A DNA stretch of 36,602 nt from the IMG/VR virus record IMGVR_UViG_3300020213_000069, positions 1 through 36,602 of that record, one strand, 5' to 3'. Of the stretch, positions 1-36,602 are shown piece after piece. Position numbers and translations under genes: made by a program. Each line of letters starts with the position of its first letter. Position 1 is the first letter of the stretch. The notes under the pieces are model-generated. The model did not search any database, had not been told where the DNA came from, and saw only the letters and a program-made list of their open reading frames with translations. Source of the stretch: a virus.

Positions 1-1062
1 TTTTTTACAAAAACCATGTTGTTTCCTAAATTTAATTTGGATGCAGCGGTTGCCAATGCTACTGACACTACTTTTACTGTAGCAACTACAGTAGATTTGG
101 CTTCAGGTATGTTGATGCGCGCGGAATCTACTGGTGAAGTTGTTATCATCAATTCGATTATTTCTGCAACTCAACTTTCAGTTACTCGAGGAGTTGGTTC
201 TACTCCAGGAGCTGTTGCAGACAACGTGAATTTTTACCAAGTTGGTAATGCTTTTGAAGAATCTTCGGTTCGTCCGAATGCGCTTCAAATTAATCCTGTT
301 CGCATTACAAACTTCACGCAAATCTTTCGTAATACGTGGGCACTTTCTGGCTCTGCTCAAGCTACTCAAGTTATTGCAGGCGATACGACAGTTGCAGAGA
401 ATCGAATGGACTGTGCGTCTTTCCACGCTGCTGATATTGAAAAAGCTCTGTTCTTTGGTACTAAATCTCAAGGCACTCGTAATGGCCAGCCATTCCGTAC
501 AATGGATGGTTTGCGTAATATCATTCTTAATCCTGCCTACTATCCTGCTAGTTATGGCGGTGTTGTAAATAATACAACGGCTGGCGCTACTACAAACTTT
601 ACGCAGCTTGAGACTGCTTTGGACCCTACTTTTAATCAGGCTACTGATCCGAAAGTTGGTAATGAGCGAGTTCTATTTGTAGGAGGCGGAGCACGAAAAG
701 TTATCAATAATATTGGTCGCTTGAATTCTACGTATTACATTCAAAACGGCGCTACTAGCTACGGCCTGCAATTTGGTCAATTTAATATTGCTCGCGGTAG
801 TTTCCGAATGATTGAACACCCGCTGTTTAATTCTAACGCCGACTGGAGTAAATACGCCATTGCAGTTGACTTGTCTACTTTCCGCGTCGCTTATTTAGGA
901 GGCCGCAAAACTATGAAACAAGAATTTAATATGAGCGGTACAGCAGTGGATCAAGGTATTGATGCTGTTGGAGGCACTCTTACAACTGAATTGACTTGTG
1001 TTGTTAAGAACCCTCCTGCAAATGCAATTATTACGAACTTGACCGCAGCGGCTGTTGGTTAA
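1..1062 (+). CDS. Major capsid protein, SU10-like (DUF5309), 5' end missing
   Basis: This is the HK97-fold shell protein of the head. The visible part matches my memory of the SU10/DUF5309 capsid family. An inserted small beta domain comes first (TRGVG... near residue 58 from the first ATG). It is followed by the conserved stretch GNAFEESSVRPNA, the NFTQIFR block, and an acidic-basic helix ending DIEKALFFG. The frame is open to base 1 with no upstream stop, and the family has an N-terminal arm and E-loop before this point. The ATG at 16 is therefore very probably internal, and the gene starts outside the window. It opens the late block and is followed by a small head gene. The family call rests on recalled motifs, not on a search. 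A distant HK97-type capsid is the only serious alternative. Confidence 0.85.
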   Translation, partial: FFTKTMLFPKFNLDAAVANATDTTFTVATTVDLASGMLMRAESTGEVVIINSIISATQLSVTRGVGSTPGAVADNVNFYQVGNAFEESSVRPNALQINPVRITNFTQIFRNTWALSGSAQATQVIAGDTTVAENRMDCASFHAADIEKALFFGTKSQGTRNGQPFRTMDGLRNIILNPAYYPASYGGVVNNTTAGATTNFTQLETALDPTFNQATDPKVGNERVLFVGGGARKVINNIGRLNSTYYIQNGATSYGLQFGQFNIARGSFRMIEHPLFNSNADWSKYAIAVDLSTFRVAYLGGRKTMKQEFNMSGTAVDQGIDAVGGTLTTELTCVVKNPPANAIITNLTAAAVG

Positions 1063-1088
1063 GTTCCTCCTGAGGGAATCAGTTTTCT

Positions 1089-1115
1089 GGTATGGTTCTG
1101 ATAAAAAACTATACC
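1089..1115 (+). other. Stem-loop after the capsid gene
   Basis: A 9-bp stem with one G-U pair (1089-1097 with 1107-1115) and a 9-nt loop lies in the gap between the capsid gene and the next gene. No T-run follows, so it is not an ordinary terminator. It could be an mRNA-stabilising or attenuating hairpin below a highly expressed gene, which is inferred from position only. Confidence 0.35.
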
Positions 1116-1143
1116 TTCCATAAATCCTCAGAAGGAAATTATT

Positions 1144-1569
1144 ATGAATGAAAATCTTGACTCTCCAGAAGCTGAAAAGCGTTTGTATAAATCTACCTTT
1201 AAGTTCGGTTCATTTGTTTTTCCAAATGGCCACAGGGCGGATTTTAAAGGAGGCATGTTTGCAACAGATAACCCGTACTATATTCAAGAGCTTGATAAAG
1301 AAATAGCTGGCGGACATCCTCAAATGTATATTGATCCAAATGCTCGCACAATTACAGCCTCTCAAGAGAATCCAATGCTAGCATTAAAAAGGAAATTCTA
1401 CGAAGAATTTCAAGCTGAGCTTCAAGCAAATCTGAATCCTAAGAATGATATGGGTACTTCAGAACAAAGTAAACTTAATGCGGCATCTACTACAAGTATT
1501 GCCCCAGTAGCTCTTGGTGGAGATGGTACTTCAACGTCCGCTCGTCTAATTGCTTTAGCCGGGAAGTAA
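1144..1569 (+). CDS. Small head-region protein, function unknown
   Basis: A 141-residue soluble protein with no domain I can name. The N-terminal half has aromatic and glycine-rich beta-like stretches (FKFGSFVFPNGHRADFKGG). The C-terminal third is low-complexity Ser/Thr/Ala. The start has a good ribosome site (AGAAGGAAA, 8 to 10 bases upstream). It sits directly between the capsid gene and the head-tail adaptor gene, ends 3 bases before the adaptor start, and is surely co-transcribed. Small genes in this slot are often head-decoration or head-completion proteins. That role is inferred from position only. Confidence 0.75.
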   Translation: MNENLDSPEAEKRLYKSTFKFGSFVFPNGHRADFKGGMFATDNPYYIQELDKEIAGGHPQMYIDPNARTITASQENPMLALKRKFYEEFQAELQANLNPKNDMGTSEQSKLNAASTTSIAPVALGGDGTSTSARLIALAGK

Positions 1570-1572
1570 AAA

Positions 1573-2163
1573 ATGACGCTGACTGAACTTATTTCTGAAG
1601 TTTATACACTAACTAATCGCCCTGATTTAGTGGCTCAAACTTCGCTTGCTGTTCGGTCAGCTACCTTAAAACTTCATCAAATGGATTTTTTCTACAAAGA
1701 TTTATATGAGACTGGAGTTGCTTTTTCTTCTGCAGAATATTTACAGACTATAGAATATCGTACCCTTCTTCCTCGATATCGCGCATTTAAATACTTAAAG
1801 AAAACAAACTTAGCTGGCACGGAGCAGGGAGTTGTGTTTTCTTTAATTATTCCAGACAATGTTTTAGACGACTATCAATTAAACAGAGAGAATGTTTGTT
1901 ATGTAGCAGGGGACGCAATTCAAATTCGTTCCTCTACGCAACTTCAATATGTAATATTTGGTTGTTATATTAATCCAGACGTTGTTACTGCAACTTACAG
2001 CTCTTGGATTGCATTAGATCATCCTTTTGCAATTATTTTTGAAGCAGCCGCCTCTGTATTTAAGGCTGTTGGAGATACAGAACAATTTGCAGCGTACACT
2101 GGATTAGCTCTACAGTTTGCAACAGAAGTTCGCACATCTGGCATTTTAGCTAACGGATACTAG
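1573..2163 (+). CDS. Probable head-to-tail adaptor protein
   Basis: A 196-residue, mostly helical protein starting MTLTELISEVYTLTNR, with a second helix AVRSATLKLHQMDFF. This N-terminal pattern resembles the small adaptor (tail tubular A-like or gp4/gp11-like) proteins that follow the capsid gene in short-tailed phages and form the ring under the portal. The middle is beta-rich and the end is a helix pair (HPFAIIFEAAASVFKAVGD). The start lies 3 bases after the upstream stop, with GGGAAG as ribosome site. The order capsid, small protein, adaptor, fibres, nozzle supports the role. No structural comparison was possible, so the call is moderate. Confidence 0.55.
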   Translation: MTLTELISEVYTLTNRPDLVAQTSLAVRSATLKLHQMDFFYKDLYETGVAFSSAEYLQTIEYRTLLPRYRAFKYLKKTNLAGTEQGVVFSLIIPDNVLDDYQLNRENVCYVAGDAIQIRSSTQLQYVIFGCYINPDVVTATYSSWIALDHPFAIIFEAAASVFKAVGDTEQFAAYTGLALQFATEVRTSGILANGY

Positions 2164-2171
2164 GAGTCAAT

Positions 2172-3560
2172 GTGACTGCATCTATTTGGAATCCAGGAAG
2201 TAATATACCCTCAGGAGGATCGTCAGTAACTCGAGCTCAAGAGTCTCAAACTATAGTAGCCGGCCAAACTGTCGTAGCTTTTACTACGTTTGAGTATTCG
2301 CCTGGTACAAATTCTTTATACATTTTTATTGATGGATTCTTTTTCTCTGATTATGTACAAACAAACAGTACTTCAATTACACTAAGCAGTTCTTTTTTAT
2401 TCCCAGTAAATCTAGTAGCAATCGCCGGAATTCCCTTAAACTTTGGTCTTGCAGGCGATTCTGTTTCTTATATAGCAGCCGGAGCAAATTCCGTTGCTAG
2501 AGATATTCAAACAAAAGTTCGTGAAACTTCGTGGATTTCTATAAAAGACAAAGGCGCACTTGAAAACGTAGACTGCTCCACATTGCTTCAGTCTGCAATA
2601 GATTCTGGATTTCATACAGAAATTCCTTCTGGCAGTTGGACAGCTTCTTCAGCCGCTTCCATTGTCGGAAATAAAGTACTTCGCGCTAGAGCCGGGGCTG
2701 TACTTAGTGGAGCTGGTTTATCTGCAGCAGGATTTTTTACTGGGGCTGCCGGAGCCGAACAACAAGTTCATTATAATTCTAGTAGAGCTACCGACGGAGC
2801 CTCTTTCTACTTTAGGAGAGAATCAAACTATGTCGGAGGAACTCCAGGATTTGTAAATTCTGGCGTACTTATACATTCATTTGTACGAAACTCTGCAAGC
2901 ACTTCATTTGAATGGGGCCTTACTTCCAGTTTATTTAACTCCAGTAATTCAGGGGAGAACGTAGGAATTTATGCTCAAGCCCACAAATTAGCTCTTGGAG
3001 CTACTTGGGCTTTGGTATCTGAAATATATGATTACAGTGCAAGTAATCCTACTACCTCTGTTGTCTGTGCTGAGTTTGATATTACAGCAAACGGTACAGA
3101 TGACACAGCTCCTTTTGGTGCTCGTGTTGGTTTAGATATTGTTCTTAGAAAAAGAGATCCCGCAGGTGCTGCGATTACAGCTTCTTGGGGAGTTCGTATT
3201 CAAGGAGATACGGGAGCTGTAGTAAAACGAGGGTATTCCTTTTTTCCCGGAATTTCTACGACGTATGCTTTTGACGCTTCCACCGCTACAGTTGTATCTG
3301 CTGCGTTTAAAATGGACGTCAATCAACCAATTATATTTAAAGCAGACGACACAAAAAAGCTGTTCTATGACGGTATTGGGCTAAAATATGAAACCAGTGG
3401 AACTCTTTTAGTTCGCTTTAACGATTCCGGACTTACGCAACTTGGAGTAAATAGTACGGCGGCGGGAACTCCTGCCTCTTTTGTTGCTAATAGAACCATT
3501 AGAATTCAGCAAAATGATGGCACTATTTTATACCTTCCTGCTATGTTAGCCACCTGGTAA
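2172..3560 (+). CDS. Tail fibre-like protein with attachment-type N-terminus
   Basis: A 462-residue virion protein. Residues about 20-90 form the compact beta domain common at the N-terminus of phage fibres: VAGQTVVAF, YSPGTNSLYIFIDG, then an STSITL strand. This domain normally docks a fibre to the particle. Next come a short KDKGALENVDCST segment, like the start of a beta-helix or hydrolase domain, and a long Ser/Thr/Gly-rich beta region. The last 30 residues carry the motif GTPASF...YLPAML-TW, which is shared with the next gene. The start is GTG at 2172, with TAGGAG just upstream. The ATG two bases earlier reads straight into a stop. Fibre identity is strong by composition, but the receptor is unknown. 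Confidence 0.7.
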   Translation: MTASIWNPGSNIPSGGSSVTRAQESQTIVAGQTVVAFTTFEYSPGTNSLYIFIDGFFFSDYVQTNSTSITLSSSFLFPVNLVAIAGIPLNFGLAGDSVSYIAAGANSVARDIQTKVRETSWISIKDKGALENVDCSTLLQSAIDSGFHTEIPSGSWTASSAASIVGNKVLRARAGAVLSGAGLSAAGFFTGAAGAEQQVHYNSSRATDGASFYFRRESNYVGGTPGFVNSGVLIHSFVRNSASTSFEWGLTSSLFNSSNSGENVGIYAQAHKLALGATWALVSEIYDYSASNPTTSVVCAEFDITANGTDDTAPFGARVGLDIVLRKRDPAGAAITASWGVRIQGDTGAVVKRGYSFFPGISTTYAFDASTATVVSAAFKMDVNQPIIFKADDTKKLFYDGIGLKYETSGTLLVRFNDSGLTQLGVNSTAAGTPASFVANRTIRIQQNDGTILYLPAMLATW

Positions 3561-3565
3561 AGATT

Positions 3566-4669
3566 ATGGGAACAGCTACTCAAAATGTTAAAAGCCTATT
3601 CGGTATATCTTCATCAGTCGATCCTGGATTTTCAGGAAATTGGCCCGATGTTACAGCAACCACTAGAATCAATAAAATCCGAGATCGTATTCAACTAAGT
3701 GGCGGAGCTGCTTTTACTGGAAACCGCTCTGGAACTCAAGCAGGTTTTGTAGCTGATGCTACTGCGGGAGCAAACTGGGCTCCTAGAGATAGCGCACTGT
3801 TTGTTGCCCAAGATTTCGGTCTTATGGCAATCACAGGTTTTACAAGTAATACAAATATAAATATGGCAGGAGGGGAACCTACTGAGTGTATTGCAGTAGC
3901 TGGCTTTGTCATTGGAAATAAAGCAGGAAGAAGTTCTCATGCTTTGTATGGCGACAGTCAATTTCAAGCAGGCAGCGCAGCTTTTGGATTAGAATTAGCA
4001 CTAAAAAATAAGAGCGCAATTTCAGTCACAAATACTGCGTATGCTTGGAGTGCCGCGACTGGATTTACAATCGGCCAACATATAGTTGCTGGCGGAGACC
4101 CTAGTTACGGCGGAGCAAATGCAACCCCACTAAGCGTAGCTATCAATCTTACTACGAATACTGGAGGAAATGCTACTTTTAATACCGGCATTCGTATTCA
4201 AGCTAACGCTATTACAGGAACAAATGGATATACCGGAACTGGTCGAGCTATTGTACTGGCAAAAGGTCATGCAATTGAATGGGGCGCAGGTGATGTAAAT
4301 CACGGTGCGACTATTCGATCTGATGTTTCTGACGTTATAAATAACGATGTTGCATTAATTTTTAGCAATAATTTAATTGATTTAAACGGCACTGCCAACA
4401 TGCCGATTTTGAAGTTAGTTCATAATCCTAACGCAGTTAACTATTTAGAAATACAAAATCGCACGCCTGGCGCAAGCGTAAGATTAATTGCTCGCGGCAC
4501 TGATGCAAACATTGATGTTGAAGTAGTTCCTAAAGGAACTGGAATGGAGGCTAGTGGAAATCCAGCCTCTGCCGCAGCAACTCCAGCATCTTTTACAGCT
4601 ACTCACTTTTATACGCGCAGATTATCTGGTACTGTCTATTATTTCCCTTGCCGGCTTTTTTCTTGGTAA
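3566..4669 (+). CDS. Second fibre-like virion protein
   Basis: A 367-residue Gly/Ala/Thr/Asn-rich beta protein with no signal peptide or membrane segment. Its composition and its C-terminus (ATPASF...YFPCRLFSW) match the end of the preceding fibre-like gene. The two are therefore probably paralogous at the tip or are subunits of one appendage. It lacks the VAGQTVVAF docking domain of its neighbour, so it may assemble onto that protein rather than directly on the tail. The start is 5 bases after the upstream stop, with only a weak ribosome site, which suggests translational coupling. Its function as an adhesin or decoration is inferred. Confidence 0.6.
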   Translation: MGTATQNVKSLFGISSSVDPGFSGNWPDVTATTRINKIRDRIQLSGGAAFTGNRSGTQAGFVADATAGANWAPRDSALFVAQDFGLMAITGFTSNTNINMAGGEPTECIAVAGFVIGNKAGRSSHALYGDSQFQAGSAAFGLELALKNKSAISVTNTAYAWSAATGFTIGQHIVAGGDPSYGGANATPLSVAINLTTNTGGNATFNTGIRIQANAITGTNGYTGTGRAIVLAKGHAIEWGAGDVNHGATIRSDVSDVINNDVALIFSNNLIDLNGTANMPILKLVHNPNAVNYLEIQNRTPGASVRLIARGTDANIDVEVVPKGTGMEASGNPASAAATPASFTATHFYTRRLSGTVYYFPCRLFSW

Positions 4670-4705
4670 GATTTTGTTAGTGTTTTACAACCCTCAGGAA
4701 TTAAA

Positions 4706-4894
4706 ATGATCCTTAAAAATGCTCAACACCGCTCTTTTCTGCTTGAAGTTATTTCTAACGTAAACGTGCCAGGAAAGTTTATTGATCTTGCATACGAAGT
4801 TAAGCAAGAGATTATGGCAGCTGAAATTATTCAGTCTAAACAAGATGACACTTCCGATGGAACTATAATTCCTGCTAGTGCTTTGGGGGAGTAA
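4706..4894 (+). CDS. Small acidic protein, unknown
   Basis: A 62-residue, mostly helical, acidic protein (middle segment VKQEIMAAEIIQ). The ribosome site CAGGAAT lies about 8 bases before the ATG, and a CCTCAG motif shared with two other late starts lies just upstream. It ends 6 bases before the nozzle-like gene. Small genes in this slot recur in podophage late blocks, but I do not recognise the family. Confidence 0.65.
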   Translation: MILKNAQHRSFLLEVISNVNVPGKFIDLAYEVKQEIMAAEIIQSKQDDTSDGTIIPASALGE

Positions 4895-4900
4895 TTTTTC

Positions 4901-6589
4901 ATGCCTCAAATCGCTTATCGAGCCAATCTTTCTGCATCTACGTTTCCGATGACAGTTGCGGAAGGAGGTCGCACGGTTATTGTTCCAGGACCAGACAATA
5001 ATTTTGATAGGCGAGTTGATCCACAAGGCGAACAAACAGATGCAGGTATTCCTCAGGCATTATATCTTGAAAATGTAATGCCTACTGCAAATGGATATCA
5101 AAGCATTGGATTTATAAAACCTACTGCACCGATGACAGTTCCTGCAGGGGTTGGAAATTGTATAGGTAAAGTAGTTGAATTAAAAGTTAAACTTATTGCT
5201 CTTCCAGGGCCCTACATTATTGGCCCTGTTGAATATATTATTGATGTTCCTATGTATATTTGGACATCTGGAGCCATTACGGGAGGAATTAACGGAGCCG
5301 GAGTTATTGGAATTGTAGGGGCCGGATTTAGTTCATATCTTAATACATTCTCAGTAGCTGTTGTTAGGGGAGTGTGTTATCTTTATTGTTCGAATGGACA
5401 AATTTATACTGTAGCAGCAACCAGTTCCAACAATGTCACTTTGACCAATGTTACAGCCTCCGTAACTCCTCTAGGATTTTTCACTACAGAAGACATTATT
5501 TCTATTTGTAGCTCTAATAATTATTTATTGTGCCATAATACATTAACTACATATTGGTCTTCTACAACAACTCCACTTGATTTTGTGTCTTCTTTAGTTT
5601 CAGGGGCTGGATCAATTGATCCTAATAGTTCCGATGATGCAGTAACATACATGAAAGAGGCCTATAATGGATTCTATCTGTATGCTTTAAACAATATCAT
5701 TTATGCACAATACACTGGCAATGCTAGGTATCCTTGGAAGTTTACCCCAGTAAAGAATTCTACAGGAGTATTATTTTATCCTTGGAATATTTTTGGCGCG
5801 GTTGATACAATAGGACATTATGTAATTGAAAGTAACAATAATATCCGATTGGTGCAACAAGATAATTCATTGCCAATATCCGCTGACATCTCAGACTTTT
5901 TAAATAAAACAACTGTACAATCATTATTTAACTCTAGTACAAATACGTTCACTGAAACTGAAGTACTGACTGAAGTTTCTACAATTTATGTACATTTAAA
6001 TAGATACTTATTTATCTCTATTAACGGCACTAATAGAGACGGAACTATTGACGAAAAGTATACTCATCTTATTGTATATGATATTCAACTTAAACGAGTT
6101 GGAAAAATTAAGCTTGATCATTCATTTATATTTACTATTACAAAAGCAGTGAATTTCTTCTCTGCCGTAGTGACCGAAGAATCAATTGGATTTGTAAATA
6201 AACAAACAAATGAAATTCGAGTTTTGAATTTTGATGTGTATAATTCAAGGCCTTTATCTGTTAATGCTACTTACGAGGAAATGCAAGGAGTTCTTGTTCT
6301 AGGAAAGTTTCAACATGTTCGTTCTCGTTTTTTATCTCTCGAAGAAATTGAATTTGAGGGACCCCAAAATAAATCTATTGTAACTAACCCTAATTTTTCT
6401 TGTGTTGTGCTTCCTTCTTTGGACGGCAGAAATTTTAGCGCTCCTGTTTCTCCTTACTTAGCTTACAATTCTGGTGGCCTCATAAGATATAACTCTCACG
6501 TAGTTGGGCAGAATGTGTCTGTCGCAGCAAAAGGCGCATTTTCCTTAAATACCTTGCAACTTAAATATACGATTGCAGGAAACAGGTAA
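4901..6589 (+). CDS. Tail nozzle / DNA-stabilisation-type protein
   Basis: A 562-residue beta-rich protein. The N-terminal block, IPQALYLENVMPTANGYQSI at about residues 49-68, resembles the 'VxPQxLxLxNVxPxxxGYxS' start that I associate with podophage tail nozzle or packaged-DNA stabilisation proteins (P22 gp10 / T7 gp12 role). The rest is a run of strands with repeated Gly-turns, consistent with a beta-propeller. The size fits those proteins. It follows the adaptor and fibre genes and overlaps the next gene by TAATG. I infer that it plugs or extends the short tail. The family assignment is from recalled pattern and gene order only. Confidence 0.55.
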   Translation: MPQIAYRANLSASTFPMTVAEGGRTVIVPGPDNNFDRRVDPQGEQTDAGIPQALYLENVMPTANGYQSIGFIKPTAPMTVPAGVGNCIGKVVELKVKLIALPGPYIIGPVEYIIDVPMYIWTSGAITGGINGAGVIGIVGAGFSSYLNTFSVAVVRGVCYLYCSNGQIYTVAATSSNNVTLTNVTASVTPLGFFTTEDIISICSSNNYLLCHNTLTTYWSSTTTPLDFVSSLVSGAGSIDPNSSDDAVTYMKEAYNGFYLYALNNIIYAQYTGNARYPWKFTPVKNSTGVLFYPWNIFGAVDTIGHYVIESNNNIRLVQQDNSLPISADISDFLNKTTVQSLFNSSTNTFTETEVLTEVSTIYVHLNRYLFISINGTNRDGTIDEKYTHLIVYDIQLKRVGKIKLDHSFIFTITKAVNFFSAVVTEESIGFVNKQTNEIRVLNFDVYNSRPLSVNATYEEMQGVLVLGKFQHVRSRFLSLEEIEFEGPQNKSIVTNPNFSCVVLPSLDGRNFSAPVSPYLAYNSGGLIRYNSHVVGQNVSVAAKGAFSLNTLQLKYTIAGNR

Positions 6590-6921
6590 TGAGTAGCACA
6601 AACTCAGTTATTCCTTTTTTAGGTGCTTCTTCTAGAGACCTTCAAGAAGCGGCTGGGATTACTCAATTTCCTTCGCAGTATGAGTGGTTCCAAGTTGTTA
6701 ATGGTTTAATAATCCAGGGTGGTTATGTAGAAGCTCTGAGCACTACAACTAATATCATTTCATTTGTAGCTCCATTTGGTAAACAAACTCTTGGAGTATT
6801 TATTCAAGTCGTAGCTGCGGCTACAAATGATTCTTATGTTAATGCAGTAACTCTTAACAATTTTGAGCTGATTAATCTCGCAGGCGCAAGAAACTATTAT
6901 TGGTGGGCGATCGGAGCGTGA
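6589..6921 (+). CDS. Small virion-associated beta protein
   Basis: A 110-residue protein whose start overlaps the stop of the nozzle-like gene (TAATG). It has a strand-rich core and a C-terminal aromatic end, NYYWWAIGA. That pattern recalls the compact C-terminal domains of phage fibre proteins that end in Y-W/A-x-G. It may be a tip or decoration subunit. No catalytic motif is visible. Confidence 0.6.
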   Translation: MSSTNSVIPFLGASSRDLQEAAGITQFPSQYEWFQVVNGLIIQGGYVEALSTTTNIISFVAPFGKQTLGVFIQVVAAATNDSYVNAVTLNNFELINLAGARNYYWWAIGA

Positions 6922-6930
6922 TTCAATCCC

Positions 6931-6955
6931 CTACTGTTTAAAGTAGCGCTTTTTT
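6931..6955 (+). terminator. Weak hairpin plus T-run
   Basis: A 5-bp stem (CTACT with AGTAG, 6931-6946) is followed by GCGC and six T residues. It lies right after the virion gene ending at 6921 and before the holin-like gene. The stem is short, so at best it is a leaky terminator. The same T-rich stretch (6947-6954) can also pair with AAAAAGCG just before the next start. Confidence 0.3.
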
Positions 6956-6990
6956 ATATATTCTCACTACAGTCCTCAGAAAAAGCGTAC

Positions 6991-7254
6991 ATGAGTAAAA
7001 CATCTGGTGATTTACATAAAGAACCTATTATGGGAGTTCTATCTTCCCATGACTCTTCGTTAGAGGGTTTGATGGCTAAACTTGGAATTGCCTGGGTAGG
7101 TTATTTTATCGGACTGAGTTTGCAAGAGTTTTTGACGCTGGCACTGACTTTTGCTTCTCTTGTATACGTGCTATTTAACACATTTGTTTTAGTTCGAGAT
7201 CAAGTATTGCGTAAACGAAAGCTCGACGCGCAGGCTGATTTCAACAAACAGTAA
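6991..7254 (+). CDS. Holin-like small membrane protein
   Basis: An 87-residue protein with a hydrophilic N-terminus, two closely spaced hydrophobic segments at about residues 31-43 and 47-69, and a charged tail (RKRKLD). This layout is typical of small phage holins, which make holes in the inner membrane at lysis. A membrane-bound injection helper is the alternative. The start has no good GGAG site and a nearby inverted repeat (see findings). No endolysin or spanin pair follows it here, so the lysis role is inferred from topology alone. Confidence 0.45.
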   Translation: MSKTSGDLHKEPIMGVLSSHDSSLEGLMAKLGIAWVGYFIGLSLQEFLTLALTFASLVYVLFNTFVLVRDQVLRKRKLDAQADFNKQ

Positions 7255-7272
7255 AAAGGAGATTATACCATT

Positions 7273-7938
7273 ATGGCCATGTTAATGGACTTTTCAAAGT
7301 TATGGGCGTCCGGAATGGACAATAACTTTGAGCTATCAAAAACTCAGACAACTCAAAAGAATCTTTCTCAAGAAGCCATAGACAAGATGATCTATGATGT
7401 CTTGTCTGGAGATGATGGGTTAGCTGCACTAGGCTCAGGAGAAAATCTTGTTGGAGGCTCTAAGAGTTCTAGTAAGACTCTATTAGCTCAAGACATGATG
7501 GCAAAAATTATTGGCGAACTAGCTAAAGTTACAGCTCCTGAAACCACTACTTTTGATGAAGTCAAGACTACTAAAGAAGGTAGATTGCTGTCTCGTTTTG
7601 GCGATTTAGGAGACACCGTAATTTGCACGGAACTTAATCGGCTTGGATTTCTTTCTGATGAATTATATCAAGCTGGAGGCCCTCCTTCTAGGCAAGTTTC
7701 TTACTATACATGGGCAGGTTATTATGCGTGGGCTAAACATGTTGTACCTCATATATCTAAAAATCCAGTACTTTGTAAAGTACTTTTATACATTGTGGTT
7801 GCTCGCTATCAACATATTCTTGGTCTGCGCTTTAGCTTTGTTGGTATTTGCACAACTTCAGTAGGTCATTTAATTTGCAACATTATTGGTCGCGTCATTT
7901 CTCTGGGAGAAACTTGTGGCAGAATCAAACATTCTTGA
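7273..7938 (+). CDS. Virion-associated protein, unknown
   Basis: A 221-residue protein. The N-terminal half is soluble and acidic. The C-terminal half starts with GDTVICTELNRLGFLSDELY, then YYAWAKHVV and long aromatic/hydrophobic helices (residues about 150-210). I recall a similar 'ICTEL...G' plus aromatic-hydrophobic module at the end of other phage structural-region proteins, of unknown role. It has a good ribosome site (AAAGGAGAT) and lies directly before the internal virion proteins, so it may be an ejected or membrane-contacting protein. An in-frame ATG at 7285 is a possible alternative start. Confidence 0.6.
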   Translation: MAMLMDFSKLWASGMDNNFELSKTQTTQKNLSQEAIDKMIYDVLSGDDGLAALGSGENLVGGSKSSSKTLLAQDMMAKIIGELAKVTAPETTTFDEVKTTKEGRLLSRFGDLGDTVICTELNRLGFLSDELYQAGGPPSRQVSYYTWAGYYAWAKHVVPHISKNPVLCKVLLYIVVARYQHILGLRFSFVGICTTSVGHLICNIIGRVISLGETCGRIKHS

Positions 7939-9586
7939 TCTAATCACGAAGCAAGTTTCAAATGCTCGTAATGTAAATAGAATCGCTGGAATTGAAGAAG
8001 CAAACAATGCTTCTAAAGCAGAGGCTATTGTTAATGACACGGCAAAAAATCAAGAAGCCATCGGCAGATCTCAGTCAATTGTAGTTACGGCTACTCAAAC
8101 TGCAAATATGCAAGCCCAGAAAATAGCCAATAAAGCTGTTGAAGCCGCCGGCGGATATGAAGCTTTATATGGCATGATATCTGAGATGGCCAATAAAAAT
8201 AAAACACTTCAGGCTGATTTAAAGACATACCAGGAAGAAGTGATTTCTACTTCTGGATTCTCTCCTATCGGAGCACTTAAGCTTGGCATTGATTGGAGTG
8301 GAAATCGCAGTAAAGTAGAGAACGGAATTCAATCGCTTAAATTAATGGAACAGACTTCTTCTGCTATTGAACAGCGCTTGAATCAAGTAGCCCAAATTTC
8401 TCGTAATGCAGCTCAAACAATTACTCAAGCCTCTATTGAAGCAAGTGCTGACATTGTTGAACGAGAAGCTGTAAGTCAAGCAAACATTGCTAGATTAGAA
8501 GGGTTAAAATATAACACAGCGGCTATTAAAGCCATTGCTGGAATGTCAGACAGGGATTTAGATTTTGTACTTAAATTAAACGCAGCTCAGAACACAGAAG
8601 AAAATCAAGCCTTTGCATTGAGAGAAGAATCTCGTAGGCGAGAGCAGTTTTCTTGGCAAAAAGAACAACAAACTGCTGCAGTACAAGAAAAACTTGACAA
8701 CAAACAATTTGCAGAACGTACAGTGTATTACATTAATCTAGCTGAAACTGCTAGAGGCATGACACCATCTTCGCCTCAACAAGTTAAAGATCGAATGCAG
8801 CTAAAAGGAGAAACTGCAAAAGAGCTAGAGCAATTATATTTAAAAGGAGAGTACATTTCTCGTACAGGCATTCCTATGATTGGATCTACTCCATCGGAAA
8901 GTTCTTCTGTTCTTATTCGTAATCCTTCTTTACTTGAAACTCTTCCAGACGAAAGAAAGAAGGCTCTAGAAATCATTCGTGCGGCAACAGCGGCAGTTCA
9001 AATTGAGCGAGCTAATGTAGCATCTCCGCTGAATGATGATAAAGATGGAAAGAAAACTAGGGAATTTATTGATAGGACTGCACAGACATTAGTTGCACGA
9101 CAGGCTAACTTTGTTGGCAATAATCCAGATAACATATTTTTTATTGGAGATCCGAGTTCATATATCGGGTCGTCAAAAGCTCCTGGCGTTTCTAGTTTTC
9201 AAAACTACTCACTTGTGCAGAAGATTCTAAATCCTGCCATAGAGAATAACGTACCTCTGTCTGATCCAAACATAGTATTTGGACTTACTATTGAAGCAGT
9301 ACGAAAAGGAGAATTAAGTTCTTCTCAAGCTGCCGCTGAATTTTCAAATATGTATAAACGCATGAGCGCACTTCACCGCGCTGCTGTTGGTTTTGATACT
9401 TTAGGTATTCCAGTCTCTTTAAATGGAATGGGTTATCGAGTCAAAATCGGAAGAGAAGTTGTAGATCTTACTAATTTTGTAGAAGTAGCTACCGCTATGA
9501 ATAGAGAATTCTCTAAGAACGCATACCGTAAGATTGTAGAAAATCGCGGCAACGCTATGCGTAATTTGCCAGGAACTCCGAAATGA
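7916..9586 (+). CDS. Internal virion (ejection-type) protein, coiled-coil rich
   Basis: About 556 residues, Ala/Gln/Glu-rich and almost entirely helical in its first 260 residues (long runs such as NAAQTITQASIEASADIVE). I chose the GTG at 7916 because GGGAGA lies 7 bases upstream. The longer open frame starts at a TTG (7886) without a ribosome site. It overlaps the preceding gene by 23 bases and the next by ATGA. Its place before a giant 1645-residue protein and the coiled-coil composition match the middle-sized internal proteins that podophages eject with the DNA. No enzymatic motif was found. Confidence 0.55.
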   Translation: MAESNILDLITKQVSNARNVNRIAGIEEANNASKAEAIVNDTAKNQEAIGRSQSIVVTATQTANMQAQKIANKAVEAAGGYEALYGMISEMANKNKTLQADLKTYQEEVISTSGFSPIGALKLGIDWSGNRSKVENGIQSLKLMEQTSSAIEQRLNQVAQISRNAAQTITQASIEASADIVEREAVSQANIARLEGLKYNTAAIKAIAGMSDRDLDFVLKLNAAQNTEENQAFALREESRRREQFSWQKEQQTAAVQEKLDNKQFAERTVYYINLAETARGMTPSSPQQVKDRMQLKGETAKELEQLYLKGEYISRTGIPMIGSTPSESSSVLIRNPSLLETLPDERKKALEIIRAATAAVQIERANVASPLNDDKDGKKTREFIDRTAQTLVARQANFVGNNPDNIFFIGDPSSYIGSSKAPGVSSFQNYSLVQKILNPAIENNVPLSDPNIVFGLTIEAVRKGELSSSQAAAEFSNMYKRMSALHRAAVGFDTLGIPVSLNGMGYRVKIGREVVDLTNFVEVATAMNREFSKNAYRKIVENRGNAMRNLPGTPK

Positions 9587-12500
9587 CTGATACCTCTTTT
9601 TCTTTCGCACAGCCTCAATCAAATTCTGATCCAGATGATTATGAAACTCCTTCATATTCTCTTCCTTTTCGAGTAGCGGATAATCACTCAATTGGAAATT
9701 CTGGACTCTCATGGACTGATCCAGCAGCCTGGCAACAAAAAATTGGAAACATGGGCCGCTTTATTGCGGTTTCTGCCCTTTCTGGAATTAATTCTTTTTA
9801 CAATACCGGCGTAGCTGTTGGAAGATTTGCAGGATTTACAAATGTAGATGATCGTAATACAGCAGATTGGATCACTTCGTTTGATACAAATCTAGCGGAT
9901 TACTACTCACAAAATAAAGAGTGGGCGGATGTAGCTGGTTTTGTTCTGGGATCAATTGCTCCTGGCATAGGCGGAATTAAAATTTTAAACGCCGGTCAAG
10001 TAGCTATGCAGACAGCCATCAACAACGGCCGAATTGGAGGAACTACAGCAAAAGCTCTTGGATTACTAATTCCTAAAACTGATGACTTTCTTTTAGCCGC
10101 CCAAGCTGATATTCGTGCGTCTACTACATCTCTTCAATTAATTAATAGTAATTCAACTCGTGCACTAGCTTCAGGATTCTATCAAAATGTACTAGAGGCT
10201 GCTGCATTTGAGACAATGGTTCAAGCAACAATGTTTAAATCTCCTATCTTGGAAGCTCAAGATGGCTGGGATATTGTAAAGAACATTGCTATTGGCGGGG
10301 CCGTTGGAGGAACAATTGTAGGAATTGGAACTGCAGCAAAGCTTCGAGGAACTCTGAAGAAAACGGTGTTTGATGAGGATAATCTTCGGATGCCGTTTCA
10401 ACAACGGCCCGGATTTTCTGTAACTACAAGTTCTTCATCTAGAATTGTACAGCTTTCATTTGATGCCGAGGCCGCTGCAATTCCAGTAGCTATTAAGAAT
10501 AGCGATGGTGTCATTGTAAATAATTTTGATGTTACTTCTAGACTGTATCAAGCTAAACTCACTTCAAATTTTAATGACATTCGGGCCGCTACAAATAATT
10601 TAGCAGGAAAAAGAGATTCAGAATTAGGAAACGTGATAGCTAATTTTTTAACCCCAGTTAGAAAAAACACTTTACCTGTACCTGGATTTGCCCAACAAAC
10701 TTATGAATCCATGAATGGAGCTATAAGTTTAATGCGAGCCGCAGAGACTCATCCTTTAGAACTTGCTATGTCTAAAGCAATGAAAGAAGGTAAAGTCCCA
10801 GACAAAATTGTAGCTGCGCGATATGTCAAACTTTTTGGAGATGATGCTGGATCAGTCTTTGAAACTGCTCCCAGTTACCTTTCTTATGCAGATCGTTATA
10901 TTGGCGAAGAAGCTATTATTCGAGCCGTGCGTTCTGATTACAAATTTTCTTCTAAATTTGAAGGCGCAGTTAATCGCTGGAGCGCAATCAAACTAAAAGG
11001 AGTTTTTGCTGGAAGAGAAGCTGAAGCTAGATATATCTGGGCATCTAAAATGCTTCAAAAAATTCCAGATAATGCTGTCATTGATAAATATGATATTCCA
11101 GTACTAACTCGAGCATATCAACAAAACATCCTTGGATTTAAAATTGCTTCTGGCGATGGTCCTAGCTTAGAACTTCTTACTGTAAATACTCGTGAACAGT
11201 TATATAATATCCTAAAAGAAGCTAAGCAAGAAACTGCTAATCATTTTTCTGATTCTTTCCGCACTCCTAAAGGAAAAATTAAAAAAGGAGATGGACTTAT
11301 TCCTAAGCAAGATGCCTTAGACACCATTGCTAGAATTACAGACGTTCGCAAATCTTATCTAGATGGTCAGATGGATTCTGTGGAAATCAATGATCTATTC
11401 GCAACGGCAACTGCGCAGCGTAATTATCGTCAACAACTTGTTGATAGAGACTTGTCTACTTCCCAAAGTGAGGCAGTGCAGTCTGTTGTACTTCTTCCTA
11501 AATATGGAAGAATTGTTTATGACCTCGATCCTGTTATTGTAGCAGCAGACCAAAATGTACTCAACGGTATCGTACATTACAAAGAACAGCAAAAATTATT
11601 TGTCCAAACAGCTAAAAATGTGTTTGCTAGAATAATCGGAAAACACTCTGTGCAGTTTCCGGATATTCTTCCAGATAAATTGGCGCAAATCTCTCGCAAT
11701 GATTCATCCGCTGGATTACTTTCTTCTGACTCTTCGTCATACGGATCTGTGGCGTCTGACGTTTCTTTTATAGGATCAATTGTCCGTCAAATTAAACAAG
11801 ATTTTCGCAAAGCTTCTTCCGACGCGATGGAGTCTCAGCTAGTCCGATTAGGATCTAAACAAGAAGCTGCTTTAGAGTTCGAAGCTTCTAATCAATTTGT
11901 CTCCAGGGCTGGTAAGCCATTTGTAATTCGAGAAGACACACTAGGCGAAACCGTTTTAGTAGATAGAGCTCTTGTTAAAAGAACTAAAAACGGTATTGAA
12001 GAATCAGATGATATTGTAGATTATGAGCTTCTTGAAGAGGGAGTCAATTCTTTTCGATTCAAGCATCAAGAAACTCTTGATATGTGGAAAGCACATATAG
12101 AAGAATCTGGAAAACGCACTCAAAGTTTTAGAGAAATTCATGCAGCTCAAGGTAAAACCGATTTCAAAGACTCGGAAGTTGCTCGTCCCATACGTCCTGA
12201 TCTTAAACAATTTCCGCACTTTGCTTTTGTTATTGATCCTCGCGTTACTGGAAGTGGTCATGTAACAATGATTCATGCAGCCTCTGAAAAAGAGTTGCAA
12301 CAGTTAGCCGATAAAGTTCCGGCTGCGTTTAAAGTTTTGTATAAAACAGAGTCTGAATCTTTTTATAAAGCGCGCGGAGACTATGAATATGCTCGGACTC
12401 TTAATGAAAATTATATCAATGCGGAATTATCGAACAACGGCGTGTTCTCAAATTTCTTCCCCAAATCCGATCCGCAGAAAATTATTGACGATATTCTTGG

Positions 12501-14520
12501 TCAGCATTACCGTGAATCCGATACTTTAGTTTCAGAATCTGTTCGTTTAAGATATGAGCCTGAGTTTAGTATTTTTGAAGATTTAGGCAAACAGTACTCT
12601 AAAGCAGATACGTCTAAATTTGCTTCGAAATCTGATTTAATTGAGCAGTCTGCAAAAAATCCTTACTTTAATCTTATCAAGACTGCCCTCGACCTCTCTA
12701 AAATTAATGAGCATACATTAATTTATGATGCTAACAAACACTTAGACTCTGCATTTTCTAGGGTTGTAGGAGCAGTTAAAGACGCGTTTTCCAAAATTAA
12801 TTCTCCAGAAGAGCTGGATAAAATTAATGCTATTCTTGATACTTTTGGAATGAAGCCTGCGTATTATGATGCAGCCTTGCAAGCCTTAGTAAATCATACT
12901 GCTCCAAGAGGAGAATTAACTAAATTCGTTAGATCAGCTAACGCAATTCTCTCTAGATTTACACTGGGGTTAGATCCATTAAACTCTTTGAATAATGCTA
13001 TAGGTTCCAATGGTCTTCGTACAACTGAGCTTGTGAGCTTAACTCGTGCAATCAAAGAGGGCAATACCGCACTAGCCTCAGATTTAAGTAAGCTCGCAAA
13101 AATTAAACTTCCAGGAACAGAATCAGAAATTCTTTCTCCATCTAAGTTGATAGCAAATGCGATCTCTACTTTTTGGAAAGATGGCGGAGCAACTCCAGGC
13201 AGGACTGGTCCTGTAATGCAAAAATACAGGGACATGCAACTTGTTAAAGATCGAGCCGAGCAACTTAAACTTCTCGTGGAAGATTTTACCCTTAAAGGAA
13301 CTGAAACAGTTGCTGAGCTTGATAAGCGCGTAAAAACTGGATTTGCCAGAGCCAAAGAACTTGCAAGTGAAACTTTAGATAAAGGAGAAAAGCTGACTGG
13401 AAATATATTAGCAGAAGAGTTTAACCGATTTGTGTCTGCAAATGTGATGGATCAAATCACATCTATTGCGATACGACACGGATTAATGGACGATAAAACT
13501 GCTCGCACATATATCAATACATTCGTAAATCGAGTGGAAGGAAACATTGTTGCATCTCAACGTCCTCTTATTTTTCAAGGTCCGATCGGACAAGCTATAT
13601 CTCTCTTTCAATCGTATCAATTTAATTTAATCCAACAACTTCTTAGATATACTGCAGAGGGAAAAGGAAAAGATTTAGCTATGCTTGCAGGAATGCAGTC
13701 TACGCTGTACGGTATGCAATCTTTACCAGGATTCCAGGCAATTAATGTACACATTATCGGACAAATGTCTGGAAATTCCCAGCACAAAGATACATATGAT
13801 GCAGTATACGGAACTGTCGGACGTACGGCAGGAGACTTTATTTTGTATGGTATTCCCTCTAGGTTAATTGACACAAATATTTATTCTCGCGGAGACATTA
13901 ATCCTAGGCACTTAACAATTCTTCCTACCTCTCTACAAGAAACTCCTATCGTAGCTGGCTGGGCAAAATTCTTTGGCTCGATGTATGAGACAACAAAGAA
14001 AGTTGCAGGAGGTGCAGCAGTTTGGGAATCAATCTTACAAGGAGTGGAGCACAACGGAATTTCCAGGCCATTGGCAGGTATGGCTCAAACTTTACAAGCT
14101 TTCGGACCTTTAGGACAAGCATATTCTACTTCTTCTAAAGGCTCTATCCTCTATCAAAACGATTTAGCTTCTCTTGCTACACTAACAAGACTTGCTGGCG
14201 GAAGGCCGTTGGACGAAGCGTTAATTAATGATGCAATGTTTCGAGTCAAATCTTATGACGCAGCTCGTAAGAACTCACTGAAAACTTTAGCTGAGAGAAT
14301 TAAATCTACGCTTATCCAAGGCAACCAACCAACAGATGATCAGATTTCAAACTTTGCAGAAAAGTATGTAGAGCTTGGCGGAAGACAAAAGAATTTCAAT
14401 AAGTACATGATGGAAATGTACAAGAGTGCTAATACTTCTCAGGCTGAGCAATTAAGTACGTCTTTATCAAATCCTTATGTGTATAAACTTCAACTTCTTA
14501 TGGGAGGTTCTGATGATTAG
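9583..14520 (+). CDS. Giant internal virion / DNA-ejection protein
   Basis: At 1645 residues this is the largest gene in the window. Two Gly/Ala-rich hydrophobic segments occur near the N-terminus (about 116-135 and 234-250) and could insert in membranes. The middle is helical and charged. Around residues 1333-1370 lies PIGQAISLFQSYQFNLIQQL followed by a basic-hydrophobic stretch. That 'SLFQSYQFN' block is one I associate with large podophage internal virion proteins. I see no lysozyme, transglycosylase or peptidase signature. The ATG overlaps the upstream TGA, so the two internal proteins are translationally coupled. Likely role: ejected before the DNA to build a channel across the envelope. 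Confidence 0.65.
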   Translation: MTDTSFSFAQPQSNSDPDDYETPSYSLPFRVADNHSIGNSGLSWTDPAAWQQKIGNMGRFIAVSALSGINSFYNTGVAVGRFAGFTNVDDRNTADWITSFDTNLADYYSQNKEWADVAGFVLGSIAPGIGGIKILNAGQVAMQTAINNGRIGGTTAKALGLLIPKTDDFLLAAQADIRASTTSLQLINSNSTRALASGFYQNVLEAAAFETMVQATMFKSPILEAQDGWDIVKNIAIGGAVGGTIVGIGTAAKLRGTLKKTVFDEDNLRMPFQQRPGFSVTTSSSSRIVQLSFDAEAAAIPVAIKNSDGVIVNNFDVTSRLYQAKLTSNFNDIRAATNNLAGKRDSELGNVIANFLTPVRKNTLPVPGFAQQTYESMNGAISLMRAAETHPLELAMSKAMKEGKVPDKIVAARYVKLFGDDAGSVFETAPSYLSYADRYIGEEAIIRAVRSDYKFSSKFEGAVNRWSAIKLKGVFAGREAEARYIWASKMLQKIPDNAVIDKYDIPVLTRAYQQNILGFKIASGDGPSLELLTVNTREQLYNILKEAKQETANHFSDSFRTPKGKIKKGDGLIPKQDALDTIARITDVRKSYLDGQMDSVEINDLFATATAQRNYRQQLVDRDLSTSQSEAVQSVVLLPKYGRIVYDLDPVIVAADQNVLNGIVHYKEQQKLFVQTAKNVFARIIGKHSVQFPDILPDKLAQISRNDSSAGLLSSDSSSYGSVASDVSFIGSIVRQIKQDFRKASSDAMESQLVRLGSKQEAALEFEASNQFVSRAGKPFVIREDTLGETVLVDRALVKRTKNGIEESDDIVDYELLEEGVNSFRFKHQETLDMWKAHIEESGKRTQSFREIHAAQGKTDFKDSEVARPIRPDLKQFPHFAFVIDPRVTGSGHVTMIHAASEKELQQLADKVPAAFKVLYKTESESFYKARGDYEYARTLNENYINAELSNNGVFSNFFPKSDPQKIIDDILGQHYRESDTLVSESVRLRYEPEFSIFEDLGKQYSKADTSKFASKSDLIEQSAKNPYFNLIKTALDLSKINEHTLIYDANKHLDSAFSRVVGAVKDAFSKINSPEELDKINAILDTFGMKPAYYDAALQALVNHTAPRGELTKFVRSANAILSRFTLGLDPLNSLNNAIGSNGLRTTELVSLTRAIKEGNTALASDLSKLAKIKLPGTESEILSPSKLIANAISTFWKDGGATPGRTGPVMQKYRDMQLVKDRAEQLKLLVEDFTLKGTETVAELDKRVKTGFARAKELASETLDKGEKLTGNILAEEFNRFVSANVMDQITSIAIRHGLMDDKTARTYINTFVNRVEGNIVASQRPLIFQGPIGQAISLFQSYQFNLIQQLLRYTAEGKGKDLAMLAGMQSTLYGMQSLPGFQAINVHIIGQMSGNSQHKDTYDAVYGTVGRTAGDFILYGIPSRLIDTNIYSRGDINPRHLTILPTSLQETPIVAGWAKFFGSMYETTKKVAGGAAVWESILQGVEHNGISRPLAGMAQTLQAFGPLGQAYSTSSKGSILYQNDLASLATLTRLAGGRPLDEALINDAMFRVKSYDAARKNSLKTLAERIKSTLIQGNQPTDDQISNFAEKYVELGGRQKNFNKYMMEMYKSANTSQAEQLSTSLSNPYVYKLQLLMGGSDD

Positions 14521-14716
14521 CCTGAAATTGACCTTTGCAATTCTCGCTTTTACTGCTTTGGCTGGTTGTGGCAGCTTAAGTAAAGAATTTGACAATGAAT
14601 TTGCTTGCGGAGCCGACGGTCAAGCCTACGCAGTTTCTATGTACGGCCCGTTAGGAATTGCATCTAAACTTAACGCACCTAAACTCTGTACACAAATTCA
14701 AGGAGAGAAAAAATGA
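14513..14716 (+). CDS. Small lipoprotein
   Basis: 67 residues: a short basic start, a hydrophobic signal (LTFAILAFTALAGC) and a lipobox LAGC with lipid-modified Cys19. The mature part is only about 48 residues, with two more cysteines (C32, C59) that could form a disulfide in the periplasm. The true start is the ATG at 14513 with GGGAGG upstream. It overlaps the end of the giant gene by 8 bases and the spike base gene by ATGA. Candidate roles are an outer spanin-like lysis lipoprotein or a superinfection-exclusion lipoprotein. It has no partner i-spanin nearby and is not proline-rich, so I leave the role open. Confidence 0.7.
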   Translation: MISLKLTFAILAFTALAGCGSLSKEFDNEFACGADGQAYAVSMYGPLGIASKLNAPKLCTQIQGEKK

Positions 14717-14958
14717 GTGAAGCAGCCATCTCTTTTAAATGGTCTGAAGTTGTAACTCCTTCTGACTTAACTTCATTTCCTGGCGGACCTGCTCGTAGTT
14801 TATATGTAGGCAGCGCAGGAGGAAATATTTCTGTAGTTATGTACGGAGATGGAGCTACAGTACTTTTTACAGCCGTTCCTATAGGCATTCTTCCTGTGGA
14901 GTGTACTCGAGTTAATTCTACCAATACTACTTCAACTAATATTATCGCGGTCAGATAA
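14713..14958 (+). CDS. Spike base protein (RCAP_Rcc01079-like)
   Basis: 81 residues of short strands: VVTPSDLTSFPGGPARSLYVG, then GGNISVVMYGDG and VPIGILPVECTRVN. This is the pattern of the small phage/gene-transfer-agent 'spike base' proteins (TPSD...GP.R.LYVG...G....LPV..T). They sit at the base of tail spikes. It lies directly before the tailspike gene, as expected for that role. The family call is from recall of the motif. Confidence 0.65.
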   Translation: MSEAAISFKWSEVVTPSDLTSFPGGPARSLYVGSAGGNISVVMYGDGATVLFTAVPIGILPVECTRVNSTNTTSTNIIAVR

Positions 14959-14971
14959 TAGAGGAATTTAA

Positions 14972-17251
14972 ATGACTTACGGTAAAGACTTGCCAGTAAA
15001 AGGCCCAGATCAATTATTAATGCAACGGCTGCTTGCATTAGATAATCTGGAAGATATATATAATGCAATTCGAGTTACTTTAGTAGCTGGAAGTACCGGA
15101 GCAGCCGTTGCAAATAGACAGGCTATTCAAACTGCGCTACTTAGCGGACTCCCTACAATTCTAGCTACGCCTGGAACGTGTTATATTGATAACACTTTAT
15201 TTCTAGATAGTAATTCTAGAGTTGTTATTGACGCTGGCTGTAAGATTTCTTCTGTAGGTACTAGCCGTTATTCTTTATTTACTACTTCCAACGTATGCTG
15301 GAATAGTAATGGACTTCCAGGAGTGGCTTTAATAGCAGCCTCTACAGAAATTACAGAGGGAGTTGGAGTAATTAGATTAGCTTTAGGTCCAGTAAGATTG
15401 GCATTTACAGCTCCTGGAGATACTGAAGGAGTTTTAGTAGACGTAAGTGGAGCAACTTCTGGAGCAGCTAGATTTGAATTAACCAGTGCAAACGGAAAAA
15501 AACTTGCTGTAGCTGTAGTTGTCGCAGGCCTTACCGGAGCATCTTCTGTAAGTATTCGCATTGGAGCCTCTAAAGGGCTTACTTCAGTTACTTGGAATAG
15601 AGTAAGTAATGTAACTACAGTTACAGAAATAGGTCACACAAGACAATCCGGAGACGCAGTATTTACTACTGGCACTTCATTTGCTGCAAACATATATATA
15701 AATACTATTGTTTCAGGAGTTTCTTGGACATTTACAGACAGTCGAGGAAATTCCAGCGGTAGCGGTCAAGTATTTGGTAAGCACGATGTATATATAGAAG
15801 GAAGTGGTACCTTAGATTATGGTATGGCCCTTGGCGTAGGTGTGCGAAGCATTCAAGATACAAATACAATTGTGTGTTTAGGGCTTTCACACTTTGGCAT
15901 TAATGGATTATCTCTAGAAGATGGATATAAGTACGGGGTTCTTGGTCAGTGCATTACAAATTTTAATATAAATGTACGAGGATATTCTGACAATCCGACT
16001 AGCTCTACTGCCATAGTTCAGCTTAATGGCAAAGCACGCCATGGATTCATTAGTGTAACTGGCAAAAGCACAGATACTGCTATGGCACTAATAGGCGGAG
16101 ACTATCCTACACAAACATTACTTTTTCCAAATGATCAAGGAGGATTAGATTTTGACGACATTGAACTTAGAGCGTCTGATGGAGTAGATTCTAACTATGA
16201 AGCAGTTAGATTAGCAGGAGCTGCCGGACTTTGGTATCGTAACATCCGTTGTTATAATATCCGACACCACGTTACTGCTATAGCTGATGCCATAATCAGC
16301 GCTGCTATAGACCCTGGAATTTATTTAGGGACTGAAACTAATATATCTGGACTGTTAGTTGATGGCGTATTTCCAAGTAAAGTAGGAACCACTAATTGTC
16401 CAATTGTTAGCTTATCGGGAGGAGGAGCATCTATTTCAACTGGAGTTATCCTTCGCAGATTAGAGTTAGCTTATCCAGTAGACGCTGATGGATTTGCAGC
16501 AGTGCAAATTGAAAGCGGAAGTTGGCAAGACATCACGGTAGAAGATTGCTATCAAAGAAATCCTACTTGGCAAGGAAATCTCGTAGGTTTAGTTAATGGA
16601 GTGACTAATCGGATATATTCTCTCGTAATTCGTAACAATAGACTTCGCATAAACAACGCTCTAAAGAATACGTCGTGGAGATCTGCTCTCTTTATTACTA
16701 ACAATCCTAACGTCATCTGTGACATGCTCACAATGGAAGATAATACTGTTGAAGATGTATCTTCTGGAGGTACTCTTGCATCTACTGCTGTATACAACCA
16801 GGGAAATATTTATAGATCTTTTATAAATAGAATTCGATGTATTGGAACTTTGGATTTGTTGCATTACTTCTCTGGATATGATGGGGCAAGTTTACATATC
16901 ACAAATATTTTCATGAACGGTCCTTCATTTGTATGTAGAATAGACGCGGCTGTAACTGAAATTCAATTCGGAGGAATCACTACTACCGTAACTTTAACGG
17001 ATGTTGTGAGAATCGGCTACTCTAGTTTCACCGCAAGAATTCGATCTTTAGGTGGAATGCCGCCAACTCCTTCTAGCGGTAAACACGTAAACATTGCAGC
17101 AGGTTCTGCAAATAGCCCCGATGTAAATGGAGCTGATATACGAGTAGATATTGCAGCACTTGCTGCTATTAGAGGAAATCTTGTTCGTAACCAAGCTAAC
17201 GGCGATGTGTGTATGTATAACTCAGCCGGTATTTGGGCAGCGATTGTATAA
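14972..17251 (+). CDS. Tailspike with beta-helix body
   Basis: 759 residues. A short helical head (residues about 1-45) is followed by an AIQTALLSGLPTILATPGTCY stretch and LDSNSRVVIDAGCKI, the usual entry of right-handed parallel beta-helix (pectate-lyase-like) tailspikes. A long region follows of Asn/Gly/Ile/Val repeats with regularly spaced turns, up to about residue 650, then a small beta C-terminus. Such spikes bind and often cleave a surface polysaccharide. A catalytic Asp/Glu set cannot be assigned by eye. Ribosome site AGAGGAATT. Tailspike identity is fairly sure, the substrate unknown. Confidence 0.75.
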   Translation: MTYGKDLPVKGPDQLLMQRLLALDNLEDIYNAIRVTLVAGSTGAAVANRQAIQTALLSGLPTILATPGTCYIDNTLFLDSNSRVVIDAGCKISSVGTSRYSLFTTSNVCWNSNGLPGVALIAASTEITEGVGVIRLALGPVRLAFTAPGDTEGVLVDVSGATSGAARFELTSANGKKLAVAVVVAGLTGASSVSIRIGASKGLTSVTWNRVSNVTTVTEIGHTRQSGDAVFTTGTSFAANIYINTIVSGVSWTFTDSRGNSSGSGQVFGKHDVYIEGSGTLDYGMALGVGVRSIQDTNTIVCLGLSHFGINGLSLEDGYKYGVLGQCITNFNINVRGYSDNPTSSTAIVQLNGKARHGFISVTGKSTDTAMALIGGDYPTQTLLFPNDQGGLDFDDIELRASDGVDSNYEAVRLAGAAGLWYRNIRCYNIRHHVTAIADAIISAAIDPGIYLGTETNISGLLVDGVFPSKVGTTNCPIVSLSGGGASISTGVILRRLELAYPVDADGFAAVQIESGSWQDITVEDCYQRNPTWQGNLVGLVNGVTNRIYSLVIRNNRLRINNALKNTSWRSALFITNNPNVICDMLTMEDNTVEDVSSGGTLASTAVYNQGNIYRSFINRIRCIGTLDLLHYFSGYDGASLHITNIFMNGPSFVCRIDAAVTEIQFGGITTTVTLTDVVRIGYSSFTARIRSLGGMPPTPSSGKHVNIAAGSANSPDVNGADIRVDIAALAAIRGNLVRNQANGDVCMYNSAGIWAAIV

Positions 17252-17280
17252 ACTGTTTTTTATCTTTAAAGGAAATTATC

Positions 17281-17598
17281 ATGACTCTTGATGTAACAAA
17301 TCCAGCAGTTCCGCCAGCTCCGCCTCCTGCAGAAACTGAATCTTTACTTCAATGGAGACTTAAAACTGTCGAGCTTCAGGCCAAACAAGCAAATGCGGTA
17401 GAGCTAATGGCTACAACTACGGCAAATACTCCAGCAACTGAAGGAGGTATTTATATTTCTTTCTTGTGCGCAGTGTTGAATGGCAGGCTCGCAGGAAGTT
17501 CTGGAGATGCCCAAATCTGGGCTGCTGACCTTACAAAAGATTATCTGGCTAAATATAACTTGACTGGAACTCCTCGTGGGCAAGTACCTCCCCAATAA
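17281..17598 (+). CDS. Small proline-rich protein, unknown
   Basis: A 105-residue protein with an N-terminal proline-rich segment (NPAVPPAPPPAE) and a helical body (LKTVELQAKQANAVELM). I used the ATG at 17281, which has AAAGGAAAT upstream, rather than an earlier GTG-type start inside the tailspike gene. It is the second-last gene before the late terminator. It has no membrane segment or known motif, and its position suggests a minor virion or lysis-region protein. Confidence 0.65.
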   Translation: MTLDVTNPAVPPAPPPAETESLLQWRLKTVELQAKQANAVELMATTTANTPATEGGIYISFLCAVLNGRLAGSSGDAQIWAADLTKDYLAKYNLTGTPRGQVPPQ

Positions 17599-17746
17599 AT
17601 TTGGAGTTGTAATTGACAAAGAAAAAACTCTGGAAGAGATAGCAGAGTTGCGTCGAAGGATATTGAAAGACTTAGCTATAATTTCATATCAATTCCGAGA
17701 AGAGATAAATGATTATGGAATTATAAGAGTAAAATCCGTAGATTAA
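17576..17746 (+). CDS. Short coiled-coil protein, GTG start
   Basis: A 56-residue open frame beginning with GTG at 17576 inside the end of the previous gene (23-base overlap) and ending just before the terminator hairpin. The product is charged, with a heptad-like helix (KTLEEIAELRRRILKDL). A GGA seven bases upstream could serve as ribosome site. It fills an otherwise empty gap and respects the operon end, which supports it. It is nevertheless short and has no ATG, so it remains tentative. Confidence 0.5.
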   Translation: MGKYLPNKFGVVIDKEKTLEEIAELRRRILKDLAIISYQFREEINDYGIIRVKSVD

Positions 17747-17763
17747 CCAGAAATCAACAGACG

Positions 17764-17797
17764 TAAAAAAACCCCCAATTACGGGGGTTTCTTTTTG
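17764..17797. terminator. Bidirectional intrinsic terminator
   Basis: A perfect 8-bp stem (AAACCCCC, 17769-17776, with GGGGGTTT, 17783-17790) and a 6-nt loop. A T-rich tail follows on the + strand, and the A-run on the left gives seven T residues on the - strand. It sits exactly between the convergent late (+) and early (-) blocks and can stop transcription from both sides. Confidence 0.9.
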
Positions 17798-17807
17798 CCT
17801 AAAGTTT

Positions 17808-18128
17808 TTACAGGCTAAGTGGAAGTACAATGAGTGTTCTCATACTCCTTAATTTTTTGGTGAGTGTTTCACAAAGTTTCAGCATATCGTCATTTGTATA
17901 CTCCCCTGAAACAAGAATTTTACAGTACGCAGCAATCTCCAAGATTTGAATATACACATCTTTATCTGGTTGATCGTGGAGAAGTACAAGCAACGGAGGA
18001 TGATGCTGTATTTCTTTGTGAAGTTCTGTAAGTGCTTCTGGAAACATTACTATAACAAGTGAACTCTTTATATTTAGCGGTTGCTTCGACTTGTAAACTT
18101 CTCTAGGGTTCCATGAATTATCGGACAT
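17808..18128 (-). CDS. Hypothetical protein, end of early block
   Basis: 106 residues with no motif I recognise. A hydrophobic patch (SSLVIVMFPEAL) and a central HPPLLVLLHD segment are too short and mixed for clear membrane helices. The C-terminal half is helical. Its start overlaps the end of the exonuclease gene by 11 bases, so it is the last gene of the leftward operon, directly before the terminator. Confidence 0.6.
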   Translation of the reverse strand: MSDNSWNPREVYKSKQPLNIKSSLVIVMFPEALTELHKEIQHHPPLLVLLHDQPDKDVYIQILEIAAYCKILVSGEYTNDDMLKLCETLTKKLRSMRTLIVLPLSL

Positions 18129-18651
18129 GGTTCAGATCCGATACAAGCGTAAAGCATTCCAACAACACACGAGCTTGATAAAAACAATCTCCTAGTGCGT
18201 TGTGCTCTATTTCTTTTTTATCCCTGACCACCGTAGCTCTAGTCACTGATTTAAAAGTTCTTAAGTCTCTTACATTATTGTATCTCCAATACGGATTAAT
18301 TTTTTCTTCGTCCATCGCATTGTATAGCACAGGAATATCAAAATCAGTTCCTTTGCTCCAGAGAAATAAATCTTTTGGTCCAGCTATCTCTGTAAGAAAT
18401 ACATTAAAGTCTCGAAGGGCTGAGCTTAATTGAACGCTTCCTTGATTAGGAACATTACCTTGAACCTCCCACCATTTCAAAACATTTATATCAACTATTC
18501 TTTGGGGCTGAGTATGAGTACTAATTTCGTAGTAGATATATTTAGAAGGGTTTGTTGCAAGACAAGCTCCTAAAGATAGAATTACTGCATTCGGTCGAAG
18601 TGCATAAGTTTCAAGGTCAACTACAACATGTTTTGCTTCACTGTGAAACAT
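18118..18651 (-). CDS. DEDDh 3'-5' exonuclease, Rv2179c-like
   Basis: 177 residues covering one complete RNase-H-fold exonuclease domain. Exo I is VVDLET (D12, E14). Exo II is the GTDFDIPVL block (D103/D105) followed by D129 in VRDLRT. Exo III is HNALGDCFYQA (H150, D155). This is the arrangement of the Rv2179c-like 3'-5' exoribonuclease family (PF16473 type), which uses two metal ions to trim nucleic acid 3' ends. A Trp pair (WW) around residue 60 fits the family. In phages such genes usually sit with replication genes. RNA versus DNA preference cannot be told from sequence. Ribosome site AAGGAATT. Confidence 0.85.
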   Translation of the reverse strand: MFHSEAKHVVVDLETYALRPNAVILSLGACLATNPSKYIYYEISTHTQPQRIVDINVLKWWEVQGNVPNQGSVQLSSALRDFNVFLTEIAGPKDLFLWSKGTDFDIPVLYNAMDEEKINPYWRYNNVRDLRTFKSVTRATVVRDKKEIEHNALGDCFYQARVLLECFTLVSDLNHVR

Positions 18652-19081
18652 ATATAATTCCTTTTTCGGTTTGAGTTACTGAATTTGAACTGGCTTTAAG
18701 TTTCTTCATTCGCCAGCGTTTTGAATATTGTCCAGAAGTTAATGGTTTAGGCTTAGGAGTATTGGACAAGTTAAATCCCCAGGCCCATACCGCTGACCAA
18801 TTTCCTCTAGTTCCTGTTCTTTTCCACTCGCAGATATATACAACAGCTTTGGAAGTTTTAGTGGAAACATTTAGAAATCTCATCCACCTACTCACAGTGC
18901 TATTGCATAATCCTGTAAGTTCAATTATTTCTGTTTGAGTTCTTGGGCGAACGGACAGTGCATTAGCTATAAGTTTCAGCACTGCCACATTCTGATATGT
19001 ATTAGTTTTTAGGGTCGATTTTTGAATCGTCTTTGTCTGCACGGGCAATTGCTGCTGCGTCTGAATACCTAAGTCCTGCAT
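18638..19081 (-). CDS. Helix-turn-helix DNA-binding protein
   Basis: About 147 residues from the chosen ATG. A winged-helix-type segment (residues about 30-75) contains TQTEIIELTGLCNSTVSRWM, a textbook HTH with a small turn and an STVSRW recognition helix. It is followed by VVYICEWKR (wing) and SAVWAWGFN, then a basic tail (SKRWRMKKLKAS). I recall similar small phage proteins ending in 'WAWG...PxP'. The frame is open upstream to 19138, entirely overlapping the MazG-like gene. The start at 19081 is a guess, and a GTG near 18984 is also possible. Likely a transcription regulator of the phage programme. Confidence 0.6.
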   Translation of the reverse strand: MQDLGIQTQQQLPVQTKTIQKSTLKTNTYQNVAVLKLIANALSVRPRTQTEIIELTGLCNSTVSRWMRFLNVSTKTSKAVVYICEWKRTGTRGNWSAVWAWGFNLSNTPKPKPLTSGQYSKRWRMKKLKASSNSVTQTEKGIIYVSQ

Positions 19082-19484
19082 AGCGTTTTTCCAGTTTTTC
19101 TGCATTCTTTTGGATAATGTACCCACGAGAAAGACCATAGTGACTTCTAGTTGCTTGCAAATAGAATTCTATATCGCCTAGTTCTTCTACAATGTTTTTC
19201 AAATCTCGCGGTCTATTATAGATATATTCTTTTTTAATCGCGTCTACTAATTCTCCAGCCTCTCCAGCTACTCCAATTCCGCAGTGAAGCGCATTAAGTT
19301 GTTCTGTTCCGGGCTTAAAAAGCCAAGTTACGAATTTATCATATCTAACAACTTCTCGCGCATTCTTGCCGTCGCACTGATTCTCTTCTGTAATAGAATT
19401 AATTTCTACTGATACATACATACAGTCTGGAGAATATATATCAGACTCTTTAAGAATACTAGAATTATCGTTTGAAATGCTCAT
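19002..19484 (-). CDS. MazG-like nucleotide pyrophosphohydrolase
   Basis: 160 residues. The metal-binding motifs of the all-alpha NTP pyrophosphohydrolases are clear: GEAGELVDAIKK (E75, E78) and NIVEELGDIEFYL (E100/E101, D104), spaced as in MazG. The end, KLEKRYAGLRYSDAAA, also fits phage MazG proteins. These enzymes hydrolyse (d)NTPs to monophosphates or lower ppGpp. In phages they may tune nucleotide pools during replication. The first 45 residues are an extension without recognisable motif. The gene overlaps the ATPase gene upstream by ATGA. Confidence 0.85.
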   Translation of the reverse strand: MSISNDNSSILKESDIYSPDCMYVSVEINSITEENQCDGKNAREVVRYDKFVTWLFKPGTEQLNALHCGIGVAGEAGELVDAIKKEYIYNRPRDLKNIVEELGDIEFYLQATRSHYGLSRGYIIQKNAEKLEKRYAGLRYSDAAAIARADKDDSKIDPKN

Positions 19485-20728
19485 TTGTGTTTCTCTCTCT
19501 CTTCTTGGGTTAATAAGGAATAATCAACCATACCTTTTAAGTCTTGCTTGAGTGCTCGCTTCTTTGGAAGATATGCACCAAGCTCTTTAACTACTTGTAT
19601 CTTATCTGCTTCCATTAAATTAATAAGAATTTCTTGGAGCAGAGTCATCTTTTCTAAGTCTGCATGTACATGTTTCCATATCTCCTTAAATTTAATTGGG
19701 ACGGCAGCCTCACAAATTACTTGATATACCTTATGGCTTATGTCGGAGTTTTTAGCCTTTCCAAATTCTCCAAGTGCTCGTGGCATAAACTGCTCTGTAT
19801 AGCTAAGTATTGTGTGTGCATAAATAACATCTGACTCTGTAATTTCTGTAGATTTCCTGTTTGCGCTGACAACAAGACAGAGTTTAATGAGGTGGGTAAA
19901 TCTACGCGTGGAATAAGACTCAAATCTGACATCATCAACTGAAATATTGCTTGAATAAATTCTTTCGAGCAGTTTCTCTGCTTTTCCAGTGAGCTTGGCT
20001 GGTCCGAAAACTGTGGACTTAATTTCTCTAATAAACTCACATATATTTGATGTTGCAACAGCGTCGGGTTTTGGTGGGAAAGGAATTCGTTTTCCATTTG
20101 ATTCTCCATATATTAATAATAGCCTTGAAAAAAAACCTTGTCCTAGAATATCGGCAGGAAAGGCTAAATTAAATCCGGTTGGTGTATTGCCTCCTATCAT
20201 GGATATTGTAGGATTTGGAATATCTACTGATTTTCCTGTCTTAATTCGATTCTTATATACCCCTGAGTAATCCCACATATTACCTAACATGGATATGAAT
20301 TCGATGTTTCCATTACCTAAGAAGTCATTTATCTCATCAATAGCTATGAAGATTTCTCGTGATTCATTTGAAGTATCATCCCCGAACAGATTCTTATCTA
20401 AGATAGAATCAATTGAATTATCTGCTCCTTCGCCAGATAGATCAAGAAGAAATTTTTCTTTTGAAGTTCTTTCTGCAGCAAAGCTAGAATATCCTGCATT
20501 AGTTAACAATGCTTTTGCGAGTTTAATTGCGGTGCCTTTACGAGTTCCTGGAGAGCCAATTAGCATACAATACATGTTTGGATATATGGTAAAATGTCCG
20601 TGTTGAAAGTAGTATTGCCTACCTAAAAAAGCTCCTAAACTTACGATAGCAGCCCACCTATGAAATATAGCAGGTGATTCTGTTTCGGCTGTGTAGGATA
20701 AATACCTTGCGAAAAAATCCTCCGACAT
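19481..20728 (-). CDS. P-loop ATPase, DUF3987-like (putative replicative helicase)
   Basis: 415 residues. Walker A GSPGTRKGT is at 58-66 and Walker B IFIAIDE at 126-132. A sensor-like GGNTPTGF lies at about 179-186 and an arginine in FFSRLLLIYG at about 200 may be a finger. This layout is the DUF3987-type ATPase found in primase/helicase proteins of phages and plasmids. The C-terminal 110 residues look like a winged-helix region (ISHKVYQVICEAAVPIKFKEI). No primase domain is present. Beside the polymerase gene it most plausibly unwinds the fork, but activity is inferred. Confidence 0.65.
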   Translation of the reverse strand: MSEDFFARYLSYTAETESPAIFHRWAAIVSLGAFLGRQYYFQHGHFTIYPNMYCMLIGSPGTRKGTAIKLAKALLTNAGYSSFAAERTSKEKFLLDLSGEGADNSIDSILDKNLFGDDTSNESREIFIAIDEINDFLGNGNIEFISMLGNMWDYSGVYKNRIKTGKSVDIPNPTISMIGGNTPTGFNLAFPADILGQGFFSRLLLIYGESNGKRIPFPPKPDAVATSNICEFIREIKSTVFGPAKLTGKAEKLLERIYSSNISVDDVRFESYSTRRFTHLIKLCLVVSANRKSTEITESDVIYAHTILSYTEQFMPRALGEFGKAKNSDISHKVYQVICEAAVPIKFKEIWKHVHADLEKMTLLQEILINLMEADKIQVVKELGAYLPKKRALKQDLKGMVDYSLLTQEEREKHK

Positions 20729-20751
20729 AAAAATTCCAGGAAGGAAAAAAA

Positions 20752-21096
20752 TTAGGATCCGGGACGAAGAACTTTATTTATAGTTCCAGCCATGATGTGA
20801 TCTAACCAAGCTTGTAATCCCTTATCTTCAATGAATCTAGAAATAAGTTTAAACTCTGCTTCGGTATGGTAATCTGCATTACGATTTGAGTTTATTTTTT
20901 TATAGCTATGATCTTGGGTAATGTATCCATGAGTAATCATATCACCCAACTGCTTTAATTCTTCTGGCGCTCCGTCCCAACAATTCAAAGCTCTGTTAAT
21001 CAACTCAGTGAAATTAGCAATTGATTCTTGCGTAATTTCAATTCGAAGAAAATGAGGAGCATTGTTAGATGAAGTATTGCAATTAACTTTAATCAC
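20752..21096 (-). CDS. Hypothetical protein between polymerase and ATPase
   Basis: 114 residues with no recognised family. The start is a GTG whose last bases form the polymerase stop (GTGA), with TGGAG about 12 bases upstream, so translation is coupled to the polymerase. A mixed alpha/beta content (FLRIEITQESIANFTELINRAL) and a HTEAEF segment are visible. Its position suggests a replication accessory role, which is inference only. Confidence 0.6.
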   Translation of the reverse strand: MIKVNCNTSSNNAPHFLRIEITQESIANFTELINRALNCWDGAPEELKQLGDMITHGYITQDHSYKKINSNRNADYHTEAEFKLISRFIEDKGLQAWLDHIMAGTINKVLRPGS

Positions 21097-23441
21097 TCTA
21101 ATTCACTCCAATAAATTGCAGAATTATTTTTCCCTAGCTTGAGAGCTGCAGGAACAGTAAAGGTTCTGGTAATTCCAGATACGTCGCGGACTGACACAGG
21201 AATTTCCATGCACTCACGCACTCTTTCGGCGTGGCACTCATAGCCATTCTTGTAAGAGAAGAGAATGGAATCATGTATTTGAGCGTGAAGCCTAAAAGTT
21301 TTTGGATTAGGTAATGCAACCTCATAGAATACCCTCATAAAAGCTTCATTCAATGTTCTTGAATTGAGGCTTTGAGGGACATGAGCAACGTATGAATTAA
21401 GATCAAGTTTATTTTTATCTGGTTTTCCAAAGCAATATCGTGTCCAATCTCCTTGCTCGATATATTCATTAGGCTTATAGTTTGCGACATTAAAGTCTGT
21501 ATGGTGGAAAGCTCTACTAACCAACTTTCTATTAAGAGTAATCTCTCTGACGACCCAGGCATAGTATGTTCCATCTGAATAGGGAACTTTCGGGCCACGA
21601 AGTTTTGAATAGGTAGAATGAAACGCGATAAGAAGATGCTGCGCAATCTTGATAGGGTCATTATAGTTAAGTCCTAAGAGTTGCTGGGCTTTCCAGATGT
21701 TCTTTAATCCCATTGTTTCTACCATCATGGCGGGTCCCATATTGTAATTAGCCCCGTGATTAGTTCGCTTTGCAAGATCTCTAATCGGCTTATTCTTAAC
21801 TTTTTTATCTTCATCTGAATAAATGTCGGCGTAAGCCAGGCCAAAAAAAGCGGCCGCGTTAACGCTATGAAAATCAGAAATTCCTGCTACTGCTTTAATA
21901 AGTGCAGTGTCTCCGCTGATGTATCCTGTATCTCTGGATTCAGCTTGTTCTAGATCACACTCTCCAAGAAAAAATCCCTCTTCGCAGCATATTGTTTGTT
22001 TAACTTCAATACCTCTAGGGATGTTTTGAATTTGAAGCCCAGTCCAGAAATGGTGTTCTTTACTTGCTAATCTTCCAGTATCTGTTCCGTGAGGATTAAG
22101 AGAGTATAAAATTCTTCCTTTATATTCTTTTGATCCGCCCTCTCCCTCATGAATTCCAGATTGAACTGCATCAGAATCTAAGCGGAGATAAGTAGATTTA
22201 AGTTTACGCAATCCTCTAACGTCAAGAACAAGACCAAGAAGGTAATCAATAAGTGGATGACGATACGACGCTTTAGAAAGATCTTTTTCTCCGGAAGTTG
22301 TAATGTCTGCACATCCAAGAACCGTAAGAAGTTTCTTAACTTGTATCGGAGAGCTTGGATTGAAGTCTTGGCAGCCTATATTTCTTTGTAGACTGCCAAG
22401 ACTAGCGTCTATTTTAGCGTCAACTTCTTTTCTTGCTACTTCTAATCGCGATTCGTCTCGTTTTAGTCCAGTCATTTCGGAAAGTAAACACGGATAAACC
22501 AAGGGGAATGCGAGTATATAATTTCGTTTAGCCCATTCCGGCATTTGTAGTATTTGTTGGATCCAGACATTAGCTGTAGCCCAAGTATCCATAGCGTTGT
22601 ATCTGTAGTATTCTCGGATATCACTCGATTTAGCAAGATCTTTCCAATACACCACTGTCCGTAAAAAGAAGGCATTAAGAAAACCAAGATCTTTTGGTAG
22701 TTCGGAATAGTGACAGTGAAACAAATGTTGCGTATCCCACATCCAACGGGAGGGAGCCGCGTTATATCTAAGCAAATAGGATACATCATATTTTCCATTC
22801 TGAAATATCTTGTCTACAGGAATCACATTCATTGCTCTCATAGCAGAAAGTGCCCACAGAGAGTCTAGAGGAAGGACCAGAGAAATTGTAGTGATATGCC
22901 CATCAGAAGCCCTAATAAATATGCCAGTATAACCAATGCATCGTATGGCCAGTCTGGACTTAAATGTTTCAATATCAATTGCGATAGCATATGCGGTCGA
23001 AAATAGAGAAAGATTTTTTGCGTAATTTGATTCATCTAACATACCCCACTTAAAATCTGTAGGTTCGTGCCAATTCTCTGAAGCAACCAGCTTGGAAATG
23101 AATCGCTCTGCTATAAACTTTCCGTAAGGTACGCTGAACAACTGCTCTAATGGAGATACGAATACAATTTCCAGAGATTTATGTTTGAATACTGATCCTT
23201 GATAGTCAGAAAGAGAGGGATCAGAACTAGGATTTCCGCGAAGCTGAAGTAGCGCAGATAGAATTGAGGTATTGGTAGAAATAACTTTAGTAATTTGACG
23301 AGAACTGCAATAAGACTCAAGTTGAAAGATAAGAGATAAAGGCTCTGTATAGACGTAACAAGTAAATCCATTGACCATTCCTTTTAAATATGGAATGTAT
23401 GACTTATCTGCAGAAGTACCTAAAAAAAGTGCGTGAGTCAT
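21093..23441 (-). CDS. Family A DNA polymerase with proofreading domain
   Basis: 782 residues. The 3'-5' exonuclease domain has IDIET (D156, E158), NGKYD (D219) and YNAMD (Y281, D285), all catalytic residues present. The polymerase domain shows TDTGRLAS (about 453-460), motif A ECDLEQAESR (D496), motif B RDLAKRTNHGANYN (R554, K558, Y566) and motif C QIHDSI (H723, D724). It should be an active replicative polymerase with proofreading. The residue matching E. coli Phe762 / T7 Tyr526 in the O helix is His562. There is no 5'-nuclease domain. ATGA overlap with the small gene upstream. Confidence 0.95.
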   Translation of the reverse strand: MTHALFLGTSADKSYIPYLKGMVNGFTCYVYTEPLSLIFQLESYCSSRQITKVISTNTSILSALLQLRGNPSSDPSLSDYQGSVFKHKSLEIVFVSPLEQLFSVPYGKFIAERFISKLVASENWHEPTDFKWGMLDESNYAKNLSLFSTAYAIAIDIETFKSRLAIRCIGYTGIFIRASDGHITTISLVLPLDSLWALSAMRAMNVIPVDKIFQNGKYDVSYLLRYNAAPSRWMWDTQHLFHCHYSELPKDLGFLNAFFLRTVVYWKDLAKSSDIREYYRYNAMDTWATANVWIQQILQMPEWAKRNYILAFPLVYPCLLSEMTGLKRDESRLEVARKEVDAKIDASLGSLQRNIGCQDFNPSSPIQVKKLLTVLGCADITTSGEKDLSKASYRHPLIDYLLGLVLDVRGLRKLKSTYLRLDSDAVQSGIHEGEGGSKEYKGRILYSLNPHGTDTGRLASKEHHFWTGLQIQNIPRGIEVKQTICCEEGFFLGECDLEQAESRDTGYISGDTALIKAVAGISDFHSVNAAAFFGLAYADIYSDEDKKVKNKPIRDLAKRTNHGANYNMGPAMMVETMGLKNIWKAQQLLGLNYNDPIKIAQHLLIAFHSTYSKLRGPKVPYSDGTYYAWVVREITLNRKLVSRAFHHTDFNVANYKPNEYIEQGDWTRYCFGKPDKNKLDLNSYVAHVPQSLNSRTLNEAFMRVFYEVALPNPKTFRLHAQIHDSILFSYKNGYECHAERVRECMEIPVSVRDVSGITRTFTVPAALKLGKNNSAIYWSELE

Positions 23442-23638
23442 TTGAGTTGATGCCTACGGGCACGTATTTGTTCGATGTCAGCCTTAAAACTCTGGACAAG
23501 AGCTGGCCAAGGATAAAACCTTTCTATATCATCTATTCTTGCCACTAACCTAGTTTCTAAAGAATCTAAATGAGATGCCGAAGCTTTATCTATCAGCCTC
23601 CGAACTGCAAATTGGTGTGTGATTAATTGATTAAGCAC
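23438..23638 (-). CDS. Small helical protein, coupled to polymerase
   Basis: 66 residues, charged and helical (LDSLETRLVARIDDIERF), starting at GTG 23638 with an AGAG-type ribosome site. Its stop overlaps the polymerase start (ATGA), so it probably feeds ribosomes to that gene. No known family. The absence of an ATG lowers confidence. Confidence 0.5.
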   Translation of the reverse strand: MLNQLITHQFAVRRLIDKASASHLDSLETRLVARIDDIERFYPWPALVQSFKADIEQIRARRHQLK

Positions 23639-23663
23639 TTTGAAGCTCTTTTATGAGTTGATG

Positions 23664-23694
23664 AAAAGAATCCTAAATTTATGGTCTAGGATTC
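23664..23694 (-). terminator. Probable leftward terminator
   Basis: Perfect 8-bp stem (GAATCCTA, 23668-23675, with TAGGATTC, 23687-23694), an 11-nt loop, and TTTT on the - strand side (23664-23667). It lies just below the gene ending at 23723. The stem is AT-rich, so it is probably partial, reducing read-through into the polymerase genes. Confidence 0.5.
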
Positions 23695-23722
23695 CTTGAT
23701 ATCAATTCAAATCAAGCCCGGA

Positions 23723-24208
23723 TCACGGAGCCATCACTGCATCAACATCAATGTAAGTCTTAGTCTTATCTTTGTTCTGGCGCTGAGAAATAATGACGAC
23801 GATCTCGGCTTTTTCTGATTCCACAATCAATTCGCGGTTGCTCTTAGCCCCAAAAATTTCTCTGAGACCTCCCATAATTACCTTGAAGCGACCCTGACCG
23901 CGTTCTTCAGTCAAATCGAATAAGACATTTGCCTTAGCTCCCTTACTCAAGGGAAGTTCATCAGAACCAGAAGGGAGTTCAATGGTTTCCAGCGCTTCCA
24001 TATTCATGGAAATAAATTTAACAAGATTGTTGGTGTCTTTACCTTCCTTGTCACGATAGTAAACGCCTTGAATAATCTTATTCAATTCCCATGAAATAGT
24101 GACTTTGTGCGCGCCTACTGGATATGTACGATATTCTGGAATGTCTGCCAGATCGTCGAGAGTGCCGTCCAACAAAGCGTCCATCATATCAATTTGGGTT
24201 TGTGACAT
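23723..24208 (-). CDS. Conserved phage replication-region protein, unknown
   Basis: 161 residues from the ATG at 24208, which has AAAGGATAT upstream. The frame is open further up to 24385, but that overlaps the kinase gene and lacks a ribosome site. The sequence starts with acidic DALLDGTLDDLADIPEY, then YPVGAHKVTISWE, LSKGAKANVLFDL and GQGRFKVIMGGL. I recall this pattern from many phage genomes without an assigned role. Its codons end in C or G more often than its neighbours', like the genes ending at 28099 and 35772. A hairpin terminator follows it. An ssDNA-binding or recombination accessory role is possible but unproven. Confidence 0.75.
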   Translation of the reverse strand: MSQTQIDMMDALLDGTLDDLADIPEYRTYPVGAHKVTISWELNKIIQGVYYRDKEGKDTNNLVKFISMNMEALETIELPSGSDELPLSKGAKANVLFDLTEERGQGRFKVIMGGLREIFGAKSNRELIVESEKAEIVVIISQRQNKDKTKTYIDVDAVMAP

Positions 24209-24245
24209 TTGTATATCCTTTAAAGAATTGTGTAGTAAACAATGC

Positions 24246-24947
24246 TCAGAGATTGTTGAGAGAAATACCGCGAACAGAATTAATGTAAGAACTGTCTGAT
24301 TCTTTAGGGATCTCCTTAAGTTGTAGTCCGATTGAGTTAGCGAAGATGCGAATTTTTGAATGAAACTCTTCCAAAGTTCCCTCATTGTTTATAGTGTAAT
24401 GTATTTTTGTGGCATCATCAAGCAGCATTTTTATTCCAACTTCTGATGAATGTCCTGGAATTCCTACTTTGCCTTCATGCCCTGGACGCAGAATATGAAG
24501 AATAATTCCACCCTCGCTCAAAATCCATTCGTATTCATTTTGAAAGCGTACGTCAGTGATAATTACTACGTCTTCTTCGTTGTATTCTCCTTCTACGTTT
24601 GGATCAGTTTGCAATCCAGACAAGAGGGCGTACATTTTTGCAATCCAAAAACGAGTTGATAGGTTATCTCTAACAACTTCAGTACCAAAATACTGAGCTA
24701 ATTCTCTGGGACTGCTACCCCAATAATCATTTTTTACTTCTTTGAATTGGGGGTCGTCAAAGTGCTCTAAAGGAATTCCATACATCGCAGATAGTGCACG
24801 CTTTATAGGAGCTGCAAAAGCTTCTCCCCATACATTTACATAATTATTTGAAAGATAATCCTCCGCAGTATCTTTCCCTACTCTTGCATGTCCTACAGCT
24901 CCGATAAGAAGTCTAGGTTTAATGTCAGACGTTTTAACTATTGACAT
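24246..24947 (-). CDS. Deoxynucleoside monophosphate kinase
   Basis: 233 residues. P-loop GHARVGKDT at 19-27, the substrate-side segment SSPRELAQYFGTEVVRDN at about 78-95, and VVIITDVRFQNE at about 127-138 (Walker-B-like) match the T4 gene 1-type dNMP kinases. These phosphorylate dNMPs to dNDPs to feed viral DNA synthesis. Residues after about 215 look like a variable tail. With the MazG-like enzyme it makes up the nucleotide-metabolism part of this block. Ribosome site AAAGGAAAG. Confidence 0.85.
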   Translation of the reverse strand: MSIVKTSDIKPRLLIGAVGHARVGKDTAEDYLSNNYVNVWGEAFAAPIKRALSAMYGIPLEHFDDPQFKEVKNDYWGSSPRELAQYFGTEVVRDNLSTRFWIAKMYALLSGLQTDPNVEGEYNEEDVVIITDVRFQNEYEWILSEGGIILHILRPGHEGKVGIPGHSSEVGIKMLLDDATKIHYTINNEGTLEEFHSKIRIFANSIGLQLKEIPKESDSSYINSVRGISLNNL

Positions 24948-24948
24948 G

Positions 24949-25896
24949 TTACTTTCCTTTTAATGCTGCAAGCCTAAGTTTTAATGAACTGGCTGCGTTT
25001 TCAGCGGGGCTTGGAATGTCTTGTGTACTGTAGGAAAACGATTCTTTTGTAGTCTCTGGCTCCTTTGATGCGATTTCATCCTTGGATTGAACTTCTTTTT
25101 GTACTGGAATTGTGGTGTCGATTGGGAATAGGGACGCAAGACTTGCCACGTTTTCATCTTCAATCCTAAAATCAGTTCTTGATTTAGTAAGCACATTATT
25201 TGCGTGAGTGCTGGAGGAGTATGCTTTGTGCTTCTTATTTAAAGTCTCTGTAAATATAACATGACTAAAACTTTTTGCGAATCCTGCACTCATTCCTTTT
25301 GATCCAAAATCAGGGACAAGTTTAACTCTACCATCTTCAAGCTCTGCTTCAATTGCCTGAGAAATACAAATTAGATTGAAACGAGAAGCTTGAAATTCAG
25401 ATGCAAAAAACTCTGTCCATTTTCGTACAGCCCCCCAATCATCCCGCTCTGGACGATACTCAATTGGTTTATCTTTGGTAGCGTGAGCCAAGATAGAGCG
25501 TCCAAGTTGAGTTACAGTATCGACTACAACAATATCTTTTGAAGTAAGGGATGTAAAATCGACGGATGTAAATTCAGTAGGAGCTTTCTTTTTACACACT
25601 GCACATTGAATTACTCCATGCTCCCAGCAAATAACGGCTTTCTTATTTTTAAATAGCGGAAGTAAAGTAGCTGCTGCTACTGGAAACGAGGCTGAATCTG
25701 GAATGTCTACGAGATTAATCCTATCTTGAGATTCTTTATCCAGCTTCCGCAGAATATCTGCATCATTATCTAAAGTGATCCAAATTAGATTATGAGTTTT
25801 TGCCAGGTCCGCTGCGAGCGTAGATTTCCCTGATCCAGGTAGACCAAAAATTAATACTCTAGTGTAAGGATCAACAAGCTTTTCAGATAGTTTCAT
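24949..25896 (-). CDS. RecA-fold ATPase, Sak4-like, with zinc-knuckle insertion
   Basis: 315 residues. Walker A GLPGSGKST at 18-26, Walker B DIVVVD ending at D126, and a LICISQ sensor strand place it in the compact phage AAA_24/Sak4 group of RecA-like single-strand annealing ATPases. An insertion before Walker B carries C90, H93, C98 and C101, spaced as a zinc-binding knuckle. The last 70 residues are low-complexity and disordered-looking. It lies one base from the kinase gene and next to a Cas4-like nuclease. That pairing suggests a recombination/repair module. The Sak4 function is family knowledge, not shown here. Confidence 0.75.
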   Translation of the reverse strand: MKLSEKLVDPYTRVLIFGLPGSGKSTLAADLAKTHNLIWITLDNDADILRKLDKESQDRINLVDIPDSASFPVAAATLLPLFKNKKAVICWEHGVIQCAVCKKKAPTEFTSVDFTSLTSKDIVVVDTVTQLGRSILAHATKDKPIEYRPERDDWGAVRKWTEFFASEFQASRFNLICISQAIEAELEDGRVKLVPDFGSKGMSAGFAKSFSHVIFTETLNKKHKAYSSSTHANNVLTKSRTDFRIEDENVASLASLFPIDTTIPVQKEVQSKDEIASKEPETTKESFSYSTQDIPSPAENAASSLKLRLAALKGK

Positions 25897-25899
25897 TAA

Positions 25900-26979
25900 T
25901 TATTCCCCTAATTTACTGAGTTGATTCTCTAACAAATCAAGTAACGTAAGATTCACTTGATACTCGGCCGTATCTAGGTCTGCTTCAGAGGCTTTCTTTA
26001 CTAAATATGAATTACTCATCGTGCAAGAATTGATGTATTCACACTCTCCTGAATATACTCCAGTTCCTTTCTCAGTCTCTGTTGCGTATTGATAGCAATT
26101 CTCTCCGTGCATCGGATAAATACCCGCAGCTTCATACGATTTAATTTGTTCTATATCAAGAAGAAGCTCTCTAATCCAAAGAGCTCTTTGAAGGTATGTT
26201 TTTGTAAATGGAATAGAAATATAATCTTTAGTAGGAGTCTGATAAATTAAATATAATACATCATAGCTTGATAGAGTAGGAAACAAAACATCGAGAACTA
26301 CAGAATAGCCGATAGCCTGTGCACTGTTTTTAAATTTTGACGGATTAAGAGTGGCAGAACCAGTTGTCTTGCACTCCAGAACAAGAATCTTATTTGTATT
26401 TTTATGTCTAAGTACAGCATCAACAAAACCACGATAACGGAATCCATCAGGAAAAGTAATACAAAAAGATAGCTCACAAGCAGGCTTGCCTTTATGATAA
26501 ACAAGTTCATACTCAGAAAGTAATCCTTGCTCTCGCAAAGAAAGAAATCTTTTTAGAGCAATTACTGCGCCCCAAAAAGATTTCTGGCCTTTTGTATCTT
26601 CGGCAAGTATATCAGTATCCCAATTACAGAACATCCTCCAAATAATTTCCTTCTCACTTACATTTTCAAGCGCAAGTTGGATAGCCTCTCCGACAGCGTG
26701 CCCGAAAGCAAAGGTAATTGATTGTCGTTGAGTTTGTTCGAGCCTGGAAGTTGTACGTTTTTTGTATAATTCATATTTACGGGGGCAAGTATGAAGTGAG
26801 AGCATTGAGGAATATGACAATTGACGAATGCGATAGTCAATTGATCCTTCATATCCTGGCTCTGTGAAAATGTCTGTGTTATTTGAACTTGATCCGATAT
26901 TGAGAGATACAGTCGAATCGTCGCTTGTAAATCCACCAGAATCAAGGAATGTTTCGATGATGTCTGTTGAGGTAAGCAT
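25900..26979 (-). CDS. Cas4/RecB-like PD-(D/E)XK nuclease with Fe-S cysteines
   Basis: 359 residues. The nuclease core shows GFVDAV (D187), VLECKTT (E202, K204) and QAIGY (Q221, Y225), the PD-(D/E)XK motifs of RecB-type exonucleases. One cysteine before the core (C65 in TCPRKYELY) and three after it (C295, C313, C319) form the 4Fe-4S pattern of Cas4/AddB proteins. The enzyme should resect or process DNA ends during replication or recombination, together with the adjacent Sak4-like ATPase. No cas genes or CRISPR array are present, so it is a stand-alone phage nuclease. The ATG at 26979 lacks a clear ribosome site. Confidence 0.85.
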   Translation of the reverse strand: MLTSTDIIETFLDSGGFTSDDSTVSLNIGSSSNNTDIFTEPGYEGSIDYRIRQLSYSSMLSLHTCPRKYELYKKRTTSRLEQTQRQSITFAFGHAVGEAIQLALENVSEKEIIWRMFCNWDTDILAEDTKGQKSFWGAVIALKRFLSLREQGLLSEYELVYHKGKPACELSFCITFPDGFRYRGFVDAVLRHKNTNKILVLECKTTGSATLNPSKFKNSAQAIGYSVVLDVLFPTLSSYDVLYLIYQTPTKDYISIPFTKTYLQRALWIRELLLDIEQIKSYEAAGIYPMHGENCYQYATETEKGTGVYSGECEYINSCTMSNSYLVKKASEADLDTAEYQVNLTLLDLLENQLSKLGE

Positions 26980-27144
26980 GATATGATTTGTACTAATAAT
27001 GGAGTGTGGAGTATGAATTGATTAGAGGTATGTGAAATTGAATCTATCTCTAGCCAGCGGGAGAGTGTACGGAATTTATTGAATGAATATAGATGAACAA
27101 TTGAGCGTAAAACAATGAGCTGACGTAAAGATAGTTTGGAAATT
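26980..27144 (-). other. Intergenic leader, nothing clear
   Basis: A 165-base AT-rich gap upstream of the Cas4-like gene. On the - strand a TTGTTT / 18 bases / TATATT pair at about 27070-27099 could be a weak sigma-70 promoter. No hairpin, small gene with ribosome site or repeat was found. Confidence 0.25.
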
Positions 27145-27435
27145 TCAGAATGCGTCAACGCCTGCATTTTTAAGCTTTTGAACAACTACCTTAGCTCCGG
27201 CAGTGTTCTTACCTTTTGTGACTGAATCAGCTAAAAAAGTATTTGTTTGAATCTCTAAGCCTTGTACAATCGTAGCGATTTCTTCTTCTGAAGCTAGCGT
27301 TACATTTTCGGGCTGAGAATTTAAAAGATCTTTAATACTTCTGAGCAAGGTAGGCATAGAAGGATGTCTAATAAGAATAGCCTCTTTAAGTTTAAGAGCT
27401 TTTTCTTGAAAATCAAAGGATGCTTTAGAGTTCAT
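27145..27435 (-). CDS. Small helical protein, unknown
   Basis: 96 residues, helical, with no recognised family. Start with AAAGGAC ribosome site; the ATG overlaps the stop of the gene upstream (ATGA). It ends 165 bases before the nuclease gene. A middle segment (ASEEEIATIVQGLEIQ) is acidic and the C-terminus basic (GAKVVVQKLK). Function unknown. Confidence 0.65.
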   Translation of the reverse strand: MNSKASFDFQEKALKLKEAILIRHPSMPTLLRSIKDLLNSQPENVTLASEEEIATIVQGLEIQTNTFLADSVTKGKNTAGAKVVVQKLKNAGVDAF

Positions 27436-27674
27436 GACAGTCCTTTTGTTCTAAGAATCCATTCTTTAACTTCCAGGGAATCCATGTCAGAAGAATCTGA
27501 ATTAACTCTAGTCAGTGATTTTATTTGGCTTAGTGGAAACCACTCGGTAACAAAGTTATGCTCTGCCCACATCTTATCACTGATGCCCTTTATTCTAAAT
27601 CTAACTGCCTTTTCGGTTTCAGTTATAATGGTTCCATTAATTTTATAGTACACATCTGAAGATTCGCGGCTCAT
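27432..27674 (-). CDS. Small protein, unknown
   Basis: 80 residues from the ATG at 27674 (AAAGGA seven bases upstream), preferred over a TTG two codons earlier. The sequence forms an apparent beta hairpin followed by a strand (YYKINGTIITETEKAVRFRI), then WFPLSQIKSL. I recall a similar 'kAvrf......e.WfP.Sqi' pattern in small phage proteins of unknown role. ATGA overlaps on both sides show tight coupling. Confidence 0.65.
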   Translation of the reverse strand: MSRESSDVYYKINGTIITETEKAVRFRIKGISDKMWAEHNFVTEWFPLSQIKSLTRVNSDSSDMDSLEVKEWILRTKGLS

Positions 27675-27931
27675 ATACAATCCTTTCCTATTGTGTTAAT
27701 TTGGTAATGTAGACGAAATGTGATAATTGAGTGCTTAATTTCATGAGTAAGAATTGTTTTTCTGGGATCAGTCTGAATTTTGTATCCTAAATCAAGCCAC
27801 TTTTCTTTTACAACTGCCTTTAAAATTCTAGGGTGCAAAAGAGAGTTTGCCGTTACAGAAACGCCTTTTACTTGTGCGTCTCTTAACGACATTGATTTAA
27901 GTTTAATCCAAATTGGTTGATACTGCCTCAT
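27671..27931 (-). CDS. Small protein, start buried in a stem
   Basis: About 86 residues from the ATG at 27931. The frame also opens upstream through GTG/TTG codons to 27955. Neither start has a GGAG-type ribosome site. The region of the start is the 3' arm of a long inverted repeat (27928-27941 with 28033-28046), so its translation may be controlled by RNA folding. The product is basic, with WIKLKSMSLRDAQVKGVSV and THEIKHSIITFRL stretches, and belongs to no family I recognise. Confidence 0.5.
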   Translation of the reverse strand: MRQYQPIWIKLKSMSLRDAQVKGVSVTANSLLHPRILKAVVKEKWLDLGYKIQTDPRKTILTHEIKHSIITFRLHYQINTIGKDCI

Positions 27932-28046
27932 ATAGTTAGACACTGGCCACACCAAAAAATAAGACTGTGTGTTTTATGCTAGATCTTCTACTGGGAGTTG
28001 GGTAGTATGGCGCGTAGAAGTTACCATCTAGCGTCTAACTATATGA
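27928..28046 (-). ncRNA. Candidate structured RNA element
   Basis: Three nested, perfectly complementary stems: 14 bp (27928-27941 with 28033-28046), 7 bp (27978-27984 with 28026-28032) and 7 bp (27985-27991 with 28014-28020). The right arms are contiguous except for a 5-base bulge (28021-28025). The left side carries a 36-base insert with a further 5-bp hairpin (CACAC/GTGTG, 27948-27952 with 27967-27971). The apical loop is 22 bases. Loop bases 28001-28008 (GGTAGTAT) can also pair with ATACTACC at 28080-28087. On the - strand transcript the element spans the gap between two genes and contains the downstream ATG. It is not a tRNA: it is too short and lacks a T arm. Confidence 0.6.
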
Positions 28047-28071
28047 ATACAGTTGAGCAGTTTTATTTCGT

Positions 28072-28095
28072 GCTCAGGAATACTACCTTCTGAGG
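28072..28095 (-). other. Short hairpin after the 28099 stop
   Basis: CTCAG and CTGAG (28073-28077 and 28090-28094) can form a 5-bp stem immediately below the stop codon of the gene ending at 28099. No T-run follows. It may protect the 3' end of that transcript. Confidence 0.25.
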
Positions 28096-28098
28096 AAA

Positions 28099-28737
28099 TT
28101 ACAGATTCTGTCCGATTGTCAAAAGATCGTCGGCGGCCAAATAAGAATATGCGCGACGCACCAGAAGCTCCAGAATATCACTGAAGTTAGACGCATTGGC
28201 GGTTTCCGTATAGATAGCCAACTGCTCTTTCAGGCGCTTGATAACATCTTTTTGCGTCTTCCAAGGAGCGAACTTGCGAACATAAACTTCAGTTGCATTC
28301 TTGACAGCTTCAGGACTCTTTCCGGTCCGGCTAGGCATAACCGCACAATAATCTTCCACAAAAGCAGTCCACAATTCTTCTGGGAGAGAAGAACTGCGAC
28401 GATCTTCTTTGGGCATATTTGCAATTGCAGCCCAGGACAGCTTAGGAAGATCCAGATTTTCCTGCGACAATTCCAGATTATTCGTAACCATCTCAGTTAG
28501 CACTGAGCGAACAACATCGTAGAAAGAGTCTCGCATCAACTCAAACTGTTTAACATCGCCTGATTCAAGAATCGAAATTACCCCTTTCAGTGTAGGAACA
28601 GGAGCCATAAGTTTAACACCTGGCCGCTGATTGCCCAGCTTGTCTTTCTTGAATCGGAAGTTAAACTCTTCCAATTTAAAGATAGTTTCCAGGGCTTCAT
28701 TAACTGCAACAGGAGCAATAGTTTTATCAGTAGACAT
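28099..28737 (-). CDS. Conserved phage protein, promoter-proximal, unknown
   Basis: 212 residues, soluble and helical. Blocks such as FNFRFKKDKLGNQRPGVKL, LSWAAIANMPKEDRR, CAVMPSRTGKSPEAV and LKEQLAIY recall a family seen in several podophages without assigned function. It is the first gene after a good sigma-70-type promoter (28832-28860), with ribosome site AAAGGAAG. Its third codon positions are richer in C/G than those of its neighbours. These features point to strong expression. A DNA-binding or replication-scaffold role is possible, but no motif proves it. Confidence 0.75.
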   Translation of the reverse strand: MSTDKTIAPVAVNEALETIFKLEEFNFRFKKDKLGNQRPGVKLMAPVPTLKGVISILESGDVKQFELMRDSFYDVVRSVLTEMVTNNLELSQENLDLPKLSWAAIANMPKEDRRSSSLPEELWTAFVEDYCAVMPSRTGKSPEAVKNATEVYVRKFAPWKTQKDVIKRLKEQLAIYTETANASNFSDILELLVRRAYSYLAADDLLTIGQNL

Positions 28738-28790
28738 TCTAACTTCCTTTTAAGAATGCGGGAATACCGCGAAGTAAATCTAGAGAGTGC

Positions 28791-28816
28791 GGGAAAGTTT
28801 TATCTGGCACTTTCCC
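28791..28816 (-). other. Leader hairpin below the promoter
   Basis: A perfect 8-bp stem (GGGAAAGT with ACTTTCCC) and a 10-nt loop, starting within about 10 bases of the predicted transcript start. It lies 54 bases or more before the 28737 start codon. A 5'-terminal hairpin of this kind can protect mRNA from decay. Confidence 0.45.
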
Positions 28817-28831
28817 AACGCCAGTGAAAGT

Positions 28832-28860
28832 ATGTTAGCACATAGGGATAGGATTGTCAA
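28832..28860 (-). promoter_or_regulatory. Sigma-70-type promoter
   Basis: On the - strand TTGACA (28855-28860, perfect -35) is followed by exactly 17 bases and TAACAT (28832-28837, four of six -10 bases). It sits in a 185-base gene-free gap (28738-28922) and points at the gene starting at 28737. It is the best consensus promoter seen in the window and implies use of host RNA polymerase. Confidence 0.7.
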
Positions 28861-28922
28861 GCCCTGCCTGAGATGAATATAACGTACTTAAAGTAAACTG
28901 AGAAAGTAGTTTTTAGTTATCT

Positions 28923-29153
28923 TCACATCTCAGCTAAATAATTTAATGCTTCTTTTTCTGATTTGAAATATCCTGAATCCCGTGATCCAGGCTCATTACA
29001 CTGTGTAATTGGATCAGTGTATGTTCTGCCTATATACCAACCTGATTTACTCTTTAAGGCTTTCAAGGCAGAGAAGTTTTTTTGTTGATCTAATTCTTCT
29101 GCTTCTAATCCTTTTGCATTTAATACAGATTGTTTACCAGTTAAAAAACTCAT
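28923..29153 (-). CDS. Small protein, unknown
   Basis: 76 residues from the ATG at 29153, with AAGGATAT upstream. A longer frame to 29204 lies wholly inside the helicase gene and is not preferred. It begins two bases after the helicase stop. The middle holds SGWYIGRTYTDPITQCNEPGSRDSG, then YFKSEKEALNYL, a compact beta-alpha arrangement. No known family. It is the last gene before the 28738-28922 promoter gap. Confidence 0.6.
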   Translation of the reverse strand: MSFLTGKQSVLNAKGLEAEELDQQKNFSALKALKSKSGWYIGRTYTDPITQCNEPGSRDSGYFKSEKEALNYLAEM

Positions 29154-29155
29154 GA

Positions 29156-30844
29156 TTAAGATATCCTTTCTGAGTCCATTTCTTCTTTCTTGCCTTTGAA
29201 CCACTCTGCCTTTTCGGCTAAGGTATTTCCCTTAACTTTTTGTGATTTAATTCCTTTTGAGAATGTATCCGGTTCACATATGACATACAATTCTTCGCGC
29301 GCCCGCGTCACTGCTGTATAAAGAAGCTCTCTTTGAATCATCTTTGAGTGTGAATGATGAAGAGCTAAGAATACTTTTCTCCACTCAGATCCTTGTGATT
29401 TATGTACTGTGAGAGAATACCCTAAAAGAAGAGAATTTACATCTCCAGCAGACTCAATCGTAATTTCTCTGTCTGAATCTCTCATTAAAAGCTTTATTCT
29501 GTGAGAGCATTTCTTAACTCGCTCTTCACTTGAATCTGCCATAGCCGTTTGACTTAGGATAAAATCTACGTGCTCATCTGAGCTTTCTGCTAATTCTTGT
29601 TCGTGTTTTACAGGATCATGTCCCCAATAATCTAGAGTTGTTGATCCAGGAATAGGTTGCGTTCCTGAATACACGGGATTCTTTTGAATATCAAGTACTG
29701 TTGCATCTTCTTTGTCATATAGAACTTTGTCTCCCACAGAAAGATATACCCTAACAAAGCCCGCGATAATTTGATATGTCATAGCCTCTCTCTTTCGAGC
29801 CAGGTGATTAGCTATGATTTTATTTAATTCCTCTGTTCCACAATTCACATTGAATGGAATAAGAATAATGTCCTCTTCAGGATCATATATTCCTTCTGTT
29901 TCAAAAGCTTTAAATACAGATCCTAGAGTTAATACAGCATCTAGGCCATCAATCTTTTTCTTCCAAGGCCGAATTTTTAGCTTTCCTGGAATATCCCAGG
30001 CAGGATATTCTGTGGCTTCCAGTGGAATTCCAGACAGAATTCTATGTGCCAAAGCTATAATTGGACTCTCCAACGCTTGGCGATAGACTTCAGTTAATTC
30101 AACAACTGGAAGCTCTAGAATCTTAAATCCTAGAATAGCAGGGCCAAACACTGGCGGCAGTTGTTGAATATCTCCAAGATAGATAATCTGAGGAGCATGT
30201 GGACAGGCATTGATAACTTGTTCGTATAAGTCTGTTCCTAGCATTGAACTTTCTTCAAAAATTATAGTGTGAATAGAAGATGGAAGCGTATTTAGACCAT
30301 TTCTAGTTGGCTCAAACCTCATCGTTAATTTTGTTTCTCCAGTCTCTTTATTCTCTGCTTCGTAGTATACAGGCTGATACTCTAGCAATTTGTGGATAGA
30401 GAGACAGTTACCTTGAAGCTCGAGGGGCATGTTTCTACGAATATTTGCCACTGATCTGCGAGTATAAGCACAGATGACAATTCCTGGAGTTCCAGACTGT
30501 AAGTATTTATGTCCATCTGAGTGCAATATTCCAGCCTTGCCAGATTGAACAAGATCTTGGACAACTGCTTTTTGGCAAGTTGTTTTACCTGTACCAGCAG
30601 CGCCAATAAGCACGCACGATTTACCTGATCCAGCGATAGCGATAAATTCAAGCTGTTTTGAGTTAAGCTGGATTGAATTTCCGTACTTGTCTGTGATGAT
30701 TGAGGGATCATAAATAATCTCACTTGAAGTTTCGATTTCAGGACTGCCACTAATTTCTATTGCCTGCACTACTGGATTTTTAGCTGCTCTCATATTGTTT
30801 AAAACTGCGCGAAGTCTAGCGCGCTCAGAATCTGAAATTGCCAT
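29156..30844 (-). CDS. SF1B DNA helicase, RecD/Dda-like
   Basis: 562 residues. Motif I GAAGTGKTT (81-89), motif Ia-like CAYTRRSVANI, motif II IIFEES (E197, E198), motif III YLGDIQQLPPV (222-232), motif IV-like LTEVYRQ, motif V YSLTVHKSQGSEW and motif VI YTAVTRARE are all present in order. These define the RecD/Dda group of 5'-3' helicases, which load at forks or act in recombination. The first acidic residue of motif II is Glu instead of Asp. Ribosome site AGGAAAA. It is likely active; whether it is the main fork helicase or an accessory one cannot be told. Confidence 0.9.
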   Translation of the reverse strand: MAISDSERARLRAVLNNMRAAKNPVVQAIEISGSPEIETSSEIIYDPSIITDKYGNSIQLNSKQLEFIAIAGSGKSCVLIGAAGTGKTTCQKAVVQDLVQSGKAGILHSDGHKYLQSGTPGIVICAYTRRSVANIRRNMPLELQGNCLSIHKLLEYQPVYYEAENKETGETKLTMRFEPTRNGLNTLPSSIHTIIFEESSMLGTDLYEQVINACPHAPQIIYLGDIQQLPPVFGPAILGFKILELPVVELTEVYRQALESPIIALAHRILSGIPLEATEYPAWDIPGKLKIRPWKKKIDGLDAVLTLGSVFKAFETEGIYDPEEDIILIPFNVNCGTEELNKIIANHLARKREAMTYQIIAGFVRVYLSVGDKVLYDKEDATVLDIQKNPVYSGTQPIPGSTTLDYWGHDPVKHEQELAESSDEHVDFILSQTAMADSSEERVKKCSHRIKLLMRDSDREITIESAGDVNSLLLGYSLTVHKSQGSEWRKVFLALHHSHSKMIQRELLYTAVTRAREELYVICEPDTFSKGIKSQKVKGNTLAEKAEWFKGKKEEMDSERIS

Positions 30845-30858
30845 GATTGATTTTCCTG

Positions 30859-31845
30859 TTAAGTTCCGGGTTTAAACTTTTGTGCCATGTCCCATCTCAG
30901 TTTAGCCCTGAGAAATTCAAACTTGGTTGCATACTGTTCTTGTTTAGGTCTTTCTTCAGGAGCAGAATCAACTAACGCTTTCAGATTAGCTGCCTCTGCC
31001 GTAGAAGATTCTTCTAAGATAGCGTAAGTAGATTTTAAGTCATCGCTTCCTATTCCCAAGAAGTTATTTTGCTTTTCGCTTGCCGATCTAAGAACTTTGA
31101 ATAGTGTGCTTGAATATATTGATCCGTATGGAATATGATCTTCGCAATGGTCTAACAGTTCCTTCAAATCCTTGGCTGGAATAGAATAAAGATATTCGTT
31201 CCTGGTCGATTTATGAATGATTGATTTCCAGTATTCTCCCAAAGGAATTGGGAGTCCAGAAACAGGTGATTTCATCAAGAAAGAAGGAAAGTTTCCAGCA
31301 GTTGCGGCCCAATCTGCTAACTGTCCCGCGTATTCTGAAACAGCTTTGTGAGGATTTTTAATCATCCTTTGCAAAGCTGCTTCTCTTTTAATTAGTTTGG
31401 ATGAATCATGAGCTGATTTATATCCATCCAAGAAGTCTTGATATGAATCATTCCAGCACTCAATCCAATGAAACACATTTTCTAGGTTTCGTGTATCCGA
31501 GGAAATTACAAACGTGGGAAACACCACAGCAGGATTAACAACTGTGTTAATTTTGATTACTGTGCGAACCAGAAATTCCATGTTGTTTGCCACAATGGCA
31601 TCAGTTTTATCTGTGCGAAAGACAGGAACTCTAAATTCCACTTGCTCAGAGGAATACAACAAAGAAAGAAATAATAAATAAGAATCTGTATTTGTTAGCT
31701 CAGATGCTCCCCACTTTTTAGTGTAAGAGAGCAGGCGCTTTTGGGGTAAATTAAATACAGGATGATATGCTTCTTTGGAATAGAAAGTCCCTGGAAAGTG
31801 GGAGCATTCAAACTCTATTCCAGAAAGAGAACACAGAATTTTCAT
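30859..31845 (-). CDS. Conserved phage protein, unknown
   Basis: 328 residues. The start MKILCSLSGIEFECSHFP and the blocks HPVFNLPQKRLLSY, TDSYLLFLSLL and IVANNMEFLVRTVIKIN match a family I recall from podophage replication regions, always hypothetical. It is mostly helical with a disordered C-terminus. A strong ribosome site (AGGAGA, 8 bases) precedes it, and the tRNA gene ends 18 bases upstream, so the two share a transcript. No catalytic motif seen. Confidence 0.75.
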   Translation of the reverse strand: MKILCSLSGIEFECSHFPGTFYSKEAYHPVFNLPQKRLLSYTKKWGASELTNTDSYLLFLSLLYSSEQVEFRVPVFRTDKTDAIVANNMEFLVRTVIKINTVVNPAVVFPTFVISSDTRNLENVFHWIECWNDSYQDFLDGYKSAHDSSKLIKREAALQRMIKNPHKAVSEYAGQLADWAATAGNFPSFLMKSPVSGLPIPLGEYWKSIIHKSTRNEYLYSIPAKDLKELLDHCEDHIPYGSIYSSTLFKVLRSASEKQNNFLGIGSDDLKSTYAILEESSTAEAANLKALVDSAPEERPKQEQYATKFEFLRAKLRWDMAQKFKPGT

Positions 31846-31863
31846 CAGATATATCTCCTAATG

Positions 31864-31948
31864 TGGTCCCAGAAGCGGGAATCGAACCCGCAAAGATTTC
31901 TCCGGCGGATTTTAAGTCCGCTGTGTTTACCTATTTCACCATTCTGGG
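31864..31948 (-). tRNA. tRNA-Leu (anticodon UAA)
   Basis: 85 bases including an encoded CCA. Acceptor CCCAGAA pairs with TTCTGGG. The D region is TGGTGAAATAGGTAAACAC. The anticodon stem GCGGA/TCCGC has a 7-base loop with TAA as anticodon. A long variable arm follows (class II, as for Leu), and the T arm is GCGGG-TTCGATT-CCCGC. It lies inside the leftward operon, flanked by genes at 31845 and 31970. It would read UUA (and by wobble UUG), codons expected to be common in this AT-rich phage. Confidence 0.95.
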
Positions 31949-31969
31949 AAAGTTGCAAAAAAATCTGTT

Positions 31970-32170
31970 TTACTTTTGAGAAGAATTCAGAAAAAGAGCA
32001 ACGGCTTGTTTTACAATCTCATCGCTCCATTTTCCTTTTAACTGCTCTGCTATCCAGTGGATAGTTCTAAACTGATTTTCTTCTAGGAAGAAATAACATT
32101 CTACTGCCTGAATTTCAGGGTGCTCTATAAGGCTCTCCCTGAAATTGTAGTCCGGAGATGTTTCTATCAT
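31970..32170 (-). CDS. Small protein, unknown
   Basis: 66 residues, acidic N-terminus and a helical C-terminal half (WSDEIVKQAVALFL). Start at ATG 32170 with AGGACC close upstream, one base from the stop of the preceding gene. It ends about 20 bases before the tRNA. No family recognised. Confidence 0.55.
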   Translation of the reverse strand: MIETSPDYNFRESLIEHPEIQAVECYFFLEENQFRTIHWIAEQLKGKWSDEIVKQAVALFLNSSQK

Positions 32171-32171
32171 T

Positions 32172-32555
32172 TTAGGTCCTATTTTTTACTTGAGAGTTTT
32201 CGTATTCAGCTTCTTCTTCAGTTGTCATTAAATCATTTACATAACGATAATTATATACACGACTTAATTCATGGACTGTACAAAGACTAGCATTAGCTTC
32301 CCATTTCACGTATATGTTATAATCAGAAGCTGAATTAATAATTTCTGAGACTAATGGCGGATCTAATTCCAGTTTCTGAGCTAATGTGGGCCTGGGAGAC
32401 CCGTTATAATTCTCTTTCCTCAATCCATGCTCTATATCAAGAATAAATTTGTCTATATATCTTAATAAAAGAATAGTTGAGGGGCGGTGCATTAGTTTCA
32501 CACTATCTGAAATACATTTTAACTCAGATAGTGTGAAATATGGTCGATATTTCAT
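32172..32555 (-). CDS. Conserved small phage protein, unknown
   Basis: 127 residues. The pattern MKYRPYFTLSEL ... RYIDKFILDIEHGLR ... PTLAQKLEL recalls a family of small phage proteins with an N-terminal 'YF(T)..EL' helix and a conserved DIEHG segment, function unknown. It is helical with no membrane segment. Ribosome site weak; a tiny upstream frame (23 codons) ends 6 bases before its ATG and may couple translation. Confidence 0.65.
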   Translation of the reverse strand: MKYRPYFTLSELKCISDSVKLMHRPSTILLLRYIDKFILDIEHGLRKENYNGSPRPTLAQKLELDPPLVSEIINSASDYNIYVKWEANASLCTVHELSRVYNYRYVNDLMTTEEEAEYENSQVKNRT

Positions 32556-32560
32556 GGTGT

Positions 32561-32632
32561 TTATTCTTTTGCTTCCAGTTCTTTAGCAGCAATTGCAGCC
32601 TTAACACTTTTATCGTAAATACTTTTATCCAC
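32561..32632 (-). CDS. Possible 23-residue leader peptide
   Basis: A GTG-started frame of 23 codons with a very good ribosome site (TGGAGA, 6 bases before GTG). The product is Lys/Ala-rich (KSVKAAIAAKELEAKE). It ends just before the ATG at 32555 and begins shortly below a repeated dyad element. It is a candidate upstream or leader peptide. It is too short for firm support by sequence alone. Confidence 0.35.
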   Translation of the reverse strand: MDKSIYDKSVKAAIAAKELEAKE

Positions 32633-32669
32633 TTATGTTCTCCAAAAGTTGATGTAATTTCGGGGATAC

Positions 32670-32740
32670 TCTGGATTATAAATCCATTATTGTATCCACA
32701 TAGACTGTTCTAGCTGATCTATGTGGATACTAAATAGACT
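32670..32740 (-). promoter_or_regulatory. Repeated intergenic dyad element, copy 1
   Basis: Copy 1 of an element also found at 34233-34301. A 30-base left part (27 of 30 identical) contains GGATT-N3-AATCC. An 18-base right part is identical in both copies. GTATCCAC and GTGGATAC face each other, extended here to a 12-bp stem (32692-32703 with 32719-32730). On the - strand a TACAAT box follows the dyad. It lies below the alanine-rich gene and above the leader frame at 32632. It may be a regulated promoter or an RNA processing site. Confidence 0.5.
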
Positions 32741-32750
32741 TGAGTGAAAA

Positions 32751-33452
32751 TCAAGACGGCAATTCCACTTGCTTAGTGACCGGGTTGAAGTGAGCCAGGC
32801 AAAGAATCATGAATTGTTTATTCTTTTCTACTTGTACTGCAGCATTAGCAGCAGCAGCGTCAGCCTTAGCAAAATAATTAGCAGCATGATCAGCATCATA
32901 ATTAGCAGCAGCAGCGTCAGCATTAGCAAAATAATTAGCAGCAGCAGCAGCAGCATAATTAGCAGCATTAACAGCAGCATAATTAGCATTAGCAGCGTCA
33001 GCCTTAGCAACCTCAGCAGCATTAGCAATATAATCAGCATAATCAGCAGCATAATCAGCATGATCAGCAGCATACTTAGCAGCATGATCAGCAGCATAAT
33101 TAGCAACATAATCAACAGCATCATTATAATTAGCAACAGCCCTAGCAGCCGCCTTGGCAGCAGTCTCAGACTTTTGGCTGTAAAAAGTATTAAAATTACT
33201 GATCGAATCTGCGCAAAGTCTTGCAAACTCTGCTATTATTTGTATTTCCCCTTTCCTTTGCGATAACAGCCAACAAATATCAGATATATTGTTTGACTTT
33301 ACTGCATCGACGATTGGAAAGAGAATAGAGTCTGATTCTGTTTTGTTTTGTCCTATGAGAATTCGTCTCCAACCAGACCAACAAGGCTTGAAAGATTCTA
33401 TTTCTGCAAGAGAAGTAAACAGGACAGGATAAGGTGAAAACTGTGTATTCAT
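32751..33452 (-). CDS. Alanine-rich repeat protein, paralogue A
   Basis: 233 residues. An N-terminal domain (about 1-95; DICWLLSQRKGEIQ, EFARLCADSI) is followed by about 110 residues of Ala-rich 4-6 residue repeats (AANYAA, AADHAAKYAAD) and a conserved C-terminus (EKNKQFMILCLAHFNP). The layout, with an 'ICWLL...FA..CAD' head and Ala/Asp/Tyr repeat helix, resembles proteins labelled putative immunity (Imm-5-like) or hypothetical in phages. The neighbour 33656-34183 is a clear paralogue with fewer repeats. Ribosome site AGGAAAT. Function unknown; an anti-host or superinfection role is speculative. Confidence 0.7.
   Translation of the reverse strand: MNTQFSPYPVLFTSLAEIESFKPCWSGWRRILIGQNKTESDSILFPIVDAVKSNNISDICWLLSQRKGEIQIIAEFARLCADSISNFNTFYSQKSETAAKAAARAVANYNDAVDYVANYAADHAAKYAADHADYAADYADYIANAAEVAKADAANANYAAVNAANYAAAAAANYFANADAAAANYDADHAANYFAKADAAAANAAVQVEKNKQFMILCLAHFNPVTKQVELPS
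32838..33150. repeat. Degenerate AGCAGCATAAT-type tandem repeats
   Basis: On the + strand the DNA is a long run of AGCAGC, ATAATT/ATCA and similar short units, encoding the Ala-rich repeats of the - strand gene. The units are irregular but locally exact (for example GCATAATTAGCA-like units recur), which indicates slippage or unequal recombination. Confidence 0.75.
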
Positions 33453-33464
33453 GATAGGGATTTC

Positions 33465-33659
33465 CTAGTTAAGAAATTCAATTGCGTTGAAATACTGATC
33501 GTAACAAACTGTAGCAAATGCTTGAAAGTAAGTCCACGGGTCAACTACAGGAAAAGCAGTTGCAAGTAATTGATAAGCATCTTCCGCTGCATCATGCGAA
33601 GAAAACACTAGCAGAGAAGAAGTATCAGAATGCGGATGTTGGACTTGAGTGAATATCAT
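33465..33659 (-). CDS. Small protein between the paralogues
   Basis: 64 residues, no family recognised. Aromatic and hydrophobic C-terminal half (DPWTYFQAFATVCYDQYF). Its ATG overlaps the stop of paralogue B (ATGA), so it is translated together with it. It has no duplicate next to paralogue A, so the duplication did not include it or one copy was lost. Confidence 0.6.
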   Translation of the reverse strand: MIFTQVQHPHSDTSSLLVFSSHDAAEDAYQLLATAFPVVDPWTYFQAFATVCYDQYFNAIEFLN

Positions 33660-34183
33660 GCCGGAATCTCGACGTGATTAGTGATCGGATTGAAATGGGA
33701 CAAACAGAGAATCATAAATTGTTTATTCTTTTCTGTTTGTACTGCGGTAGCAGCAGCATAAATAGCAGCATAATCAGCAATATAATCAGCATTATCAGTA
33801 GCAGCAGCAGCAGCATAAATAGCAGCATAATTAGCATTTTCAGCAGCCTTAGCAGCAGCATAAGTAACAGCATTAGCAGCAATAACAGCATAAGTAGCAG
33901 CATTTCTGCTATAGCTATTATTTAAATGACTCACTGAATCTGCGCAAAGTCTTGCAAACTTTACTGCAACTTGTATTTCTGTTTTCCTTCTCCTCAACAG
34001 CCAACAAATATCAGACATACTGTTTGATTCTACTGCATCGAGGATTGGAAACAAAACAGAATCAGCTTCCAGTTTCTTTTGTCCTATGAGAATCTGTTTC
34101 CAACCATTATCACAAGGATTAAAGGACCAGATTTCGTCAAGCGAAGTAAGCAGGACAGGATGATTGGAAGAAAGTGTATTCAT
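33656..34183 (-). CDS. Alanine-rich repeat protein, paralogue B
   Basis: 175 residues. The first 90 residues align closely with paralogue A without gaps (both have PVL-TSL-EI-SF-PC, DICWLL and FARLCADS). The C-terminus is also shared (VQTEKNKQFMILCLSHFNPI). The Ala-rich middle is only about 55 residues, roughly half of that in paralogue A. The two copies therefore differ mainly by repeat number. The promoter-side copy of the dyad element (34233-34301) lies about 50 bases upstream. The ribosome site is weak. Confidence 0.7.
   Translation of the reverse strand: MNTLSSNHPVLLTSLDEIWSFNPCDNGWKQILIGQKKLEADSVLFPILDAVESNSMSDICWLLRRRKTEIQVAVKFARLCADSVSHLNNSYSRNAATYAVIAANAVTYAAAKAAENANYAAIYAAAAATDNADYIADYAAIYAAATAVQTEKNKQFMILCLSHFNPITNHVEIPA
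33745..33903. repeat. AGCAGCATAA-type repeats, shorter copy
   Basis: The same type of GCAGCA/ATAAT repeat DNA as at 32838-33150, encoding the shorter Ala-rich segment of paralogue B. Repeat number differs strongly between the two paralogues. Confidence 0.7.
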
Positions 34184-34232
34184 GATATAGACTCTGGTAA
34201 GGAAAACATGGGTTGAGTGATTGTTAGGGTAA

Positions 34233-34301
34233 TCTGGATTGATAATCCATTATTGTATCCACGAGAATAATTGAATAATTCAGGTGGATACTAAATAGAC
34301 T
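34233..34301 (-). promoter_or_regulatory. Repeated intergenic dyad element, copy 2
   Basis: Copy 2 of the element at 32670-32740: the same GGATT-N3-AATCC hairpin and facing GTATCCAC/GTGGATAC, with an unrelated 21-base spacer (34263-34283). Conserved arms with divergent spacers suggest that the stem or its sequence is bound by a protein. It lies 50 bases upstream of paralogue B and 18 bases below the 34319 gene. Confidence 0.5.
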
Positions 34302-34318
34302 AGCAGAGTGGTCCGGGA

Positions 34319-34552
34319 TTATTTAATCCTCTTATGCACACTTGTTTGTGATTGATAACATTCTCCAATTTTGCAGCTTCCAGGGGAAAATTTGGCCTTT
34401 GAATACAGAGAAAAATCCAGTTCGCTTTTGTACCCGACAAATTCAAAGTGAGCTTGCAGAAAAACAAGAAACTGTATGTTTGCCTCTTTGCAAGTGTTAT
34501 TGAGCGCGTCATACTGATCCGCAAAACTAGGAATTTCAGTTGATTGTGACAT
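34319..34552 (-). CDS. Small protein, unknown
   Basis: 77 residues from an ATG with an excellent ribosome site (GAAGGAGAA). This decides against the overlapping alternative frame ending at 34300. Central segment CKEANIQFLVFLQAHFEFV is helical and hydrophobic, followed by a Lys/Ser-rich end. Three cysteines. No family recognised. Confidence 0.6.
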   Translation of the reverse strand: MSQSTEIPSFADQYDALNNTCKEANIQFLVFLQAHFEFVGYKSELDFSLYSKAKFSPGSCKIGECYQSQTSVHKRIK

Positions 34553-34581
34553 GATTAGGTTTCTCCTTCAGGTTGCGAAGT

Positions 34582-34809
34582 TTAGTTACAAGCTTTGTTT
34601 GTGTGAAAGAAGTCTGAGAATTTTTTCGGTTGTCTTGCCTCTACTGCAAGAATGAGAAATTCTCGCGGGTTCGGTGCATCATTGATTTTCTGATGGTACT
34701 TTGTGTAGTAATTGCGAGCTATTTCTTTCTGCAATTCAGGCCAGTCAACAAAAGGTATATCTCGCAGTTCTATGATTTGACTGGTGAGAGTGTCAACTGT
34801 GATGCTCAT
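34582..34809 (-). CDS. Small protein, unknown
   Basis: 75 residues with a good ribosome site (AAAGGAAA). Helical and charged (DWPELQKEIARNYYTKYHQKI). It lies between the SprT-like gene and the 34319 gene with short gaps, so it is part of the same transcript. Function unknown. Confidence 0.6.
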   Translation of the reverse strand: MSITVDTLTSQIIELRDIPFVDWPELQKEIARNYYTKYHQKINDAPNPREFLILAVEARQPKKFSDFFHTNKACN

Positions 34810-34835
34810 GCTGTGTTTCCTTTACGCTGCGAGAA

Positions 34836-35288
34836 TCAGATTTCCAGAAAATCAGCCAGAGTATATTTTCTCGGCTTTGCAGGATCAACAATCCCTGCTG
34901 CTGCTGCATTTCTGGGCTTGTATGTCAGCTCATAATGTAATGATTCTATTGGACAAACTACTTTTAGCCATTCCATGAATTCATGTCCGTGATTATGTAG
35001 ACAATGATCTAATGCATGGGCTATCTCATGTGAGATGTACCATGTCTTATATCCCGCATCTTTTTTCACTGCCCAGGCTGGGATAGTAATAACGCGGAAA
35101 CTAGCATAACAACGGCCGTGATTTTGAGACACACAATAGAAACGCCAGTCATCGGCTATTAGTTTCCGAGCGTGATTCTTAACCGATTCTGGCACTCCTG
35201 AGAATAAATCAGGAAGTGACATAGAAACAATGGAATTTGGCCTGAAAGATCGGGATAGACTGCCAGACTCTAACAGTTCAATGCTCAT
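34836..35288 (-). CDS. SprT-like zinc metallopeptidase
   Basis: 150 residues. The zinc motif HEIAH (H87, E88, H91) is followed by NHGHEF (third ligand probably H100), spaced as in SprT/Spartan-type metallopeptidases (HExxH...HGxxF). The C-terminal YKPRNAAAAGI also recalls phage SprT-like proteins. Eukaryotic Spartan cleaves DNA-protein crosslinks; bacterial and phage members are little studied. It is the first gene leftward of the origin-like island, with a TATAAT box at 35326-35331 and ribosome site AAAGGAAA. Zinc peptidase fold is likely, substrate unknown. Confidence 0.75.
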   Translation of the reverse strand: MSIELLESGSLSRSFRPNSIVSMSLPDLFSGVPESVKNHARKLIADDWRFYCVSQNHGRCYASFRVITIPAWAVKKDAGYKTWYISHEIAHALDHCLHNHGHEFMEWLKVVCPIESLHYELTYKPRNAAAAGIVDPAKPRKYTLADFLEI

Positions 35289-35325
35289 GACTTTAGTTTC
35301 CTTTGCTTGTTTAGAACTAATAATT

Positions 35326-35331
35326 ATTATA
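35326..35331 (-). promoter_or_regulatory. TATAAT box at the island edge
   Basis: A perfect -10 hexamer on the - strand, 38 bases before the SprT-like start. The -35 position is occupied not by TTGACA but by the GGTCT-repeat element (35332-35355). This suggests a promoter controlled by whatever binds those repeats. Confidence 0.45.
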
Positions 35332-35355
35332 ACTAGACCGTCAGACCGCTAGACT
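35332..35355. repeat. Left GGTCT-repeat element
   Basis: A 24-base element with three AGACC (GGTCT) or related units about 8 bases apart. Its reverse complement matches the right element (35676-35699) at 20 of 24 positions; the four differences come from swapped order of two 8-base units. The two elements face outward and bound the island. Confidence 0.8.
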
Positions 35356-35396
35356 AACATGCCGCGCGCACCTGCGTCAATGGGTCGCCCGAGTTA

Positions 35397-35462
35397 ATCT
35401 AGGCTGTGCATATATCTAGACTGTGCATACATCTAGACTATGGGATATCTATACTGTGCATG
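35397..35462. repeat. Four tandem iterons
   Basis: Four head-to-tail units of 16-17 bases beginning ATCTA: 35397-35413, 35414-35430, 35431-35446 and 35447-35462. Units 1 and 2 differ at two positions; units 3 and 4 are degenerate (one carries ATGGGAT in place of GTGCATA). Their spacing, a little over 1.5 helical turns, is uniform. Confidence 0.85.
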
Positions 35463-35467
35463 TTTGC

Positions 35468-35506
35468 ACTAACATGATCTATATCACTCATATAGATCAT
35501 GTTAGT
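35468..35506. repeat. Perfect 17-bp inverted repeat
   Basis: Arms 35468-35484 and 35490-35506 are exact reverse complements, separated by the 5-base loop CACTC. This is the longest uninterrupted palindrome seen in the window. There is no T-run, so it is not a terminator. It can extrude as a cruciform or bind a dimeric protein. Confidence 0.85.
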
Positions 35507-35675
35507 TCTAGATAGCCTATAGTGCTTAGTGTATGTGAGGGGTATCTAAAAATTCCAATAGAAACACCCCTATATATATACACTATATGTGCTATACATA
35601 GGGGTAATTCTATCTACGGGATATGTGCTATCTACTGACAGGACGTGCTCCAGATGTGCCTGTCGTGGGTCCATT

Positions 35676-35699
35676 AGTCTGACGGTCTAGCGGTCTAGT
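35676..35699. repeat. Right GGTCT-repeat element
   Basis: Mirror partner of 35332-35355, with the units in the order GACGGTCT, AGCGGTCT. It is followed by TTAACTAATTC rather than TATAAT, so it does not carry the promoter box of the left edge. Confidence 0.8.
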
Positions 35700-35705
35700 T
35701 AACTA

Positions 35706-35752
35706 ATTCTTAAATACTGCACACCAGAATTGTATGTGCAGGGATTAAGAAT
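35706..35752 (-). other. Two-step hairpin after the 35772 stop
   Basis: ATTCTTAA (35706-35713) pairs with TTAAGAAT (35745-35752), and CTGCACA (35717-35723) with TGTGCAG (35735-35741), with a symmetric 3x3 internal loop and an 11-base apical loop. It begins 20 bases after the stop codon at 35772 on the transcribed strand and lacks a T-run. A 3'-end protecting or processing structure is likely. Confidence 0.5.
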
Positions 35753-35771
35753 CTAGCCGAAGGCTTTCATC

Positions 35772-36422
35772 TCACAGTTCAAGCAATTCAGAAACAGGAC
35801 GGGGCTTTTCCATACTGTCGAGTCTATTGGTCAACTTGACACTGATCTCATCGGCTTCAGATGCCAATTCGATAGCCTTACGGCATCCAATGATCTGTTT
35901 CTTATCAAGAACCGTCTTTCCGCCGGCCAACATGGAAAGCACATCCCGGTAAACTTTCAAGTGTCCTTTGATGACAGGAGAATCAACATCATCAAGTTGG
36001 AGCTTCTCGGCAAATACAACCGACAAATTCTCAGCAACTTGAGAGTCAAACCATGCCACGATCCGGTCTTTGGTAATCCTATCGCCAGCGGCTTCTGCTG
36101 CCATAAAAGAGATGAGCGCATCAACGCTAATGTCCGCGTCGATAATCATGTCCAATTCACCCTCGGCAGACTCATACAGACTCTTGATGAGACTATCTTG
36201 GGCGTTTTCCAGCATTGCCGTTATGTAAGGTTCCAGTTTGCCCAGATTTTCCTGGACGTGGCCCTTGTCAATGAATGGAATGCTGACACAAACACTTGCA
36301 TACTTGCAGGCATTGGTCTTGCTGGGTTTGTACAGAACCCGTGCAAGCCGTTGACCTGTCAGTGAGGCAGACTTACCGGCAACAAAAGGGAACAGAGTGT
36401 GAATAGTTGAAACGAGTGACAT
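35772..36422 (-). CDS. Conserved phage protein, first gene of early block, unknown
   Basis: 216 residues, soluble, mixed alpha/beta. Blocks GQRLARVLYKPSKTN, KYASVCVSIPFI, MLENAQDSLIKSLYES, WFDSQVAENLSVVFAEKL and LAGGKTVLDKKQIIGCRKAIE recall a family found in diverse phages, often near the origin or replication genes, with no known role. Codons end in C/G more than in neighbouring small genes, suggesting strong expression. It lies between a sigma-54-like signature upstream and a stable hairpin downstream, so it appears to be its own transcription unit. A nucleic-acid-binding protein is possible, unproven. Confidence 0.75.
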   Translation of the reverse strand: MSLVSTIHTLFPFVAGKSASLTGQRLARVLYKPSKTNACKYASVCVSIPFIDKGHVQENLGKLEPYITAMLENAQDSLIKSLYESAEGELDMIIDADISVDALISFMAAEAAGDRITKDRIVAWFDSQVAENLSVVFAEKLQLDDVDSPVIKGHLKVYRDVLSMLAGGKTVLDKKQIIGCRKAIELASEADEISVKLTNRLDSMEKPRPVSELLEL

Positions 36423-36602
36423 ACATTCTTTCGGTGCGGGACTGGCCCGTGTTGTGGAAACTAATTAAGCCCTGTCAGCTAACCTAAATCTAGTTAAAAC
36501 AAAAGGCCAGCCAACACCATCTATATAGCAGTCCGCGTGCCAACCCCAAAAAAGTCAATAGAATCAACAACTTAGCGCATATGTAACAATTTCCACCCTG
36601 CT
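36423..36602 (-). other. Non-coding leader at the window edge
   Basis: No open frame with a ribosome site was found in these 180 bases. They hold the sigma-54-like signature and an AT-rich leader, with only a weak AAAGAA-type ribosome site before the ATG at 36422. The promoter region may continue past the window. Confidence 0.4.
36527..36543 (-). promoter_or_regulatory. Sigma-54-like -24/-12 signature
   Basis: On the - strand TTGGCACG, four bases, CTGCT: the -24 box is perfect and the -12 box matches TTGCT at four of five positions, with GG and GC exactly 10 bases apart as the RpoN consensus requires. It is 105 bases upstream of the 36422 start and in non-coding DNA. No good sigma-70 pair is seen there. 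A chance match cannot be excluded. Confidence 0.4.

Follow-up and report, generated by a model that had tools for sequence, protein, structure and literature searches.

On the minus strand of a phage replication operon, a real structured RNA element lies between two genes, of 212 and 86 aa; in this element, an H-type pseudoknot is followed by a long outer stem (P1) and a three-way junction. The window, that is, the whole stretch of DNA analyzed, comprises 36,602 nucleotides of an uncultivated virus (IMG/VR record IMGVR_UViG_3300020213_000069), and the element lies on its transcribed minus strand at 28085-27927. Twenty-six homologous elements occupy the same operon position in uncultivated podophage-like contigs. 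Judging from the compared sequences, the element probably controls translation of the small conserved gene that follows it, the start codon of which is usually placed inside P1.

Overall fold of the element

The features of the element and of its two neighboring genes, in the 5' to 3' order of the minus strand, are as follows:

28099..28737, minus strand: upstream gene, 212 aa, located 5' of the pseudoknot and the element in relatives
28055..28081, minus strand: H-type pseudoknot (PK), S1 28081-28078/28069-28066, S2 28075-28072/28058-28055
28028..28047, minus strand: P1 (long outer stem), 5' arm; two-sided changes at each of the 15 modelled pairs (26 elements), 97.2% paired
28020..28027, minus strand: conserved junction strand AUGGUAAC
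27985..28020, minus strand: P2 hairpin with a variable loop, CTTCTAC 28020-28014 / GTAGAAG 27991-27985
27971..27984, minus strand: conserved junction strand AUCUA-GCAUAAAAC (GUCAAAGCAUAAAAC in other members)
27949..27970, minus strand: P3 hairpin (ACAC/GUGU) of variable length; two-sided changes at each of the 4 pairs, 94.9% paired
27927..27946, minus strand: 3' arm of P1 (P1'), holding the start codon (27931-27929) 15 nt after the junction
27671..27931, minus strand: downstream gene, 86 aa (MRQYQPIW...), without a Shine-Dalgarno (SD) sequence

The complete order of the element is pseudoknot - P1 - AUG(P4)GUAAC - P2 - GUCAAAG or AUCUAG - CAU(P4) - AAAAC - P3 - GG - P1', and the conserved core is formed by AUGGUAAC / GCAUAAAAC / GG. 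P1 of the window reaches inward to 28028/27946 and consists of 19 pairs and one A.C mismatch, the latter being replaced by a G-C pair in L073 (a 99.8% identical relative). P1 is a stem of 15-20 bp in the general anatomy, and in a stem scan its length was 18-25 bp in nearly all members. The P4 helix is formed between AUG 28027-28025 and CAU 27978-27976; it is AUG/CAU in class A, CUG/CAG in class B, and AAC/GUU in others. P2, which is outside the covariance model, was seen in most relatives by fold inspection. The GG dinucleotide (27948-27947) directly follows P3. The stretch GCATAAAAC is invariant across six seed sequences, and the core variants B, C, E, and F all have P1 and an A-rich strand in the junction, and in most cases GG as well.

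The transcribed strand folds with an energy of -54.2 kcal/mol, compared with a mean of -40.3 kcal/mol for shuffled sequences (z -3.42, none of the 200 shuffles being as good). The plus strand folds less well (z -2.09). The initial annotation described nested stems with 28 base pairs, and these are found in the window: a 14-bp outer stem (28046-28033 / 27942-27929, minus strand) and two inner stems of 7 bp. The relatives bear out a conserved nested fold on the transcribed strand, but the middle 7-bp stem (28032-28026 / 27984-27978) is not general. It is possible in about four elements (the window, L003, L076, and the first copy of L085), where it competes with the inner pairs of P1, which are conserved, and may represent an alternative conformer.

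The pseudoknot upstream of P1 follows the pattern nnnC-CU-GGGC-AU-Gnnn-nUAAAACU-GCCC. In the window, S1 has three of four pairs, and the loops are CU, AC, and UAAAACU. Across 25 relatives, most of them chosen by pairing, 99% of the cells are paired, two-sided changes occur at 7 of 8 pairs, and the covariation score is 0.683. In an unbiased search by the loop letters only, 22 of the 27 candidates located in intergenic gaps can pair (S1 at least 3/4, S2 4/4) vs none of the 82 outside the gaps. The pseudoknot is retained in phages without the junction element (L075, L096, L098, L100). A different pseudoknot had been proposed at first, between an 8-nt loop and its complement; this complementarity exists in the window (28087-28080 / 28008-28001), but no equivalent was seen in the relatives inspected by eye, and the pairing clashes with the conserved pseudoknot (28081-28055), which it overlaps.

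Genomic context

The polymerases of Aeromonas phage P5 and Polaromonas phage Tiera share ~30% identity with that of the window, and the polymerase of Pseudomonas phage PaP2 shares ~27%. A DNA similarity search of known phages gave no match. Family and fold searches placed neither neighbor of the element: the 86-aa protein, predicted as a small alpha/beta fold (pLDDT 89), shows no known family and no significant fold match, and the 212-aa protein (model pLDDT 84) shows no known family and no fold match.

In Rfam 15, the region of the element has no match at the gathering threshold (the best permissive one is sbrA, with 17.7 bits vs a threshold of 45), and there is no tRNA or tmRNA within the window element; the Rfam matches in relatives are limited to tRNA. 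A tRNA-Leu (UAA) is located elsewhere inside the replication operon, at 31864-31948; it is also present in the relatives L111 and L155 and is annotated in EBPR podovirus 3. Two related minus-strand genes, at 32751-33452 and 33656-34183, encode products rich in Ala/Asn/Tyr/Asp repeats, with N- and C-termini alike.

The interval between the two flanking genes is occupied in various ways. Several RNA modules seem to have a place at this locus, since L065, L080, and L081 carry a different conserved structured stretch (GATCCTGGACGCAATCC ... GTTGTACAGGGTAGGATC) between homologs of the flanking genes. A tRNA-Thr gene is found in the same interval of L120 (9283-9358), and tandem elements of different core type are present in L085 (9183-9501), L155 (210-552), L084, and L095.

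Conservation and covariation

Relatives were located in viral contigs via polymerase, helicase, and core patterns. In L003, whose polymerase is 64% identical, the sequence of the element is different, and the fold, the core letters, and the flanking genes are the same. A first model (A6, R1), built from six seed sequences, matched ~20 of the helicase and pattern loci. The second model (R2) matches 26 elements with E values from 6e-21 to 4.5e-4, including the 17 sequences used to build it, which match by construction. In a search of 46 whole records, 21 had a confident match, at a single site in each genome, and two weak extra matches had E values of about 0.02-0.03. No element was found in the stretches taken from the distant annotated phages Tiera, EBPR podovirus 3, Aeromonas P5, and PaP2.

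Two-sided changes are observed at all 22 modelled pairs (15 in P1, 3 in P4, and 4 in P3), and 97.2% of the cells are paired in the 26 elements. The covariation score is 0.767 vs 0.201 for shuffled and at most 0.129 for slid alignments, in an alignment that was fitted to the model and is hence biased toward the structure. An earlier count on 17 sequences, made before P4 entered any model, gave 98.1% of paired cells and a covariation of 0.775. The phages are related, so the counts of elements and of start codons are not independent trials and overstate independence, although several core types are spanned. Where the element exists, no gene was found to be kept with uncompensated loss of the pairing (97% of the cells paired, with many two-sided changes). 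Several relatives keep the 86-aa gene without any element, which is thus dispensable.

Among the P1 cells, there are 35 G.U pairs vs 6 A.C. This excess of G.U indicates that selection acts on the transcribed RNA strand, and it rules out an antisense (plus-strand) RNA as well as a DNA cruciform. A self-splicing intron joining the two genes was also rejected: a conserved stop of its own ends the upstream gene, the N-termini of the downstream proteins vary about their respective start sites, and the elements are small and, by judgement, without recognizable intron cores.

Position of the start codon

The ATG of the downstream gene (27931) had been noticed inside the outer stem and without a ribosome site, and both observations hold. 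The inner end of P1' was located by hand in every element. Counted from the first nucleotide of P1', an AUG begins at exactly 15 nt in 18 of the 29 elements, and at 16-17 nt in 3 more. The +15 position recurs across several core types, and in 9 of the 18 elements this AUG starts the 86-aa gene or is in frame with it. A scan for the best stem at each locus, tallied by hand, placed an AUG 3-10 nt inside the outer end of the stem in 22 of 33 long stems. An AUG is missing from P1 in 8 of the 29 elements (about a third) and in L130, which was found later.

An SD sequence precedes the 86-aa gene in 1 of 39 homologs vs 25/43, 32/43, and 28/43 for other genes of the operon; in most other well-sampled operon genes it is present in about half to three quarters. 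The gene is also SD-less in relatives devoid of the three-way junction (L075, L098/L100).

When the AUG in P1 is not the start of the gene itself, a leader ORF begins there and in many cases runs up to the next start. The leaders of L003 (MSRDFL, ATGA), L082 (MLPLP, TGATG), L093 (MGSTNVS), L164 (MRTSNLR), and L074 (MSTPLISA) stop at, overlap, or end within ~5 nt of the gene start. Longer leaders are observed in L076 (40 codons, ending ~23 nt upstream of the gene start) and L072 (33 codons, overlapping another ORF). Three of the phages with tandem elements have a leader ORF that reaches or adjoins the second stem: in L084 and L095 it extends into the 5' arm of this stem, which holds the AUG of the gene, and in L085 it stops just before that arm.

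Possible functions

Control of translation in cis is the simplest account, because the AUG is fixed in a maintained duplex, the SD sequence is missing, and the leaders are coupled to the gene. In the mRNA of the replication operon, the three-way junction (P1, P4/P2, P3) caps the long P1 behind the H-type pseudoknot. With P1 formed, the AUG would be closed; only with P1 opened or cut would the 86-aa gene, or a short leader ORF coupled to it, be translated. The most plausible means of opening would be processing of the 20-bp duplex or a factor that recognizes the junction or the pseudoknot. We put the chances about even that the SD-less AUG is held closed in this manner until the outer stem is opened or cut. 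A translational switch, one of the functions suggested in the initial annotation, is supported as the leading idea, and that interpretation as a whole is partly supported. Two observations speak against such control: the gene is SD-less even in the relatives without the junction, and P1 is a very long helix for a switch meant to be reversible. Closing of the AUG cannot be the sole function either, given the elements without an AUG in P1.

The most concrete candidate for the opening step is cleavage of P1 by RNase III or a similar nuclease, which would split the upstream mRNA from a near-leaderless message and free the AUG, the excised junction being a by-product. This specific form of cis control is somewhat unlikely to be the correct one. 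The length of P1 agrees with the duplex of roughly 20 bp expected for an RNase III site, the AUG is near the 3' end of the duplex, and a near-leaderless message needs no SD sequence, which the gene indeed lacks; the conserved unpaired nucleotides of the core and the pseudoknot would, however, be left without explanation. Phage leaders processed by RNase III are known from the early mRNAs of T7. If the excised RNA itself were the product, i.e. a stable small RNA acting in trans, the position of the AUG would reflect the tight packing of the next gene. The elements lacking an AUG in P1, the tandem copies of different core type in two phages (L085 and L155), and the tRNA gene that fills the same interval in L120 are in line with this idea, which we regard as unlikely, as it does not explain the exact 15-nt spacing, the missing SD sequence, and the coupled leader ORFs.

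The conserved unpaired core and the pseudoknot would suit recognition by a protein, and the neighbors are constant, so that a translational operator bound by the 86-aa protein, its 212-aa neighbor, or another phage protein might be considered, by comparison with T4 gp32 or ribosomal protein S15. Neither neighbor resembles a known RNA-binding protein in the family and fold searches, and we consider such an operator very doubtful. The fixed spacing, the lack of an SD sequence, and the adjoining pseudoknot could also be read as SD-independent, IRES-like initiation, in which the folded RNA would recruit the ribosome to an AUG 15 nt from the junction. This is highly improbable, as the AUG is base-paired in P1, which must be opened for this AUG to enter the ribosome, and the sole case reported in E. 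coli (the IGR IRES) proved to be structure-independent and S1-dependent (PMC9458429). A wider proposal, which we rate as quite unlikely, is that a modular family of phage RNAs replaces the SD sequence: the junction and the pseudoknot would set the AUG at 15 nt, the architecture of the RNA would dictate initiation (by direct recruitment, or by self- or host-cleavage giving a leaderless message), and interchangeable cores would tune it.

Relation to known systems

By its probable working principle, the element is nearest to the translational operators of phages and ribosomal proteins. Like the ribosomal-protein pseudoknot operators (rpsO/S15 and alpha operon/S4), it would be a structured RNA around a start codon that controls initiation; the fold and the sequence are unlike, and there is no ribosomal protein gene at this locus. 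The rpsO/S15 and alpha operon/S4 operators include the SD sequence. With the gene 32 operator of T4, T2, and RB69 it shares the placement of an H-type pseudoknot before a start codon, in the mRNA of a phage replication gene (PMC3014915). In gene 32, however, what follows the pseudoknot is an A+U-rich, unstructured stretch that covers the ribosome site, whereas here it is P1 and the three-way junction, with the AUG; as the unstructured stretch is absent, the element was not filed as a gene 32-type operator. Moreover, the gene 32 operator has a ribosome site and binds the SSB that it regulates, while here there is no SD sequence and no neighbor is a recognized SSB.

A conserved multi-helix junction core closed by P1, with the start site in the 3' strand, is found here as in translational riboswitches, but the latter switch through a short P1, in contrast to the about 18-25 bp of the present stem, which also lacks an SD sequence and an Rfam match. 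As in the RNase III-processed leaders of T7 early mRNAs, a long intergenic duplex in a phage operon could close a start site until it is cut; the conserved three-way junction core and the pseudoknot set the present element apart, and its cleavage is putative. The dicistrovirus IGR IRES also places a pseudoknotted RNA directly before a start codon, but it belongs to a eukaryotic virus, and its activity in E. coli was explained by S1 and a stretch resembling an SD sequence (PMC9458429).

In general, these uncultivated podophage-like viruses carry an RNA family that is absent from Rfam and has unusually strong comparative support, and in which a pseudoknot and a conserved three-way junction are combined with an SD-less start at a 15-nt spacing and with coupled leader ORFs. 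According to a 2010 review, the T4-type gene 32 pseudoknot was perhaps still the sole viral pseudoknot known in translational autoregulation (PMC3014915), and the existence of structure-based initiation in bacteria, which is unproven, has been posed as an open question (PMC9458429). Both questions become testable in this system with simple reporters.
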